The notes beneath the pieces were generated by a model. That model was not told the DNA's origin and did not search any database. It saw only the letters and a list, made by a program, of their open reading frames with translations. This document shows, piece after piece, positions 1-64,000 of a stretch of 64,000 nucleotides of DNA (its first letter is position 1; each line of letters starts with the position of its first letter). The DNA comes from Actinomadura bangladeshensis. Its GTDB lineage: Bacteria; Actinomycetota; Actinomycetes; Streptosporangiales; Streptosporangiaceae. The translations under genes and the position numbers were made by a program. Where the stretch lies: assembly GCF_004348335.1 (NCBI RefSeq), contig NZ_SMJW01000007.1:1-64000 (forward strand), written 5' to 3'.

Positions 1-1208
1 GGGTCGCCCGCCGCCCGGCCCGCCACGAGCACCTCGCCCTCGTCCGGCTCCACCAGGCCCGCGATGAGCGCCGCCAGCGTCGACTTGCCGATCCCGCTGG
101 GCCCCACCACCGCCAGGTGGTCGCCCTGCGGCACGACGAGGTCGAGGTCCTCGATGACCGGCCGCGCGCCGTACCCGAACGTCACGCCGCGCAGCTCGAC
201 GGCGGGGGCCCCGTCGACGGGCGCGGCCCGCACCGGCTCGGGCGCGTCCGGCGCGCTCGTCTCCATGATGCGGCCGAGCGTCACCGCCAGCCGCAGCCCG
301 CTGCCGCCCATGCCCTGCACCAGCGTCCGCAGCGCGGGCTGCAGCCCGTGCAGCACGTACGTCAGCGCGCCGATCACCGTCCCCGGCGTGGCGCCGCGCC
401 GCATCAGCCACGGCGCCGCCGCGAGGACGAGCAGCAGCGGCAGCCACCCGCTCACCGCCAGCGCCACGGCCCGCACCGCCGCGAACCGGGCCACCGCCCG
501 CCCGGCCGCCGCCTGCGCCTCCACCGCCGCGCCGAGTTCGGCCGCCAGCCGGTCCTCGCCGCCGCACGCGGCCACGTCCCGCAGGCCCTCCGCGAGCGCG
601 GTCGTCCGCTCCGCGATGCCCTCCTCGCCGACCACGAGCGCCCGCTGCCGGACGGCAGCCGCCCCGAACACGGCGCCGAACAGGAGCAGCCCCGCCAGCA
701 GCGGCGGCACCACCAGGACGGCCACCTCCGGCATCATCGTCAGCAGCCCGAGCAGCGCCGCCCCGGCCGAGAAGACGAACCCGCGCGCGACCACGAGCAG
801 CCCCCCGAACGTGTCGCGGACGATCTCCACCTGGTGCGTGAGCCGCGCCACCGCGCCGCCGTCGGGCCGCCCCCGCAGCGACCGGTGCAGCGCCCCGGCC
901 GCGACGCGCCGGACGAGGTCGTCCCGGAACGGCTCCACGATCGCCGCCAGCGCCGGATACAGCCGCCGGCTCCCGAACGCGCCCGCGAAGGCGGATGCCG
1001 CCAGCACAGCGAGCCACACCGCCGCCTCGCGCGCCCGTCCCGTCCGGAACGCGTCCGTCGCCTCCCCGACGGCCCGGCCGAACACCGCGGTGGGGACGAC
1101 CTCGACGACCGACCACGCGCACGCCCGCCCGACCGCGCGCGGCCGGGCCCGGACGGCCTCCCCGACCGTCCTCCAGAGGACGCCCGCAGCCTCCCGCCTG
1201 CCCTTCAC
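1..1208 (-). CDS. ABC exporter half (membrane + ATPase), partial; RamB/AmfA-like
   Basis: Membrane-spanning half of an ABC exporter with a C-terminal nucleotide-binding domain; the 3' end lies beyond the left edge of the window. About 402 residues are visible, with several hydrophobic segments in the first 280 and a canonical Walker A, GPSGIGKST, near residue 370. The GTG start at 1208 overlaps the stop of the upstream exporter half (GTGA), so the two are translationally coupled. It is the last visible gene of the lanthipeptide operon (synthetase, precursor, two exporter halves), the order of ramCSAB/amfTSBA. The inferred role is export of the modified peptide as a heterodimer with the neighbouring half. 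This subunit carries the intact ATP-binding lysine that its partner lacks. The precise family assignment rests on gene order. Confidence 0.88.
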   Translation of the reverse strand, partial: MKGRREAAGVLWRTVGEAVRARPRAVGRACAWSVVEVVPTAVFGRAVGEATDAFRTGRAREAAVWLAVLAASAFAGAFGSRRLYPALAAIVEPFRDDLVRRVAAGALHRSLRGRPDGGAVARLTHQVEIVRDTFGGLLVVARGFVFSAGAALLGLLTMMPEVAVLVVPPLLAGLLLFGAVFGAAAVRQRALVVGEEGIAERTTALAEGLRDVAACGGEDRLAAELGAAVEAQAAAGRAVARFAAVRAVALAVSGWLPLLLVLAAAPWLMRRGATPGTVIGALTYVLHGLQPALRTLVQGMGGSGLRLAVTLGRIMETSAPDAPEPVRAAPVDGAPAVELRGVTFGYGARPVIEDLDLVVPQGDHLAVVGPSGIGKSTLAALIAGLVEPDEGEVLVAGRAAGD

Positions 1209-2956
1209 GGCGTCCCCTCCACGAGCTCCGATCCCTCGCCGGCCGCGGCGGCGCCGCCCTCGGGGGGCTCGGCGTTCTCCGCGGCGAAGACGGCCCGGTA
1301 GCCGGGGTCCTGCCAGAGCGTCGTGTGGGGCGCCAGGGCGCGGAGGCGGCCGCCGTCCAGCCAGGCGACCAGGTCCGTGCAGGCGGCGGTCGAGGCCCGG
1401 TGGGCGATGATCAGGCGGGTGATGCCGGCGAAGCGGGTCAGGACCGCGTCGGTGATCTCCAGTTCGGTGACCGTGTCGAGGCTGGAGGTGGCGTCGTCCA
1501 GGATGAGGACGCGGCCGGCGTGCGCGAAGGCCCGGGCCAGGCCCATGCGCTGCAGTTCGCCGCCCGACATCGGCGCGTCGGCGAGCGGCGTGCCGTAGCC
1601 GCCGGGCAGGCGGCGGATGAAGCCGTCGGCGCGGGCCGCCCGCGCCGCCTCGGCCAGGCGGGCGTCCGGCGGGCGGGCCGGGCCGAACGCGAGTGCGTCG
1701 CGGACGGTCGCGCCGAACAGGGCGGGGCGGGCGAAGGCGTAGCCGATCTCGCGGCGGAGCGCGGTGCGGGTGAGGCGGGGGAGCGGCGTCCCGTCGAGCA
1801 GGACCTCGCCCTCGTCGGGGTCGGCCAGGCGCCCGGCCAGCGCGGCCAGTTCGGAGGTGCCGGAACCGGAGCGGCCCACCACGGCGACGGCCAGGCCGCC
1901 GGGAACGGCCAGGTCGAGGCCGCGCAGCGCGCCCAGCGCCGTGACGCCGCGGAACTCCAGCCGGCCGGGGCCGGGCGGGGCATCGGCCGAACCGTGCGCG
2001 GGGACGGGCTGCGCGAGGATCCCGGCGGCGCGGCGGGCGCCCGCGCGGGCGCGGCCGAGGCGGAGGACCTGGGTGAGGACGGGCCCGAACCCGGCGGCGA
2101 GCCCCGCATACTGGACGGTCGCGACCAGCTCGCCCGGCGTGATGCGGCCGGCCGCCAGCTCCGTCCCGGCGACGCCGACCGCCGCCACCTGGAGCAGGAG
2201 CAGCGCGAGCAGGCCGCGGGCGGCGACCCCGCCCTGCACCCGCCACATCGTCTCGCCCTCGGCGCGCAGGCCGGGCAGGGGCGAGAGGATCCGCGCCGCC
2301 TCGCGCCCGGCGGTGCCGGCGGCGGCGATCGTGCGGGCGCCGCCGAGCGCCTCGGCGAGGCGGCCCGCGATCGTTCCCTGCACGTCCAGGTAGCGGGTCG
2401 CGGACGCGGTGATGTCGCGGACGAACGCGCGCATCAGCAGCGCCACCGCGGGCAGCGCGACCGCGATCGCGGCGGCGGTGCGCCAGTCGATGAGGCAGAG
2501 GGCGGCGAGGGCGCCGGCGGCGGGCAGCAGCCCGGCGGCGGCCTCCGGCGCGGCGGCGGGCGCGACCCCCGCCTCGGCGGCGCCGCCGACCGTCCGCCCC
2601 GCCACGTCGCCGGGCGGCATGCGCAGGGCCGGCCCGACCGCGAGGACGTGCCGGACCAGGGTGTGCCGCAGCCAGGCCGTCGCCCGCGCGGCGGCGCTGC
2701 CGGCCGCCAGCTCCGACAGCACCTCGGCGGCGGCGGACACGGCGACGAGCGCGGCGCACGGCCACAGCGCGGCCGCCGCCGGGGGGCCGCCGGGCGGCAC
2801 GGCGTCGATGGCGCGGGCCAGCGCGAACGGCAGCAGCACGGCCGCCGCCGCGTCGGCGGCCGCGGCCGCCGCGACGAGCGCCGTCCAGCCGCGGGCGCGC
2901 CCGGCGGCGCGCAGCAGCAGCCGGTTCGGGCCGGCCGGCGCGGGTCCTGCGGTCAT
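1205..2956 (-). CDS. ABC exporter half with degenerate ATP site; RamA/AmfB-like
   Basis: Transmembrane plus ATPase half of an ABC exporter, about 583 residues. The N-terminal half is hydrophobic (ABC membrane domain) and the ATPase domain begins near residue 340. Its Walker A reads GRSGSGTSE: the nucleotide-binding lysine is Thr and the following Thr is Glu. Walker B ends LILDDATSS, with Asp where the catalytic Glu usually sits, while the signature MSGGELQ is kept. This is a degenerate site, as in heterodimeric exporters, so it should pair with the canonical half encoded directly downstream. I chose the ATG at 2956 because GGAGG lies 5 nt upstream; upstream in-frame ATGs at 2968 and 2983 lack a comparable ribosome site. 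The probable substrate is the lanthipeptide encoded at 3018-3125. Confidence 0.9.
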   Translation of the reverse strand: MTAGPAPAGPNRLLLRAAGRARGWTALVAAAAAADAAAAVLLPFALARAIDAVPPGGPPAAAALWPCAALVAVSAAAEVLSELAAGSAAARATAWLRHTLVRHVLAVGPALRMPPGDVAGRTVGGAAEAGVAPAAAPEAAAGLLPAAGALAALCLIDWRTAAAIAVALPAVALLMRAFVRDITASATRYLDVQGTIAGRLAEALGGARTIAAAGTAGREAARILSPLPGLRAEGETMWRVQGGVAARGLLALLLLQVAAVGVAGTELAAGRITPGELVATVQYAGLAAGFGPVLTQVLRLGRARAGARRAAGILAQPVPAHGSADAPPGPGRLEFRGVTALGALRGLDLAVPGGLAVAVVGRSGSGTSELAALAGRLADPDEGEVLLDGTPLPRLTRTALRREIGYAFARPALFGATVRDALAFGPARPPDARLAEAARAARADGFIRRLPGGYGTPLADAPMSGGELQRMGLARAFAHAGRVLILDDATSSLDTVTELEITDAVLTRFAGITRLIIAHRASTAACTDLVAWLDGGRLRALAPHTTLWQDPGYRAVFAAENAEPPEGGAAAAGEGSELVEGTP

Positions 2957-2974
2957 GATCGCCTCCATGACGAG

Positions 2975-3009
2975 GGCGGCCATGGCCCCACGGGGAGACC
3001 ATGGCCGCC
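2975..3009 (-). terminator. Hairpin between precursor gene and exporter genes
   Basis: Perfect 11-bp inverted repeat, GGCGGCCATGG / CCATGGCCGCC, with a 13-nt spacer that contains a further CCCC/GGGG pairing. It begins 8 bp after the precursor stop and ends before the preferred exporter start at 2956. No T-run follows. An internal hairpin of this kind can reduce read-through or protect the upstream mRNA so that the peptide is made in excess over the transporter; that role is inferred. Confidence 0.55.
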
Positions 3010-3017
3010 GCCGGCCG

Positions 3018-3125
3018 TCACAGGCAGATGGTGATGCTGTGCGAGCTGTGGCAGAGCAGGCTGAGGCTGCTGTTGCCGCCGCCGCCGTTCTCGGTCACCA
3101 TTCCCTGCAGGTCGAGAAGCGCCAT
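3018..3125 (-). CDS. Class III lanthipeptide precursor (SapB/AmfS-like), 35 residues
   Basis: Small peptide gene between the lanthionine synthetase and the exporters. The leader contains LLDLQ (residues 3-7), matching the conserved LxLQ recognition motif of class III leaders and the LFDLQ of SapB/AmfS precursors. The core has two complete Ser-x2-Ser-x(2-3)-Cys motifs: Ser19-Ser22-Cys25 and Ser27-Ser30-Cys34, with Leu35 last. That is the two-ring pattern of SapB-type morphogens, with either labionin or lanthionine rings possible. Gly14-17 form a run before the core. The start is ATG at 3125, preceded by GAAGGA; this lies 6 bp after the synthetase stop. SapB-type peptides act as extracellular surfactants in aerial growth. 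The same role here is inferred from order and core pattern. Confidence 0.93.
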   Translation of the reverse strand: MALLDLQGMVTENGGGGNSSLSLLCHSSHSITICL

Positions 3126-3131
3126 GTTCCT

Positions 3132-5687
3132 TCACCCCCTTTCGGGCTGGATAGAGGTGGCCACCGCGGGGGTTCCCGCGAGGGGTCGGTGGGCCGTCCC
3201 GAAGAACGGCAGTCCGGCCGGTGCGCCGTGCAGGGCCGCGCCGAGGGCGAGCAGCACGCCGGCCGTGCCGGTCGCGAGGTCCATCGACAGCCGGTACATG
3301 TGCTCGCCCGGCATCGCCAGGCCGCCGCCGTAGGGGAGGGCGTGCCAGGCGAGGTCGCGGACGTGCCCCGCCGCGCGCGGGTCGTCCCGGTCGTGCCGGG
3401 CCAGGTAGAGGAGCATCCCGGCGCGTCCGCTGAACAGGCTGGGCTGCGCGTAGTAGCGGGACGTCGCCGCGATGCGGACGGCTCTGCGCGCGGTCTCGAA
3501 CTCCTCGTCCGGGCGGTGCGCCAGGTACTCGTCCAGGACGAGGCCGATGCCGACGCTGCCGCGGCCGAGGTAGGGGAGCACCCGGCTGCCCTGGTCGACG
3601 TGCAGGGCGCCGTTGCGGTCGGTGACGCAGGCGGCGAGGTCGCGGCGCAGCGCGGCGGCCGCGAGGTCGAGCAGCTCCGGGTCGCCGGTGCGCTCGTGGG
3701 CGCGGACGAACATCAGCGCGGCGCCGGCGCCGCCGTGCATGAGGCCGGGACGGGCGCTCGGCCCGCCGGACGCCCGGTCCGCGACGATCCCGGCGGCGCG
3801 GGAGGCCGCGTCGCGCAGGGACGTGTCGCCGGTCCGGTGCGCCAGGTCGTCCAGGACGAGCGCGAAGCCGGGCAGGCCGCCGTACAGGTCGTCGCCGAGG
3901 CGCTCCCACTTCTCGTTGAGGCAGTGGTGGACGGCCGTGAGCGCCGCGTCCATGCGGCCGAAGCGGGCGAGCACGTGGGCGGCGCCCATCAGCCCGTCGT
4001 AGAGGCCGAGCCCGGTGCCGCGCCGCGGATCGGCGGCGCGTGCGGCCAGCCACTCCTCGTGCGCCGGGAAGCGTCCCGCGCCGGTCGCATCCAGCGCGTA
4101 CAGGACGCCGGCGGCGCCGTGCGCCAGCCCGAGGGACGCGCCGGAGAACTGCTCCACATCGCCGGGAAACAGCCGGTCGGCGCGGTCCGGAGTCGCGCTG
4201 GCGAGGATGGCGCGCGACAGTGCCTCCCTGGCGCGCTCCCAGCCGGGCGGGTCGGGGACGAACTCGGGCGCGGGCGCCGGCGGGACGTCCCGCGCGATCT
4301 CGGCGACCGCCTCGTCCAGCCATGCCCGGGGCACCGGGAAGTTCGCGGCGACCATGTCGGCGAGCTGCCGCGCCTTGCCCCGGTCGAGCACGAACAGCGT
4401 GGTCAGCGGGACGAACAGGGCGAGCCGCAGGCAGGCCAGGCTGTAGCGGTCGACGTCGGCGCCGCGCCGGTCCGGCGGGGCGAGGAACGCCGGGTTGGCG
4501 AGGGTCTGCCGGCCGCCGGCGGACGCGGGCGCCGCCGTCTCGAAGTCGATCAGCGCGACCGAGTCGTCCGGGCGGACCATCACGTTGAACATGTGCAGGT
4601 CGTTGAAGACGACGCCGCGCTCGTGGACGGCGGCGACGACGCGTTCCACCCCGGCGTGGACGCGCCGCGCCCACGCCGTGTACTCGGCCGTCCGGGCGGA
4701 ATCCGGTTCGGGATCGAGCATCGGATGGCGTTCGGCGAAGAACGTGTTGAGCGTGCGCCCCTCGATGAACTCCTGGACGAGAAAATGGTGCTCACCGAGC
4801 GCGAACCAGTCCAGCGCGGCGGGAACGCCGTCGATCCCGTCGAGCTTCTTGAGAATGTCGCGTTCCCGTTCGAGCCGGGTGACCGCGTCCGCGCCGTCGG
4901 CGGCGAGGCCCGCGTAAGGCCGCCCTTCCTTCAGGACGACTTTCGCTCCCGTCCGGGTGTCGACCGCCTCGTAGACTCCGCCGCCGTTGGAGAAATGCAG
5001 GGCCTTCTCGATCCGGTACGGCAGATCGGATGTCGTCGTGGCGGCGCGCGCCTTCACATGGGGTTCGAGGCAGGCCGGCAGGCTCACCCATTCGGGGACG
5101 GAGAACACCGGATTGCGGCGGTCGGGCACCAGTTCGCCGGCGCCGTTCTCCAGCGCGGCCACCAGCCTGCCGTTCTCGTCCAGGCAGCGGCGCTCGGCGA
5201 ACCCGCCGTACCGTACGTGCAGCGGCCCCGCGCCGATACGCAGGTCACTGAGGATGTACGGGCCGGGAAGGCCGTCCAGCACGGCGCCGAGGCCGTCCAG
5301 GACGCGCTCCAGTTCGCGCTCGTCCGCGGGGTAGACGGTGACGAGTTTCCCGCTCGCGCCGCGCGGCGCGTACTTGGCGTTCCGCATCCGCAGTGTGCCC
5401 GGGCCGCGCAGGTGCTTGAACTCGATGCCGGCCGCGACGCAGTACTCCCACGTCCCGGCGAGCACCTTTCCGGCGCTTTCCGCGCATCCGGTGACGTGCA
5501 CTTTCCAGCCCTGCGCCGGAGTGCGCTGAACCGGCGGGACGTACACGATCCATTCGTCTCCGAAGACCTGTTCCCAGCCGTCCGGGAGAGTGCGGCCGGC
5601 GATGTCGAAATCGGTGCGGCGGGTGACCGGGGGAGCGTCGTAGAAGACCTCGTCGGCGAGGCAGTAAAGCTCGTACCCCTTGTCCAC
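3132..5687 (-). CDS. Class III lanthionine synthetase (LanKC; RamC/AmfT-like)
   Basis: Trifunctional enzyme of 851 residues that phosphorylates Ser/Thr of the precursor, eliminates phosphate and cyclises onto Cys. Residues 1-220 are the lyase region. The kinase domain follows: glycine loop NGGGVYE (234-240), VVLK with Lys253, FNDLHMFNVMV with catalytic Asp363 and Asn368, and LIDFE with Asp381. From about residue 500 there is a repeated G-x-x-G pattern (LAHGAAG, LYDGLMG, LYGGLPG, LMHGGAG, LFSGRAG, DLATGTAG) of the alpha/alpha-toroid cyclase, without obvious zinc ligands, as expected for class III. The GTG start at 5687 has GGAAGGGA upstream. It is the first gene of the operon; the promoter should lie in 5688-5848. 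A RamR-type activator was not found in this window. Confidence 0.95.
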   Translation of the reverse strand: MDKGYELYCLADEVFYDAPPVTRRTDFDIAGRTLPDGWEQVFGDEWIVYVPPVQRTPAQGWKVHVTGCAESAGKVLAGTWEYCVAAGIEFKHLRGPGTLRMRNAKYAPRGASGKLVTVYPADERELERVLDGLGAVLDGLPGPYILSDLRIGAGPLHVRYGGFAERRCLDENGRLVAALENGAGELVPDRRNPVFSVPEWVSLPACLEPHVKARAATTTSDLPYRIEKALHFSNGGGVYEAVDTRTGAKVVLKEGRPYAGLAADGADAVTRLERERDILKKLDGIDGVPAALDWFALGEHHFLVQEFIEGRTLNTFFAERHPMLDPEPDSARTAEYTAWARRVHAGVERVVAAVHERGVVFNDLHMFNVMVRPDDSVALIDFETAAPASAGGRQTLANPAFLAPPDRRGADVDRYSLACLRLALFVPLTTLFVLDRGKARQLADMVAANFPVPRAWLDEAVAEIARDVPPAPAPEFVPDPPGWERAREALSRAILASATPDRADRLFPGDVEQFSGASLGLAHGAAGVLYALDATGAGRFPAHEEWLAARAADPRRGTGLGLYDGLMGAAHVLARFGRMDAALTAVHHCLNEKWERLGDDLYGGLPGFALVLDDLAHRTGDTSLRDAASRAAGIVADRASGGPSARPGLMHGGAGAALMFVRAHERTGDPELLDLAAAALRRDLAACVTDRNGALHVDQGSRVLPYLGRGSVGIGLVLDEYLAHRPDEEFETARRAVRIAATSRYYAQPSLFSGRAGMLLYLARHDRDDPRAAGHVRDLAWHALPYGGGLAMPGEHMYRLSMDLATGTAGVLLALGAALHGAPAGLPFFGTAHRPLAGTPAVATSIQPERG

Positions 5688-5848
5688 GACCGCATTCCCT
5701 TCCGCATTGACCCGCCGTTGGCGCGCTCCGCAGAAAAGAATTGCAGGACCGCCGTGAGGCGGCTAGTAGCGGAAATAACGAATGACCCGTGAAGATGTAC
5801 CGGCCGCCCGCATGCGCCGGTCACCTGACCGTCGCGCGCGGCACGTAT

Positions 5849-5862
5849 TGAAACACGTTCTA
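5849..5862 (+). promoter_or_regulatory. KstR-like operator in a divergent promoter region
   Basis: TGAAACACGTTCTA fits the published KstR consensus TnnAACnnGTTnnA at every fixed position and sits about 50 bp upstream of the SDR start at 5915. KstR is the TetR-family repressor of the actinobacterial cholesterol catabolism regulon. The site suggests that the two downstream oxidoreductases belong to a steroid or CoA-ester regulon. The rest of the 5688-5914 interval separates two divergent genes and should also hold the lanthipeptide operon promoter, which I could not define. Confidence 0.5.
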
Positions 5863-5914
5863 CTTTCTGCGTAGGCTGTGCGGTCGGTGATGCGACGGCC
5901 CGGAGGTGACGCCG

Positions 5915-6700
5915 GTGATCTGGGATCGGTTCCGAATCGATGGCAGGGCGGCGGTCGTGACCGGCGCCGGCCGCGGCCTCGGCGCGGCCGCCGCGGTCGC
6001 GCTGGCGCAGGCCGGCGCCGACGTGGTGATCTCCGCCCGGACGCAGGAGCAGCTCCGCGAGGTCGCCGCCGAGATCGAGGCCGCCGGGCGGCGGGCGCTG
6101 GTCGTCCCCGCCGACCTCAGCGATCCCGACACCGCCGCCGAGCTGGCCGGACGCGCCGTCGAGGGCCTCGGCCGCCTCGACATCGTGGTGAACAACATGG
6201 GCGGCGCGATGCCGGCGCCCTTCATGGACACCGAGCCCCGGCACCTGGAGAAGGCGTTCCGGTTCAACGTCGCCACCGCGCACGCGCTGACCCGTGCCGC
6301 CGTCCCGCACCTGCTGGAGGCCGGCGGCAGCGTCGTCAACATCTCCTCCGCCGTGGGACGCATCGCCGGCCGCGGCTACCTCGCCTACGGCAGCGCCAAG
6401 GCCGCGCTCGCCCACTACACCCGGCTCGCCGCGTTCGACCTGGCGCCGCGGATCCGCGTCAACGCCATCGCCGTCGGCTCCATCGCGACGTCCGCGCTCG
6501 ACGTCGTCATGACCAGCGACGAGCTGCGCACCGAGATGGAGGGCAGCACGCCGCTGCGCCGCGTCGGCGACCCGGAGGACGTCGCCGCCGCCGTCCTCTA
6601 CCTCGCCTCGCCCGCCTCCGCCTACGTCACCGGCAGCCTGCTGCGGGTGGACGGCGGCATCGAGACGCCCAACCTCGACCTCCACCTGGAGGACCTGTGA
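5915..6700 (+). CDS. Short-chain dehydrogenase/reductase
   Basis: Classical SDR, about 261 residues. The N-terminal cofactor motif TGAGRGLG, the NNMGG element (NNAG-like), catalytic Ser in VNISSAVG, and YGSAK (Tyr-x3-Lys) are all present, and the C-terminus carries the usual [11 protein letters not shown]. It should oxidise or reduce a hydroxyl/keto substrate with NAD(P). Of two in-frame GTG codons (5906 and 5915), I prefer 5915 because the GGAGG at 5902-5906 is then 8 nt upstream. Its stop overlaps the start of the next gene (GTGA), so the two form an operon. A KstR-like site precedes it, so a role in steroid or side-chain degradation is plausible but unproven. The substrate cannot be read from sequence. 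Confidence 0.92.
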
Positions 6701-7761
6701 CCTACCGCGTCGTCACCTGGAGCACCGGCAACGTCGGCCGCCACGCCATCGCCGGCATCGACGCCCGCCCCGACCTGGAACTCGCCGGCGTCTGGACGTC
6801 CACCCCCGCCAAGGCCGGCAGGGACGCGGGCGACCTCGCGGGCCTCGGCCGCGACCTCGGCGTCACCGCCACCGGCGACGCGGACGCGCTGCTCGCGCTC
6901 CGCCCCGACTGCGTCGTCTACACCTCGATGGCGGACGTCCGGCTGATGGAGGCGATCGACGACCTGTGCCGCATCCTGCGCGCCGGCGTGAACGTCGTCT
7001 CCAGCAGCCCGGTGTTCCTGCAGTTCCCGGACGGCGTCGTCCCGCCCGAGATGTCGGAGCCCGTCCGGGAGGCCGCCGCCCGGGGCGGAGCGTCGATCTT
7101 CGTCAACGGGATCGACCCCGGATTCGCCAACGACGTGCTGCCGCTCGCCGTCACCGGCATCAGCGAGCGCATCGACCAGGTCCGCTGCATGGAGATCCTC
7201 AACTACGCGACCTACGACCAGGGCACGGTCCTGTTCGACATCATGGGCTTCGGCCGCCCCATGGACGAGACGCCGATGCTGCTGCAGCCCGGCGTCCTCA
7301 CCATGGCGTGGGGGAGCGTCGTCCGCCAGCTCGCCGCCGGCCTCGGCGTGGAGCTGGACGGGATCGACGAGCGGCACACCCGGCTGCCCGCCCCCGACAC
7401 GTTCGGCGTCTCCGCCGGGACGATCGAGAAGGGCACCGCCGCCGCGCTGCGCTTCGAGCTGCGCGGCATGCGCGGCGGCGAGGCCGTCATCGTCCTGGAG
7501 CACGTCACCCGGCTCCGCGACGACCTCGCCCCCGACTGGCCGCAGCCCGCCGGCGACGGCTGCTACCGCGTCGAGGTCCGCGGCGAGCCGAACTACACCG
7601 TCGACCTGCGGCTCCTCGGCACGGACGGCGACCACAACACCGCCGGGCTGAAGGCCACCGCGATGCGCCTGGTCAACGCCGTTCCCGCCGTCGTCCAGGC
7701 GCCGCCCGGCCTGCTCACCGCACTGGACCTGCCGCTGGTCCCGGGCCGCGGCCTGCTCTAG
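6697..7761 (+). CDS. NAD(P)-dependent oxidoreductase, DapB-N / amine-dehydrogenase-like family
   Basis: Protein of 354 residues that opens with [16 protein letters not shown], a Rossmann GxxGxxG-type nucleotide site, and continues as the dihydrodipicolinate-reductase-like family common in actinobacteria (related to native amine dehydrogenases). It is longer than true DapB and is not beside lysine genes, so a DapB role is unlikely. The GTG start at 6697 overlaps the SDR stop at 6698-6700, and GGAGG sits at 6688-6692. Co-transcription with the SDR behind a KstR-like operator suggests a shared catabolic pathway. Its stop TAG lies in the CTAG at 7758-7761, whose other strand ends the convergent nitroreductase gene. 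Confidence 0.85.
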
Positions 7762-8585
7762 AGGCCGAGCGCGTCGAGCGCCGGGACGAGCCGCTCCTCC
7801 TCCAGGTCGAGGTGCGCCTCCAGGGCGCCGGTGAGCCGGTCGACCTCGGCCAGCAGGGACGCGGGATCACCGGTGCCGAGGACGCGGCGCAGCTCGTCCA
7901 AGAGACGCTTCACCGTCTCGTGCTCGTCCCTCAGCCGCGCCAGGACCGGTGCCAGCTCCGGATGCCTGCGCTCCACGAGCGGGAACATCTGCTGGTCCTC
8001 GCCCATGTGGTGGTTGCCGAGCCCCTGGCACAGGGTCAGGCAGTTGATCCGCAGCTGCGCGCCGACCCCGGCCCCGGACGCCTCGACCTCCCCGCGGATC
8101 AGCCGCAGCTCCCGCCGGAACGCCTCGTGCACGGCGACGAGCATCGCGCTCGGCGACTCCGGCCCGCCGGGCGGCCCGGCCAGGACCGGGACGAGCGCGA
8201 CGACGGGCAGCGTCCGCCCGGACCCGACCTCGTACTCGGCCCACCCCGGGTCGGCCTCCGCGGCCCGCGCGAACGCGGCGTCGCGCTCACCGCCCGCCAG
8301 GACGACGGCGTCCGCCTCGTAGGTGAAGCCGCCGCTCTCGACCGTGACGCGCGGGTTCGCGACCAGGTTGCGGAACCACGCCGGGTCCTTCGGCGCGCCC
8401 CCGGCCGAGGCGATGACGAGGACGCGGCCGTCGCCGTCCGGCAGGTAGCCGAGCGGCGTGGTGCGCCGGGCGCCCGTCCGGGCCCCCGTCGTGGTCAGCA
8501 GGAGCAGCCGCCCGCCCTCGAACGGGCCGCCGACCCGCCCGCCGTTCGCGCGGAACTCCTCGATGACCTGCGTGTTGAAATCCAT
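7758..8585 (-). CDS. Deazaflavin (F420)-type nitroreductase fused to hemerythrin domain
   Basis: Two-domain protein of 275 residues. The N-terminal half (about 1-125) is the DDN-type split-beta-barrel nitroreductase/quinone reductase family: note RLLLLTTTGARTG, the PLGYLPDGDGRVLVIAS stretch and WFRNLVANPRVTVE. These proteins typically bind F420H2. The C-terminal half (about 140-275) is a hemerythrin HHE domain with metal-ligand candidates in CQGLGNHHMGEDQQMFP, DEHETVKR and LEAHLDLEEERL. The combination suggests a redox enzyme coupled to oxygen, NO or iron sensing. The ATG at 8585 has AGGAGA upstream; the longer upstream frame has no such site and atypical composition. A perfect inverted repeat (8617-8651) lies 31 bp before the start. 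Confidence 0.88.
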   Translation of the reverse strand: MDFNTQVIEEFRANGGRVGGPFEGGRLLLLTTTGARTGARRTTPLGYLPDGDGRVLVIASAGGAPKDPAWFRNLVANPRVTVESGGFTYEADAVVLAGGERDAAFARAAEADPGWAEYEVGSGRTLPVVALVPVLAGPPGGPESPSAMLVAVHEAFRRELRLIRGEVEASGAGVGAQLRINCLTLCQGLGNHHMGEDQQMFPLVERRHPELAPVLARLRDEHETVKRLLDELRRVLGTGDPASLLAEVDRLTGALEAHLDLEEERLVPALDALGL

Positions 8586-8616
8586 ATGTCTCCTGAGCTG
8601 TTTTCGGGCACGGCGA

Positions 8617-8651
8617 ATAAGCCACGGAAATGGCGCGCGGCCGTGGCTTAT
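8617..8651. promoter_or_regulatory. Perfect 11-bp inverted repeat upstream of the nitroreductase-hemerythrin gene
   Basis: ATAAGCCACGG and CCGTGGCTTAT are separated by 13 nt. The repeat lies 31 bp upstream of the start at 8585 and could be an operator or an mRNA hairpin. The remaining 8652-8896 interval, downstream of the LuxR-family gene, holds two copies of the palindrome GGCATGCC (around 8668-8692). I see no gene in it. Confidence 0.4.
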
Positions 8652-8896
8652 GGAATGGCGGTGAAGGGCATGCCGAAGGATGCGGGCATGCCCGATGACG
8701 TCACGCGATGCGTGTGGAGAGAAGAGAGGGAACGCGAGTGGAAAAGGCGGGCCGCGTGCCCGCCCCGGCCTCACTCGGAGGCCGGGAACCTCACTCGCTC
8801 ATGGCCCATGGCCGACCCGGCAGTCACGAATCGCAGATTACCCGCACCGCCAATGCAGTGCAAGATCACCGGCAATTCAGGCCGCACCGCGGTGGA

Positions 8897-11842
8897 TCAC
8901 AGTCCTTCGCGGTGGGCGAGGGCGGCGGCCTGGGTGCGGCTCGTCACGTTCAGCTTGGCGAGGATGTTGGAGACGTGGACGCTCGCCGTCTTCGGGGAGA
9001 TGAACAGGGCCGCGGCGATCTCGCGGTTGTTGCGCCCCTCCGCGACGAGCTTCAGGACCTCGCGTTCGCGGGCGGTGAGGGAGCCGAAGGGGCCGGACGG
9101 CGCGGACGCGCGGCGCCCGGGGTCCAGGCGGGCGCGGGCGCCGAGGGCGCGGAGCGCGGCGAGCAGCGGCCGCGCGTCCAGCCGCTCGGCGGTCTCCACG
9201 GCCCGGCGCCACTCCTGCGCGGCGGCCTCCCGGTCGCCGTTCTCGGCCAGCGCCTCCGCCAGCCGCCAGCGCGAGCGCGCCACCTCGTAGACGAATCCGC
9301 CGCCCGGGTCGCCGTAGGTGAACAGCTCGGCGGACTCGCGCCACAGTCCGGGGTCGTGGACGCCGTCCACGCGGCGGCGCTCGGCCTCGGCGCGGGCCAG
9401 CCACGCCCGCCCCTCGTGCCCGAGCCAGCGCCGGGGCTCGCCCTCGTAGGTGAAGTCGACCGCCTGCCGCGCCCGCCGCAGCAGCTCGTCGCCGGCCTCG
9501 GCCGCCCGCCGGACGGCGCCGGTGTCGCCGGCCGCGCGGGCCCGTGCCGCCAGCTCGGCATGGGCCCAGAGCCCGGTCGCGGCGATGCGGATGAAGGTCG
9601 CGCCGTCGCCGTAGAGCGTCTTCGCGATGCTGTCCACGTGTTCGAGCACGGCCTCCGGCTCGTCCCGCCACAGGGCGTGCTCGGCGGCGAGCCCCCGCGC
9701 GATGTAGTTGGCGAGCTGGTCCTCGTGCCACAGCGGCGCGAGCCAGCGCAGCCGCTCCTCCACGACCGGCAGCCCCCGGGCGACCTCGACGAACAGCGCG
9801 TACGCCGAGACCTGCGCCTCGGCGGGCCGGACGACCTGCAGCGGGAAGCCGGCCGCGAGCCGGTCGGCCTCCGCCCAGTCCCCGGTCGTGTAGCGGACGA
9901 GGTAGCGCAGCGTCCGGATGGCGGTTCCGAACATGCTCCACTCGACGCCGTTGTCCAGCGCGAACCGGACGCCCTCGTCGGTCGCCGCGGCGGCGCCCGC
10001 GAGGTCGCCGCGGTCGAACTTCGTCCGGGCGTACTGGAACCGGGCGCGCAGCGCCGCCTGCGAGCTGTCGCCGGCCGCGTCGGCCAGGTCGCGCGCCCGC
10101 CCGAACAGCTCGGCGACGCCGCTGTCGGCCTCGCGCGACTCCCGGTAGACGCCGAGCGTCACCAGTGCGGCCGCCTCGGCGCCCGGCGCCCCGGCGGCGC
10201 GGGCCTCCGCGACGGCCCGCTCCGCCATCGCGGGCATCTCGCCGTCGGGGTCCAGGTAGAGCAGCGTCCGGGCGTAGGTGGCGAGGGCCCAGGCGAGGTC
10301 GGCGGTGGGCGGGGCGGCGGGCAGCATCGTCACCGCCTCCCGCGCCATGACCCGGCCCTCCTCCAGCTCGTCGAGGTCGAGCATGTACGCCGCGAGGTGC
10401 TCGCGGATCACCGAGCCGAGGGACGCGTCCGCCGGGTCGGCGACGTCGATGAGCCGCCGCAGCCGGTGCGCGGCCCGCCGCACCTCGCCGGCCCGCGCGG
10501 ACGCCTGCGCCGCGGTCAGCGCCAGCCGGGCCCGGCCCGCGCCGGCGGCCTCCTCCGCTCCGGGGACGGCGTCCCACAGCTCCAGCGCCCGCTCGTAGTG
10601 CTCGAACGCCTCGGCGGGCGCGCCGAGCCGGTCGGCCTCCCGGCCCGCCCGGACCGACGCCGCGAACGCGGCCGGCAGGTCGTGCGCGGCGAGGCTGTGG
10701 TGGGCCAGCTCCGCCGCCGACCCCCGCGTCCCGGCCGGCAGGCCGGCGAGGAGGCGGGCGAAGTCGGCGTGCAGCCGGGTCCGCTCGCCCGGCAGCAGGT
10801 CGCCGTAGACGGCCTCGCGCAGCAGCGCGTGCCGGAAGGTGTACCCGGTCCCGTGCGGGACGAGCAGCTGGTGCGACACCACCTCGCGCAGTGCCTCGCC
10901 GACCGCCGCCTCGTCCAGCCCGGACACGCGGCGCACCAGCTCGTCGTCGATGCGGCGCCCCGCCACCGCGGCGACCCGCACCACCCGCTGCCCGCCGTCC
11001 GACAGCCGCTCCACCCGCGACAGCAGCAGGTCGGCGAGCCCGGACGGCAGCTCCGCCGCCCCGTCCCGCACCTGCGGGTCGGCCGAGTACAGCTCGCCGG
11101 CGTAGAACGGGTTGCCCTCCGAGCGCCGGTGCACCCGGTCCACGACCTCCGCCGTCACGGGCGCGGCGCCGCGCGACAGCTCCGCCAGGTACTCGGCGGT
11201 CTCGCCGGGGCCGAACGGCGGGACCTCGACGCCCGTCACGTTCGGCAGCCGCAGCAGCTCCGCCACCACCGGCCGCAGCGGATGCCGCCGGTGCAGGTCG
11301 TCCGACCGGTAGGTGCCGACGAGGCAGACCCGCTCGCGCTGCAGGACGCGGCTGAGGAACGTCAGCAGGTGCCGGGTCGACCGGTCGGCCCAGTGCAGGT
11401 CCTCCAGGACCAGCAGGACGGGCCGGTCCCGTCCGAGCTCGCCGAGCAGCCCCAGCACCGCCCCGAACAGCCGCTGCTGGCCCAGCTCCGACGCCGCGTC
11501 GGGGCCGCCGTCGCCGTCCGGCAGCAGGCCCCGCAGCACGGGACGGCCGTCGAGTGCGGCGCGGACCTCGTCCGCCTCGGGGCCGGCGGCCTGCGCGGCC
11601 GTCCACAGCGCGTCCGCGAGCGGCAGGTACGGCATGCTCTCGCCCAGCTCCGCGCACTGCCCGACGAGCACCGCGCAGCCCTTGCCGCGCGCGGCCCGCG
11701 TCAGCGCGGACACCAGGTGCGACTTCCCGACGCCCGCGTCGCCGCTGACCAGCACGACGCCCGCGCTGCCGGCGGCCGCCCGCTCCAGCGCGGCGGTCAG
11801 CTCCGCGAGCTCGGCCGCCCGGCCGATCAGCACCCTGCTCAT
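8897..11842 (-). CDS. LuxR-family regulator with AAA+ ATPase domain (LAL/MalT-like)
   Basis: Large ATP-binding regulator of 981 residues. The N-terminus ([14 protein letters not shown]) is the usual entry to an AAA ATPase module, followed by Walker [11 protein letters not shown] (near residue 33) and Walker [14 protein letters not shown] long helical TPR-like middle leads to a C-terminal LuxR helix-turn-helix ([18 protein letters not shown] through [13 protein letters not shown]). Such proteins are cytoplasmic, signal-dependent activators, often of secondary metabolism or sugar use. The ATG at 11842 begins directly with the conserved motif. It appears monocistronic: the next gene upstream is 115 bp away. 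Its target is unknown. Confidence 0.93.
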
Positions 11843-11957
11843 TCCGTCGAGTATCCCACCAGGCCGGACATGGACGAGCCCCGGTCCGCGGGGGTGACCG
11901 GGGCTCGCGGAACGGGACCGCGTCTTGGCCGTGCCTCGTCCTGCGGGACGGCGGCGG

Positions 11958-13211
11958 TCAGCCGACCAGGGCGGGGGTCCTGCCGGTCTCCTGCTCCGCG
12001 TCCGCCGGCGCCGGCTCGGGCTCGGGGACGGGCAGCACCTTCAGGTAGGCGCGGAGGGTCTCGGCGGCGATCCGCTCCAGCGAGTAGCGGGAGCGGGCGC
12101 GGTCGGCGGCGGCGATCGAGTAGCCGTGCAGGGTGGTGTCCTCCGACAGCAGCTGCCGGACCGCGCGGCCGATCACCACCGGCCGCCCCGCCGGGACGTG
12201 CAGCCCGGTGATGTGGTCGAGGACCTCGTCGGCGTTCCCGCCGGCCGGGGTCGCGACGACCGGGACGCCGCAGGCCATCGCGGCCAGCGGCACCGACGGG
12301 CACGGCTCGTCCGGGGCCAGGCAGAGCACCAGGTCCGCCGTCCGCAGCAGCTTCGGCAGGTTCTTGTGCGGCAGCCGGCCGAGGAAGATCACCCGGTCGG
12401 CGACGTGCAGCTCCTTGGCGAGCATGCGCAGCCGGTGCACGCCCTGGTCGCTCTCCAGGTCCTCGCGCTCGGGGCCGCCGGCGACGGCGAGCTCGGCGTC
12501 CGGGACGTGCACGAGGGCGCGCAGCGCGGTCGCGACGTCACCGGTCTCCAGGTCGTCGCAGACCATCACGAGGCGGCGCCGGTCGCCGTGCGGCATCGCC
12601 GGGCCGACCTGCGCGAAGTGGTCGCCGTCCACGCCGTAGGGGACGACCGCGACCGACGGGCGCGGCACGCCCATCCGGACGACCTGGCCGGCCTCCTCCG
12701 CGTGCCCGGCGAGCACCACGTCGGCGTCCCGTCCGATGGCCTTCTCGAGGCGGTCGCGGTGCGGGTGCACCCGGCGCCCGGCGCGGCGCTCGGCCGCGGC
12801 CACGCCGTGGTAGCTCTGCGCGAACGGAATGCCCAGCTCACGCGCCACAGCGCAGGCGGCGAGCCCGCCGATCCAGCCGTGCGCGTGCACGATGTCGGGG
12901 CGCCCGGCACCCGACCAGCGGCGGCGCAGCTCGTCCGCGAAGTCGCGGATGTGCTGCAGCAGCTCCTCATCCGACAGCGGGCGGGCCGGCCCGGCGTCGA
13001 GGTGCACGAGCGCGGCGCCCGGCGCGAGCCGGACGCGGCCGCGGGCGGACCTGTCCTGCCGCCGCGCGTAGACCGTGACCTGGTTCGGCTCCCCGTCGCC
13101 GGCAAGGGGACGGGTGAGCGAACGAGCGAGATCCCGGACGTGGATTGACTGCAGGTGTTCGCCGTCAAGGTCGGAGGCGGACACGAGAGCGATGGTGAGC
13201 GAGCGATGCAT
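11958..13211 (-). CDS. Glycosyltransferase family 4
   Basis: GT-B retaining glycosyltransferase, 417 residues. The N-terminal domain carries [10 protein letters not shown] and [11 protein letters not shown] (the acceptor-side HAHxW element). The C-terminal domain carries a Glycos_transf_1 core with [16 protein letters not shown] and the donor-binding stretch [22 protein letters not shown]; the last part resembles the E-x7-E region, although the first Glu position is Pro-Ser here. The C-terminus is Pro/Glu-rich. The ATG at 13211 has GGAGG 8 nt upstream. Sugar donor and acceptor are not predictable; glycolipid or cell-envelope glycan work is likely. It stands alone, divergent from the peroxiredoxin gene. 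Confidence 0.88.
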
Positions 13212-13439
13212 GACGGATCCTCCGGGACAACACAGGGGAAGCACGGAGGTATCTGCGTCGTAGACACCTGCTCGGCCAGTTTCATATCCCTCCGGGCTCT
13301 CCGTCAAACCTGGCGAAACACCACCGGGCCCGGCTCGGTCCCACCAAACCACCGCCGACCTGCACTGATGCCGGGTCCGAACGATCACAGATCCGAGGGG
13401 CCCGCGCGGCCCGCGCCGCCGCTCCGTTAGGTTCGACCC

Positions 13440-13889
13440 ATGAACGTCGGTGACATCGTGGACGACTTCGAACTGCCCGACGAGACGGGCGAGGCCCGCA
13501 CCCTCACCGCCCTCCTGGAGAAGGGCCCGGTGGTCCTGTTCTTCTACCCGGCGGCGCTGACCCCCGGCTGCACCGCCGAGGCCTGCCACTTCCGCGACCT
13601 GGCCGCCGAACTCGCCGAGGTGGGCGCCCACCCGGTCGGCATCAGCGCCGACCCCGTCGACAAGCAGAAGGAGTTCGCCGGCAAGCACGCCTTCGGCTAC
13701 CCCCTCCTGTCCGACCCGTCCGGCGAGGTCCGCGCCCGGTTCGGCGTGAAACGCGGCCTGGCCCTCCTCCCCACCAGGCGCCAGACCTTCGTGATCGACA
13801 CCGACCGCCGCGTCCTGGCGGTCATCAAGAGCGAAGTCCGCATGAACGCCCACGCCGACAAGGCCCTGGAAGCCCTCCGCGCGCGCTAG
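13440..13889 (+). CDS. Peroxiredoxin, PrxQ/BCP type
   Basis: Thiol peroxidase of 149 residues. The peroxidatic motif ALTPGCTAEACHF supplies Cys44 and a resolving Cys49 four residues on, the arrangement of PrxQ/bacterioferritin-comigratory protein. It should reduce H2O2 and organic peroxides in the cytoplasm using thioredoxin-type reductants. The ATG start at 13440 gives the expected N-terminus (VGDIVDDFELPDETG). The 13212-13439 interval is a divergent promoter region shared with the glycosyltransferase. The stop TAG lies in the CTAG at 13886-13889 and overlaps the stop of the convergent hydrolase gene. Confidence 0.94.
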   Translation: MNVGDIVDDFELPDETGEARTLTALLEKGPVVLFFYPAALTPGCTAEACHFRDLAAELAEVGAHPVGISADPVDKQKEFAGKHAFGYPLLSDPSGEVRARFGVKRGLALLPTRRQTFVIDTDRRVLAVIKSEVRMNAHADKALEALRAR

Positions 13890-15511
13890 CGGACGATGGG
13901 GAGGCTGATGGTGGAGGGGCGGGCCGGGTCGTGGAAGATCTCCTGGTCGGCGGTGAGCATTTCGGTGGCGGTGCCCATGGGGGCGCCGGTGCCGGGGTTG
14001 CGGGCCACGCGGGGGTAGGCGCCGCTCGCGATCTGGACGCGGATGCGGTGGCCGCGGCGGAAGCGGTGGCCGGCGGGCCATAGTTCGACCGCGACCGGCC
14101 GGACGCCGTCGGCGTCCGGTTCCGCGGTGCCGGGGACCAGGCGGCGCATGCCCTCGCAGAGGTTGAGGGACTCCCCGTCCGGGGTGACGTCGCAGAGCCG
14201 GACGACGAAGTCGGTGTGCTCGCGGTTCGAGCGGATGCGCAGGTCGGCGGTGACCGGCCCGATGATCTCCACGTCGTCGTCCAGGACGGCGGAGGTGTAG
14301 GTGAGGACGTCCCGGCGGCGCTCCAGGCGCTTCTGGTCGGTGGACGGCCGGGTCTCGCCGAGCAGCGTCGGCCCGCCGAGGAACGGCGTCGGGTGGTTCG
14401 GGTCGTAGCGGTAGGTGTCGGGGTCCGACTCGGGCGGCGCGCCGGGGGAGAGGGCGCCGGCCGGGTGCAGGTGCCAGCGCTCCTCGCGCATGCCGGGGAC
14501 GGGCCAGTCGGGGAACTCGCGCCACTCCTCCGCGCCGGTGATGTAGAGCCGGACGGGGTTCTCCCGCAGCCCGGACGGGTCGTCCAGCAGGTGCGCGCGG
14601 AACCAGGCGATGGAGTCGGCGACCGAGCCGCGCATCATCCGCTGGTCGGCGTGGAACCAGGGGCCGATCGTCAGGTAGGGGCGGCGGCCGGCGGCGCGCA
14701 GGGCCGCGTAGTCCTTCATCTGCCAGGGCAGGAAGATGTCGTACCAGCCGCCCGTCATGTTCACCGGCGCGGTGACCTCGGACACGGTGGGGCTGAAGTC
14801 GCGCTTGTCCCAGAACGGCGTGTCGGGGCCGTTGACGAGGAGTTCCTGGAAGAAGCGCTGCTGCGCGCCGGTCGCGAGCCGGTCGAGTTCGGCGATCGGC
14901 CGCCCGGACAGCGTGGCGCGGCGGGCGCGGCGCGGCGACATGATGCCGGTCGTGATGCCGGACAGCGAGTTCTTCATCCGGGCGGTCAGGTCGACCCAGA
15001 TCAGCGCGGACTCGAGTGCGAACGTGCCGCCGACGTTGACGGCGTCCCGGAACGTGGACGCGGTGACCTGCATCGACAGGGCCTTCAGCTCCGGCCCGGC
15101 CTCCGCGGCGACGGCCCACTGCACGTAGCCGAGATAGCTCGGGCCGTGCATGGCGAACGTCCCGCCGAACCACGGCTGTGACGTCAGCCACTCGATGGTG
15201 GCGAGGCCGTCCTCGCGCTCGTCGAGGGCCTCGAAGACGCCGCCCGACCCGAACCCGCCGCGGACGCTCTGCACCACGGCCTGGAACCCGTGCGACGCGA
15301 ACGCCTGCCCGCACATGAGCCCGAACGGGCCGCGCCGCCCGTAGGGGGAGCGGACGAGCACGACGGGCGCCCGGTCGACGTCCACCGGCGCGTACCGGTC
15401 GGCCAGCAGCGTGATGCCGTCGGCGGCGGGGACGGCGAGATCGCGCTCGACCGTCACCCGGTGGGGGCCGTTCCGCAGTCCCAGCGCCGTGACCCCCAGC
15501 CGGCGCATCAT
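13886..15511 (-). CDS. CocE/NonD-family hydrolase (X-Pro dipeptidyl-peptidase S15 fold)
   Basis: Alpha/beta hydrolase of about 541 residues. The nucleophile motif is GPSYLGY (Gly-x-Ser-Tyr-x-Gly). The second half has the beta-sandwich CocE C-terminal domain (EIIGPVTADLRIRSNREHTDFVVRL, cut short here). Members hydrolyse esters, acyl bonds or X-Pro peptides; the substrate is not predictable. Two adjacent ATGs (15511, 15508) and a GTG at 15517 are possible starts. An upstream in-frame extension to 15679 lacks the family's composition and would overlap the divergent channel gene. Its stop shares CTAG with the convergent peroxiredoxin gene. Confidence 0.9.
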   Translation of the reverse strand: MMRRLGVTALGLRNGPHRVTVERDLAVPAADGITLLADRYAPVDVDRAPVVLVRSPYGRRGPFGLMCGQAFASHGFQAVVQSVRGGFGSGGVFEALDEREDGLATIEWLTSQPWFGGTFAMHGPSYLGYVQWAVAAEAGPELKALSMQVTASTFRDAVNVGGTFALESALIWVDLTARMKNSLSGITTGIMSPRRARRATLSGRPIAELDRLATGAQQRFFQELLVNGPDTPFWDKRDFSPTVSEVTAPVNMTGGWYDIFLPWQMKDYAALRAAGRRPYLTIGPWFHADQRMMRGSVADSIAWFRAHLLDDPSGLRENPVRLYITGAEEWREFPDWPVPGMREERWHLHPAGALSPGAPPESDPDTYRYDPNHPTPFLGGPTLLGETRPSTDQKRLERRRDVLTYTSAVLDDDVEIIGPVTADLRIRSNREHTDFVVRLCDVTPDGESLNLCEGMRRLVPGTAEPDADGVRPVAVELWPAGHRFRRGHRIRVQIASGAYPRVARNPGTGAPMGTATEMLTADQEIFHDPARPSTISLPIVR

Positions 15512-15684
15512 TCCCACGCCTACCACCCGATCGATCGTATCCGCCAGATCGGCCGACCTCGCGGCCACATGTCCCGTGATCCGCCCCGCGGCACTCCGGG
15601 CGTTCACTACGATCAGGGACGCGCAATACGGCAAATCGGATCTTACGGACCGTGGTGGTCCGTGTCTGGAGAGTTTCACGCGTC

Positions 15685-16761
15685 ATGGGCACCCTGGGCG
15701 ACCTGAGCTGGGCGCGCGTCATCGCCGCCGCCGTCGTGATGGCGGCCGCGCTGGCGATCGCGGTCCTCCTGCGGCTGCTGACCGGGCGGCTGACCCGGCG
15801 CGCCGGCGACACCCGGTGGGCCTGGGACGACCTCGCCGCCCGCCTCATCCGGGACCTGGCGATGCCGCTCGCGGTGCTGCTCGGCCTGTGGACGGCGGCG
15901 AAGGTCCTGGAACTGCCGCGCGGCACCCTCGACGTGATCGCCAGGGTGCTGACGGCGGTCACGATCCTGGTGGTCTCGCTGGCGCTGGCCCGGCTGATCG
16001 CGGCGTCGGTGACCTCGATCGCGATGGCCCGGCAGGGCGTCGCCGCGAACGTCACGATCTTCGCCAACATCACCCGGGTGATCGTGCTCGGCATCGGCGT
16101 CCTGGTCATGCTGCAGAGCATCGGGGTGTCGATCACGCCGCTGCTCGGCGCGCTGGGCGTCGGCGGCCTCGCGGTCGCGCTGGCCCTGCAGGACACGCTC
16201 GCCAACCTGTTCGCGGGCGTGCACGTCCTCGCGTCCAAGACGATCGAGCCCGGCGACTACATCAAGCTCTCCACCGGGCAGGAGGGGTACGTCGTCGACA
16301 TCAACTGGCGCAACACCTCCATCCGGACGCTGTCGGACAACATCGAGGTCATCCCGAACCAGCGGTTCTCCGACACGATCCTCACCAACTACCACCGCCC
16401 CGCGCAGGACATGTCGGTGCTGGTGTACGCGAAGGTGCACTACGAGGTCGACCTGGACGAGGTCGAGCAGCTTCTCATCCGCGTCGGCCACGAGGTCATG
16501 AAGGACGTCCAGGGCGGCGTGGCCGACTGCAACGTCCTGGTGCGGTTCGACGACTTCAACGACGCCGCCGTCGGCTTCCACGTGATCCTGCGGTCCAGCG
16601 AGTTCGGCGACCAGTTCGCGATCAAGCACGAGTTCCTCAAGCGGCTGCACCGGGCGCTCCGCGAGGAGGGCATCGCGCCGCCGTACTGGCACCACCGCGT
16701 GGCGCTGGACGAGCCGTCCCGCGCGAACGGCGTGCCGCGCAAGGACGAGCTGGCCTTCTAG
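15685..16761 (+). CDS. Mechanosensitive ion channel, MscS family
   Basis: Membrane protein of about 358 residues. Several transmembrane helices are followed by the MscS pore and beta domain signature: GVSITPLLGALGVGGLAVAL, QDTLANLFAGVHVLASKTI and EPGDYIKL, then WRNTSIRTLSDNIEVIPN. The C-terminal cytoplasmic domain ends at KDELAF. The role is release of solutes on hypo-osmotic shock. The ATG at 15685 is preferred; upstream GTGs at 15652 onward are possible but lie inside the divergent promoter region. The stop overlaps that of the convergent HATPase-ankyrin gene in a shared CTAG (16758-16761). Confidence 0.93.
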   Translation: MGTLGDLSWARVIAAAVVMAAALAIAVLLRLLTGRLTRRAGDTRWAWDDLAARLIRDLAMPLAVLLGLWTAAKVLELPRGTLDVIARVLTAVTILVVSLALARLIAASVTSIAMARQGVAANVTIFANITRVIVLGIGVLVMLQSIGVSITPLLGALGVGGLAVALALQDTLANLFAGVHVLASKTIEPGDYIKLSTGQEGYVVDINWRNTSIRTLSDNIEVIPNQRFSDTILTNYHRPAQDMSVLVYAKVHYEVDLDEVEQLLIRVGHEVMKDVQGGVADCNVLVRFDDFNDAAVGFHVILRSSEFGDQFAIKHEFLKRLHRALREEGIAPPYWHHRVALDEPSRANGVPRKDELAF

Positions 16762-17606
16762 CCGGCCGGGGGAGCCGCCTCGTCGAACCAGTCGAGGAAC
16801 CGGGCGTCGCCGAACATCCGCGCCGTGTCGGCGGCGGACGGCGACCCCGCCCGCGGGTCGGCGCCCGCGTCCAGCAGGGCCCGCACCACCCCCGCCTCCT
16901 TCTTGAACACCGCGCCCGCGAGGGGCCGCTGGCCGCGGTCGTTCGCGCGCTCGGGGTCGGCGCCGCGCGCCGCCAGGGCCCGGACGGTCTCCGGGTGCCC
17001 GTGGTAGGCGGCGAGCATCAGCAGCGTGTCGCCCCGGTCGTTCGCCAGGTTCGCGGGGACCCCGGCGTCGACGTAGCCGACGAGCCGGCGGGTGTCGCCG
17101 GCCCGCGCCAGCTCGAACAGGCGGCCGGTGAACTCCTCGGCCTCCGGGTCGGCGCCGGCCGCGACCGGGACGCGGCTGTCGGCGGTGAGCAGCCCGCCGA
17201 GGCTGTCCTCGCCGTAGGTCAGCCGCTTCTCCAGCGAGACCAGCGCGCCGTCCTCGGGGAACGAGCGGAACCGCACGTCGTCCGCCAGCGACTGCATGAT
17301 CAGCAGACCGCGGCCGTGCTCGGCGGACAGCTCGGGCCGGGGGACGCGCTCGGCGTCGAACCCGGTGCCCGAGTCGATCACCTTGATCACGCAGCGGCAG
17401 TCCTGGATCGCGGCCCGCACCGTGTAGTCGGCGCCGTGCTCGGCATGCTTGATCACGTTGGTGCACGCCTCGGTCAGCATCATCTCGATGTCGTCGCGAA
17501 TGTGGTCCTCGACCCCGAGTGCGGTGAGCGCCGCGTCCAGGAGCCTCCGGGTCGCCGGGACGCTCGCGGCGTCCCGGGGGAGCTGGAGGTCCAGGCTGAT
17601 TTCCAC
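16758..17606 (-). CDS. Anti-sigma-kinase-type HATPase fused to ankyrin repeats
   Basis: Two-part protein of about 282 residues. Residues 1-130 are an RsbW/SpoIIAB-like Ser/Thr kinase ATPase of the HATPase_c_2 type: N-box EACTNVIKHAE, G1 DSGTGFD and G2 EHGRGL. The C-terminal part holds at least two clear ankyrin repeats (RGDTLLMLAAYHGHPETVRA and NDRGQRPLAGAVFKKEAGVV), with flanking partial ones. The frame is continuous, so the fusion is seen and not inferred. It may sense a partner protein through the ankyrins and act on an anti-anti-sigma factor. The GTG at 17606 is preceded by ACGGAG; the longer TTG-initiated frame to 17654 is less likely. Upstream at 45 bp lies the acyltransferase. Confidence 0.85.
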   Translation of the reverse strand: MEISLDLQLPRDAASVPATRRLLDAALTALGVEDHIRDDIEMMLTEACTNVIKHAEHGADYTVRAAIQDCRCVIKVIDSGTGFDAERVPRPELSAEHGRGLLIMQSLADDVRFRSFPEDGALVSLEKRLTYGEDSLGGLLTADSRVPVAAGADPEAEEFTGRLFELARAGDTRRLVGYVDAGVPANLANDRGDTLLMLAAYHGHPETVRALAARGADPERANDRGQRPLAGAVFKKEAGVVRALLDAGADPRAGSPSAADTARMFGDARFLDWFDEAAPPAG

Positions 17607-17650
17607 ATCATCTCCGTCCGTCCCCCTAAAACGTGCCCTTTCCGGCACGC

Positions 17651-18334
17651 TCAAACATCGGGGCGCGGCGCGTAGTCGTCCACGTACTCCTGTCCCGACA
17701 GGCCCTGGATCGCCTCCATGATCTCGTCGGTGACCCGGCGGGCCGCCTTCCCGCGCGGGACGCCGTCGTCGCGTCCGCGGAAGTCCATCGGCGGGCCGAT
17801 CCGCAGCCCGATCCGGCCCGGTACCGGGACGGCCCGCCCGCGCGGCTGCACCCGGTCGGTGCCGGTGATCGCGACCGGGACGACGGGCGCGCCGGTCCGC
17901 ATCGCCAGCCGGGCCACGCCCGTCCGGCCCCGGTAGAGGCGCCCGTCGGGGGAGCGGGTGCCCTCCGGGTGGATCGCGAACACGCCGCCGCGGTCCAGCA
18001 CGGCCGCCGAGGTGTCGAGCGCGTCGAGCGCCGCCCGCCCGCCGGACCGGTCGACCGCGATCGCGCCGACGCTGCGGAAGAACGTCGCGGTGGCGCGCCC
18101 CTTCATCCCGGCCCCGGTGAAGTACTCGTGCTTGCCGAGGAAGTGGACCCGCCGCGGCACGATCAGCGGCAGCACGAACGAATCGAGGAACGCCAGGTGG
18201 TTCGCGGCGAGGATCGCCGGGCCGATCCGCGGGACGTGCCGCAGACCGCTCACCCGGGGAAGGAAGGCGACGCGCATCGCGGGTCCGAGGACGACGTACT
18301 TCATCAGCGGATAGACAAGCCGTTCGGGATCCAT
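17651..18334 (-). CDS. 1-acyl-sn-glycerol-3-phosphate acyltransferase (PlsC) family
   Basis: Acyltransferase of about 227 residues. Motif I is NHLAFLD (N-H-x4-D), motif III is EGTRSPDGRLYRG, and a later VVPVAITGTDRV matches the conserved C-terminal block. It should transfer an acyl chain to lysophosphatidate or a related lysolipid at the membrane. The ATG at 18334 gives a normal-length N-terminus (MDPERLVYPLMKYVVL). The ribosome site there is weak, and a TTG at 18388 is a less likely alternative. It may be co-transcribed with the downstream HATPase-ankyrin gene (45-bp gap), although no functional link is obvious. Confidence 0.9.
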   Translation of the reverse strand: MDPERLVYPLMKYVVLGPAMRVAFLPRVSGLRHVPRIGPAILAANHLAFLDSFVLPLIVPRRVHFLGKHEYFTGAGMKGRATATFFRSVGAIAVDRSGGRAALDALDTSAAVLDRGGVFAIHPEGTRSPDGRLYRGRTGVARLAMRTGAPVVPVAITGTDRVQPRGRAVPVPGRIGLRIGPPMDFRGRDDGVPRGKAARRVTDEIMEAIQGLSGQEYVDDYAPRPDV

Positions 18335-18438
18335 GTCCGAGAAGGCTATGGGCGCCGCCGCCCCCGCCGCCGGTGGCGCCCGATACAAACCCGCAGGCTC
18401 GGATCTTGTAGGAATCCGCTATGGCGGGCGCCTCGCCG

Positions 18439-19065
18439 TCAGCCGCCGGCGGCGTCCGCGTTCAGCTGCCGGATCACCTTCCGGACGGCGGGCGCCGCCG
18501 GCCCGCTGCGCGCCGTCAGCTCCTCGATCCGGCGCTTGTGCCGCCGCCGGTCCGAGCCCGGCAGCACCGACGTCAGCTCGCCCGCCGCCGCCAGCGCCAC
18601 CGCCGCGGCGTCGTAGCTGTTCACGTGCGCCACCGGCCGCCCCCGCAACGCCGACGACGCCCCGCCCCACAGCGTCTTCACGACCCGCGGATCCTTCACG
18701 GTGACCTCCTGGTGCGGGAACAGCCCGAGGATCCGGCGCCCCCGCACCCGGATCCAGCCGCCCCGCACCAGCTCGTCGCGCACCGCCGCCACGGTCGGCT
18801 TGGCGTCCTTGCGCACCCAGTGCTGCCACGACCGGGGCCGCGACGCGGCGATCTGCGCGAGCACCCCGTACGGGTCGTCGCCCGGCGTCCCCGGGACGGG
18901 CCTGCGCCGCTCCTCGCCGAGCCGCCCGTCCAGGTACAGCTCGGTCAGCGCGGCGGCGCGCAGCACGTAGCCGAGCCGCGCGCCGCTCTTGGTCATCCGC
19001 TGCTTCCTCAGGTCGTACGCCAGCAGGTACATGCGCGCCGGCAGCGACTCCGGAACCTCGACCAT
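18439..19065 (-). CDS. GPP34 (Golgi phosphoprotein 3-like) family protein
   Basis: Protein of about 208 residues with the GPP34 pattern: LPARMYLLAYDLRKQR at the N-terminus, GYVLRAAALTELYLDGRL, and a basic helical C-terminus. Eukaryotic GOLPH3 relatives bind phosphoinositides; the role of the many actinobacterial copies is largely open and a membrane-surface adaptor is a guess. The ATG at 19065 has GAGG upstream and starts 2 bp after the stop of the ribbon-helix-helix gene, so it is the third gene of an SPFH-RHH-GPP34 operon. Confidence 0.88.
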   Translation of the reverse strand: MVEVPESLPARMYLLAYDLRKQRMTKSGARLGYVLRAAALTELYLDGRLGEERRRPVPGTPGDDPYGVLAQIAASRPRSWQHWVRKDAKPTVAAVRDELVRGGWIRVRGRRILGLFPHQEVTVKDPRVVKTLWGGASSALRGRPVAHVNSYDAAAVALAAAGELTSVLPGSDRRRHKRRIEELTARSGPAAPAVRKVIRQLNADAAGG

Positions 19066-19067
19066 GG

Positions 19068-19319
19068 CTAATCCTCGCCCCCGCCCACCGGCGGGTCGTT
19101 CCCGTCTTCCCCGTCCCCGGGACGCTCCGCCTTGCGCGGGCGCCCGGGCCTTCGCATCCGTCCCGCCGACCCGGGCATCCGGCCCGCGTCGGCGAGGGCC
19201 TGCCGCAGCAGGAACTCGATCTGCGCGTTGGTGCTGCGCAGCTCGTCGCCCGCCCACCGGGCCAGCGCGTCGTGGACGGCCGGGTCGAGCCGCAGCAGGA
19301 TCTTCTTCCGTTCCGCCAC
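19068..19319 (-). CDS. Ribbon-helix-helix (Arc/CopG-like) small protein
   Basis: 83-residue protein. The N-terminal 45 residues (KKILLRLDPAVHDALARWA followed by ELRSTNAQIEFLLRQAL) form a beta strand plus two helices typical of Arc-like ribbon-helix-helix DNA-binding proteins. The tail is basic, then acidic and disordered. The gene sits 10 bp after the SPFH gene and 2 bp before GPP34. It may autoregulate the operon; the perfect palindrome GTGATATCAC at 20281-20290 is a candidate operator (inference). Confidence 0.85.
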   Translation of the reverse strand: MAERKKILLRLDPAVHDALARWAGDELRSTNAQIEFLLRQALADAGRMPGSAGRMRRPGRPRKAERPGDGEDGNDPPVGGGED

Positions 19320-19329
19320 TGGTTCCGGG

Positions 19330-20244
19330 CTACTGGTAGAGGGTGCCGGTGTTGACCACCGGCTGGGCGTCCCGGTCGGCGCACAGCACGACCAGCAGGT
19401 TGCTGACCATCGCCGCCTTGCGCTCCTCGTCCAGGTCGACCACGTTCTCCTCGTCCAGCCGGTCGAGCGCGAGCTGGACCATGCCGACCGCGCCCTCGAC
19501 GATCCGCTGCCGCGCCGCCACCACCGCGCCCGCCTGCTGCCGGCGCAGCATCGCCTGCGCGATCTCCGGCGCGTACGCCAGCCGGGTGATCCGCGACTCG
19601 ATGATCACCACCCCGGCGGAGGCGACCCGCTGCGCCAGCTCCTCCGACAGCTGCGCGGTGATCTCGTCGGCGTTGTCGCGCAGCGACGTCCGGTCGGCTG
19701 CGTCGTAGGGGAAGCTGCCCGCGATGTGCCGGACGGCCGCCTCCGTCTGGAACGCGACGAACTCCACGAAGTCGTCGACCTCGAACACCGCCCGCGCGGT
19801 GTCGGCCACCTGCCACACCACCACGGCGGAGATCTCGATCGGGTTCCCGTCCAGGTCGTTGACCTTGGCGAGCCCCGTCTCGTGGTTGCGGATCCGGGTG
19901 GACACCCTGCGCCGCTCGGTCAGCGGGTTCACCCACCGCAGCCCGTCGGTGCGGACCGTCCCCGAGTAGCGGCCGAGCAGCTGCAGCACGCGCGCCTCGC
20001 CCGGCGCGACCGGCGTCAGCCCGGCCAGGACGATCAGCCCGGCCAGCGCCAGCAGCGAGCCCACCGTGCTGCCGACGGCGATGGCGGCGCCCCCGCCGGC
20101 CAGGACGCCGAGGCCGATCGCCGCGCCGCCCACCGCGATCCACAGCACGCCGACACCGAGCATCGTCCACCCGCCGCGGTCCCGCGCCGGCCGCTCCTCG
20201 ATCTTCGGTCGCGGCATCTGCACCGCGGTCCCCGTGTCCGCCAT
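19330..20244 (-). CDS. SPFH/Band 7 (stomatin/prohibitin-like) membrane protein
   Basis: 304-residue protein. A short cytoplasmic N-terminus is followed by two hydrophobic segments (about 25-75) and then the Band 7 domain beginning at [19 protein letters not shown], with [16 protein letters not shown] and the helical [15 protein letters not shown]. The C-terminal region includes [24 protein letters not shown] proteins oligomerise on membranes and organise microdomains or proteases. The ATG at 20244 follows GGAGGAGG; an upstream ATG would place the start inside the promoter. It is the first gene of the SPFH-RHH-GPP34 operon. Confidence 0.92.
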
Positions 20245-20280
20245 GTCGTCCTCCTCCGTGGTTATCATCAACATAGCAAA

Positions 20281-20290
20281 GTGATATCAC
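20281..20290. promoter_or_regulatory. Perfect palindrome GTGATATCAC upstream of the SPFH operon
   Basis: Ten-base perfect palindrome in an unusually AT-rich pocket (about 20262-20298), 37 bp upstream of the SPFH start. TGATAT/TGATGA-like words recur toward the gene. It is a candidate operator, possibly for the operon's own ribbon-helix-helix protein. Confidence 0.45.
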
Positions 20291-20322
20291 ATTTACCAAC
20301 CGGAGGAGGACGCCGGGCGGGC

Positions 20323-21876
20323 TCAGGGGGCGGGCTCGGCGGCGGGGACGAGGCCGGGCTCCTCGGCGTCCTCGATGACCTTGGGGACGTTGCGCAGCGT
20401 CACCAGGGCGAAGACGGCCACGACCGCGGCGAAGACGGCGCTGAGGACCAGCGCGGCGTGCATGCCGGTCACGAACGCCTCCCGCGCGGCCACGGAGACC
20501 TGGCCGGCGAGTGACCCGGGGAGCTGCGCGGCGGCCTGCAGGGCGGCGGCCAGGGAGTCGCGGGCGGCGGCCGCCGCCGGGGCCGGGAGACCGGCGGGCA
20601 GGTCCAGGACGTTGCGGTACACCGCGGTCAGGACGCTGCCGAGGATCGCCATGCCGAGCGCACCGCCCAGCTCGGTCGCCGTCTCGGCGATCGCCGACGC
20701 CGAACCCGAGCGCTCCTTCGGCACGGACGCGAGCACCGTGTCGGCGGTGACCGTCAGCGCCAGCCCCATCCCGAGCCCGGCCAGCAGCATGGCCGGGAAC
20801 ATCACCGTCCAGTACGAGGAGTGCAGGCCGATGACCAGGTAGAGGGAGAAGCCGCCGGCCGAGACGAGCATGCCGGTCGCGACGACGCGGGCGCGGCCGA
20901 TCGCGTTGATCAGCGGCGGGGCGAGCGCGGCGCCGCCGATCATGGCGCCGGCGGCGCCGGGCAGCCCGGCCAGGCCCGCCTTCAGCGGCGACCAGCCGAG
21001 CGCGAGCTGGAAGAACAGCGAGAAGATCAGCGACTGGGCGACCAGGGTGAACATCGCGATCATGTTGGTGGTGACGGACCCGGCGAACGCGGCGCGGCGG
21101 AACAGCCGGATGTCGATCAGCGGCTCGGCCACCCGGGTCTGCCGGACGGTGAACGCGGCCAGCGCCGCCAGCCCGGCCGCCAGCGCGAGGTAGATCCGGG
21201 TCTCGTCCGGGCCGTGCGCGGCGGCCTCCTTGATCGCGTACACCACGCCGAGCACGCCGATGATCGACAGCGGCACGCTCACCAGGTCCAGCCGGCCGGG
21301 GAGGGGGTTGCGCGACTCGGGCAGCACGACCGCGCCGGCGACCAGCACCACGGCCATGATCGGCACGTTGATCATGAAGACCGAGCCCCACCAGAAGTGG
21401 TCCAGCAGCGCGCCCGCGAGGACCGGGCCGAGGCCGACGGCGAGACCGGCGACGCCGCTGAACGCGCCGATCGCCGCCGTCCGCTCCTTCGGCTCGGGGA
21501 AGGCCCGGCGGATCAGCGACAGGCCGGACGGCATCAGCGTCGCCCCCGCCACGCCGAGCAGCGCCCGCGCCGCGATCAGCAGCTCCGCGCTCGGCGCGTA
21601 GGCGGTCACCGCGGACGCGGCGGCGAACACCGCGGCGCCGATCAGCAGCAGCTTCTTGTGCCCGATCCGGTCGCCGATGCCGCCCATGGTGATCAGCAGG
21701 CCGGCGAGCGTGAACCCGTAGGCGTCGGCGATCCACAGGATCTGGGTGGCGGACGGGTCGAGGTCCGCGCTGAGGTGCGGGACGGCCTGGTTCAGCGCGG
21801 TCAGGTCGATGTTCGGCACGAGCGCGGCCAGCAGGCAGATCGCGAACGTGCCCCACTTGCGAGCTGAGGAGTTCAT
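20323..21876 (-). CDS. MFS drug/proton antiporter, DHA2 (EmrB/QacA) type
   Basis: Multi-pass exporter of about 517 residues with roughly 14 transmembrane segments. Markers: ALNQAVPHLSADLDPSATQ and WIADAYGFTLAGLLITMG (DHA2 N-terminal block), GDRIGHKK (motif A), RALLGVAGATLMPSGLSLI (motif B-like) and GLAVGLGPVLAGAL (motif C). It should export drugs or a secondary metabolite. The ATG at 21876 is preferred on family length; its ribosome site is weak, and a GTG at 21963 would fall in the palindromic repeat. It lies downstream of the large BTAD regulator, from which the hairpin at 21957-22020 separates it. Confidence 0.92.
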   Translation of the reverse strand: MNSSARKWGTFAICLLAALVPNIDLTALNQAVPHLSADLDPSATQILWIADAYGFTLAGLLITMGGIGDRIGHKKLLLIGAAVFAAASAVTAYAPSAELLIAARALLGVAGATLMPSGLSLIRRAFPEPKERTAAIGAFSGVAGLAVGLGPVLAGALLDHFWWGSVFMINVPIMAVVLVAGAVVLPESRNPLPGRLDLVSVPLSIIGVLGVVYAIKEAAAHGPDETRIYLALAAGLAALAAFTVRQTRVAEPLIDIRLFRRAAFAGSVTTNMIAMFTLVAQSLIFSLFFQLALGWSPLKAGLAGLPGAAGAMIGGAALAPPLINAIGRARVVATGMLVSAGGFSLYLVIGLHSSYWTVMFPAMLLAGLGMGLALTVTADTVLASVPKERSGSASAIAETATELGGALGMAILGSVLTAVYRNVLDLPAGLPAPAAAAARDSLAAALQAAAQLPGSLAGQVSVAAREAFVTGMHAALVLSAVFAAVVAVFALVTLRNVPKVIEDAEEPGLVPAAEPAP

Positions 21877-21956
21877 GCCCGCAACGGTCGCGGGACGCGC
21901 TGACCGTCTTCGCACCGTCCGCTGACAGCCCGCCCGCCCCCCGTCAGCACCGACTG

Positions 21957-22020
21957 CGTTCACCTGCGGCGTGTTGTTGTTATGGCGCCGCCGATAACAA
22001 CAACACGCCGCAGGTCAACG
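21957..22020. repeat. 64-bp hairpin repeat, copy 1
   Basis: Arms of 22 bp pair perfectly (21962-21983 with 21994-22015; arm begins ACCTGCGGCGTGTTGTTG), extendable by 5 bp with one mismatch, around a 10-nt GC loop. It lies between the stop of the BTAD regulator (12 bp) and the MFS gene. The same 64-bp hairpin recurs at 27617-27680. Placement here suits a strong terminator, but the sharing of sequence and exact length argues for a dispersed REP/MITE-type element. Confidence 0.8.
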
Positions 22021-22031
22021 AAGTCACGGGC

Positions 22032-25000
22032 CTAGTGGTCGGTGAGGAGGGAGTGGGCCCGGTCGAGGGGGAGCGCGGCGCCCTCGGCGAAGGCCCGCTC
22101 GTAGGCGGCGTCGCCCAGCAGGCGGCGGGCGTCCGCCGCCACCCGCTCGGCATCGGCGTCGCCGACGACCTGGATGCCGCGCAGCGCCTTGGCGACACCG
22201 AGCAGCAGCGCCGCGCGCTCCCCGTCCCCCTCCGCGGCCGCCACCCCGGCCAGCGCGGTCGCCGCGGCCGTCCGGTAGAGGAACAGCGGGTGGTCGAACG
22301 ACCCGTCCAGCGCCTCGTGCAGCAGTTCGCGGGCCCGTCCGGTGTCGCCCTCGGCGATCGCCAGCCAGGCCAGCCCGATCAGCACCGGCCCCCGCGTCGC
22401 GACGGCGATGAACCGCTCGGAGGTGTAGCCGGTCAGCGCCGTCTCGTACAGCCGCCGCGCCTGCGCGGCGTCCCCGCGCAGCCGCGCCACGTCGCCGAGC
22501 CCGTGGTAGCCGGCGGCGATCTTGTCCGGGGTCCCCGCCCGCCGCGCCAGCTCGATGCCGCGCTCGAACCCGGCGCGCGCCGCGTCCGGCGTCCCGGTCC
22601 GGATGAGCAGGTGCGCCCGCTGGTAGAGCAGGTCGGCGGTGTCCTCCAGCGCGCCGAGCCGCCCGACGAGTTCCAGCGCCTCGTTCAGCAGCGCGACCGC
22701 GCGGGCGTGGTCGCCGCGCCAGCCCGCCACCTGGGAGAGGGTGTCGAGCGCGTTGGCGATGCCCCACCGGTCGCCGCAGGCCCGGAAGCCACGCAGCGCC
22801 TCGCGGCACGCCTGCTCCGTCGCGGTGATGTCGCCGGCGGCCTGGGCGAGGAACCCCTCGCTCATCCTGAGCAGCGCGCGCGTCCACGGGTCGTCGCCGA
22901 CCTGCCTGGCGAACACCGTGTTGTCGGTGCGGCCGGGACCGGCGGTGAGCGCCCACATGACGGTCACCACCGGATACCGCACCTGCCGGTCGATGCCGTG
23001 CAGCAGCGCCGCGGCCCGGTCGAGCCACGCGACCGCCCGCTCACCCGTGGCGCCGCCCGACACCGCGTTCGTCACGCACAGGACGTACTCCTCGCCGAGG
23101 CCCTCCGGCGGATCGGCGCCGACCGTGTCCAGCAGCTCGGACGCCAGCGCCGCGCCCTCCACCCGGCCGCGCAGCCACCAGTACCACGACAGGTGCGCGA
23201 TCATCCGGAGCGCGAGCGCCGGATCGGCCCGGACCGACCACCGCAGCGCCGCGTGCAGGTTCCCGTGGTCGGCGGCGAGCAGATCGAGCCAGGCCAGCTG
23301 CTCGGCGCCGCGCAGGTGCGGGTCGGCGCGGCGGGCCAGGTCGGCGAAGTGCTCCGCGTGGGCCCGCTCGAACTCCTCCCGCTCGCCCGCCTCGGCCAGC
23401 CGCTCGGCGCAGAAGGCGCGGACCGTGTCGAGCATCCGGTACCGGGTGCCGTCGCTCTGCACGAGCGACTTGTCGGCCAGCTCGACGAGCAGCTCGTCGG
23501 CGTCGTCCAGGCCGCAGACGCCCATCGCCGCGTCCAGCGCGAGCCCGCCGGAGAACACCGTCAGCCGCCGGGCGAGGGTCCGCTCGGCCTCGTCCAGCAG
23601 GTCCCAGCTCCACTCGACGACCGCGCGCAGCGTCTGGTGGCGCGGCGCCGCCGCCCGGTTCCCGCGCGACAGCAGCCGGAACCGGTCGTCCAGCCGCGCC
23701 GCGACCTCGGTCACCGGCAGCGACCGCAGCCGCGCGGCCGCCAGCTCGATCGCCAGCGGCAGCCCGTCCAGCGCCCGGCAGATCCGCAGGACGGCCCCGA
23801 CGTTGCCCTCGTCCACCGCGAAGCCGGGACGGACGGCCTCGGCCCGGTCAAGGAACAGCCGCACCGCCGGATACTCCTGGGTCTCCGCGGCCGGGACGCC
23901 GTCCGGCGGCACCTCCAGCGGCGGCAGCGGCCGCAGCGCCTCACCCGTGATCGCGAGCGCCTCCCGGCTCGTCGCCAGCACCCGCAGCCGCGGGCACGCG
24001 CTCAGCAGCCGGTGCGTGATCCGCGCGACGGCCGCGACGACGTGCTCGCAGTTGTCCAGGACGAGCAGCATGCGCCGCCCGTCCAGCGCCGTGACCAGGC
24101 GTTCCACCGCGTCCGGCGACGGCTCGCCGGGGGCGGGCCGCATGCCGCCCGCGCGCAGCCCGAGCGCGCCGAGCAGCGCCTTCGGCACCTCGTCCGCGAC
24201 GACGGGCGCCAGGTCGACGAAGCAGACCTCGCCGTCCTCCCGTCCCGCCGCCTCGATCGCCAGCCGCGTCTTGCCCGCGCCGCCGGGCCCGAGCAGCGTG
24301 ACCAGCCGGCCGCCGGCCAGCATCTTCCCGACGCGCCGCAGCTCCTCCTCGCGGCCGACGAAGCTGGTGAGCTGCGCGGGCAGGTTCGGCCGGACGCGCT
24401 CGCGCCCCTCCTCGCCGCGCAGGATCCGCAGATGCACCTCGGCGAGCTCTTGCGACGGGTCGGCGCCCAGCTCGTCGGCCAGGACCCGCCGCCCGTCCTC
24501 GAACACGGCGAGCGCCTCGGCCTGCCGCCCGGTGCCGTGCAGCGCCCGCATCAGCAGCGCCCGCGCCCGCTCCCGCAGCGGCTGCGCGTCCACCAGGTCG
24601 CGGAGCACCGGGACCACGGCCGCGGGATCGCCCGCCCGGAGCCGCGCCTCCCCGAGTCCCTCGACGGCCGACGCCCGCGCCTCCTCCAGCCGCGCCGCCT
24701 GCGCCGCCGCGAACGGGGCGCCCACATCGGCGAGCGCGGCGCCGCGCCACAGGCCGAGCGCCTCCTCCAGCAGCCCGGCCGCCTCCGCCGCGGTCGCGGC
24801 CCGCCGCGCGTCCCCGGCGAGCCGCTCGAACCGGTGCGCGTCGACGTCGTCGCGCTCGGCGTTCAGCCGGTACCCGGCGGGCAGGCCCTCGACCAGCGCC
24901 GCGTCCCCGAGGCCCCGCCGCAGCCGCGACACCTGCGACTGGAGCGCGTTCGCCGCCCCGCTCGGCGGCTCCTCGCCGTAGAGGCCGTCGATGAGCCGCT

Positions 25001-25127
25001 CGGTGGGGACGGTGCGCCCCGCGTCCAGCGCCAGCATGGCCAGCAGCGCCCGCACCGTCGGCCCGCCCACCGGCAGCACGTCGTCACCGCGCCGAACCTC
25101 GACCGCTCCCAGGATGCCGAACCGCAT
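22032..25127 (-). CDS. AfsR/SARP-type regulator: BTAD, NB-ARC ATPase, TPR
   Basis: Regulator of 1031 residues. The N-terminal winged-helix (MRFGILGAVEVRRGDD) and BTAD region (to about 250) are followed by the linker NLPAQLTSFVGREEEL, Walker A LLGPGGAGKTRLA, Walker B RMLLVLDNCEHV and the NB-ARC motif GLPLAIELAAARLRSLP. TPR-like repeats extend to the C-terminus. Such proteins activate secondary-metabolite or stress genes. The ATG at 25127 starts directly on the conserved motif and has GGAG upstream; an extension to 25163 would overlap the divergent promoter. The gene is followed by a strong hairpin (21957-22020). The nearby MFS exporter is a possible target (inference). Confidence 0.94.
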   Translation of the reverse strand: MRFGILGAVEVRRGDDVLPVGGPTVRALLAMLALDAGRTVPTERLIDGLYGEEPPSGAANALQSQVSRLRRGLGDAALVEGLPAGYRLNAERDDVDAHRFERLAGDARRAATAAEAAGLLEEALGLWRGAALADVGAPFAAAQAARLEEARASAVEGLGEARLRAGDPAAVVPVLRDLVDAQPLRERARALLMRALHGTGRQAEALAVFEDGRRVLADELGADPSQELAEVHLRILRGEEGRERVRPNLPAQLTSFVGREEELRRVGKMLAGGRLVTLLGPGGAGKTRLAIEAAGREDGEVCFVDLAPVVADEVPKALLGALGLRAGGMRPAPGEPSPDAVERLVTALDGRRMLLVLDNCEHVVAAVARITHRLLSACPRLRVLATSREALAITGEALRPLPPLEVPPDGVPAAETQEYPAVRLFLDRAEAVRPGFAVDEGNVGAVLRICRALDGLPLAIELAAARLRSLPVTEVAARLDDRFRLLSRGNRAAAPRHQTLRAVVEWSWDLLDEAERTLARRLTVFSGGLALDAAMGVCGLDDADELLVELADKSLVQSDGTRYRMLDTVRAFCAERLAEAGEREEFERAHAEHFADLARRADPHLRGAEQLAWLDLLAADHGNLHAALRWSVRADPALALRMIAHLSWYWWLRGRVEGAALASELLDTVGADPPEGLGEEYVLCVTNAVSGGATGERAVAWLDRAAALLHGIDRQVRYPVVTVMWALTAGPGRTDNTVFARQVGDDPWTRALLRMSEGFLAQAAGDITATEQACREALRGFRACGDRWGIANALDTLSQVAGWRGDHARAVALLNEALELVGRLGALEDTADLLYQRAHLLIRTGTPDAARAGFERGIELARRAGTPDKIAAGYHGLGDVARLRGDAAQARRLYETALTGYTSERFIAVATRGPVLIGLAWLAIAEGDTGRARELLHEALDGSFDHPLFLYRTAAATALAGVAAAEGDGERAALLLGVAKALRGIQVVGDADAERVAADARRLLGDAAYERAFAEGAALPLDRAHSLLTDH

Positions 25128-25177
25128 GCCCGGATTCTCCCGCACTACCGTGGTGTTCCCCACCTCGGAGGAGCGCC

Positions 25178-25603
25178 ATGACCGAGATCCAGATCGTCAC
25201 CGACTTCCTCGCCGCGCTCGAAGACCTCGACATCGACCGCGCGCTCGCCTACGCCGCGCCCGGGATCGTCTACCAGAACGTCCCGCTGCCGCCCGCGCGC
25301 GGCCTGCCCGCCGTCGAGAGGACGCTGCGCGGCATGGCCCGCCACGGCACCGGCTTCGAGGCCCGCGTCCACACCATCGCCGCGAACGGCCCGGCCGTCC
25401 TGACCGAACGCACCGACGTCCTGGAGCGGGGCGCCTGGCGCGCCGAGTTCTGGGTCTGCGGCACCTTCGAAGTGCACGACGACCGCATCACCCTGTGGCG
25501 CGACTACTTCGACTGGACGACCTTCCTGGCCGCCTCCGCCAAGGGACTCGCCGGCGCCCTCGTCTCCGCCCTCGGCGCCCGTTCTCGCGCCACGGCCCGC
25601 TGA
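25178..25603 (+). CDS. SnoaL / limonene-1,2-epoxide hydrolase-like protein
   Basis: 141-residue NTF2-like fold protein. The N-terminal helix (VTDFLAALEDLDIDRALAY), the segment YQNVPLPPARGLPAVE and the C-terminal strand (DDRITLWRDYFDW) match limonene-epoxide-hydrolase family proteins, including the typical RDYFD ending. It may open an epoxide or may be a polyketide-cyclase-like or uncharacterised relative. The ATG at 25178 follows GGAGGA. It is divergent from the BTAD regulator, with only 50 bp between the two starts. Confidence 0.88.
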   Translation: MTEIQIVTDFLAALEDLDIDRALAYAAPGIVYQNVPLPPARGLPAVERTLRGMARHGTGFEARVHTIAANGPAVLTERTDVLERGAWRAEFWVCGTFEVHDDRITLWRDYFDWTTFLAASAKGLAGALVSALGARSRATAR

Positions 25604-25711
25604 CAACCGGTTCGGGACGCCCGCCCCGCGCCGCCACCGGTATCGTCCATGTCCAACGAAACCGGGTGGGCGACGCCGGCATCGGTCCGGGGGCCGGGAA
25701 AATGGAGAGCG

Positions 25712-27415
25712 ATGGAACCGCTGCGTCCGGAGGATCCGCAGACGATCGGCCGCTACCGGCTGACCGGGCGCCTCGGCTCCGGAGGGATGGGCGAGGTCTT
25801 CCTCGGCATTTCGCCGGGCGGGCGCGCCGTGGCGGTGAAGGTCATCCGGCCCGAACTGGCCGCCGACCGGCAGTTCCGCGACCGCTTCGCCCGCGAGGCC
25901 GAGGCCGCCCGCAGGGTCGGCGGCTTCCACACCGCGCAGGTCGTCGAACTCGACCTGGCCGTCGACCCGCCGTGGCTGGTCACCGCCTACGTGCCGGGCC
26001 CGTCCCTCGCCGCCGTCGTCGCCGAGCACGGCGCCCTGCCCGAACGCTCCCTGCGGGTGCTGGGCGCGGGCCTCGCCGAGGCGCTGGAGGCGATCCACAC
26101 CGCCGGGCTGGTGCACCGCGACCTGAAGCCGTCCAACATCCTGCTCGCCTCGGACGGTCCCCGCGTCATCGACTTCGGCATCGCGCAGGCGCTGGAGGGG
26201 ACGTCGCTCACCGTGCCGGGCGGCTCCATCGGCACGCCCGGCTTCATGGCGCCCGAGCACATCCGCGGCGCCGCGGTCGGCCCGCAGGCCGACGTCTTCG
26301 CGCTGGGCACCGTCCTGTGCCACGCGGCCGGCGTCCACCCGTTCGGCGACGGCCCGGCCCAGACGCTGATGTACCGGATCGTCCACGAGATGCCGGACGT
26401 GTCCGAACTGCCGTCGGGGCTGCGCGACCTGGTGGCCTCGTGCCTGGCGAAGGACCCGGCCGTCCGTCCGACGCCGGCGGAGGTGCTGAGGCGTCTCGGC
26501 CTGGCCGGCGAGGTCGCCCCGCTCGGCGACTGGCTGCCCGCCCAGGCGACCCGGATGGTCGACGCATACCAGGCGGACGCCCCTGAGGGCTCACCACCCG
26601 CCGCGGCCCCGGCCCCCTACGGACCCGCCATGGGCGCACCTGCCATGGGCGCACCTGCCATGGGCGCACCTGCCATGGGCGCGCCTGCCATGGGCGCGCC
26701 TGCCATGGGCGCGCCTGCCATGGGCGCGCCTGCCATGGGTCCGCCTGCCCTGGACCCGGCTCCCATGGGCCGACCTGCGATGGGTCCTCCCTCAATGAGT
26801 GCGCCTGCCATGGGCCCGTCCGCGATGGGGCAGCCGCCGATGGGCGTGTCCGGGATCGGGCCGCCCTCCCCGATGGCGCCGCCGATGGGGCCGCCGACCC
26901 GGCTGGGTCCGTCCACCCCGCCGGTGACGCGCAGCCGCAAGGGGTGGCCGCTGTGGGTGGGCATCGGCGCGCTCGGCCTGGCCGTCACCCTGGTCGCCGG
27001 GATCCTCATCGCGTCGAACCTCTCCGGCCCGTCCGGTCCGGCGACCCCTTCGGCGTCGGCGGACGCGGCGGCCGGGGAGTCGCCCGCCGCGCAGCGCTGC
27101 TCGTTCGAAGGCAAGCAGGTGACCGACCCGGAGGGGCGCCTGTTCGACACCTGGTCCTGCCGCACCGCGCGGCAGGGCCCGCTGTTCCTCCAGCCGACGG
27201 CCGGAGCGAGGACCGGCTACATCAAGTCGTCGAGCAACTGGTTCGTCTGCCAGGCCGACGGCGCCGCCAACCCGGGCGGCAAGGGAAGGACCTGGCTCTA
27301 CACCCAGGGCGACGACCGCTACAAGAACGACGGCTGGGGATGGTTCCCGGCCTCCTCCGTCTCGCCGACCTGGGCGGAGCAACCCGTCCCCGACATCCCT
27401 CCCTGCACCTTCTGA
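25712..27415 (+). CDS. Membrane Ser/Thr protein kinase with MGAPA-repeat linker
   Basis: PASTA-less eukaryotic-type kinase of 567 residues. Kinase motifs: GSGGMGEVF (glycine loop), VAVKV (Lys), VHRDLKPSN and VIDFGIA, then GTPGFMAPE in the activation segment. Residues about 300-405 are a proline/methionine-rich linker with MGAPA in tandem. One transmembrane helix follows (WPLWVGIGALGLAVTLVAGI). An extracellular domain of about 125 residues with four Cys (CSFEGK, CRTA, CQAD, CTF) closes the protein and could sense an external signal. The ATG at 25712 has GGAGA upstream; the earlier frame start at 25649 is less likely. The immediate downstream DNA is degraded. Confidence 0.93.
   Translation: MEPLRPEDPQTIGRYRLTGRLGSGGMGEVFLGISPGGRAVAVKVIRPELAADRQFRDRFAREAEAARRVGGFHTAQVVELDLAVDPPWLVTAYVPGPSLAAVVAEHGALPERSLRVLGAGLAEALEAIHTAGLVHRDLKPSNILLASDGPRVIDFGIAQALEGTSLTVPGGSIGTPGFMAPEHIRGAAVGPQADVFALGTVLCHAAGVHPFGDGPAQTLMYRIVHEMPDVSELPSGLRDLVASCLAKDPAVRPTPAEVLRRLGLAGEVAPLGDWLPAQATRMVDAYQADAPEGSPPAAAPAPYGPAMGAPAMGAPAMGAPAMGAPAMGAPAMGAPAMGAPAMGPPALDPAPMGRPAMGPPSMSAPAMGPSAMGQPPMGVSGIGPPSPMAPPMGPPTRLGPSTPPVTRSRKGWPLWVGIGALGLAVTLVAGILIASNLSGPSGPATPSASADAAAGESPAAQRCSFEGKQVTDPEGRLFDTWSCRTARQGPLFLQPTAGARTGYIKSSSNWFVCQADGAANPGGKGRTWLYTQGDDRYKNDGWGWFPASSVSPTWAEQPVPDIPPCTF
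26630..26749 (+). repeat. Tandem 15-bp repeat (about eight units) in the kinase linker
   Basis: Seven near-identical units ATGGGCGC[A/G]CCTGCC plus one diverged unit, in frame, encode MGAPA repeats. Units differ only at the codon A/G, which suggests recent slippage expansion. Less regular MGPP/MGRP units continue to about 26900. Confidence 0.95.
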
Positions 27416-27418
27416 CAA

Positions 27419-27968
27419 CGCGACCCGCGACCGCAACCCGCCCGGCGCCTGGAACCTGGAGATCCAGGACATAGACGCCTCCACTCCCTCAAACTCTGGC
27501 TCTCCGGCAGCAAGATGGGCCAGGGCTACCTGGCCCGCTGGGACGGCTCCCGCTGGACGCAGGTAGACCTACCTCCAGCCAGTGCGGTGTCCACGAACGT
27601 CGACCGGGTCACCCGTCGTTGATCTGCGGCGTGTTGTTGTTATAAGCGCGTCGGAAGCAACAACACGCCGCAGATCAACGCACCCGGTGAGCCTTGGTGG
27701 ACACCGCACTAGAAGCCGTGGCCGACGACGTCTGGGCGGTCAACGGCTGCCTGGCCCGCTGGCAGAACGGCACCTGGACCACTTACGACATCGTTGCCTT
27801 TATCCACCGGATCCACGCGGTGAGGAGTTCGAAGTCGGGGCCCGTGACCGCAACGTCGTGATCAAGGTGTCCTTCAGTGCGCCCAGCAAGGAGTCCGCAG
27901 AGTTGGAGGCCCTCGCCAAGCCGATGGCCGAGACGGCCGTAGCCCTTCTGAGAGAGGCGGACCGCTAG
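27419..27968 (+). pseudogene. Decayed gene remnants, interrupted by the palindromic element
   Basis: No intact frame, but recognisable protein-like pieces. Left piece (about 27486-27580): LWLSGSKMGQGYLARWDGSRW in one frame. Right piece (about 27712-27800): EAVADDVWAVNGCLARWQNG in another. The two share a W-A-V/L-A-R-W pattern typical of propeller-type repeats. A third piece (about 27815-27968) ends NVVIKVSFSAPSKESAE through LLREADR and a stop and resembles the C-terminus of a secreted or lipoprotein-type domain. Frames differ, and a 130-bp element sits between the first two pieces. I read this as a gene or two broken by insertion and frameshift. From 27969 to 28066 I see nothing. Confidence 0.55.
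27581..27710. mobile_element. MITE-like palindromic element, 130 bp (contains hairpin repeat copy 2)
   Basis: Perfect 14-bp terminal inverted repeats, AGTGCGGTGTCCAC (27581-27594) and its complement (27697-27710), enclose an imperfect palindrome. The central 64 bp (27617-27680) is a hairpin that matches copy 1 at 21957-22020. No protein is encoded, and no clear target-site duplication is visible. It lies inside the decayed gene described for this interval. The structure fits a non-autonomous mobile element or a REP-type repeat. Confidence 0.6.
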
Positions 27969-28066
27969 CATCCGGCCCGGCCACGCCACCGCCCGCCGCA
28001 GCACCGTTCGCTCTGGCTCGACGACGGTGAGCCACTATGGGGCCCCCGCCGGCGCCGGTATCCGGT

Positions 28067-29395
28067 TCAACCGTCGGGGCGCCGGACGTGGGTCGCCCAA
28101 GACGGCGGATGGGCCTTGGCGGCTGCGATCGCCTTCGGAGTCGGGCGGCCGACTCTGACAGGGACGGCCCCGAGGGGCACTCCGAACACCCGCGCCCACG
28201 TCCGCCGCCAGCCGAGCATGCGTTCCCACTTCCGCAGCTCGCGGGCCTCCTCTCTCTTCTGCCGCCGCTCCACCTCGGCCCATGCGGCATCCTCATCGAG
28301 CGACCACGCGGGGCGGCGACGCATCAACTGCTCGACGTACCCGCTCTTCCAGTGGCCGCTGCCGGGCCTCAGCGCTCGCACCACATCCTCGGACAGGCCG
28401 AACAACCCGGCCACACTCGCATCGCTGAGGCGGGCGCCCGCCCTGGCCGCGGAGTCGAGGACGGCCGCGTGCCGATGGGCGTCCTGCCGCTCTACCTCCA
28501 CAACGGCGTTCTGGAGTTCGATGTCGGCCCGCGCCTGCAGAAGCCACGAGGGCGGATCCTCGGCCAGTTCCCGCAGCGCCGCGACCGGAACGTGCGCGCC
28601 GACATGCGGGACGTGTTCTGCGACGACCCACGCGGGGACGCCCAGCGCGGCCGAGACCTCCTCAGGATCTGCGAGATCCTCAGTGGCCCGCACCGCACGA
28701 GGAAGGATGTCCTCCAGCAGGGCTTCCGCCTCCCTCCGCGGCAGCTGGGCCCGGCGCATGACGGCAGTGAGTTGTTCGATGCCGGGATCGTCCAGGTGCC
28801 CGAGCTTCCTGAACGGACCCAGAGCCCCGCTGCTCGCCCGCATCAACGCCACGGCCCAGGTCAGCACCTCGATCTGCCCCGCGTCCGGGGCGGGTTTGCG
28901 CCGCTCGAGTTCGACTCGCACCACCGCGGCGAGTTCGGCGTTCCGTTTGCGCGTGGCCGCAGCCTTCCGCGCCGCCTGTTCCCGGTCGAGGACCCTCGCG
29001 GCGGCCCGCAGTTCGGCGTCCGCCCGGACGTGGTCGGCGAGCGCGTCCACGTCACCTGCGCGGTAGTAGACGACATGCAACACCTTGCCGTACTTGTGGA
29101 CGTCCTTCTCGGCGACCGGCGCCAGGCGGGCGGCCGCCGCCACCCGCTTGAACCGCTGAACGCTGATGCCGAGCCGGGCAGCGGATTCCGTAGCGTTGCA
29201 GTGACGCTCCTGCGCTAATCGCCGCCGCAGCCCGTCAAGGTCGTCCAGCGCCGCTCGCACCGACAGGGGATCGAAGCTGCGATCCGGAAGCCGCAGCAGC
29301 AAACTGCTCTCGGCCGCGAGCTCGACCTCCCACACCGCGAACCCGAGCACGGCCCGCACCTTCTCCCGCCTGATCCCCAGTGATCTCTTCGCCAT
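28067..29395 (-). CDS. Unknown actinobacterial protein with MerR-like helix-turn-helix
   Basis: 442-residue protein that I do not recognise. Residues about 68-125 (AARLGISVQRFKRVAAAARL, then YYRAGDVDALADHV) resemble a MerR/excisionase-type winged helix. The rest is helical and rich in Arg, Ala and Glu, without membrane segments. A basic tail follows (GVPLGAVPVRVGRPTPKA). The ATG at 29395 has an excellent AAGGAGG 7 nt upstream; the longer frame to 29497 has none. It is divergent from the pRiA4b ORF-3-like gene with about 130 bp between. The coding signal is good, but no function can be given. Confidence 0.8.
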   Translation of the reverse strand: MAKRSLGIRREKVRAVLGFAVWEVELAAESSLLLRLPDRSFDPLSVRAALDDLDGLRRRLAQERHCNATESAARLGISVQRFKRVAAAARLAPVAEKDVHKYGKVLHVVYYRAGDVDALADHVRADAELRAAARVLDREQAARKAAATRKRNAELAAVVRVELERRKPAPDAGQIEVLTWAVALMRASSGALGPFRKLGHLDDPGIEQLTAVMRRAQLPRREAEALLEDILPRAVRATEDLADPEEVSAALGVPAWVVAEHVPHVGAHVPVAALRELAEDPPSWLLQARADIELQNAVVEVERQDAHRHAAVLDSAARAGARLSDASVAGLFGLSEDVVRALRPGSGHWKSGYVEQLMRRRPAWSLDEDAAWAEVERRQKREEARELRKWERMLGWRRTWARVFGVPLGAVPVRVGRPTPKAIAAAKAHPPSWATHVRRPDG

Positions 29396-29526
29396 GGCTC
29401 GTCCTCCTTGCAACCCAGCAGCATGCCGAAGGGGTGTGACATTCCGTTGACCGACCGCCACCGGTCGCAATCGGAGTCGGCGCCGAAACGGCCTCACCAG
29501 GCCGGGGGTTACGGAAGCATGGGGTC

Positions 29527-31512
29527 GTGCGCATTCGCCGGATCACGATCACGCTGCTGGACATGCCCGTCCCCGTCTGGCGGACGCTGGAGGTCCCCGC
29601 CGGGACGACCCTCGCGGACCTGTACCCGGTCGTCCAGCAGGCCATGGGCTGGGACCTGCCCGGCCACCTGCACGTTTTCGAGACGCCCGGAGGACGGTAC
29701 GGAGACCCCGACTCCGAGTTGAAGATCGAGGACGCCGCCCAGGTGACCATCGACGAGGTCGCCCCCCGTTTCGAGTACCTCTACGACTTCGGGGACGGCT
29801 GGCGGCACGAGATCGTCGTGACGGAGACCCTCGCCGCCGATCCCGATGCGCGCTACCCGCGGCTGGTGAACGGCGCCGGCGCCTGCCCGCCCGAGGACAG
29901 CGGCGGCCCGATCGGGTACGCGACGATGCTCGAGGCGCTCGCCGACCCCGCACACGAGGACCACGGCCATTACCTGGAATGGACGGGCGGCGGCCACGAC
30001 CCGGCGGCCTTCGACCCGGCGTCCGCCGACCGCAGACTCCGCGCGGAACTCCCGGGCATCGACGAGTGGCTCGCCGAAGAACCGATTCCCGAAGCCATGC
30101 GCGCCAAGGCGTCCGGCATCGTCGAGATCACCGACGAATTCTGCCTCGGCCACCTCGACACCGCGTTCGCCGAACTCTGCCGCGTCACCACCGCGAAACT
30201 CGCCCGCAAGCGTCCGTCACCCCTCGCCCGCGGCGACCTGCGCATCTGGGCGGCCGGCATCGTGTACGCGATGGGCCGCGTCAACTTCCTCGGCGACGGG
30301 TCGCACCCTCTGCACAAGTCCGCCCACGAGATCTCCGTCCTGCTGGACGTCACGAAGACGACGATGCAGCAGAAGGCGTCCCGCGTTCTCGACATCTTGG
30401 AGATCGGCACGTTCGACCCGGATTTCGTGCACCCGGGCATTCAATCCCACCCTCTCCACCAGGCAGGAGAACTGCTGCGCCTGTTCTCCGGCCCGGAACC
30501 CGAACCGGTGCCGCTCGACGAACTACTCGACTCGATGGTCGACGGCATCCCCGGCGAAATCCTGGGAGAGCCCGACCCTCTCCAAGCGGAACTGTTCTTC
30601 TCCGAGATGATGGGTGCCTGGTGGGGACGGGAACTCACCGGCGCCGACATCGACGAGGTCTTCTGCGGCGGGCTCATCGACCGCGCCGCCGGCCGCCGCA
30701 CCCCGCAGTCCCTCGCCCTCCTGCGCGCCTTCGCCGTCCTGGCCCCGCCCCCGTTCGACGCCCGCGCCGCCCGGGCCGCGGACGACCTGTCGGCCGCCGG
30801 CGTCCCCGACCCGTCCTGGGCGGGAACCATCGGGAAGGTCCAACCCGGCGAATGCTGGACCTACTACGACATCTACGGGGACCAGCGCTCGCTCATCTGC
30901 CTGTTCTCCCGCGACTCCGGCCAGGACGTCCTCTGCGTCCTGATCGACGACTCCCTCGGCCGGATCGCCAAGGACGCCTACATCGCCGACCAGCCGGACC
31001 TGGTGCTCAGCGAACTCAAGGCACAGGCCCCCGGCGAACCCGCCGCCGTCCTGGAAACCATCGACCCCGCCATGGCCCGCGCTCTGCTGGAGGCCGCGTT
31101 CGCCAACACCACCGGGGACGCCCCGGTGAGCGAGAACTTCGGCGGTGACCGCGCGGCGGCACTGTGCCGCATCCGCGCCCTCCCGCCCGGAGGCGTCCTC
31201 GAACCCCTCCCCGTCCACGACGAAAAGGCCCGCCAAGCCATCGTCGGCGAATTCCTCAACGACCACCCGGACATGCCCGCCGAGCCCGTCCGCTGGATCG
31301 TCGACTACGGCTGCGACCACGACCTCGGCCGGCCGCTGCGCGTGAGCCCCGCCAAACTGGACCAGCTCATCCTCACCCCGACCCGCTTCTCCTTGGAAAG
31401 GGTCCTCCCCACCTGGACCCGCTGGGCCGCCGCCCGCCAGCACCTCCCCGAGGAAGCCCAGAAGGCCCTCGCCGAAATAGCCGACGAGCACGCAGCCCTC
31501 ATGCGACTCTGA
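29527..31512 (+). CDS. pRiA4b ORF-3-like / DUF6398-type fusion protein
   Basis: 661-residue protein. Residues 1-175 are the plasmid pRiA4b ORF-3 family (also known from IS1096 passenger proteins): RRITITLLDMPVPVWRTLEV, the YLYDFGDGWRHEIVV core and the YPRLVNGAGACPPEDSGGP motif. The middle (about 190-310) resembles DUF6398 with SGIVEITDEFCLGHLDTAF and HEISVLLDVTKTTMQQKASR. The C-terminal 350 residues are unassigned. The GTG at 29527 is the first start that gives the full family N-terminus. These proteins accompany mobile elements; biochemical activity is unknown. It converges on the large helicase gene with a 12-bp gap. Confidence 0.85.
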   Translation: MRIRRITITLLDMPVPVWRTLEVPAGTTLADLYPVVQQAMGWDLPGHLHVFETPGGRYGDPDSELKIEDAAQVTIDEVAPRFEYLYDFGDGWRHEIVVTETLAADPDARYPRLVNGAGACPPEDSGGPIGYATMLEALADPAHEDHGHYLEWTGGGHDPAAFDPASADRRLRAELPGIDEWLAEEPIPEAMRAKASGIVEITDEFCLGHLDTAFAELCRVTTAKLARKRPSPLARGDLRIWAAGIVYAMGRVNFLGDGSHPLHKSAHEISVLLDVTKTTMQQKASRVLDILEIGTFDPDFVHPGIQSHPLHQAGELLRLFSGPEPEPVPLDELLDSMVDGIPGEILGEPDPLQAELFFSEMMGAWWGRELTGADIDEVFCGGLIDRAAGRRTPQSLALLRAFAVLAPPPFDARAARAADDLSAAGVPDPSWAGTIGKVQPGECWTYYDIYGDQRSLICLFSRDSGQDVLCVLIDDSLGRIAKDAYIADQPDLVLSELKAQAPGEPAAVLETIDPAMARALLEAAFANTTGDAPVSENFGGDRAAALCRIRALPPGGVLEPLPVHDEKARQAIVGEFLNDHPDMPAEPVRWIVDYGCDHDLGRPLRVSPAKLDQLILTPTRFSLERVLPTWTRWAAARQHLPEEAQKALAEIADEHAALMRL

Positions 31513-31524
31513 AAACCGGCGCCC

Positions 31525-34500
31525 TCACGCCAGGACGATACGGTCCGGAAGCCCGTCGATCCGCCCTTCCTCCTGGAGTCTCAGGAGGTCCTCGGCGAAG
31601 GCACGGGCGATGTCGGGGCCGCGGCGGTTCCAGCCGAAGAAGCGGGCCGCGAGGGTGGTCAGTTCGGTCTCGTCCATGCCGGGGGATTCGCCGATGAGCC
31701 CGAGCAAGGCCGTCCGCCGCTCCGCGGGAGGGACCTCGGCGACTCTGCGGGCCGCCCCGTCTCCGGGCTCGCGCGGCACGACCGGACGTCCGCGCAGCGT
31801 GAGGGTGTCGCCGTCCTGCTCGACATCGGGATCGGCCCTGAGCAGGTCGCCGAGCGCCTGGTCGAGGTTGGCCCTGATCCGCGAGCCGATCTTGACACCC
31901 CAGACCGTCGCCGCCCGCCGGTAGAGGACGTCGCGCTGGATCGGCGCCTCGACTTCGAGAGTCTCCCTGAAGAGCCGCTGGAGTAGACTGCGCGACTCGG
32001 GCAGGTGCATCTCGTAGTAGTAGAGGTGCCCCTCGAGATGTGCCCGGCGGTACTGCGTCGCCCAGTCGCGTCGTTGCTCGTCTTCGACGGATTCCATGGT
32101 CACCCGTGGCGGCTCGGCCGCCTGCGGCGCTTCGGGGGCGATCACGACCGGGCCCGGCTCGTCGTCCGGCTCGGGTTCCTCCGCCGCCCGGGCGATGGCC
32201 GATGCGACGGCTTCGCGCAGCCGGGCCTCCGCCTCCGGACGGTCGCGGTACCAGTCGGTGCCCCAGATGCGGTACAGCTTCCAGCCGAGGCCGCGCAGCA
32301 CCTCTTCGCGCAGGCGGTCGCGGTCCCGCGCGGCCTTGGACGAGTGGTACATGGCGCCGTCGCACTCGATGCCCAGCGCGAACCGGCCCGGCAGGTCGGG
32401 GTGGCGCACCGCCATGTCGATCCGGTAGCCGCTCACGCCGACCTGCGGCTGGACGTCGTAACCCCAGCTCTCCAGGACGTCCAGCACTGATTCCTCGAAC
32501 GGGCTCTCGGGCGCGGCGTCGCCGGCGAGCGACCCTTGCTCCAGAACTGCGGGGCCGTGCTCGGCGTAGTCGAGGTACTTCTTGAAATGGTCGCGGCTCC
32601 TGTTGGCGCCCTCCCGGATGTCGGAGCCGGAGATGGACGAGACAACCTCGACGCGCCGCCGGGCGCGGGTCACGGCGACGTTGAGGCGCCGCCAGCCGTT
32701 CTCCCGGTTGAGCGGCCCGAACGCCATGGTGAGCCGACCGTCCGGGCCGGGCCCGTACCCGACGGAGATGAGGACGACGTCCCGCTCGTCGCCCTGGACG
32801 GTCTCCAGATTCTTGACGAAGAACCCATTGAGCCGGTCCTCGGCGAAGAACCGTTCGAGTTCGGGGTGCCCGGCGCGGGCCCGCTCCACCGCATCCTCGA
32901 TGGCCTGCGCCTGCGCGTCCGACATCGCGACCACGCCGAGGCTCAGTTTCGGCCGCGTCCGGTAGTGGTGTAGGACGCGTGCGGCGACGGCGTCCGCCTC
33001 GATCGAGTTGCGGCGGCTGCGCCCGCGCTCGTAGACGCCGGGCACCTTGGTGAACGTGACCCCCACGTCCTCGCCCGACTCGAACGCCCCGGGGAAGGTC
33101 ACGAGGCCGCCGCCGTAGAAACGGCGGTTGCTGAACGCGATGAGCCCTTCGTGGCGGCTCCGGTAGTGCCAGGACAGCGGCAGGCTGCGGATGAGGCCGC
33201 TGCCCTTGCACATGTCGAGAAGGGAGTCGAAGGAGTCGGGGACGTCCTCGTCGTACTCGTCGTCGTCGGAGTCGTCGGCCTGGGCGAAGAAGTCGGTCGG
33301 CGGCAGCTGCTTCTGGTCGCCCGCCACGATGAGAGAGTCGCCCCGGTACACGCAGTTGACCGCGTCCTGCGGCAGCACCTGCGACGCCTCGTCGAAGATG
33401 ACGACGTCGAAGCGGTACCCGGGCGGCAGGAACTGGCTGACCGTCAGCGGGCTCATCATGAAGCAGGGCTTCACCAGCGGGACGATGTCGGAGGTCTTGT
33501 CGAGCAGTGTCCGCACGGGCATGTGCCTGCTCTTCTTCTCGGCCTCCCGCTGGATGGTCGCGGCCTGCCCGACGTTGGACCGCGGACGGCGTGCGTTGCA
33601 CGCCTCGATCACCTGGGCGTGCGCGTTCTCGACCAGCGCGCGGTCGAGGGCGCGGAACTGCTCGATGAGCTTGTCCCGCTCGACCGCCCGGACGGGGCGG
33701 AGCCGCGAGTCGCCGGCCATGACCTGCTCGGCCCAGGCTTCGAGGACGGCCCGTTCCACGGCCCGCGGGAACGCCGCCCCGTCCAGTCCCTTCCCGGCGG
33801 CGCGGACGATCAGCCCGTCCAGCCCGGACCGGCGCAGGACGGCGCGGGCCTCATCGAAGGAGCGCCACTCGTCGGGACCGGACCGGTCCGCGGCGAGCAG
33901 GCCGGTGAGTTCATCGAGCGCCGCCGGGGACCCGGTGAGCCGCCCCTGCAACTCGGTCCGCCGCGCGGCGCCGAAAAGCTGGACGAAATCGGTGACCGCG
34001 GCCCGGAACGCGGCCCACACCCCGCGCAGATCCTCATCGGGGCGGGCCGCGAGAAGTGCGTGAGCCGCCTGCTCGGGCATGGCCTCGTCCGCCGCGCGCA
34101 CACCGGCGACCCAAGCGAGGGCGCTCGAGAGCCCGGTCGTGTCCGTTTCCAGCCCGGCGTAGAGAGCGCCCAGCAGTTCCTCGTCGCGGCCCTTCCGCGC
34201 CAAGAACTCCCGGCGTTCGGCGCGCACCGCCTCGACCCGGGCGGCGATGCCGCGCGCCTGCCCGAGCGTGAGCGACGCCGGCGCCGCGAGCACCGGCCGC
34301 ACCTCGGCGATCAGCTCGGCGCCGGCCGCCAGCGGCCGGAGATGGGCCGAATACCAGGCGGCGGCGTCGGCGAGGGTTCCGGCCGCGAGCCTTGGACGTC
34401 CCCCGGGCCGCGGTGCCGGGATGAGCGTCCGCCGCCACCGGTCGATCCGCTCGCGGGCATGGTCGGCGGCGGCGCAGGCGTTGAGATCGGGACGGCCGTC

Positions 34501-36984
34501 GGCACCGACCTGCTCGGCGAGCGCGGACGGGAAGTTCAGCCCTGCGGTGAGCCGGCCGATCTCCTCGGCGCCCTCCAGCAGCTCCCGTACGAGTGGGAAG
34601 TCGGTGTGCTCGCCCTGCCAGTAGCGTCCGAGGTACCTGCCCTGCGAAGCGGCGGCCTGCTGTAGGGCCATCGCCGCGTCGTACCAGGCGAGCGCCTGCG
34701 GCAGCCGTTCACCGGCCTCCTTGGTCCATTCACCCGACACGGTCAGCCCGGCGAGCACCCGCTTGTCGCCCCGGTGGCCGCTGGAGAGCTTCCCGAGCCC
34801 GTGGGCCTCGCCGAACCGCCGGACGAGCCCGGGGAAGTCGGGCACGGTGAGGATGCCCTCGGTGAACACCTGGCCCGCCGCGGCCCTGGCCTGGGCGAGC
34901 GCGCTCACGCGGCTTTCGAGTTCTGCGGCGGCGCGGGCCGCCGCATCCCGGCCCTCCCGGGTCAGCCAGGCAGCTTCGGGACGGTGCCGCCGGCGCGCGA
35001 ACTCCGTCAGCCTGCACATTGCGAGAGCCTGGTCGACGGTCTCCGGGGCAGGCATCCCGTAGACGGCGGCCACGTCGCCGAGCCACGACTGGGCGTTGCG
35101 CAGCGTCTCCGCCAGCTCAGCGAAGTCGGTGCCGAGCCCCCGCAGCCACTCCTCGGTGAGCCCCGAAAGATCAAGGCCCTCCGTGGAGAGCCCGGCCAGC
35201 GCGACCTCCTCAGCGGACGCCTCGGTCTCGATCCCGAGGGGCAGCCGGTCCCAGTCCGGCCCGATCTCGCGGGCGAGGGCGCCGACCGAGGTCCGCAGCG
35301 AGCCCAGCCGTCCGGTGAACCCGCTCACCTCGTCCCGCAATGCCGGTAGGTCGGGGACGGTGAGCCACGACTCCGGGACGTCCGGACGCCCGGCCGTGGC
35401 GTCGAGCAGGGCGAGCAGCCGTTCGGTGGCGCCGAGTTCCCCGAGCCCGAGCGGCTCGGTGAGATCGGCGTGCGCCGCGAGGTGCCGCTGGAGCTCGTCG
35501 GCTCGCTCGCGCAGCAGTTGCAGCCGCATCTGCGGCTGCCCGGCCCCGGTGAGGTCCCGCCATGCGAAGCCGGGCCCCTCGGCCACCGGCCGCCATGCAC
35601 CGCCCACCCTTTCCGCCGCCGCGCGGACGTCCTGGAGCCCTTCGGCGGTCAGACCGTCCGGCAGGGCGGTGGGCAGTGCCGGGACGTCGGCCAGGGTGCT
35701 CAGCCGGCCGATCACGTCGTGCAGGGTCAGCCTCAGCGGCGGCCGGGTCTCGTTCATCGCCGCCGCATACGCCGAAAGCTCCCGGCGGGTGCGCAGGAGC
35801 CGCTGCCGGTCCTCCTCCGTCCCGGCGCGGACGGCCTTGGGACGCTGGGAGAGGGCCTCGCCCAGCGTCTTCGCGACCTCCTTGCGGCTCGCGTGGTGGC
35901 TGTGCAGCGCCAGCACGAACGCACCGAGCCCCACGTCGTCCAGGCGGTTGCGCACCACGTCCAGCGCGGCGGCCTTCTCGCTGACGAACAGGACGCTGCG
36001 GCCCTTGTGCATGAGCGCCGCGATCATGTTGGCGATGGTCTGGCTCTTACCGGTGCCGGGCGGGCCGTCCATGATGAACGACCGGCCGTCGAGCGCCGCC
36101 GCGACGCACTGGCGCTGCGACGAGTCGGCGTCCAGGACCAGCGGCGTCAGCTCGGGCGGCTGGAGCTCATCGATCCTCTCGGCATCGATGGGCTCGAAGT
36201 ACAGCGCGTCCTCGGGCAGGTGCGCGGCCTCGCCGAGCCCGATGGCCCGCACCAGTGGATGTGCCAGGACCTGGTCCTCGTGGTCGAGCAGGTCCCGGTA
36301 CATCGCCTCCTTGTGGGAGCGGAAAGTGGCGAGCACGACGTCCTCGGTGACCTCCCAGTCCGGGTGCCCCGCGACGGCGGCGCGCACGACCGAGAGCGTG
36401 CCGGGCAGGTCCTTCATGCTGTCGGGGTCGGGCCACTCCAGTCCGAGCTGCTGCATCTTAACGCTCAGCGCCGGGTTGGGGACCACGTCCTCGCTCTGCT
36501 CCGTGACGAGCCTGAACACGCCGGGGCCGAGCCGGTCGAGCCGCACCGGGACGAGCAGCAGCGGCGCCAGGTTGAAGCCCTCCGCGCCGGGCTCGCGCCA
36601 CTTGAGGAACGCCACGCCGAGCTGCAGGGTCCACAGCCCGGTGTCGTTGAACAACTGGTTGGAGTCGCGGTAGAGCTTGCGGAGTGAGGCGTCAAGCGCG
36701 AGCCGGGTGTTCTTCTGAGTGACGATCCCGGCGGTGTCCGCGAGCGTGACCAGCCCCTCGTCCTCGGCGTCGTCCTCGGGCAGCTCGGCGAACCGAAGTC
36801 CCGAGTCGAGCCCGATGAGCAGCGGACCGGCCGCGGGCGACCGAATGGCGAGCGTGGCCGTGCGGGTGTGCCGGAAGTTCAGGAGCCGGTTCCGCCCCGT
36901 CAGATCGATGAGGTTGTCGCGCCATTTGCCCAGCACAGTCCGCAGGTGCGTGCGCGGCAGCTCGTCCATCATCGAGTCCCCCAT
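31525..36984 (-). CDS. DUF4011 / SF1 helicase / endonuclease / DUF3320 protein
   Basis: Very large protein, about 1819 residues. Residues 1-230 are DUF4011 (GKWRDNLIDLTGRNRLLNF). Walker A is MDGPPGTGKSQTIANMI near residue 310. Walker B is VVIFDEASQVLPQDA near 1190, with GDQKQLPPTDFF after it and the helicase motif LSWHYRSRHEGLIAFSN. Near 1500-1600 lies a PD-(D/E)xK/DUF559-type nuclease (GYRIDMAV, then ALGIECDGAMYH and LGWKLYRIWGTDWYR). A DUF3320 domain ends the protein. It is thus a helicase-nuclease fusion, a type often found in defence islands. The start is ATG 36984 (AGGAGG 11 nt upstream) or GTG 36993. No partner gene is obvious. Confidence 0.92.
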   Translation of the reverse strand: MGDSMMDELPRTHLRTVLGKWRDNLIDLTGRNRLLNFRHTRTATLAIRSPAAGPLLIGLDSGLRFAELPEDDAEDEGLVTLADTAGIVTQKNTRLALDASLRKLYRDSNQLFNDTGLWTLQLGVAFLKWREPGAEGFNLAPLLLVPVRLDRLGPGVFRLVTEQSEDVVPNPALSVKMQQLGLEWPDPDSMKDLPGTLSVVRAAVAGHPDWEVTEDVVLATFRSHKEAMYRDLLDHEDQVLAHPLVRAIGLGEAAHLPEDALYFEPIDAERIDELQPPELTPLVLDADSSQRQCVAAALDGRSFIMDGPPGTGKSQTIANMIAALMHKGRSVLFVSEKAAALDVVRNRLDDVGLGAFVLALHSHHASRKEVAKTLGEALSQRPKAVRAGTEEDRQRLLRTRRELSAYAAAMNETRPPLRLTLHDVIGRLSTLADVPALPTALPDGLTAEGLQDVRAAAERVGGAWRPVAEGPGFAWRDLTGAGQPQMRLQLLRERADELQRHLAAHADLTEPLGLGELGATERLLALLDATAGRPDVPESWLTVPDLPALRDEVSGFTGRLGSLRTSVGALAREIGPDWDRLPLGIETEASAEEVALAGLSTEGLDLSGLTEEWLRGLGTDFAELAETLRNAQSWLGDVAAVYGMPAPETVDQALAMCRLTEFARRRHRPEAAWLTREGRDAAARAAAELESRVSALAQARAAAGQVFTEGILTVPDFPGLVRRFGEAHGLGKLSSGHRGDKRVLAGLTVSGEWTKEAGERLPQALAWYDAAMALQQAAASQGRYLGRYWQGEHTDFPLVRELLEGAEEIGRLTAGLNFPSALAEQVGADGRPDLNACAAADHARERIDRWRRTLIPAPRPGGRPRLAAGTLADAAAWYSAHLRPLAAGAELIAEVRPVLAAPASLTLGQARGIAARVEAVRAERREFLARKGRDEELLGALYAGLETDTTGLSSALAWVAGVRAADEAMPEQAAHALLAARPDEDLRGVWAAFRAAVTDFVQLFGAARRTELQGRLTGSPAALDELTGLLAADRSGPDEWRSFDEARAVLRRSGLDGLIVRAAGKGLDGAAFPRAVERAVLEAWAEQVMAGDSRLRPVRAVERDKLIEQFRALDRALVENAHAQVIEACNARRPRSNVGQAATIQREAEKKSRHMPVRTLLDKTSDIVPLVKPCFMMSPLTVSQFLPPGYRFDVVIFDEASQVLPQDAVNCVYRGDSLIVAGDQKQLPPTDFFAQADDSDDDEYDEDVPDSFDSLLDMCKGSGLIRSLPLSWHYRSRHEGLIAFSNRRFYGGGLVTFPGAFESGEDVGVTFTKVPGVYERGRSRRNSIEADAVAARVLHHYRTRPKLSLGVVAMSDAQAQAIEDAVERARAGHPELERFFAEDRLNGFFVKNLETVQGDERDVVLISVGYGPGPDGRLTMAFGPLNRENGWRRLNVAVTRARRRVEVVSSISGSDIREGANRSRDHFKKYLDYAEHGPAVLEQGSLAGDAAPESPFEESVLDVLESWGYDVQPQVGVSGYRIDMAVRHPDLPGRFALGIECDGAMYHSSKAARDRDRLREEVLRGLGWKLYRIWGTDWYRDRPEAEARLREAVASAIARAAEEPEPDDEPGPVVIAPEAPQAAEPPRVTMESVEDEQRRDWATQYRRAHLEGHLYYYEMHLPESRSLLQRLFRETLEVEAPIQRDVLYRRAATVWGVKIGSRIRANLDQALGDLLRADPDVEQDGDTLTLRGRPVVPREPGDGAARRVAEVPPAERRTALLGLIGESPGMDETELTTLAARFFGWNRRGPDIARAFAEDLLRLQEEGRIDGLPDRIVLA

Positions 36985-37311
36985 ACGGTCCACTCCCTCC
37001 TGACAGGACCCGGCAGCGAGGTCTCAGCCAGGGACCGAAACGATTCTGACACTTCACTTCCTGTGCGAACGGGTCCGGATGAGGACACGAGACGGATGTG
37101 CACCATGGGACGCGCGACCCGCCCCACCGGTTGTCCGTTGGCGATCACCGAACACAGAGTTATTGTGAATGTGATCGACCACGAGACTGCGACAGGATAA
37201 GCAAGCCCCGGCTCCTCTAAGGCAGGCGGTCGTGGCCGATGAGCACGCCGCCGGCCGGCGGGACGGCCTCGCCGCTTACCGCGGCCCTCCCGCTGCGGAG
37301 CCGCGGGGCGT
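36985..37311. other. Intergenic interval upstream of the large helicase
   Basis: About 330 bp between two minus-strand genes. The half next to the helicase should carry its promoter, and the other half is downstream of the solute-binding gene. Short GC-rich inverted segments occur near 37240-37315, but I could not define a clean terminator. No gene seen. Confidence 0.5.
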
Positions 37312-38238
37312 TTAGCCGGTCTGCCCCACGCAGCCGAGGGAGCTGGTCTCCGGCTTGAAGCGGGTCGACCAATCGGGGTAGTCCTCCTGCGTGTCCGAGA
37401 ACCATGTGGTGAAATTCTGCTCCCACCTCTGGTTGGACAGGAAATCCTTCAATTGGGCGAGGACGATCCTGCAGTCTTCCTTGTTTCCGGGCTGCAGTCC
37501 GATCATCCACTCGTTCGGCCCGGTCGCCGGGATCTCTACGACATTGTCGTCCTTGTCCTTGGCGACGACGACGTCAGACGACGTCTCCTGGTATCCGTAG
37601 AGGATCAGCAGGTCGGTGCTGACCGCCTCAACCTGCTTGCCCCTGAGAAGCTCGACGCATTCTCCGAAGCGATCCTTGGACAATATGGCGACACCGAGGG
37701 CTTGGAGCGCCTGCTGCGAGGTCGATCCGGTGGTCGTGCAGACGGATTTCCCCTTGAGGTCCGCGGATTTGCGGATCTCCTTGTACTTCTTGCGGACGAG
37801 CACGCCCTGCGGTGTCCGTATATAGGGACCCACCAACTGCACTTTTGATCTGCGTTCCGGGGTGTCGGAGTACGTGGCCACGATCATGGGGAGAGATTTG
37901 TTCTTCAGCTTGTCGTCGCGGTCTTTTGTCACGACCGGAGAGAAAACGTGGTTCGTGCCCGTATTGGTTGTTATGTAGTCGACCAGCCGTATCTCGAATC
38001 CATCGAACCTGGATCCGTTCTGCTGGGAGAGTTGCGGTTGGTCCGGTTTTATGCCGACCGTCATGTTCTTTCCGCGTCCGAAATGCGACTCCGCCGCGTG
38101 GGTCGCGCTGGGCGAGGACTCTGCCGCAACGGGCGGCTGCCCGTGGCACCCGGTGAGGCAGGCAAGAGCGGTGAGCGTCAGAGCCGACACCCCGGCCCCC
38201 GGCTTGGTCATGCGGGCACGCAATTTCTCTCGGATCAT
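37312..38238 (-). CDS. Solute-binding lipoprotein, family 3 (GluB-like) type
   Basis: 308-residue secreted lipoprotein. The signal peptide ends in the lipobox ACLTGC. The mature part follows the bacterial extracellular solute-binding family 3 plan: NMTVGIKPDQPQLSQQNGS, FDGFEIRLVDYI, YSDTPERRSKVQLVGPY, and LKGKSVCTTTGSTSQQAL. It should bind a small ligand such as an amino acid at the cell surface. No ABC transporter genes are next to it, so it may serve as a sensor or use a remote permease. Its ATG overlaps the stop of the upstream membrane-protein gene (ATGA). Lower GC and AT-ending codons are more frequent here than in its neighbours. Confidence 0.88.
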   Translation of the reverse strand: MIREKLRARMTKPGAGVSALTLTALACLTGCHGQPPVAAESSPSATHAAESHFGRGKNMTVGIKPDQPQLSQQNGSRFDGFEIRLVDYITTNTGTNHVFSPVVTKDRDDKLKNKSLPMIVATYSDTPERRSKVQLVGPYIRTPQGVLVRKKYKEIRKSADLKGKSVCTTTGSTSQQALQALGVAILSKDRFGECVELLRGKQVEAVSTDLLILYGYQETSSDVVVAKDKDDNVVEIPATGPNEWMIGLQPGNKEDCRIVLAQLKDFLSNQRWEQNFTTWFSDTQEDYPDWSTRFKPETSSLGCVGQTG

Positions 38239-38903
38239 CTGTGCAGACTTCCTCGTACATGGACATCGACAGCGCACATTGAGTTGGGTTCGACGTTCCG
38301 CACTGTCATGATGACCTCACGGTGCTCGGCGTCGGGCGGTGACCCGAGGCGTATGTCCTTCTCCACGTTCGGTTCTAATTCCACGGAACTCGCTTGCCAG
38401 GAGAGGCGCACCGAGAGCCGGATGCTGTCTCCGCAAGTAGGGGCTTGACGGTTTCGTGGCGTGACAGTGAACGTAAGGCCGAGATACGTCCGCTTCTCCT
38501 TCGACGTGATTTTCGATAGGAGGGAGCTTCCGGCCTGCCTGCCGGTGAAATCCTGCGGTGACAGGCGGGCGTCCTTGGCGGCCAGATACCGGTCGTTCAC
38601 ACCGAGCAGGAGAAAAGGTATCGCGCAGCACGACAATATCCATAGGGTGGCCATCGCGACCTTCTGGTCGATCTTGCCAGAGGTCAGTGCGACCAGTGCC
38701 ATGGTCGCGCCGGTCACCGCACCCAGAATCCCGAGGATGGCGATTGCGGTCGGGCCGTTCATCCAGATCGCGGCAGTCCAGAACGCGACGCACGCGATGA
38801 CCGCAAGCAGCAGCCATGGACTCGAGGCCGGCTGCGCCTCGGGTGCATCGTTCGCTCTGCTCGCTTCGTTGTGATTCTCGGCATCCTGGGTGGGATTGCC
38901 CAT
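38235..38903 (-). CDS. Unknown membrane protein with secreted C-terminal domain
   Basis: 222-residue protein that I do not recognise. A polar N-terminus (about 35 residues, Asn/Glu-rich) precedes three hydrophobic segments (LLLAVIACVAFWTAAIW, AIAILGILGAVTGATMALVA and ATLWILSCCAIPFLLLG). The last 110 residues are a soluble, beta-rich domain with Cys in TCGDS and SMCAV. It overlaps the solute-binding gene by 4 bp and probably works with it as an envelope pair. The ATG at 38903 has only a weak ribosome site. Codon use is less GC-biased than in flanking genes. Confidence 0.7.
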   Translation of the reverse strand: MGNPTQDAENHNEASRANDAPEAQPASSPWLLLAVIACVAFWTAAIWMNGPTAIAILGILGAVTGATMALVALTSGKIDQKVAMATLWILSCCAIPFLLLGVNDRYLAAKDARLSPQDFTGRQAGSSLLSKITSKEKRTYLGLTFTVTPRNRQAPTCGDSIRLSVRLSWQASSVELEPNVEKDIRLGSPPDAEHREVIMTVRNVEPNSMCAVDVHVRGSLHR

Positions 38904-39633
38904 GAGCTGCGCCTTTGTCTGAATCGATAGAAGGGTGGATCCGCCGGCCCGTACATTCGGTTGATGGCAGTATGCCGCCTGAGGCAACAAGGCGCGCAAC
39001 TTTTGCCTCGCCGCGGGCTGATTCGGACCTGTGGGCGACCTGAACGGTCTCAGCGAACAAAAGGCCGTACAGCGCCTTCAGACTGCGGCCTTCGAATTGC
39101 TTGCGGCCAGGATGGCGGCACAGCCCCTTTCTTGCCGGGCGCGGCCGATTCCCGTTCCGGCCAGGGGGCCGCACGCTGGGCGGGACGCGGGATGCGACGG
39201 GCGCGGGGCTGGACGCCGTGCCGCCCGCGCCGAGCCGTCCGGGCGAGGCCGGCGACTGCGACGGCCGCTCGAACTGATCGAGGCGCCCCGGAATCGGGAC
39301 GCCTCGCCGGTACCCCCGATCTCCGGGTATTCGTCAAATGGCTTTCTCACTCGTCCGCGCAGGTGCCGTTCGCCACCCGCCGCGGGCCCGCTTCGGCGTC
39401 GGCCCGCCGGAAGCCGTTCGAGCGCGGCGGCGGACTTCCGGCGCCATGACCACCGCAGCGGGGAGACGCCCTTGCCCTCCTGACCGTTGATCGGCCGAGA
39501 TCCGGCGGGCCTCGGCCCCGGGGCTGCTCCGCGGCCTGGTCGCCCGGCCCGGCAGGGGAGCGGTCGTCGTGGCCGAGAGTGCGTCCGACCACCCCGAGGG
39601 CGGCGTTGCATCGCCCTCGGGGGCGGGCGCGGG
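38904..39633. other. Long interval without a convincing gene
   Basis: About 730 bp. Several overlapping open frames exist on both strands, but all look like Arg/Pro/Ala-rich by-products of high GC. 38904-39050 is AT-richer and should hold the promoter of the membrane/solute-binding pair. A stem-loop lies at 39279-39306. I see no recognisable protein fragment. Confidence 0.5.
39279..39306. terminator. Stem-loop in the 38904-39633 interval
   Basis: CGAGGCGCCCCG and CGGGACGCCTCG pair at 11 of 12 positions around a GAAT loop. No U-run flanks it. It resembles a GC-rich actinomycete terminator, but it is about 330 bp from the nearest stop (39634), so its owner is unclear. Confidence 0.4.
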
Positions 39634-40698
39634 TCAGCGGCGGTGCTCGAGCTTCATGTCGCCCGCGGTCACGTTGCGGATGTGGTCACTGGCGAGCATG
39701 GCGTGCGGGAAGCCGAGTGTGATCGCGCTGACCTCGTCAAGGCGGGCCAGATGGGAGGCAGAGAGGTCGACGTTCAGGGCGCCCAGATTGGTCTCCAACT
39801 GCGAGGGGGTGCGGGCGCCGATGATGGGCGCCGTCACACCCGGGCGCCGCAGCGCCCAGGCCAGCCCGACCTGGGCGGGTGTGCTACCCGACTCCGCCGC
39901 GATCTCCTTGACGACGTCGGCGATGGCGAGGTTGCGTTCGGTGAGCGTGCCGAGGGCGAAGTTGAAGCTCTTGCGGGTGCCGTCGGCGGACGCGGTGTTC
40001 GCCGCGGTCAGGTCGTCGCGGCCGTACTTGCCGGTGAGCAGCCCGCCGGCCAGGGGCGAGTACGGAACCACGCCCAGCCCCATCTCGCGCGCCATGGGGA
40101 TCAGGTCGCGCTCACCCGTGCGTTCGATCAGGTTGTACTCGATCTGCAGCGCGACCAGCGGCGACCAGCCGCGCAGGTCGGCGATCGCCTGCATGCGCGA
40201 CACCTGCCAGGCCGGGGCGTTGGAGATCCCCACGTACAGGACCTTGCCCTGCCGGACGAGATCGTCCAGGCCGCGCAGGATCTCCTCGACCGGAGTGGTG
40301 AAATCCCACACGTGCAGGTACAGCAGATCGATGTAGTCGGTGTTCAGCCGTCGCAGACTGGTCTCCACCGACGCGAACAGGTTCTTGCGGTGGGCGCCCC
40401 TGGCGTTCGGGTCACCAGGCCGGCGCAGCGTCGTGTACTTCGTCGCCAGCACCAAGCTTTCGCGGTTGCCGCGCGCGAATTCGCCCAGCAGACGCTCGGA
40501 GCTGCCGTTGCTGTAGGTGTCGGCGGTGTCGATGAAGTTGCCGCCGCGGTCGACGTAGACGTCGAACAGCTTGCGCGCCTCGTCCGGCTCGGCGCCCCAG
40601 CCCGACTCGGTGCCGAAGGTCGCCGCGCCCAGCGCCAGCGGCGAGACCCGCAGCCCGGACCGGCCCAGCTGCCGGTAGGTGTCGAGGGTGAGCGACAT
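39634..40698 (-). CDS. Aldo/keto reductase
   Basis: 354-residue NADPH-dependent reductase of the AKR (Tas/YajO/PhdYeZ-like) type. Catalytic-site segments: FIDTADTYSNGSSE (Asp and Tyr), LATKYTTLRR (Lys) and DLLYLHVWDFTTPVEE (His). The C-terminal NADP-binding stretch is VTAPIIGARTPSQLETNLGA. It should reduce aldehydes or ketones in the cytoplasm. The ATG at 40698 follows AGGAGG. It is divergent from an XRE-family regulator 111 bp away, a layout commonly seen when that regulator controls the reductase. Confidence 0.93.
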   Translation of the reverse strand: MSLTLDTYRQLGRSGLRVSPLALGAATFGTESGWGAEPDEARKLFDVYVDRGGNFIDTADTYSNGSSERLLGEFARGNRESLVLATKYTTLRRPGDPNARGAHRKNLFASVETSLRRLNTDYIDLLYLHVWDFTTPVEEILRGLDDLVRQGKVLYVGISNAPAWQVSRMQAIADLRGWSPLVALQIEYNLIERTGERDLIPMAREMGLGVVPYSPLAGGLLTGKYGRDDLTAANTASADGTRKSFNFALGTLTERNLAIADVVKEIAAESGSTPAQVGLAWALRRPGVTAPIIGARTPSQLETNLGALNVDLSASHLARLDEVSAITLGFPHAMLASDHIRNVTAGDMKLEHRR

Positions 40699-40809
40699 CG
40701 TGTCCTCCTGTGTTCGTGGTTCGAGGACAAGCCTGTGACCGGCGCGGGCCGGGGGTAAGGGAAGGCACTTCCTGGGAACAGCGGTCCCACCCTGGCTGTT
40801 GGACCGGAC

Positions 40810-41643
40810 ATGATCAGCACCGCCGTGGACACGACACAGGAACTGGCCGCGTTCCTGCGGACCCGTCGCGAGCGCCTGGACCCCCGGGATCTCGGCCTGC
40901 CGTCGGGCCGGCGGTCCCGGCGCACCCCGGGGCTGCGCCGCGAAGAGGTCGCCGAACTGGCCGGGGTCAGCATCGACTACATCGTGCGGCTCGAACAGGC
41001 CCGCGGGCTGCGGCCCTCGGCGGACGTCGTGGAGGCGCTGGCCCGCGCACTGCGGCTGGCCCCCGACGAACGCGCCTACCTCTTCGACCTGGCCCGCCGG
41101 CGCCCCCGCGGCGCCGCCAAGCCGGCCACCGTCGCGGCCCCGCCGCTGGCCCGCCTGGTGGACGACCTGTCGCCGCTGCCGGCCATGCTGCTGAACCACC
41201 GCTTCGACATCCTGGCCTGGAACCGCGAAATGGCGAGGCTGCAACTCGACTTCGACGCCCTGCCGCCGTCCCAGCGCAACGCGATGTGGCTGTGCCTGAT
41301 GCACCCGGAGACGCGCGAGTACTACATCGACCGCGAACGCGTCCTGCGGGAGGGGGTCGCCCGCCTCCGCGCCGCGTGGGCCGCGCATCCGGAAGACCGG
41401 GCGCTGACCGACCTCATCTCCGGCCTCCTCGCCGGCAACGAGGAGTTCGCGCGGCTGTGGGCCGAGCGGGACGTCAAGGTCAACGGCCGCGGCGACAAGG
41501 CGATACGGCATCCCGAGGCCGGTGTGCTCAGCATGCATTTCGAAGTCCTCATGCCGCTGCAGGACCCGGAGCAGCGGTTGATGATCAGCCGCGCCGCCGA
41601 CGATGCGAGCCGGTCGGCATTGGACCGCCTGTTCGCACGGTGA
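40810..41643 (+). CDS. XRE-family regulator with MmyB-like ligand domain
   Basis: 277-residue regulator. The N-terminal helix-turn-helix is typical (RTPGLRREEVAELAGVSIDY and IVRLEQARGLRPS). The C-terminal MmyB-like PAS-type domain contains PAMLLNHRFDILAWNREM and ends with the usual hydrophobic stretch (FEVLMPLQDPEQRLMI). These proteins repress or activate an adjacent oxidoreductase, so the divergent aldo/keto reductase is the likely target. The short inverted repeat GGAAG-GCA-CTTCC (40760-40772) between them is a weak operator candidate. Confidence 0.92.
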   Translation: MISTAVDTTQELAAFLRTRRERLDPRDLGLPSGRRSRRTPGLRREEVAELAGVSIDYIVRLEQARGLRPSADVVEALARALRLAPDERAYLFDLARRRPRGAAKPATVAAPPLARLVDDLSPLPAMLLNHRFDILAWNREMARLQLDFDALPPSQRNAMWLCLMHPETREYYIDRERVLREGVARLRAAWAAHPEDRALTDLISGLLAGNEEFARLWAERDVKVNGRGDKAIRHPEAGVLSMHFEVLMPLQDPEQRLMISRAADDASRSALDRLFAR

Positions 41644-41773
41644 TACGGACCGTCCCGCCTGATCGACGAGAACCGCCCCCGGGGCGTCGCGGCGTACGTC
41701 ATGCCGTGGTCGGAGGTCGGGTTTCGACCGTGGTCTGATGACCGGGAGACGCGGGCGGCCGAAGCTGGGCGGC

Positions 41774-42493
41774 ATGACATCACAGACGGAGGCCGCCCCG
41801 GCGATCAGGGTCGAGGGGCTGACGAAACGGTACGGCCGGCGGACGGTGGTCGACGCTCTGACGTTCACCGTCCGGCCGGGCGCGGTGACGGGCTTCTTCG
41901 GCCCGAACGGCGCGGGCAAGACCACGGCGATGAAGGCGGTCGTGGGGCTGGCGCGCCCGTCGGCGGGCTCGGTGTCGGTGCTGGGCGCGCCGGTGGCCTC
42001 GCTGGTGCCGGACGCGCGCCGGATCGGCGTCCACATCGAGCCGTGCGGCGCGCACCCCGCCCGGACGGCCCGCGCGCACCTGCGGGCGCTGGCGCTGGCG
42101 GCGGGGCTGCCGCGCCGCCGCGCCGACGAGGTGCTGGAGGTCGCCGAGTTGACGGGGGCGGCGCGCCGCCGGGTCGGCGCCTTCTCGCTGGGGATGCGCC
42201 AGCGGCTCGGGCTCGCCGCCGCGCTGCTCGGCGACCCGGAGATCCTGGTGCTGGACGAGCCGGCCAACGGCCTCGACCCGCAGGGCATCCGCTGGCTCCG
42301 GACGATGCTCCGCGAACGGGCCGCGAAGGGCGGCACGGTGCTGCTGTCCAGCCACCTGCTCGCGGAGGCCGCGCAGACCGTCGACGACGTGGTCGTCATC
42401 GACCGTGGCAGGCTGGTCCACCAGGGACCGATCAGTGGGGTGGAGTCGCTGGAGGACGTGTTCCTCGAGCTCACCGGAGGGGTGGAACGATGA
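41774..42493 (+). CDS. ABC transporter ATP-binding protein
   Basis: 239-residue ATPase of the ABC-2/drug-exporter type. Walker A FFGPNGAGKTTAMKA, signature FSLGMRQRLGLAAALL, Walker B ILVLDEPANGLDPQG and the H-loop LLSSHLLAEA are intact. It works with the overlapping permease gene. The start ATG at 41774 is preferred over an upstream frame start at 41738. The four genes 41774-45037 overlap by 4 bp at each junction and form one operon that ends with a two-component system. Confidence 0.93.
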   Translation: MTSQTEAAPAIRVEGLTKRYGRRTVVDALTFTVRPGAVTGFFGPNGAGKTTAMKAVVGLARPSAGSVSVLGAPVASLVPDARRIGVHIEPCGAHPARTARAHLRALALAAGLPRRRADEVLEVAELTGAARRRVGAFSLGMRQRLGLAAALLGDPEILVLDEPANGLDPQGIRWLRTMLRERAAKGGTVLLSSHLLAEAAQTVDDVVVIDRGRLVHQGPISGVESLEDVFLELTGGVER

Positions 42494-43209
42494 TCGGCCT
42501 GCTTCGCGCGGAACTGCTCAAGGCGGTGACCACCCGCGCCGTGTGGGGGTTCGCGATCGGCGGGACGGCCTTCGCCGCCCTGAACGCGGTGCTCATCGCC
42601 AAGGCGTCGGGGACGCTCGACGAGATCCCGGAGAAGAAGGAGGCGCTGGCGGGGCTCCCCGTCCTCCTGCTGCTGTGGGGGCTGGTCGGCGCGGCCGGCG
42701 AGTACCGCCACCGGACCGCCGCGCCCACGGCGCTGGTCGCCCGGCGCGGCCGCGGAACCGTCCTGGCGGTGCGGATCGCGGCGTACGCGCTGACCGGGCT
42801 CGGGCTGGCGCTGCTGATCAACGCGGTCGCGGTCGGCGTGGCGCTGCCCCTGCTGGCGGACCAGCCCGGCCCGGACCTGACGTCCGCCCAGGTGGCCGAG
42901 GTCGTGGCGGGCAACGTCGGGGCGTTCGTGCTGGCGGCGGTGCTGGGCGCGGCGGTCGGCGCGCTGATCCGCGTCCCGGTCGTCGGCGCGGTCGTCCTGC
43001 TGATCCTGGCCCTGGTGGTGCAGCCCCTGGTGGGCGGCGCGTGGGAGCGGGAAGGAAACCTCTCGCCGTTCGGCGCGGCGGGCGTCATGACCGGCGGAAC
43101 CCACGACACGACGCTCACGGTCGCGGAGGCCGGTGCGGTGTTCGCGGTCTGGACGGTCCTCGCGGTACTGATCGCGGTCGCGTGCGAACGACGGCGCGAC
43201 CTGGCGTGA
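42490..43209 (+). CDS. ABC-2-type permease subunit
   Basis: 239-residue membrane protein with about six hydrophobic segments, including VLLLLWGLVGAAGEY, AAYALTGLGLALLINAVAVG and VVGAVVLLILALVVQPLVGG. The N-terminal LLRAELLKAVTTRAVWG is the usual amphipathic entry of ABC-2 permeases. The ATG overlaps the ATPase stop (ATGA). It forms the membrane part of the exporter, probably as a dimer. The substrate could be a peptide, lantibiotic or drug (inferred from pairing with a sensor kinase). Confidence 0.9.
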   Translation: MIGLLRAELLKAVTTRAVWGFAIGGTAFAALNAVLIAKASGTLDEIPEKKEALAGLPVLLLLWGLVGAAGEYRHRTAAPTALVARRGRGTVLAVRIAAYALTGLGLALLINAVAVGVALPLLADQPGPDLTSAQVAEVVAGNVGAFVLAAVLGAAVGALIRVPVVGAVVLLILALVVQPLVGGAWEREGNLSPFGAAGVMTGGTHDTTLTVAEAGAVFAVWTVLAVLIAVACERRRDLA

Positions 43210-44333
43210 GCGTGGGCATCGCGGAGCGGATCCGGGCGGTGCGGGGCTTGCAGGCCGCGCACCGCCCGGTGCTGTTCGACATCGCGCTCGCCGTGGCGGC
43301 GACCTTCGTGGAAGTGGGGCTGCTGTTCAACGACGGCACGCACGCCGTGCCCCTGCCGATCGCGGTGACCGTCCTCACCGGTGCGGCGCTGCTGGCCCGC
43401 CGCCGGTCCGGGGTGGCGGTGACCGCTGTGACGGTCGCGTCGGCGGCCGTGCTGGCCGCGGCGGGATACTCGCCCGGTGGCGCGCCCGTCGTCGTCGCGC
43501 TGTGGTCGCTCGCCGAAACACGCGACCGGCGCGTCTCGCTCGCGGTGCTGGCACCGGTGATCGTGTTCCTGGCCGCCTGCAGCATCTGCACCCCGCCCGC
43601 GCCGGTCGGCGCGTGGATGCTCGGCGCCTACATGCAGACGCGCCGCCGCTACGTCCGGGCGGTCGAGGAGCGGGCCGCCACCCTCGAACGCGAACGGGAG
43701 CAGCTCGACCTGATCGCGGCGCAGCGCGAACGCGGCGCGATCGCCCGCGAACTGCACGACATCGTCGCGCACTCGGTGACGGTGATGCTGATCGGGGTCC
43801 GCGGCGCCCGCGACGTCCTGGAGACCGAACCGCAGGTGGCCGCGCGGACGCTGGAGCAGGTGGAGACCAGCGCCGAGCGGAGCCTGGCCGAACTGCGCCG
43901 GATCCTCGTCCTGCTGCGCGACCGGCAGGCGGCGGAGACGCGGCCGCAGCCCGCACTGGCCGACCTGGACGACCTGGTCGCCGGGTACCGCGCTGCGGGC
44001 CTGCCGGTCCGGCTGGAGATCGCCGGGGAACCCCTGGACCTGCCGAGCGGGGTGGAGCTGTCCGCCTACCGGATCATCGAGGAGGCGCTGACCAACGCGC
44101 TGAAACACGCCGGCGCGACACTGGTCACGGTGAGGCTGGACTACGGCGGCACTGACCTGGAGGTGCGGGTGCACGACGACGGGACGGGAACCGGCGAGCC
44201 GGGCCCCGGCGGGCACGGCTTGGTGGGGATGCGGGAACGGGTCGCGGTGCTCGGCGGCGACCTGGAGACCGGCCCCGCCCCTGGCGGCGGCTTCCGGGTC
44301 GCGGCACGGCTGCCGATCGGGGAGCCCGCATGA
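43206..44333 (+). CDS. Two-component sensor histidine kinase, NarL/DesK type
   Basis: 375-residue kinase. The N-terminal 145 residues hold four to five hydrophobic segments with little extracellular domain. The HisKA_3 phosphoacceptor is ARELHDIVAHSVTVML with His184. The ATPase domain shows IEEALTNALKHAGA, VHDDGTG and GGHGLVGMRERV. The GTG at 43206 overlaps the permease stop. It pairs with the response regulator encoded 4 bp in. The lack of a sensory domain suggests membrane or transporter-coupled sensing. Confidence 0.92.
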   Translation: MSVGIAERIRAVRGLQAAHRPVLFDIALAVAATFVEVGLLFNDGTHAVPLPIAVTVLTGAALLARRRSGVAVTAVTVASAAVLAAAGYSPGGAPVVVALWSLAETRDRRVSLAVLAPVIVFLAACSICTPPAPVGAWMLGAYMQTRRRYVRAVEERAATLEREREQLDLIAAQRERGAIARELHDIVAHSVTVMLIGVRGARDVLETEPQVAARTLEQVETSAERSLAELRRILVLLRDRQAAETRPQPALADLDDLVAGYRAAGLPVRLEIAGEPLDLPSGVELSAYRIIEEALTNALKHAGATLVTVRLDYGGTDLEVRVHDDGTGTGEPGPGGHGLVGMRERVAVLGGDLETGPAPGGGFRVAARLPIGEPA

Positions 44334-45037
44334 CGATCCGGGTGCTGATCGTCGACGACCAGGAACTGATCCGGATCGGCTTCCGGCTGTTCCTGCAGAC
44401 CCGTACCGACCTGGAGGTCGTCGGCGAGGCCGCGGACGGCCACGAGGCGATCGCGCGCGCGGCCGAACTGCGACCCGACGTCGTCCTGATGGACGTCCGG
44501 ATGCCGCGGATGGACGGCGTCGAGGCCACCGCACGCATCACCGCCACGGACCGTCCTGCACCGGACGAGCCCGGCTCGACCGCCGGTCCGCCGCGCGTAC
44601 TGATCCTCACCACCTACGACCTCGACGAATACGTGTTCGGCGCACTGCGCGCCGGGGCGTCCGGATTCCTGCTGAAGGACGCGCCCCGAGAGCGGCTCCT
44701 GGAGGCGATCCGCGTCGTCCACCAGGGCGAGGCGCTGCTATCCCCGTCGATCACCCGCCGCCTGATCGAGGACTACGCCGGACGCACCGACCCCGTCCGG
44801 CCGTCCCCGGACCTGCTGACCGCACTGACCCCGCGCGAACGCGAGATGCTCCTCCTCGTCGCCCAGGGCCTGTCGAACCAGGAGATCGCGGCGCGCCTCG
44901 TCGTCACCGAGGCCACCGTCAAAAGCCACGTCGGCAGCGTCTTCGCCAAACTCCACCTACGCGACCGCGTCCAAGCCGTCGTCCTGGCCTACGAACACGG
45001 CATCGTCGTCCCCGGCCGCCGCCCGAACCTCCAATGA
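44330..45037 (+). CDS. Response regulator, NarL/LuxR type
   Basis: 235-residue regulator. The receiver has the acidic pair VDDQ, phosphoacceptor Asp55 in VVLMDVRMPRMDG, Thr in LILTTYD and Lys in FLLKDAP. The C-terminal LuxR domain is LTPREREMLLLVAQGLSN to ATVKSHVGSVFAKLHL. The ATG overlaps the kinase stop (ATGA). It probably regulates the ABC exporter of its own operon. Confidence 0.95.
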   Translation: MTIRVLIVDDQELIRIGFRLFLQTRTDLEVVGEAADGHEAIARAAELRPDVVLMDVRMPRMDGVEATARITATDRPAPDEPGSTAGPPRVLILTTYDLDEYVFGALRAGASGFLLKDAPRERLLEAIRVVHQGEALLSPSITRRLIEDYAGRTDPVRPSPDLLTALTPREREMLLLVAQGLSNQEIAARLVVTEATVKSHVGSVFAKLHLRDRVQAVVLAYEHGIVVPGRRPNLQ

Positions 45038-45059
45038 ATCCACTGGAGTACGCCCAGGC

Positions 45060-45608
45060 TCAGATCTTGGTGTTGAGGTCGACGTCCGGGGGCGCCACGT
45101 AGATGCGTGAACTGATCATGGCCAGCAGCACACTGCCCTTGTCGTTGCGCGGCTTGATCCACTCGATGGTGAGCTTGGAGTGATCGTCAGTGCGTTCTGC
45201 CCAGATCTCCGGATCTTGTTTGGAGAACGCGTCCCGGCCCTCCTGGACGACCTTCCACCCCGCTGAGGGCAGCGCTTTGCGGACGCGTGCGTAGCCTTCT
45301 CCGATCTCCTGATCCGGCAGGCCCCAGACGGACCAGGAACCCGTCATGCTGTAGCCCCGCTCGACGCCTTGCGCCTCAGTGTTGATCAACGCGGCGGGTG
45401 GATCGCCCTTCCCTTTCGGGAGATCGACCATCTCCTTGATGCCGGCCAGACGGGCCTCCACCTGCGACCGTACTGTCTCCGGATCGGCGGCCTTCGGTTC
45501 ATATCCAATATCGTTCATGGCTTGGCATCCGCTCGTGGTCAATGTGACGGCGGCCAGTACCACCCCGGTCAAGGGGCCTCGTACGCCCTTCATTCGGACG
45601 GTTCTCAT
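45060..45608 (-). CDS. Small lipoprotein of the type VII secretion-associated group
   Basis: 182-residue protein. The signal peptide ends in the lipobox TTSGCQ. No family is recognised in the mature part, which contains VEARLAGIKEMVDLPKGKG and YARVRKALPSAGWKVVQEGR. The ATG at 45608 overlaps the stop of the DUF1023 hydrolase (ATGA), so it is the last gene of the group 45060-50653. A second ATG at 45593 is possible. It ends 23 bp from the convergent response regulator. Confidence 0.8.
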   Translation of the reverse strand: MRTVRMKGVRGPLTGVVLAAVTLTTSGCQAMNDIGYEPKAADPETVRSQVEARLAGIKEMVDLPKGKGDPPAALINTEAQGVERGYSMTGSWSVWGLPDQEIGEGYARVRKALPSAGWKVVQEGRDAFSKQDPEIWAERTDDHSKLTIEWIKPRNDKGSVLLAMISSRIYVAPPDVDLNTKI

Positions 45609-47314
45609 TGAATTCCCGTGACCACTTTGGCCATGTTCCTGAGGCTGGTCGAGTTCTTGTCGAAGTAGGACGTGTGCGCTGTTGCGGGATTTAATCCCTT
45701 ACCCTCCATGCCGTAATCCAGCCTCCTGCCGCCGAATCCCGGATCGCCGGGCACCGATGCCATGCCCAGGAACCGCCCGGGTAGTTCGGTGTGGTTTCCG
45801 CCGTAGGGGACGGGGTCGCCGGGTGCTCGATCGGTGTAGACATGGTCGTCCCCGATCCCGAGTTCTGACGCGCGGCCCGCTTCGACGCCCGGACTTCCCG
45901 CGAAGATGATGTCGTCGGCGCCGAGATGTCCATGGACCGCGGCGGAGCCGATGACGGTACTCCCGTAACTGTGACCGATCATCGTCAGGTGGGCGGTACC
46001 GCCTTGGTGGGCGGTGCGCGTCCCGTCAACGAAATGGTTCAACAGGGGTGCTCCTTCGTCCGCGTAGTGGCGGAAAGGGGCTTCGAGCGGAATGCTCTGA
46101 GGAGCGTCGTATCCGAGCCAGGTGATCGTGGATACGGACTCGCCCTTGCTCATCTGATTCGACGTCAACCACAAGTCATTGCCGCGGTGCAAACCGGTTT
46201 CCATCCCGGCGAGGTTCGCATAGGTGCCGGGGACGTAGACCGCGGTGTGGGCGGCCGTGTCCGGGTTGCCCCTGGCGACGATGGCGTGGCCGTTGCCGCG
46301 CGTGTCGAAGCCCAGCAGGTAGCCCTCGGGAAGGTTCTTCTGGCCTGCCATGTCCAGGTTCGTCTGGATGGCGTCCATGCCTTTCAGTTGGCCCGCGAGC
46401 CTGTCGTGCTCGTCCTTCCAGATCTGGTAGAGCGGGTTGGTCACCGGGCCGGTCGGGCCGCTGAGGAACTGCTCGGGCGGCTTTCCCATGGCGTTCAGGC
46501 GCTGCTGGACGTCCGCGTGCGTTTCCTGGAGGACGAGCCGGTTGGCCTGGTCGCGGACGTCGGCGGGAAGTCCGTCCAGCGCGCCGATCTCGTCCGGGTG
46601 CGCCGTGATGTACTCCTGGCGCTGCTCCGGTGTGAGGCCGCGCCACCATTCCGCCGTCTTTTTCGGGTCCTTGCCGTCCGGGAGGCGGAGCCGGAGGCCG
46701 GTGTCGGCGAGCCCGGCCACCAGCCGCCCGTCGTTTCGGGCGTCCAGCCACGTCCTCGCCGTCACCCGCAGGTCCGGGGCGGCGGCGAGTCTCGCGAGCG
46801 CGGCCGCGTATCTCTCGTCGATCGCGGTCGCCCGGGTCACCGCGCGGCGGATCTGGTCGGCGATCGCCTGTGCCCGGGCCCGGTTGTCGCCGCCCTGGGC
46901 GCCGAGGGGCAGGCCGCCGGCCCCGGTGGCAGTGCCGCCGTGCCGCATGGGCGGCGAGGCCGGATAGCCGAGCCGCCCGTCGGGGCTGACGGTGAACCCG
47001 AGCCCGGCCGCCTCGCCGAGGGCTTGTTGCAGTGATTTCTGCTGGGCGCCGAGTTCGGCGGACATCGAGGCCAACAGTGTCCGGACGTCCCCCGATTCCG
47101 CCATTCCGTACTCGAAATTGCGGCTCAGCCGGGTCAGCCGCTGGAAAGCGGCCTCGGCGTCCTTCCCCTGCCAGGTGCCGTGCAGGGGTGCCAGTAACCG
47201 GCGGTCGGCGGTGTCACGTCCGGCCTCCAGCTCGTTCATCAGCCGGCCCCAGCCGTCCCCGGCGGACTTCACCGGCCCCAGGTCCAGCTTCTGGAGCTGC
47301 TGCATCGACACCAC
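45605..47314 (-). CDS. DUF1023 alpha/beta hydrolase with N-terminal WXG-like region
   Basis: 569-residue protein. The first 110 residues are helical with a Trp-x-Gly turn (HGTWQGKDAEAAFQRL), as in WXG100-related proteins. The C-terminal half is a DUF1023 alpha/beta hydrolase: VYVPGTYANLAGMETGL, nucleophile GHSYGS, and a later DPVPYGGNHTELPG with the His region. It is likely secreted or surface-associated and acts on a lipid or ester. The GTG at 47314 (or ATG at 47305) follows the upstream gene by 1 bp. Confidence 0.88.
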   Translation of the reverse strand: MVSMQQLQKLDLGPVKSAGDGWGRLMNELEAGRDTADRRLLAPLHGTWQGKDAEAAFQRLTRLSRNFEYGMAESGDVRTLLASMSAELGAQQKSLQQALGEAAGLGFTVSPDGRLGYPASPPMRHGGTATGAGGLPLGAQGGDNRARAQAIADQIRRAVTRATAIDERYAAALARLAAAPDLRVTARTWLDARNDGRLVAGLADTGLRLRLPDGKDPKKTAEWWRGLTPEQRQEYITAHPDEIGALDGLPADVRDQANRLVLQETHADVQQRLNAMGKPPEQFLSGPTGPVTNPLYQIWKDEHDRLAGQLKGMDAIQTNLDMAGQKNLPEGYLLGFDTRGNGHAIVARGNPDTAAHTAVYVPGTYANLAGMETGLHRGNDLWLTSNQMSKGESVSTITWLGYDAPQSIPLEAPFRHYADEGAPLLNHFVDGTRTAHQGGTAHLTMIGHSYGSTVIGSAAVHGHLGADDIIFAGSPGVEAGRASELGIGDDHVYTDRAPGDPVPYGGNHTELPGRFLGMASVPGDPGFGGRRLDYGMEGKGLNPATAHTSYFDKNSTSLRNMAKVVTGIQ

Positions 47315-47315
47315 G

Positions 47316-47648
47316 TCAGCCGTCCGCCTTCACATTGAGCAGATCGTTGAAGTTCTTGTTCATCCCGTCGACGAGCCCCTGCTCGGTCGCTTCGTCGTTG
47401 CCCGCGTTGGTCCGGAACGTCTCGGCGATCGACCAGCATTCGCCGCGCAGCGCGCCGAGCCGTTCGTCCCAGGATTGGAAGACTTTCGCCAGTGCGCCCG
47501 CGAACGCGAAACCGTCCGCACCCGCCGCGACGCCCTGGTGGGCGTTCTCCAAATTCTTCAGCGACTTCTGGACGTGGGCGCCCAGGGCGTCCGCCGACGT
47601 GCCCGTCTTCCGCAGATGCGCGGGGTCGAACTTCCGAGTCTCGGTCAC
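47316..47648 (-). CDS. WXG100-like secretion-associated protein
   Basis: 110-residue all-helical protein. It has no tryptophan-glycine turn of the classic type, but FQSWDERLGALRGECWS occupies the hinge position and the flanking helices match ESX-associated small proteins. The GTG at 47648 follows GGAAGGGA, a better site than the upstream frame start at 47672. It precedes the DUF1023 gene by 1 bp and follows the mycosin by 16 bp, so it probably forms a helical pair with the N-terminal region of that hydrolase. Confidence 0.72.
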   Translation of the reverse strand: MTETRKFDPAHLRKTGTSADALGAHVQKSLKNLENAHQGVAAGADGFAFAGALAKVFQSWDERLGALRGECWSIAETFRTNAGNDEATEQGLVDGMNKNFNDLLNVKADG

Positions 47649-47664
47649 CGGCTTTCCCTTCCGT

Positions 47665-48876
47665 TCACGCACTGCGGCCGACTCTTCGGCGGCGGCTCAC
47701 GATGAGGAGCGCGGCGGTCAGTCCCGCGACGACCAGGCTCGCGCCCGCCGCCCCGGCGACGATCGTCGCCACCGGAAGCCCGCCGGAGCCGCCTTCGGGT
47801 TTCGCCGCCGCCACCGGCTGCCGTGACGGCGCTCGGTACGTGGACGCCTTCCAGCGGTCGAACGCCTCGTAGACGGCGTTGGGCGCGCTGGACGGAACCG
47901 GGTACGTGGCGGGGTCCATTGCGTTGCGGACGAGGAGCACCCCGTAGCCGGTCCGCGGGTCCCATTTCTTGGTGCCGACCGGCATGGCCGTGGCGAGGAT
48001 CCGCTGCACGACCGTCCGCCCGGACATGCCGGGATTCCGCGACCGGATCAGCGCCACCGCCGCCGACGTCAGGGCGGCCGCCCCGCTGGTGCCCGCCGAG
48101 CCGGGGTAGTAGGTGCCGTCCTTGCCCACAAGCCCCATCTGCGCACCGGGCGCCGAGATGGTCACATAGTTCTGCCGCTGGGTCCTGTGCCAGGGCTTCG
48201 TCGCCTTGGTCACCGCCCCCACCGCGAGCACTCCCGGACACCTCGCCGGCTGTTCCGCGGCGTTCGTGCCGTCTCCGTCGTTTCCGGCCGCTGCGACCAG
48301 AACGACATCATGCGCGATCGCGTATGCGATGGCGGACTGGAGATCGTCCTCGCATCGAACCGACGTTCCGCCGATCGACATGTTGACGACCTTGGCCCCG
48401 TGGTCGACGGCGAACCGGATCCCCTGCGCGATCTCAGAGATGTTGTCCTCGGTCGCGGAACCGTGCGGAAGGCGCACCGGGATGATCTCCGCTTCGGGCG
48501 CCAGCCCCACGTATCCGGTGCGTCCGCCGCCGCGTCCCGCGATGAGCGCGGCGATGGACGTCCCGTGTCCCTGCTCGTCGAAGTCGGCCTGCCCCCTGGT
48601 ATCCCCGCCGGCCGTGTCGAGGCCGGGCAGGACGGCACCGGAGAGTTCGGGGAGCCGCGCGTTGACGCCGTCGTCGATCACCGCGACCTTCACGCCGGCG
48701 CCCTTGCTGAGCGGCCACACCTTCGTCTCGACCGACCATGCGTGGAACCACCACTCATCGCTGCGCGGGACCGGAGCGGCGGAGGCCGGGGCCGCCGCGG
48801 CGGTCCAGGCCAGTGCGGTCGCCGCCGCGCCCGCGCAGACGCGCCGGGCCCATGCCGGGGGAGTCAATCCGTCCAC
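47665..48876 (-). CDS. Type VII secretion mycosin (subtilisin-type protease, MycP-like)
   Basis: 403-residue membrane-anchored serine protease. There is a signal peptide (residues 1-33, ending ASA), the catalytic triad Asp68 (VAVIDDGV), His104 (GHGTS) and Ser264 (GTSGAAAL), then a proline-rich linker and one C-terminal transmembrane helix (VATIVAGAAGASLVVAGLTA) with a basic tail. MycP proteins stabilise ESX complexes and cleave substrates outside the membrane. The GTG at 48876 overlaps the end of the PPE-like gene by 13 bp. No EccB/C/D genes are in view. Confidence 0.93.
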   Translation of the reverse strand: MDGLTPPAWARRVCAGAAATALAWTAAAAPASAAPVPRSDEWWFHAWSVETKVWPLSKGAGVKVAVIDDGVNARLPELSGAVLPGLDTAGGDTRGQADFDEQGHGTSIAALIAGRGGGRTGYVGLAPEAEIIPVRLPHGSATEDNISEIAQGIRFAVDHGAKVVNMSIGGTSVRCEDDLQSAIAYAIAHDVVLVAAAGNDGDGTNAAEQPARCPGVLAVGAVTKATKPWHRTQRQNYVTISAPGAQMGLVGKDGTYYPGSAGTSGAAALTSAAVALIRSRNPGMSGRTVVQRILATAMPVGTKKWDPRTGYGVLLVRNAMDPATYPVPSSAPNAVYEAFDRWKASTYRAPSRQPVAAAKPEGGSGGLPVATIVAGAAGASLVVAGLTAALLIVSRRRRVGRSA

Positions 48877-50129
48877 TCGATCCGGGGCTCTTCGGCATGC
48901 GGCGGGGCGGTGGCCTCGCGTGCCTCCAACCGCTCCAGCCTGTCGAGGACCCTGCGCAACAGGGCCTCCTGCTCGGTCGGCTCGTCACCGGAGGTCTTCT
49001 GCGGCTCGGTGGGCTCGGGTGTCACCTCGCCGATGACCCTCGGTGCGACCTCCCGATCGTCGTACCAGACGTCCTGTTCGCTCAGCCACGTTCTCCGGTT
49101 GTGCTCCTTGGAGTGGTCTCCTCCGCGTCCTGAGCCTCCGGGATATCCGACGCCGGGCAAGCCAAGACGGCCTGCCGATGCCGTCCTGCCTGTCGCGCCG
49201 TGTGCGGGTGCCCCGCCAGGACCACCGGCGCCGGGAAGCAGACCTGGGCCTGCACCGGTCGTTCCGCCGGTAACACCGCCGCCACCTCCGGTGGCACCTC
49301 CGGGGAGGCCGCCACCCGCACCGAGGCCGCCGCCGACGGCGGGGCCGATCCCACCGGACGAGCCGGAACCCGGCAGGCTGCCGGCGCCGCCGGACGTCCC
49401 GAGAGCAGCCAGGTCAGTGCCGCCGAGGCTGCCGGGTTGTTGAGCTTCACCGGTGCCCGGCGAGCTGTCGCTGCTCACGCCGTCGAGAACCGAACCCGGA
49501 GCAACGCCAGGACCGCGGGTGCCGCCGCCCGTTTCGTGTGAACTCGCCGATCCGGATGCGTGCCCAGTTCCCGATCCCTCCGCAGGGAGGGTTCCGCCGG
49601 GGCCGTCAGTCCGCACGCTCGCGCTCGGCGATCCGTAGTCGAATCGCCTGTCCGTGCTGATGCTCGGCAGGCCGGTGGAGATGTCGGCGGGGATGGCGTT
49701 CCAGGTCTGGGTGGCGCGGGCGTTGGCGCCCTGCATCCACTGGCGCGCCTCTTCGACGCTCTTGGGGGTCGGCATGCTCTGCTGGTACCAGGCCAGGTAG
49801 CTCGTCCCGTGGGTTCTGACTGCGTTTCCCACCTCGGACGATCGGGAGGAGATCTCGAACGCGGCGACGAACAACTCGCGCAGGTGGTGCTGGGCGGCGT
49901 TGGAGGCGGGCCCCTTCCACGCGTTCGCGAGGTCATGGGCGAACCGGCGCAGGTCCGTCATCGCCTGGTCATAGGCGTTCGCAAGGTCCACGTAACTCTG
50001 GCCGGAGGCGGTCACCGCCGCGGGGGCGGTGCCGCGGAGCAATGATGTGATCTCTTCCTTGGACGTGTACGAGGCGGGCGAGCCGGACGGAGCACCATTG
50101 CGCAGCGAGGAGGTCATGTGCTCGGTCAT
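48864..50129 (-). CDS. PPE/WXG-like secreted protein with Gly-rich region
   Basis: 421-residue protein. Residues 40-140 are helical with the hinge NAWKGPASNAAQ (Trp-x-Gly), as in PPE/WXG-type proteins, followed by SYLAWYQQSMPTPKS. Residues about 170-330 are Gly/Ser/Pro-rich and unstructured. Near 340-370 lies RRTWLSEQDVWYDDREVAPR, often seen in actinobacterial PPE-like proteins, and a coiled coil ends the protein (ALLRRVLDRLERLEAREA). It is a likely substrate or component of the type VII secretion group. The ATG at 50129 follows GGCGGAACGG, 4 bp after the upstream gene. Confidence 0.85.
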   Translation of the reverse strand: MTEHMTSSLRNGAPSGSPASYTSKEEITSLLRGTAPAAVTASGQSYVDLANAYDQAMTDLRRFAHDLANAWKGPASNAAQHHLRELFVAAFEISSRSSEVGNAVRTHGTSYLAWYQQSMPTPKSVEEARQWMQGANARATQTWNAIPADISTGLPSISTDRRFDYGSPSASVRTDGPGGTLPAEGSGTGHASGSASSHETGGGTRGPGVAPGSVLDGVSSDSSPGTGEAQQPGSLGGTDLAALGTSGGAGSLPGSGSSGGIGPAVGGGLGAGGGLPGGATGGGGGVTGGTTGAGPGLLPGAGGPGGAPAHGATGRTASAGRLGLPGVGYPGGSGRGGDHSKEHNRRTWLSEQDVWYDDREVAPRVIGEVTPEPTEPQKTSGDEPTEQEALLRRVLDRLERLEAREATAPPHAEEPRIEWTD

Positions 50130-50131
50130 CG

Positions 50132-50653
50132 CTACCGTTCCGCCTCCGGCCAGGTCGGTCCGGGGCCGGGTACGCCGGGGCTCGGCTCACTGGTCGGGAC
50201 GGACGGCGGCGCCCCGCTCACCAGCCGGTCGAGTTCGCGGATCTTCGCCTCGATCTCGGCCTCGTGCCTGTCGTACACGTTCGCCGTCGCGTACAGCTTC
50301 TTGACGACGGCCTGCATGGCGTGGACGAACCGCAGGTGGTGGTCGCCGATCGCGGCGTGGGCGGTGGCCGCGGTTCCGGCGAGCTGGACGGCGGCGTCCC
50401 AGCGTCCGAACGCCGCGGGCGGCGCGGAGCCGGCCGCGCGCAGGTGTGCGGTGGCCGTGGAGATCACGGTCTCCAGCTGTCTTTCCAGCCGCCGCGCGAG
50501 CGATGTCACGTCGCCGACGACCAGGTCGGGCCCCGTGCTCTCGAGTCCGGGCCAGGCGCGCGCTTCTGGTGGCAGCCCCGAACGTGTGGGCGGCACAAGT
50601 ACCTCCATGGGGGGAGCGAGGAAGTAACGGAGCGCGGGGACTTGACCAGACAT
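50132..50653 (-). CDS. Helical protein, first gene of the type VII-associated group
   Basis: 173-residue protein without a recognised family. The middle is a long helical stretch (LARRLERQLETVISTATAHL through YATANVYDRHEAEIEAKI) and the ends are proline-rich. The layout resembles EspB/EsxA-like secreted partners. The ATG at 50653 has GGTGAAAG just upstream; a second ATG at 50608 lacks a site. It is separated by 2 bp from the PPE-like gene and probably encodes its partner. Confidence 0.68.
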   Translation of the reverse strand: MSGQVPALRYFLAPPMEVLVPPTRSGLPPEARAWPGLESTGPDLVVGDVTSLARRLERQLETVISTATAHLRAAGSAPPAAFGRWDAAVQLAGTAATAHAAIGDHHLRFVHAMQAVVKKLYATANVYDRHEAEIEAKIRELDRLVSGAPPSVPTSEPSPGVPGPGPTWPEAER

Positions 50654-51103
50654 CTTTCACCATGGAGTGCCATGCGTCAAAGCGCTGAGCAACTTTTCTC
50701 GTGCCGGTAGTTAGCGAGGCTGTGGAGGTCTCGGCCCCTATATGCGACTGCGATGCATTTTGCTTAGGTAAACGTGTGTCCTCCGGCATCATGTCGATGA
50801 CGTGTTCGGGTTTCGGTATGTCCGCATTGCCGCTACCGGGTGCGTCCGCGAAATCGTTACGGTGCTGTCGTCGGCGAGGCGGTGCAGGCGGGCGGGGCGT
50901 CCGCCGGTGCCGGTCTCCGGGGCAAATCCGTGCCGGCGGACGCGAGCATGCCGGCGGCGGTCAGCCGGTGCAGCGGCCTTCGGCCTTGCTGCGGGCCGCG
51001 AGTTCGGCGACGCCGGCCTTGCGCGCGTACCGGTAGTCGGCGGCCGCGGCCTCGCCGTACTCGCCGACGGCACTCGGCGTATCGGAGTGTGTGAGGAATC
51101 AGT
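50654..51103. other. Interval with possible gene remnant
   Basis: About 450 bp. Near 50660-50800 lies the promoter of the type VII-associated group. On the minus strand between about 50980 and 51070 a short frame reads YRYARKAGVAELAARSKAEG and stops at once, and neighbouring frames keep protein-like strings. This could be the tail of a degraded gene. I see no intact gene. Confidence 0.4.
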
Positions 51104-53575
51104 TCAGTCCAGAAGGAAATCGAGTTCTGCGGCGGCGTCCTTGAAGAGTGCCAGTATTGTTTGCGAGAAATGGTTCTGGTAGGGCTCTTCGGGGAGTGGC
51201 GGAGGTATCGATTCTTCGTAGATTTCCGTGCTCAGGATCTCTGCGCGGCGAGACGCGGAGCCCTTTCCGTGCTCCATGTAGGCGCGCGTCCAGGCGGGGC
51301 GGGGGTCGTGCGTGATCAGTTGGTCGACCAGCGTCGTGATCCGCTTCGTGACGGCGCTCGAAATGTCGCCGACGATGATCTCCTGCTCGTCGGTGTCCGG
51401 CTCGGATCCGGTCCAGCGGACGGGTCTCTGGATCATCCGGTAGACCGCGTACTCCAGGGCCGTTCGCAGGCTCGCCGCGGGGCGCAGGTCCTTGTACTCG
51501 TCGGTGTGCCCCTCTGAGAGGCGGCGCGTCAGCGCCTTGATGCTGCTCCAGTGCTTCTTCGGCGTCTCGGGGCAGTAGGCGAGCCCCAGGGTGCAGCGCC
51601 ACCGGGTGTGGAAGGACCGGGCCGCCTCGGCGACCGCGTCCGTCAGCTGCCCGCTTTCGTAGACCGGGCGCGCCTGCCCCGTCCCGCCCCGGACCGCCTC
51701 CTTCGTGAGCGCTTCGAGGAGGCCGTTGAGCTGCCGCATCGTGCGCCGGGACGCCTTCGGCCGGCGCGGGTCGATGCGTCCGGGGTCGAGGACCTGCTCG
51801 ATGCCGCCGACGAAGTAGCGCGCCTCGTCCAGGCGGCGGCGCAGTATCCGCTCGGCCAGTCCGAGCTCTTCCCGGATTTCGCTCAGCACGTTCTCGGCCG
51901 ATCCGAGGACGTGCCTCTCGCGGTCGGAGAACGAGCCGAGATTGTCGCCCTTGACGAGGTCGAAGTGGGTGAACAGGAAGAACAGCTTCTCGCCGTTCCC
52001 CGTGGCCGCCGCCGTCCGCATCACCGCGACCGGCGCCGCCTGCATCGGCTGCTGGGCGTTGTCGACGAGCACGATCGCGTCGACCTCGTCCAGGCGCTTG
52101 CGGAGGGGTGTGGACACCTCGGCGACGGAGCCGGGCGTGTGCCCGAGCCCTTCCCCGTCGATCAGGACGAGCCGCGCCCCGTGCTCGGCCCAGTGCGGGC
52201 GGAACGGCCCCGCCGCCCGGATCCCGTTCACCAGGGGCGTCAAAAGCCGGCCGAAGAGCGCCGCCCGGTTGCTGGAGAACCTGGTGACCCCGCGCAGGAA
52301 CTCGGCCCGGTCGGCGCACTCCCAGGACCAGGACAGCGGCCACCCGTCCGGGGCGCGATGCAGGTCGCCCTCCGTCAGGAGCTCGAAGCGGTCCTCGATG
52401 GCGTTGAGGAACGCGTCGACGATCAGCGCACAGGTATCCGAGCGCCGCACGCGCGTTTCGAGTTCGTCCTCGATGTACTCCTCAAGCGGCCGGTCCTCGT
52501 TCCCGGATCCGGTCGCGTCCCGCTGGACGGCGGCCAGTTCGGTCGCGACCGCGTGCTGGACGGCGCGTACCGCGTTCTGGACGAGCTCCGTCGTGCGCGG
52601 GTCGGCCGTGCGCGAAGCCGGTGCGGCCGGTGCCGCCGACGCGGCGGCCTCAGCATCGTCGTCCAGCTCGTCGTCCAACTCGTCATCGATGTCGTCGGCG
52701 TCCGAGGATTCGGGGAGGGCGGCGCGGCCGAGGAGGTAGCTGAACCGGTAGCGCTGGCTGACGTGGTCGAGCAGCCGGTTCTGGATCACCTCCCGGGGAC
52801 GGCCTTCGAACGCCGCCCGCGCCGCTTCCCAGACGTTGTCGCGCAGGTGGCCGGTGATCTCGTCGCGGCCGGCGAAGGTCACGGCGGCGCGGAACGGGCC
52901 TCCGGCCGTGAGGACGATCTCGGTGTCGGCCACGGTGGTCTTCGCGGTCGAGGTGGACGGGAACCGCTCGGTCTCCGGGTCCGTGCCGAGCAGCTGCCGG
53001 ACGACCGTCGTCTTCCCCGCCCCCGTGGTGCCCAGCAGGAGCACGTGCCGGTATCCCTCGGCGGCCCCGGGAAGCGGCAGCATCTCGTCCCGCAGGGCGG
53101 GAAAATCCCTGGTCGGGGCCTGCGCGGGCGTGCCGCCCACGACGGCGCGTTCGGTGAGCCGCCATTCTCGCTCCACCGCGTCCGCGAGGTCGGGAGGCAT
53201 CCGCCAGTGCCCGAGGTTGTGCGGGGCGGGGACGGGGTCGGCCAGCGGCACCGCGTCCGCCAGCTTCCAGTGGATGAACCGCTTGTCGGCCCAGGGCCCG
53301 CAGTCGCACGACCGCTCGTCGCACACGTCCGCCACCCGCGCCACGGCCACGATCGTGTTCCGCTCACCGCACAGGGCGTCGAGGCTCTCTGGTGAGCGGC
53401 CGGTCAGCCGGCTGGTCAGGCGCCTCAGGTCGCCGTCCATGGTCGAGCCCGCGCAGATGGCGATCCAGCCGCGCTGTTCCGTCGAGTACGGGCGGTTGTA
53501 GACGGTCTGGTGGCCGTGGCTGATCGCCCACGCGGCCGGCTGAGGGACGGTCAGGGCCCAGCAGAGTTCGGACAA
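51104..53575 (-). CDS. ASCH domain - P-loop GTPase fusion protein
   Basis: 823-residue fusion. Residues 1-125 look like an ASCH domain (WALTVPQPAAWAISHGHQ, then PVPAPHNLGHWRMP), a fold that binds RNA or modified bases. A P-loop GTPase follows: Walker A LLLGTTGAGKTTVVRQL (182-190 core), a switch-like TAKTTVADTEIV, G3-like VLIDGEGLGH and G4-like FLFTHFDLVKG. The region after is helical, as in dynamin/septin-like GTPases. The TTG at 53575 with GAGGA upstream is the only reasonable start. A truncated relative lies immediately upstream at 53603-54109. The function is unknown; ASCH plus a GTPase suggests a nucleic-acid-sensing defence protein. Confidence 0.85.
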   Translation of the reverse strand: MSELCWALTVPQPAAWAISHGHQTVYNRPYSTEQRGWIAICAGSTMDGDLRRLTSRLTGRSPESLDALCGERNTIVAVARVADVCDERSCDCGPWADKRFIHWKLADAVPLADPVPAPHNLGHWRMPPDLADAVEREWRLTERAVVGGTPAQAPTRDFPALRDEMLPLPGAAEGYRHVLLLGTTGAGKTTVVRQLLGTDPETERFPSTSTAKTTVADTEIVLTAGGPFRAAVTFAGRDEITGHLRDNVWEAARAAFEGRPREVIQNRLLDHVSQRYRFSYLLGRAALPESSDADDIDDELDDELDDDAEAAASAAPAAPASRTADPRTTELVQNAVRAVQHAVATELAAVQRDATGSGNEDRPLEEYIEDELETRVRRSDTCALIVDAFLNAIEDRFELLTEGDLHRAPDGWPLSWSWECADRAEFLRGVTRFSSNRAALFGRLLTPLVNGIRAAGPFRPHWAEHGARLVLIDGEGLGHTPGSVAEVSTPLRKRLDEVDAIVLVDNAQQPMQAAPVAVMRTAAATGNGEKLFFLFTHFDLVKGDNLGSFSDRERHVLGSAENVLSEIREELGLAERILRRRLDEARYFVGGIEQVLDPGRIDPRRPKASRRTMRQLNGLLEALTKEAVRGGTGQARPVYESGQLTDAVAEAARSFHTRWRCTLGLAYCPETPKKHWSSIKALTRRLSEGHTDEYKDLRPAASLRTALEYAVYRMIQRPVRWTGSEPDTDEQEIIVGDISSAVTKRITTLVDQLITHDPRPAWTRAYMEHGKGSASRRAEILSTEIYEESIPPPLPEEPYQNHFSQTILALFKDAAAELDFLLD

Positions 53576-53602
53576 GTCACATCCTCGGATAGGGGTCCGC
53601 GT

Positions 53603-54109
53603 TCAGGGGGCGGACGTCTCGATGAACTTGACGAGGGGGGTGAGGAGGCGGCCGTGGTGTTCGGGGCGGTCGCCCTCGAAGCGGGCGAGGACGCGGTCGA
53701 ACTCGGCGCGGTTGCGGGTCTCCCACGTCCACGACTCGGGCCAGCCGGACGGGTCGCGGTGCAGTTCGCCGACGTCCAGGAGGAGGAAGCGGTCGCGGAC
53801 GGCGGCGAGGAGGGCCTCGACGACCCGCGCGGTCACCGGCGAGCGCCGGACGTGGGACTCGGCCTCCCCGGTGCCGGCCTCCCGGACCAGCCGGCGGACC
53901 GCCCCCGCCGCCGACCGGACCAGTTCCGCCGCGCCCGTGTCGGCCGGCCCCAGGACGTGGCCGAGCGGGAACGGCCCGCCGTCCAGCAGGATGTCCCGGA
54001 TCACCGGCTCGGGGCGTTGCGCGAGGGCCGCGCGGGCCGCCTCCCAGAGGGTGTCGCGGAGGCGGCCGGCGATCTCGTCGCGGCCCGCGAAGATGACGGT
54101 GGCGCGCAC
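53603..54109 (-). CDS. Truncated paralogue of the neighbouring GTPase
   Basis: 168 residues that align with the middle of the ASCH-GTPase. IFAGRDEIAGRLRDTLWEAA matches TFAGRDEITGHLRDNVWEAA, LHRDPSGWPESWTWETRNRA matches LHRAPDGWPLSWSWECADRA, and HGRLLTPLVKFIETSAP matches FGRLLTPLVNGIRAAGP. It lacks the P-loop at the front and the G3/G4 parts at the end, so it cannot bind GTP alone. It is either a small regulatory subunit or the remnant of a partial duplication. The GTG at 54109 has only a poor ribosome site, which favours a remnant. Confidence 0.65.
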   Translation of the reverse strand: MRATVIFAGRDEIAGRLRDTLWEAARAALAQRPEPVIRDILLDGGPFPLGHVLGPADTGAAELVRSAAGAVRRLVREAGTGEAESHVRRSPVTARVVEALLAAVRDRFLLLDVGELHRDPSGWPESWTWETRNRAEFDRVLARFEGDRPEHHGRLLTPLVKFIETSAP

Positions 54110-54124
54110 GTCATGGCCCCGGCG

Positions 54125-54805
54125 TCAGCGGTTCCCGAGCGGGACGGTGACGCCCCCGGACCACATCGAGTCGTGCAGCTCGATGGCCTTCAGCCTGGTG
54201 CCGCGCGGGACGTCGTAGATGAGCGTGCCCTTGACCGAGTTCCCCGGGTTGATCTGCTCGAAGAACGACTTGGACTCTTGGCTCGTCCAGGTGGACGCCT
54301 CGGGGTCGGCCTCGAACTTGCGGCCCTTGGAGTCGATGAGCGTCTGGTTCACGTCGCTGAACGTCCGGGACCGGTCGCCGATGTTCTTCACGGTGACGTA
54401 GATGAAGACGAACTGCCCCTGGGCGGTGTCGCCGAAGTACTCGTTGCCGACCTTCTTCACGCCCTTCTTCACCTTGGTGACGGTGAAGGCGAACTTGCCG
54501 TCGCGGTACTCGCGGCCGATCCCGTTGACGACCTTCTTCTCGCCGGGCGGCTTCGTCTCGCCCTTTTCGCTCTTCTCGCTCTTCTCCACCGGCTTCTTCT
54601 CGGCGGCCGGGGACTCCGAGTCGGACGCGGCGGGCGTATCGGACGAGCTGGCCACGACCGCGACGCACGACACCATCATGAACAGCCCGGCGGCGGCGCC
54701 GATGATCCCGTAGAGGCAGCCCTTCCCGCGCTTCCGCGGCGGCGGGACGGCGTAGGCGGGAAGCGGCGGGACGGGGCCCTGCCCGTAGGGCTGGTGGGGG
54801 TTCAT
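54125..54805 (-). CDS. DUF4352-type membrane protein
   Basis: 226-residue protein. A proline-rich N-terminus (PPLPAYAVPPPRKRGKG) leads to one transmembrane segment (GCLYGIIGAAAGLFMMVSCV), a Ser/Glu/Lys-rich spacer and a DUF4352 immunoglobulin-like extracellular domain (FVFIYVTVKNIGDRSRTF, SFFEQINPGNSVKGTLIYD). The ATG at 54805 follows GGAGAACGAG; the longer frame to 54868 is weaker. DUF4352 proteins are common envelope proteins of unclear function. It is 17 bp downstream of the RNase H-fold gene and 15 bp before the truncated GTPase. Confidence 0.86.
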   Translation of the reverse strand: MNPHQPYGQGPVPPLPAYAVPPPRKRGKGCLYGIIGAAAGLFMMVSCVAVVASSSDTPAASDSESPAAEKKPVEKSEKSEKGETKPPGEKKVVNGIGREYRDGKFAFTVTKVKKGVKKVGNEYFGDTAQGQFVFIYVTVKNIGDRSRTFSDVNQTLIDSKGRKFEADPEASTWTSQESKSFFEQINPGNSVKGTLIYDVPRGTRLKAIELHDSMWSGGVTVPLGNR

Positions 54806-54822
54806 CTCGTTCTCCAGAAGAG

Positions 54823-55692
54823 TCAGGCGGCGAGTTCGCCGGGGGTTCGGTCGGAGGTGCCGTGCCATGCGCGCAGGAACGCCTCGACGAGGCCCTCGGC
54901 ACGGGCGGCGCAGTCGAAGGGCTCGGCCGCGTTACGGCGGGCGATGGACGCGAGGGAGTCGGCCGTCTCGTTGAGCGGATGGCCGGAATGCCCCTTCACG
55001 TGCTCGAACGCCAGCCCGGGGCGTCCGGCGACGCGGCGGGCCAGCCGGACCAGGGACGGCGGGGCGCCGCGGCGGGGCCGCAGGTCGTAGCCGTCCGGCA
55101 GCAGGCCGGTGTCGCCGCGCCGCCACGCCCGCAGGAAGCGGAGCGCGGGCCGGCTGTCGAGCAGCAGCGTCAGCTCCGGGCCGTCGTCGCCGACGCGGTC
55201 GAGCAGGAGGCCGACGGCCCGCAGTTCGCTGACCAGGACCCGGCTGGGGCCGGTCGGGTCCTGCGGCCCGAACGTCCAGCCGCGCATGCCCCAGCGGCCG
55301 TCGCCGACGACGTAGCCGAGGCCGCAGGTGCCGCGCTTCCAGCTCGCGTCGGTCGCGGCGACGAGCGGGCCGGGCGGCCACCCGGGCACCCGGCCCTCCA
55401 CCGGCCTCCGGCCCCGGGCGGGGGGCGGCGGCAGGTGCGGGCAGTCCGGGTGGTGCTCCCCGGTGTCGGCGTAGTGCTCGGCCTCACCGGCGAGCATCTC
55501 CGCGATCGGGTCGTCGCCGTGCCGGACGGCGGCGAAGCACAGCCACAGCAGCCGGCGGGCGACTGCGCAGCACGGGCACATCGGGGCCCGCGTCGCGGCG
55601 GCGCGTAACCGCTGGGTGCGTGCGGCGAGGTCCGCCGGCATCCGTCCCTGCGCGTCGTCGAACTCGTGCAGCGGCATCGTCGGGACATGCAC
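54823..55692 (-). CDS. RNase H-fold protein with Cys-rich N-terminus
   Basis: 289-residue protein. The C-terminal half is an RNase H domain: VAATDASWKRGTCGLGYVVG with Asp115, SELRAVGLLLD with Glu156, LTLLLDSRPAL with Asp179 and VKGHSGHPLNETADSLA with Asp245. All four acidic positions are kept, so it should cleave RNA in RNA-DNA hybrids. The first 90 residues carry MCPCCAVARR (Cys39, 41, 42) and HHPDCPH (Cys84 with His), a possible metal site. The GTG at 55692 follows GGAGG. It lies divergent from the methylase gene, with 227 bp between. Confidence 0.85.
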   Translation of the reverse strand: MHVPTMPLHEFDDAQGRMPADLAARTQRLRAAATRAPMCPCCAVARRLLWLCFAAVRHGDDPIAEMLAGEAEHYADTGEHHPDCPHLPPPPARGRRPVEGRVPGWPPGPLVAATDASWKRGTCGLGYVVGDGRWGMRGWTFGPQDPTGPSRVLVSELRAVGLLLDRVGDDGPELTLLLDSRPALRFLRAWRRGDTGLLPDGYDLRPRRGAPPSLVRLARRVAGRPGLAFEHVKGHSGHPLNETADSLASIARRNAAEPFDCAARAEGLVEAFLRAWHGTSDRTPGELAA

Positions 55693-55919
55693 GGATCGCC
55701 ACCTCCGCTCTCTGGCCTGGGGAAAGGACGACGCCGCCGGCATCGCCTCGGTCTGTACACAGCAAACCACACTAGGAGCTGTGAACGCAATCAACAAACG
55801 AATCGAATCGAGCACGTGTGAGATCGAGCGCTGTCGGCGGCGGGGACGTGAATCAGATCAACCGCCGTGATAGGCGCTAGGGTGATGCCGACCCTGAACG
55901 TCGGCTGAAAGGAGCGCTG

Positions 55920-57920
55920 GTGCCGAACGATGCGACGGTGACCGCGGCGGACATCGCCCGCCTCGCGGCGGTGGGCCGCGCGGCCGTGAGCAACTGGCGC
56001 CGCCGCCACGACGACTTCCCGCAGCCCGTCGGCGGGACGGCGGTCAGCCCGACGTTCTCCCTCACCGAGGTGGAGGACTGGCTTCGCGGCCAGGGAAAAC
56101 TGGCCGACTCGCCCGTCCGCGAGCGCGTCTGGCAGACCCTGCGCACCGCAGCGTCCGAGGGCCGCGACCTCGCCGACGTCCTCACCTTCGCCGGCGCGTT
56201 CCTCCTGCACCTGCGCGCCGACCCCGCCCGCTGGGACGAGCTGCCGGACGCCCCCGACGACGAGGTCGCCGCCGCCCTGCCCGAGGTCGTCCAGGCCCTG
56301 CCCGGGGGAGTGGAGGCGGCCCCCGGCCTGACACCGCCGTCGGCCGTGCCGCTCGTCCGCGCCCTCTCCCAGCTCGTGGACGAGCTCGGCGCCGTGGAGA
56401 CCTTCGAGTTCCTGCGCACCCGCTACCTGGAGCACCACAGCCGCCGCGTCTACCTGACCCCGGAACCGGTCGTCCGGCTGATGCTGGAACTCGGGGGCCC
56501 GGCGCGGACCGTCCTCGACCCGGCCTGCGGGACCGGCACCTACCTCAAGGCCGCCGACGAGGTGTTCGAGGACGTCCGGCAGCTCCTCGGGCAGGAGATC
56601 GACGACACGACCGCGCGCATGTCCGCGATCCAGCTCGCGCTACGCGGCGCCCCGGCCGAGGTGTGCCCGGGTGACTCCCTGCTGGCCGACGCCTTCCCCG
56701 GACGGACCGTCGACCTGGTCGTCTCCAACCCGCCCTTCAACGACCGGGGCTGGGGCTACGAGCAACTGACCGGCGACCCGCGCTGGGAGTACGGGCTGCC
56801 ACCGCGCATGGAATCGGAGCTGGCGTGGCTCCAGCACGGCCTCGCCCATGTCGAGCCGGGGGGGCATGTCGTTCTGCTCATGCCCCCCGCTGTCGCGAAC
56901 CGCCGTTCCGGACGCCGCGTCCGTTCCGAGTTGCTTCGCCGTGGGACGCTCCGCGCCGTGATCGGCCTGCCTCCCGGCGCGGTGCCGAACATGGCGGTCG
57001 CGCTGGCGGTGTGGGTTCTGCGTCGTCCGGCCCCTGGCGGCGCCCCTGCCGACGACGTCCTGATGGTCGACACGTCGGCCGACCCCGACAACTTCCGGAA
57101 GACGGCCCTGGACGCCTGGCGCCGTTACGAGAAGGGCAAGCCCACCGGGACGGACTCAAGCGTCGTCGTACGCATCATCGATCTCCTGGACGACGAGGTA
57201 GACCTCACCCCTGCCCGCTACCTCCCGCAGCGGAGCGCGCCCACGGCGGAAGGCTCGTTCGTCGCCGCACGCGAGCTTCTGGAGACGAAGGCCGCAGAAC
57301 TTCCGCGAGCTGTCGCCGAACTGGCGTCCCTGACGCAGGCCCGCGCGCGCGCCGACGTCCCCATGACGACGGTCGGTGAGCTGGCCAAGGCGGGCGTGCT
57401 GCAGATACTCCGTCCTCCCGCCAAGGTGCGGCTGGGCGAAGGCAACGTGCCGGTCCTGACCCTGGAGGACATCGCGCTGGGCCAGGACCCCACGGGCACG
57501 GCCGCACCTGACGACGAGCATGTGCATGTCGCGGCCGGCGATGTCGTCGTGTCGCTCGCCGCACGTCACCCCGTGGCGCGCGTCATCACCGAGGAGGGGC
57601 CGGTGCTGGGTCCCGGCCTGGCCCTCGTGCGCGCGGAACCGTCCCGGTCCGACCCCGATTTCGTCGCCGGATGGCTGCTGCTCGGCGCGCAGGGCGCCCG
57701 GCTCCGCAGCTCCACCTCGTCCGCCCGCTTCGACGTCCGCCGCGCCCGCCTGCCCCGCCTCGGCCTGGACGAGCAGGCCGAGATCGGGCGGGAGTTCCGC
57801 AGGCTCACCGACCTGGAGGCCGCACTCCGCGACACCTACCGCCTCGGCGCCGACGTCCTGCGCCTCGGCCTGGAGGGGCTCGGCGCGGGCACCCTCCGCC
57901 CGTCCGGCGGACCCCGGTAG
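55920..57920 (+). CDS. N-6 adenine DNA methylase with fused specificity-like domain
   Basis: 666-residue methylase. Residues 1-60 contain a helix-turn-helix (ADIARLAAVGRAAVSNW). Motif I is DPACGTGTYLK (200-210) and motif IV is NPPF (270-273), the N-6 adenine type. From about residue 480 the protein resembles a type I S-subunit half (TVGELAKAGVLQILRPPAKV, GDVVVSLAARHPVARVI and ARFDVRRARLPRLGL), so target choice may be built in. No restriction endonuclease gene is next to it. The GTG at 55920 follows AAGGAG. It is followed at 53 bp by the kinase gene, so the two are probably co-transcribed. Confidence 0.92.
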   Translation: MPNDATVTAADIARLAAVGRAAVSNWRRRHDDFPQPVGGTAVSPTFSLTEVEDWLRGQGKLADSPVRERVWQTLRTAASEGRDLADVLTFAGAFLLHLRADPARWDELPDAPDDEVAAALPEVVQALPGGVEAAPGLTPPSAVPLVRALSQLVDELGAVETFEFLRTRYLEHHSRRVYLTPEPVVRLMLELGGPARTVLDPACGTGTYLKAADEVFEDVRQLLGQEIDDTTARMSAIQLALRGAPAEVCPGDSLLADAFPGRTVDLVVSNPPFNDRGWGYEQLTGDPRWEYGLPPRMESELAWLQHGLAHVEPGGHVVLLMPPAVANRRSGRRVRSELLRRGTLRAVIGLPPGAVPNMAVALAVWVLRRPAPGGAPADDVLMVDTSADPDNFRKTALDAWRRYEKGKPTGTDSSVVVRIIDLLDDEVDLTPARYLPQRSAPTAEGSFVAARELLETKAAELPRAVAELASLTQARARADVPMTTVGELAKAGVLQILRPPAKVRLGEGNVPVLTLEDIALGQDPTGTAAPDDEHVHVAAGDVVVSLAARHPVARVITEEGPVLGPGLALVRAEPSRSDPDFVAGWLLLGAQGARLRSSTSSARFDVRRARLPRLGLDEQAEIGREFRRLTDLEAALRDTYRLGADVLRLGLEGLGAGTLRPSGGPR

Positions 57921-57973
57921 GTTCCGGGGGCCGCCGCCGGTACGCTGCCTGCACGGGCCAGTGGAGGTGGGCG

Positions 57974-59485
57974 TTGCGGCGGGGCGATCTCCTCGGGGAA
58001 CGCGAGCGGTACGAGCTCGATCAGGCGATCGGGCGCGGCGGGATGGGCGAGGTGTGGCGCGCCTACGACCGCTTCCTCGACCGGCGCCTGGCCGTCAAGT
58101 TCACCCGCGTCTCGGACGAGTCGCTCGTCGGGCGGTTCGAGCAGGAGGCGCGGAGCACCGCCTGGTTCGAGCACCCCGGCGTCCCGACCGTCTACGACTT
58201 CGGCAGCCACGACGGATGCTTCTACCTGGTCATGCAGTACGTCGAGGGCACGACCGTCGACCACGTCCTAGACGCCGAGGAGAAGCTCTCCATCTCGTGG
58301 GCCGCGCTCATAGCCGCCCAGGTGTGCGCCGTCCTGAACGTCGCGCACCAACGCCCGCTGGTGCACCGCGACCTCAAACCCAGCAACCTGATGCTGTGCC
58401 GGGACGGCTCGGTGAAAGTCCTCGATTTCGGTGCCGCGGTGGGTCTCGGGCCGGGCGACGTGCGCCGGACCACCACCGGCCTGGGCGCGCCCTACACGCC
58501 GGGCTATACGGCCATGGAGCAGGTGTACGGCAGCCCAAGCCCGCAGAGCGACCTGTACTCCCTCGGCTGTGTCCTCTACGAGATGCTCACCGGCCGCCAG
58601 GTCTTCGCGGGGACGACGCCATACGAGGTGCTGCGCCGCCATGAGGACGAGGCTCCGACCCCACCGCGCGTGCTCAACCCCGATGTTCCTCCGGCGCTCG
58701 ACGCACTCGTCCTTCAACTCCTCGCGAAGCAGCCGGGTGACCGTCCAACCAACGCCGACGAGGTGTACCACCGCCTCTTGCACTTCGTCTCGTCCCTGCA
58801 CCCGCTCCCAGGAATCGTGGACGCGATCGCACCGCAACACCTGTACGCCGGTGCCGTCAGCCGAATCCAGATATCCGGGAGCGTCCCGTCACCTCGCCAA
58901 GAGGAACCCGTGGAGCTGCCCACGCTGGGCGAGGTCGTCCAAGCGCGCGCGGAAGCGGCCGACCTCGCCGAAGCGGGCCGCTACACGCAGGCGGCGGAGC
59001 TCCTCTCCGGCCTGACCGAACCCACCCGCCTGGCGCTGGGCGACGACGACCCCGAGTACATGGGGCTGCGCCTCGACCTCGCGGACGTCCTCTTCCAGGG
59101 CGGCGACTACCGCCGGGCCGTCCACGCCTACCGCGCCGCGGCCGTGACCCTGGCCGAGTGGTACGGCCCGGACGACCCGCACGTCCTGAACTGCCGCGAA
59201 CAGGAGGCCGTCAGCCAGGCCCACCTGGGCGCCACCGACACGGCGCTCGCGCATCTGCGCGAACTCCTGGACGACCTCTCCGACGCCGGTCCCTGGGATC
59301 CGCTGGTCCTGCGCCTCCGCGAACGCGTGGCCCGCCTGAAGCTCGCCGCCGGGGAAACGGACCAGGCCCGCAAGGAACTGACCGAACTCCTGGCCCACAT
59401 CACGGGCCTACGCGGCGACGACCATCCGCAGGCGACGGCGATACGGACGCTCCTGCAAGACCTCACCCAGGCAGAAACGGGCTAG
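57974..59485 (+). CDS. Soluble Ser/Thr protein kinase with TPR-like C-terminus
   Basis: 503-residue kinase. The glycine loop GRGGMGEVW, VHRDLKPSN and VLDFGAA are all intact, and the activation segment reads APYTPGYTAMEQ. After about residue 310 there is a helical repeat region (ARAEAADLAEAGRYTQAAEL, LADVLFQGGDYRRAVHAYRA and TDTALAHLRELLDDL), the pattern of tetratricopeptide repeats. No transmembrane segment is seen. I place the start at TTG 57974 because GGAGG lies 6 nt upstream (57963-57967); no ATG or GTG in frame fits. It follows the methylase and overlaps the 3' end of the convergent helicase by 23 bp. Confidence 0.88.
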   Translation: MRRGDLLGERERYELDQAIGRGGMGEVWRAYDRFLDRRLAVKFTRVSDESLVGRFEQEARSTAWFEHPGVPTVYDFGSHDGCFYLVMQYVEGTTVDHVLDAEEKLSISWAALIAAQVCAVLNVAHQRPLVHRDLKPSNLMLCRDGSVKVLDFGAAVGLGPGDVRRTTTGLGAPYTPGYTAMEQVYGSPSPQSDLYSLGCVLYEMLTGRQVFAGTTPYEVLRRHEDEAPTPPRVLNPDVPPALDALVLQLLAKQPGDRPTNADEVYHRLLHFVSSLHPLPGIVDAIAPQHLYAGAVSRIQISGSVPSPRQEEPVELPTLGEVVQARAEAADLAEAGRYTQAAELLSGLTEPTRLALGDDDPEYMGLRLDLADVLFQGGDYRRAVHAYRAAAVTLAEWYGPDDPHVLNCREQEAVSQAHLGATDTALAHLRELLDDLSDAGPWDPLVLRLRERVARLKLAAGETDQARKELTELLAHITGLRGDDHPQATAIRTLLQDLTQAETG

Positions 59486-61532
59486 GCGCTCCCGCATACG
59501 ACACGTACAGGTGGTCGCGCGCCCGCGTTGAGGCGACGAACAGCAGGCAGCGCTCCTTCTGGACGTCCTGCGCATGCGCCTTCGGGTCTTCGTCTTCCGG
59601 CGTGATGGCCTTCGCCGCGGGAAGCGAGTTCTCGTCCGCCCCGATGACCGCGATGCACCGGAACTCCAGCCCCTTCATGCGGTGCATGGTGCCGACCTGG
59701 ACACCCGGCGTCTTGCTGGGCACCTGATAGGCCGCGATCCCCTCGTCCTTCAGCCGCTTCGCGGCCTTCTTCGCGACCCAGCCGTACCGGTGAGCGATCC
59801 CGATGGCACTGGGCTCCACCCCGTCGTCGAGCCAGCCCCGGACCTGCGCCACGAGCCCGTCCATCTCCGCGTCCGGATCCGGATACGCCTCCACGACGGG
59901 CCGCCGCCCGTGAATGGGTGACCGGTACCCGTCGAGCGTGTCGGCGGAATCGTCGAGTCCCTGCGCCGGCGAGAGCCCGAGCAAGGGCACCGACCACGCC
60001 AGGATCTCCTGCGTCGTCCGGTAATTGATCTTCAACTTCGTACTGCGTCCGCGCACATTGATGCCGAGGCTGGTCAGCGAAACGTGGCTGTCGTAGATCC
60101 GCTGATGCGGGTCCCCGACGATGAACAGGTCGTCCGGTCCGACTGCCACCAGCCGCCGCAGCAGCCGCCATTGTGTCGGATGGATGTCCTGCGCCTCATC
60201 GACGATCACATGGTCGTATTCGGGCCCGTCCACGAGATCCGCCGCCTCATTGGCAAGCTGCGGAAACGTCGACTTCCCCTCGGTGGCGAGCCCGTCGACC
60301 ACGACGCGGATCGCCCGCCACACCACCGACCGCTGCGCCTTCCCCAGCGGAACCCCGCGCCCGGTGCGCGTGCACGCGAGATAGTCATCCTCGCTCTCGA
60401 TCTCCTGAGCGAGGATGATCTGCTCCCATTCCCGGCTGAGGAAGGACGGCGAGAACGGCGTCCCCTCGGCCGCCTCCTCCCAGAGCGGGTCGAGCACATC
60501 CGACCCGGCGATACCGGGCTTGTGACGCCGCCCCACGATCCCGTAGGAAACGGAATCGACATTCTTGACGTGAACCCGCTCGCGCACCTTGGGATCGTCC
60601 ACGAGCAGTTCAAGCTGCTTCTCCAGCGCCTCCGCCAGATTCCGCGTGAACGTCGTGAGCAGGACGCGTCCGCCCTTGCTCGCGAGGAACTTCGCGCGAT
60701 GCAGCGCCGTGACGGTCTTCCCCGTCCCGGCACCCCCGGTCACCTGGGCGGGCCCGCTATAAGAAACCCGGAGCGCCACCCGCCGCTGCACCGGATGCAG
60801 GAAAATACGCCAGGTGTCGAAGGGATGGGCCAGAACCTCCCGCAGCTCCTCGGGACCGTTGACGAAGACGACCTTCCCCGGCGTCCTGCGCATGGCGGTC
60901 ACCAGGTCGTCGGGATCGACGGCCGCGGGCTTCTCCTCGACAGGCAGGCATTGCGCGACCTCGTCCCACGCCTGCTGCACGTTCATGCCCTGCGCCAGCG
61001 CCAGCAGCGCGATGTACTGCGGCTCCGGCAGCAGTTTCTCCATCGCCTGCAGATGCGACTCGTCCGTCAGCAGCTTGACGAGCGGAATCAGCTCCGCATC
61101 GATGCCGAGCCGTACCAGATCCTTGTCGAAGACATGCCCCAGCAGCCGGAAGTTCGTTCCCTCCGCGACCTTCTCCAGCGCGGGCGACATCTCCTCGAGC
61201 GCGACCTGATCCCGCACCTCGAACACGCCGATCGCCCGGTTGACCGAGAACTTCCTGCTCCGCGCCCACGCGATCGCCTCGTCATGGGCCTTCACCGCCA
61301 GCAGGCAGTAGACGTCCCCCGTCTCCGGCGCCAGCACCACCCCGCGCCAGAACTGGTCGATCCGGATGGTCCGGATCCGCGGATCCTTGGCATTGTTGAG
61401 CTTTTCCAGGTGCAGCCCCGCATGCGTGTGCTCGGCGAACTTCGCGATCGCCGCCTCGACACCCCTGCGCACCTTCGGCTCCAACTTGGCGTACTGCGGC
61501 ATGAACGAATCCGCAATAGCAAGCTGAGCCAC
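59463..61532 (-). CDS. UvrD-family helicase with RelE-like N-terminal domain
   Basis: 689-residue protein. Residues 1-100 resemble a RelE/ParE-type fold (LEKLNNAKDPRIRTIRID, FWRGVVLAPETGDVYCLLAV, then HDEAIAWARSRKFSVN). After a helical linker the superfamily-1 helicase starts at Walker A VTGGAGTGKTVTAL (265-272), with TTFTRNLAEAL, Walker B HVIVDEAQD, GDPHQRIYDSHVSL and the C-terminal GTMHRMKGLEFR and VASTRARDHLYVSY. The GTG at 61532 follows GAAGGA. The fused toxin-like domain suggests RNA cleavage or ribosome targeting linked to DNA unwinding, and hence a defence role. Confidence 0.88.
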   Translation of the reverse strand: MAQLAIADSFMPQYAKLEPKVRRGVEAAIAKFAEHTHAGLHLEKLNNAKDPRIRTIRIDQFWRGVVLAPETGDVYCLLAVKAHDEAIAWARSRKFSVNRAIGVFEVRDQVALEEMSPALEKVAEGTNFRLLGHVFDKDLVRLGIDAELIPLVKLLTDESHLQAMEKLLPEPQYIALLALAQGMNVQQAWDEVAQCLPVEEKPAAVDPDDLVTAMRRTPGKVVFVNGPEELREVLAHPFDTWRIFLHPVQRRVALRVSYSGPAQVTGGAGTGKTVTALHRAKFLASKGGRVLLTTFTRNLAEALEKQLELLVDDPKVRERVHVKNVDSVSYGIVGRRHKPGIAGSDVLDPLWEEAAEGTPFSPSFLSREWEQIILAQEIESEDDYLACTRTGRGVPLGKAQRSVVWRAIRVVVDGLATEGKSTFPQLANEAADLVDGPEYDHVIVDEAQDIHPTQWRLLRRLVAVGPDDLFIVGDPHQRIYDSHVSLTSLGINVRGRSTKLKINYRTTQEILAWSVPLLGLSPAQGLDDSADTLDGYRSPIHGRRPVVEAYPDPDAEMDGLVAQVRGWLDDGVEPSAIGIAHRYGWVAKKAAKRLKDEGIAAYQVPSKTPGVQVGTMHRMKGLEFRCIAVIGADENSLPAAKAITPEDEDPKAHAQDVQKERCLLFVASTRARDHLYVSYAGAPSPFLPG

Positions 61533-61859
61533 CCCGCACCGTCCTTCCACCAGCCCTGACACCCCGTCAGGTCCGAATATCCTAGGAGCATCCCGCCCCC
61601 ATGGATGATTGAACCCCGTACAACCCCCGTCCACCTCCGGACAAACCCGGAATCCTCTGGGGACCCGCGATGAGCGTGGCCCGGACGGACAGCGGACGAC
61701 ATGAACGAGTGTGCACTCGATCAACCTGCGGTCCCTCTGGTGAGGAGGTTGACGGGTGAAGCGGTGGCGGCCTACGGTTTGCGGCAGGCTTGTCATCCGA
61801 TGGTCCGTGAGGTGCGTCAACTCAGGGACACTCGGCGGGGGACGGGAGGGGCGGCGCGT
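61533..61859. other. Divergent promoter interval between two helicase genes
   Basis: About 327 bp. It should hold promoters for the UvrD-type gene (minus) and the DEAD-type gene (plus). An in-frame ATG at 61701 could extend the DEAD-type protein by 53 residues, but it lacks a good ribosome site. I see no other gene. Confidence 0.5.
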
Positions 61860-64000
61860 ATGGACGTCTTCGGGGTGCACGACCGGCTGATCAGGGACTA
61901 TTCCGCCTTCACCTCGTCACTGGTCGAGGTCCGCGACGAGCGTATCGCCGAGCACCTGCGGGACGAGGAGAGGGACAAGGTCCGCTGGCCCGATCCGTGG
62001 CTGTCGCTCAACCCGAACTTCGAGCCCGCCGGCACGGTCGCCGAGCTGGTCGAGGACGAGACGCTCCACCCGTACTGCGCCCGCTTCTTCCGCGCCAAGA
62101 AGCACCCGGAGGACGAGGGGGAGCACACCCTCACCCTGCACCGGCACCAGTACGAGGCGATCAAGGCGGCGCGCAAGAAGGACAGCTACGTCCTCACCAC
62201 CGGCACCGGATCGGGCAAGAGCCTGTCCTACATCGTCCCCATCGTCGACTCGGTGCTGCGCGACCCGGAACCGGGGCGGATCAAGGCGATCGTCGTCTAC
62301 CCGATGAACGCCCTGGCGAACAGCCAGCTCCACGAGCTGGAGAAGTACCTGACGTGGGGGGTGGCCGCCGACGACCGCCCTGTCACGTTCGCCCGCTACA
62401 CCGGTCAGGACGGCACGGAGGAGCGCGACCGCATCATCAGGGCCAAGCCGGACATCCTGCTGACCAACTACGTGATGCTCGAATACCTGCTGACCAGGCC
62501 GGTGGAGCGACTCCAGCTGGTCGGGGCGGCGCAGGGCCTGCGCTTCCTGGTGCTGGACGAGCTGCACACCTACCGGGGCCGGCAGGGCGCGGACGTGGCG
62601 ATGCTCGTCCGCCGCCTCAGGGACGCCTGCCACGCCCCCGTGCTCCAGTGCGTCGGCACGTCCGCGACGATGGCGACCAGCGTGACGTTCGAGGAGGCCC
62701 AGGAGAAGGTCGCCGGGGTCGCGACCAGACTGTTCGGTACCCGGGTCGAGCCCGAGCGCGTGATCGGTGAGACCCTGCGCCGGGCCACCGGCCGGGAGAA
62801 CGCGACGAAGGCCGAACTCCGCGAAGCCGTCGGCACCGTCCTCGACGGCCCCCCGCGCGATTACGCCGCCCTGGCCCGCGACCCCCTCGCCGGCTGGATC
62901 GAGACCACCTTCGGCCTCGCCAAGGAGGGCGACCGGCTGGTCCGCCGCCGCCCTCGGACCCTCCCGAGCGCGGCCGAGGAGCTGGCGGACGCGACCGGTG
63001 AGCCGCGAGAGCGCTGCCAGGACGCCATCTCGGCGGCCCTCCAGCAGGGGTCGCACGCGCGCCACCCGAAGACCGGCTGGCCGCTGTTCGCGTTCCGCCT
63101 GCACCAGTTCCTCTCCAAGGGCGACACCGTCTACGTCAGCCTGGAGAACGAGAACGAACGGCACATCACAGGCCAGTACCAGGTCAGCGTCCCCGGCCAG
63201 CGGGAGAAGAGCCTGCTCCCGCTCGCGTTCTGCCGCGAGTGCGGCCAGGAGTACCTCGTCGTCGCCCGCACGAAGAAGGCGGACGGCGTGTACTACACGC
63301 CCCGCCAGGAGCAGGACGCCGCCGGCGGAGACGACGCCAACGGCTACCTCTACATCAGCACCGGCCATCCCTGGCCCGTCGAGAACCCCCTCGGCGAAGG
63401 CCGCCTCCCCGACTCCTGGTTCGACACCGACGAGGGCGGCACCCCCTACGTCCTGCCGCGCCTGCGCGACCACCTGCCCAAGGAGGTCTGGCTCGGCGTG
63501 GACGGCGGCGAGCGCGCCCCCGGCGACGGCCTGCGCGCCGCCTACTTCTCCACCCCGTTCCGCTTCTGCCTGCGCTGCCGCGTCTCGTACGCGCAGACGC
63601 GCGGCAGCGACTTCGCCAAGCTCGCCTCCTACGCCGCCGAGGGACGCAGTTCCGCCGTTTCGGTGATCAGCTCCAGCGTCGTCCGGAGCCTGCGCACCCA
63701 GCAGGGCCTGGACGACGAGGCGAAGAAGCTCCTCACGTTCGTCGACAACCGGCAGGACGCCAGCCTCCAGGCGGGCTTCTTCAACGACTTCGTGCAGGTC
63801 ACCCAGGTCCGCGGCGCCCTCTACCACGCGGCCCGTGAAGCGGGCGGGCACGGGCTCACTCACGAGACCATCGCCCAGGCCGTCGAGAGGGCGCTCGGCC
63901 TCGGCATGGCGGACTTCGCGCAGAACCCCGGCGTGAAGTTCAGCCAGAAGGAGAACGTCAGGCGGGCGCTCCGGCAGGTCCTCTCCTACCGCCTCTACGG
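61860..64000 (+). CDS. Large DEAD/DEAH-box helicase, partial (right edge)
   Basis: The first 713 residues of a longer helicase. Walker A is TTGTGSGKSLSYI (113-121 core), motif Ia is VVYPMNALANSQ, Walker B is VLDELHTYRGRQG and motif III is CVGTSATMA. Two Cys pairs, CRECGQEY and CLRCRVSY, suggest a zinc module as in DUF1998-type and DruE/DrmA-like helicases. The start of motif IV-type sequence (LLTFVDNRQDASLQAGFFND) is visible before the cut. The ATG at 61860 follows GGGAGGGG; an in-frame ATG at 61701 is the alternative. It lies divergent from the UvrD gene, and more of the locus probably continues to the right. Confidence 0.9.
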   Translation, partial: MDVFGVHDRLIRDYSAFTSSLVEVRDERIAEHLRDEERDKVRWPDPWLSLNPNFEPAGTVAELVEDETLHPYCARFFRAKKHPEDEGEHTLTLHRHQYEAIKAARKKDSYVLTTGTGSGKSLSYIVPIVDSVLRDPEPGRIKAIVVYPMNALANSQLHELEKYLTWGVAADDRPVTFARYTGQDGTEERDRIIRAKPDILLTNYVMLEYLLTRPVERLQLVGAAQGLRFLVLDELHTYRGRQGADVAMLVRRLRDACHAPVLQCVGTSATMATSVTFEEAQEKVAGVATRLFGTRVEPERVIGETLRRATGRENATKAELREAVGTVLDGPPRDYAALARDPLAGWIETTFGLAKEGDRLVRRRPRTLPSAAEELADATGEPRERCQDAISAALQQGSHARHPKTGWPLFAFRLHQFLSKGDTVYVSLENENERHITGQYQVSVPGQREKSLLPLAFCRECGQEYLVVARTKKADGVYYTPRQEQDAAGGDDANGYLYISTGHPWPVENPLGEGRLPDSWFDTDEGGTPYVLPRLRDHLPKEVWLGVDGGERAPGDGLRAAYFSTPFRFCLRCRVSYAQTRGSDFAKLASYAAEGRSSAVSVISSSVVRSLRTQQGLDDEAKKLLTFVDNRQDASLQAGFFNDFVQVTQVRGALYHAAREAGGHGLTHETIAQAVERALGLGMADFAQNPGVKFSQKENVRRALRQVLSYRLY

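Follow-up and report, generated by a model that had tools for sequence, protein, structure and literature searches.

A predicted class III lanthipeptide operon of the ram/amf type in Actinomadura bangladeshensis and its conserved precursor peptide

Introduction

SapB-type peptides are thought to aid hyphal growth into the air. The window analysed here, a stretch of 64,000 nucleotides from Actinomadura bangladeshensis whose base 1 is base 1 of its contig, opens with a group of minus-strand genes that raises the question whether this organism makes such a peptide, and by what steps. We find an ordinary gene set of soil actinomycetes for making and exporting a small ring-bearing SapB-type surface peptide. 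For the complete reading, a ram/amf-type class III lanthipeptide operon that belongs to a known family and works by the full mechanism proposed below, we estimate a probability of about 0.86.

Results

Read on the minus strand from 5687 to 1, the ORF list and the profile search show first the gene of a class III lanthipeptide synthetase (LanKC), then that of a 35-residue precursor, then two for ABC half-transporters. The open reading frames lie where the sequence-only reading had placed them, and its assignment to a SapB/AmfS-type class III operon in ram/amf order held: PF19402, NF033212 and NF038151 were passed and the layout was matched in relatives. The RamC/AmfT-like synthetase (3132..5687, minus strand, 851 aa) matches PF25816 (252 bits), PF00069, PF05147 and NF038151. 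It combines the three domains of class III, namely a RamC_N lyase, a kinase with a DFE motif and a LanC-like cyclase without zinc ligands; the accessible text of PMC10604976 and PMC7296275 makes such a cyclase part of the class III definition. LanKC scored 1082 bits against NF038151 (cut-off 575) and 373 against the class IV model (cut-off 650). At the zinc-ligand positions it reads PYLGRGSVG and LFSGRAG, whereas a class IV LanL encoded on contig C131 of this genome reads PYWCHGAAG and QCHGLSG. Its nearest solved structure is PDB 7wj6, a lone kinase domain (434 bits; 74% identity over 255 compared residues).

The precursor gene (3018..3125, minus strand, stop codon 3018-3020) encodes the 35 residues MALLDLQGMVTENGGGGNSSLSLLCHSSHSITICL, which score 44.7 bits against the RamS model PF19402 (cut-off 24.3) and 41.5 bits against the SapB_AmfS_lanti model NF033212 (cut-off 25). 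Its leader carries LLDLQ (MALLDLQ), an LxLQ motif, and the core starts at about Asn18. The Shine-Dalgarno-like sequence GGGGGTGAAGG lies immediately upstream, and a ribosome-binding sequence likewise stands upstream of the precursors read. Two ring units had been proposed, Ser19/Ser22/Cys25 and Ser27/Ser30/Cys34; all six residues are exactly there and are unchanged in 24 of 24 aligned precursors. The median dN/dS was 0.155 (22 sequences with L065 and L066 left out; 219 of 231 pairs, the other 12 being outside the dS limits). The precursor is thus a real gene under purifying selection. The segment NSSLSLLCHSSHSITICL minus four waters has a calculated monoisotopic mass of 1841.89 Da; forms with one to four extra N-terminal Gly were also considered.

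RamS profile search found family genes in 40 of 65 Actinomadura genomes and gave no match in 14 control genomes. In all 81 loci inspected, which are the window plus the best 80 of 322 relatives found with LanKC and form an uneven sample, LanKC is followed by a precursor-like ORF that carries the leader motif; the pattern used to locate these ORFs was widened to take in the L-x-MQ leaders of L068-L071 and L080. Since the RamS model was empty in the controls and every one of the 81 loci has such an ORF, the locus is more than chance. The remaining 25 genomes of the genus, some of them incomplete, had no RamS match, and the peptide is therefore not essential to the genus. The suggestion that so short a gene may be missed by annotation has to be qualified: according to the accessible text of PMC7268733, about 55% of class III precursors were unannotated at the time of a 2020 survey, but today the window precursor scores above the cut-off of a curated NCBI model. 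The available sections of PMC13380574 state that NCBI annotates over 4,000 sequences as SapB/AmfS family.

The precursor had also been called new. Its 18-residue core, however, recurs with at most two differences in 18 of the 23 other same-genus precursors read (no difference in 8), and two Actinoallomurus precursors have exactly the same core. The peptide is common to many close relatives and not new to this genome. Nor is the proposal of a distinctive HSSH linker supported, for HSSH occurs also in the Streptomyces locus L075 and in L144 and L145, two relatives of the genome holding the nearest solved synthetase. What does separate the window's clade is the first ring unit: all 26 of its loci read S-x2-S-x2-C, and 53 of the 55 others read S-x2-S-x3-C. 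This difference means that ring identity is not simply transferable from SapB. The clade's spacing (2,3), constant in all 26 loci, falls within the two SxxSx(2-5)C units that define the family in the accessible text of PMC11251773, whereas of the narrower SxxSxxxC pair given for the morphogen subgroup in the available part of PMC13380574 the window precursor fits the second unit only.

We compared the locus with named systems. Like the window, SapB/RamS (ramCSAB, ramR) and AmfS (amfTSAB, amfR) have a LanKC, a pair of ABC halves, a response regulator and a RamS-family precursor that combines an LLDLQ leader with two S-x2-S-x(n)-C units; the predicted window peptide differs in its 35 residues and in its compact first unit (x2, not x3). 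SapB itself reads CGDSSLS, and so do the Streptomyces loci L090, L109, L110, L113 and L116, whereas the window reads CHSSHS. Curvopeptin synthetase CurKC of Thermomonospora curvata is probably the closest solved synthetase. Genome G140 matches 7wj6 at 100% and has a RamS-family precursor after that synthetase, but the core of that precursor, SSASLLLCDKFSAFSTLLCL, has an x3 first unit and a DKFSAFS linker, unlike the window. Guided in part by the accessible text of PMC10604976, we take 7wj6 to be probably CurKC and G140 probably T. curvata. Durhapeptin of Streptomyces durhamensis shares a similar five-gene layout and the LLDLQ leader, whereas its core TGASTASLLSCVSAASVLLCL has two S-x2-S-x3-C units; in the available sections of PMC13380574 it induced aerial hyphae in some Streptomyces, and its own producer did not respond to it. 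A literature search for core or leader strings gave no match.

Noursin resembles the window peptide in that a class III synthetase (LanKC-Hbt) acts on a core with His and Thr. Its core has one Cys, and a separate LanKC subgroup crosslinks residue 8 (Dhb) to His11, according to the accessible text of PMC10206099; the window core has two (Cys25 and Cys34), and its His26 and His29 precede Thr32, whereas in noursin the dehydrated Thr lies three residues before the His. We rejected a noursin-type crosslink as the main reading on this reversed order and on the absence of HSSH from 4 of 26 clade loci and from L131. A broader proposal makes the Actinomadura/Actinoallomurus ram peptide a distinct morphogen type whose first ring is the compact S-x2-S-x2-C and whose CHSSHSxTxC half is almost invariant; a His of that half would bind a metal or join dehydrated Thr32 (histidinobutyrine-like, in reverse order from noursin). 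It would ask of a RamC-type LanKC a reaction for which that type is not known, and we consider it improbable.

The core is conserved beyond its synthetase and constant in some pairs in which LanKC has diverged to about 66% identity. At 60-70% LanKC identity, 18 of 89 pairs within the clade have identical cores against 0 of 821 among the other loci, although pairs are not independent. We rejected the idea that Actinoallomurus recently acquired the precursor by itself: 3 and 4 of the 18 core codons differ, compared with 35-36% of the codons at identical LanKC residues, which is fewer but in numbers too small to build on. A core conserved beyond its synthetase would fit a defined receptor, and thereby a lanthipeptide with another job (antimicrobial, antiviral or signalling) instead of an aerial-growth surfactant. 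The activities of labyrinthopeptins differ from an aerial-growth role. At title and abstract level we found neither SapB-like peptides of Actinomadura nor phenotype work on one, and class III peptides with other activities exist, among them the labyrinthopeptins of Actinomadura namibiensis named in the accessible text of PMC13380574. The RamS family, the ram order and the convergent response regulator are nevertheless those of morphogen loci (layout in the same source), and we regard another job as unlikely.

Export and control genes complete the layout. The first ABC half (RamA/RamB-like; 1205..2956, minus strand; PF00005, PF00664) has its longest ORF from 2983, but the ATG at 2956 is the likelier start because GGAGG at 2966-2962 ends five bases before it. 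The second half (1..1208, minus strand; PF00005, 42.1 bits) runs off the contig edge. The rest of it is on contig C6 of the same genome (L151, from base 3), and behind it stands a convergent, presumably RamR-like response regulator (C6:477-1091); we infer that the operon continues across the contig break. Window and C6 together supply both ABC halves and a putative RamR/AmfR-like regulator. In 69 of the best 80 of 322 relatives a response regulator lies on the strand opposite LanKC, and in 67 of those 69 the second ABC gene either overlaps it or has its end less than 1 kb away; the remaining 11 loci stop within 4 kb downstream of LanKC. Among ten ORFs of one relative none was identified as a leader protease, which counts against our explanation.

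Upstream of LanKC a 39-base block (5763..5801, minus strand, 76-114 bases before its start) is conserved in the clade and probably serves as promoter/operator. The window matches its consensus, derived from 13 of the 26 clade loci, at 38 of 39 positions; each of the 26 scores above all 30 of its shuffles, and 25 reach at least 23/39. With up to 3 mismatches allowed, a 22-base stretch of the block has a single copy genome-wide. Outside the clade the block is near chance by shuffle count: 11 of 55 loci beat their 30 shuffles, mostly by one match, and L076 and L085 reach 24/39. In many of these other loci the best match nevertheless sits near -90 and shows a similar CACGG...TCGTGAC...GACTGT layout.

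Between the precursor and the first ABC gene lies a hairpin (2975..3009, minus strand) of 11 perfect pairs, GGCGGCCATGG/CCATGGCCGCC, plus inner pairs, with no T run; its pattern occurs at one place only in the genome. In alignment A1, 98.8% of cells are paired and two-sided changes affect 4 of 11 pairs. The covariation score of 0.164 was reached by 0 of 500 shuffles; a control slid by +3 came near with 0.149, but was 58.6% paired and lacked two-sided changes. Further pair types were no more numerous than in shuffles, 437 of 500 of which equal or exceed the observed count, and folding energy was modest (z -2.0; 6 of 200 as good). Stems of at least 10 pairs stand at this place in 71 of 80 ram-type loci measured, against 9 of 81 coding control stretches; with G-T pairs allowed, 3 of 25 clade loci and 6 of the 55 others fall short of 10. 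The observed stem was equalled or beaten by no more than 1 of 100 shuffles in 21 of the 25 and in 41 of the 55. In L068-L071 (three Actinoallomurus and Actinomadura sp. DC4), none of which is in A1, stems have 7-10 pairs, reached by 3 to 56 of 100 shuffles; L065, whose contig ends, was left out of the count and of A1.

We rejected an ordinary intrinsic terminator, as the hairpin has no T run and is absent from the terminator-like sites found. A protein-bound DNA palindrome is less likely than an RNA hairpin: the conserved arm octamers stand 11 to 18 bases apart (23 sequences having them), and this variable spacing favours RNA. Rfam gave no family at the hairpin and one sub-threshold match elsewhere in 1-9000 (RF01668, 22.8 bits, gathering 37). 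At title and abstract level, with subscription literature mostly beyond reach, we found no description of a hairpin behind ramS or lantibiotic precursors.

The small ORF could still be a chance ORF or relic in a silent locus, and a scan of 1-6500, limited to sigma-70-like promoters, found none. Purifying selection, the ribosome-binding sequence, the conserved upstream block and the covarying hairpin speak against such silence, which we hold to be very improbable.

Discussion

We propose that the RamR-like response regulator probably turns on a single transcript of synthetase, precursor and two ABC halves via the block at 5763-5801. LanKC would bind the LLDLQ leader, phosphorylate and eliminate Ser19, Ser22, Ser27 and Ser30 and, needing no zinc, form a lanthionine or labionin ring at each of Cys25 and Cys34. 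Export of the peptide would fall to the ABC pair, and a protease from elsewhere would cut off the leader. The hairpin after the precursor gene probably lifts precursor mRNA over transporter mRNA, by 3' end protection or partial attenuation. By homology, the amphipathic peptide would work at the colony-air surface, aiding the rise of aerial hyphae; a SapB-like function is plausible.

Actinomadura and Actinoallomurus have widely retained the ram/amf surface-peptide system, and the hairpin offers a concrete site where the peptide-to-transporter ratio may be set. Since the core is constant in some pairs despite LanKC divergence, one peptide would be a testable morphogen for a clade outside Streptomyces.

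The operon and its contig break

The sequence-only reading had placed a synthetase, a precursor and two exporter halves in ram/amf order, and open reading frames were indeed read in that order on the minus strand of 1-5687. LanKC (851 residues, 3132-5687) is first in transcription order, followed by the 35-residue precursor ORF (3018-3125), the first ABC half-transporter (1205-2956 or 2983) and an incomplete second ABC half-transporter (1-1208). Since the window begins at base 1 of contig C587, in a genome of 8.7 Mb and 609 contigs, the assembly truncates the operon. From base 3, contig C6 of the same genome encodes the remainder of the ABC ATPase domain and then, on the strand opposite to the ABC tail, a response regulator (C6:477-1091) with 86% identity over 205 residues to the Actinomadura mexicana regulator at the same place. 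Based on gene order in relatives, we infer that C587 and C6 adjoin, with a few codons missing between them.

LanKC carries RamC_N lyase, kinase and LanC-like domains (Pfam). It scored 1082 bits against the NCBIfam class III synthetase model (cut-off 575) and 373 bits against the class IV model, below the cut-off of 650. According to excerpts of PMC10604976 and PMC7296275, missing zinc ligands distinguish class III cyclases. At the aligned ligand positions LanKC has YLGRG and LFSG, whereas the synthetase of contig C131 has YWCHG and QCHG; owing to these replacements, LanKC has the loss that defines class III. The assignment to Actinomadura rests on LanKC, whose best segment is 89-90% identical to its counterparts in A. 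latina, A. geliboluensis and A. formosensis. The same genome also encodes a class IV LanL (L129, G000:C131, 9025-11904; NF038150, 1107 bits), with two ABC-type ORFs nearby (3367-6881).

The precursor gene and its core

The precursor scored 44.7 bits against Pfam RamS (cut-off 24.3) and 41.5 bits against NCBIfam SapB_AmfS_lanti (cut-off 25). Orthologous precursors were read downstream of LanKC in the best 80 of 322 relatives found with the synthetase. In all 81 loci, the window among them, LanKC is followed by an ORF that resembles a precursor and bears the leader motif. A first set comprised 24 precursors from Actinomadura and same-genus genomes, the window included. The proposed ring residues, Ser19/22/Cys25 and Ser27/30/Cys34, are correctly numbered, and all six are retained in 24/24 precursors. 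Among 22 sequences (219/231 pairs), median dN was 0.036, dS 0.30 and dN/dS 0.155. RamS-family genes were found in 40/65 genus genomes and in 105/200 genomes drawn from the family; the 14 control genomes had none. Sequence conservation indicates that the 35-residue ORF is a real gene. Four RamS-type matches stand in tandem in one genome of another genus of the same family (G196:C116:191080-191750).

The locus was read correctly but is ordinary, and its precursor, which the sequence-only reading had called new, is hardly so. Over the last 18 residues, 8 of the 23 other first-set precursors are identical, 7 have one difference, 3 have two and 5 have more; thus 18/23 cores differ at two positions at most. 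Two Actinoallomurus species, A. purpureus and A. spadix, have exactly the same core, NSSLSLLCHSSHSITICL, although their LanKC are only 66.0% and 66.7% identical to that of the window. The Actinoallomurus precursors with this core, L068 and L070, have a different leader, MTLLDMQGMESTPGGGGET. Likewise, the His-Ser-Ser-His linker is not distinctive, being present in 22 of the 26 loci of the clade (Actinomadura, same-genus and Actinoallomurus loci) and, outside the clade, in Streptomyces locus L075 and in loci L144 and L145.

We compared core identity with LanKC identity in the clade and in the 55 other loci; the pairs are non-independent, and the comparison is a description rather than a test. 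At 60-70% LanKC identity, clade cores had a median identity of 89% (18/89 pairs identical) and other cores 61% (0/821). The values were 89% (21/133) against 72% (0/268) at 70-80%, and 94% (20/94) against 86% (18/128) at 80-90%; above 90% both medians reached 100%. As a counter-case, cores of clade loci L065 and L066 are only 61% and 56% identical at 79% and 73% LanKC identity. The first ring unit is S-x2-S-x2-C in 26/26 clade loci versus S-x2-S-x3-C in 53/55 others. The clade spacing falls within the class III range S-x2-S-x(2-5)-C quoted in an excerpt of PMC11251773.

Gene order and a putative operator

A homologue of the A. mexicana response regulator was found on the opposite strand in 69 of the 80 best relatives (of 322), and in 67 of these a second ABC gene ends less than 1 kb away or overlaps it; no second ABC gene was found in the other two, L095 and L119. 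The 11 regulator-less loci all end within 4 kb after LanKC. This order agrees with that of two loci given in PMC13380574, ramCSAB/ramR and amfTSAB/amfR. Measured on stop-to-stop ORFs (L049-L073; L151, the C6 locus, about 477-620), the 3' overlap of second ABC gene and regulator has the same length, 143 bases, in 15 of the 20 clade loci measured; exceptions are 131 bases in three loci, a 52-base gap in L069 and 545 bases in L066. A large ORF lies upstream of the operon (8897-11842). Its apparent A. mexicana counterpart (L061:1751-4789) has AAA_16 and GerE (LuxR-type) domains in a scan of that copy. L061 also encodes an alpha-lytic-type serine protease with prodomain (16926-18092), about 2 kb past the response regulator.

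Before LanKC lies a conserved 39-base block (5763-5801), matched at 38/39 positions in the window. Against a consensus derived from 13 of the 26 clade loci scored, the block beat its own 30 shuffles in 26/26 and scored at least 23/39 in 25/26 (L066, 22); outside the clade the same count was near chance (11/55 loci). A 22-base stretch of it has a single genomic copy at up to three mismatches. We infer that the block is a promoter region containing a putative regulator binding site. In many Streptomyces loci CACGG...TCGTGAC...GACTGT recurs with similar spacing near -90; it scored near chance and is possibly the same operator.

A covarying hairpin behind the precursor gene

Downstream of the precursor stop, and ahead of the probable first-ABC start, lies a perfect inverted repeat (2975-3009). 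We aligned 23 Actinomadura and same-genus sequences (22 distinct), leaving out L065 and L068-L071, the latter being three Actinoallomurus loci and Actinomadura sp. DC4, where stems are weak. In the alignment, 98.8% of cells were paired. Two-sided changes occurred in 4/11 pairs, equalled by 3/500 shuffles, and the covariation score was attained by 0/500; the count of further pair types was not above shuffles. Slid controls reached at most 58.6% pairing and one pair with two-sided changes, and one of them neared the covariation score (0.149 vs 0.164). The arm octamers are separated by 11 to 18 bases.

At most 100 bases from the precursor stop, a stem of at least 10 pairs was present in 22/25 clade loci and 49/55 others, compared with 9/81 coding control stretches. 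Most other ram-type loci have a long stem of different sequence at the same place. The hairpin lacks a T run. Our interpretation is that it acts in the RNA and would favour precursor mRNA over transporter mRNA. Elements balancing mRNA in this manner occur behind lantibiotic precursor genes; our literature search found no described hairpin of this type behind such genes.

Characterised relatives and proposed mechanism

The best solved-structure match to LanKC (434 bits) is 7wj6, which consists of a kinase domain alone and bears the deposited name 'Serine/threonine protein kinase'. According to PMC10604976, the CurKC kinase domain has a structure in isolated form, and 7wj6 is probably that domain. 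The sequence printed for 7wj6 shows a 100% match to genome G140 and, over 255 residues, a 74% match to the window. The G140 precursor is likewise RamS-family (48.2 bits), with the core SSASLLLCDKFSAFSTLLCL. These matches lead us to regard curvopeptin, from Thermomonospora curvata, as the nearest peptide that has been studied.

In the following mechanism only what can be read from sequence is shown, and the remaining steps are proposed. The response regulator would activate a single transcript of the operon. LanKC would bind the LLDLQ leader of the precursor, phosphorylate and then eliminate Ser19/22/27/30, and two rings would be closed through Cys25 and Cys34. The ABC pair would carry the peptide out, an unlinked protease would cleave off the leader, and the mature amphipathic peptide would sit at the colony surface.

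The durhapeptin locus is similar to this operon. According to PMC13380574, durhapeptin induced aerial hyphae in some Streptomyces while its own producer was unresponsive, and replacing Leu35 with Thr abolished activity. These data favour a surface role, yet caution against certainty. What the locus adds are a highly conserved core, a compact first unit and a covarying hairpin.
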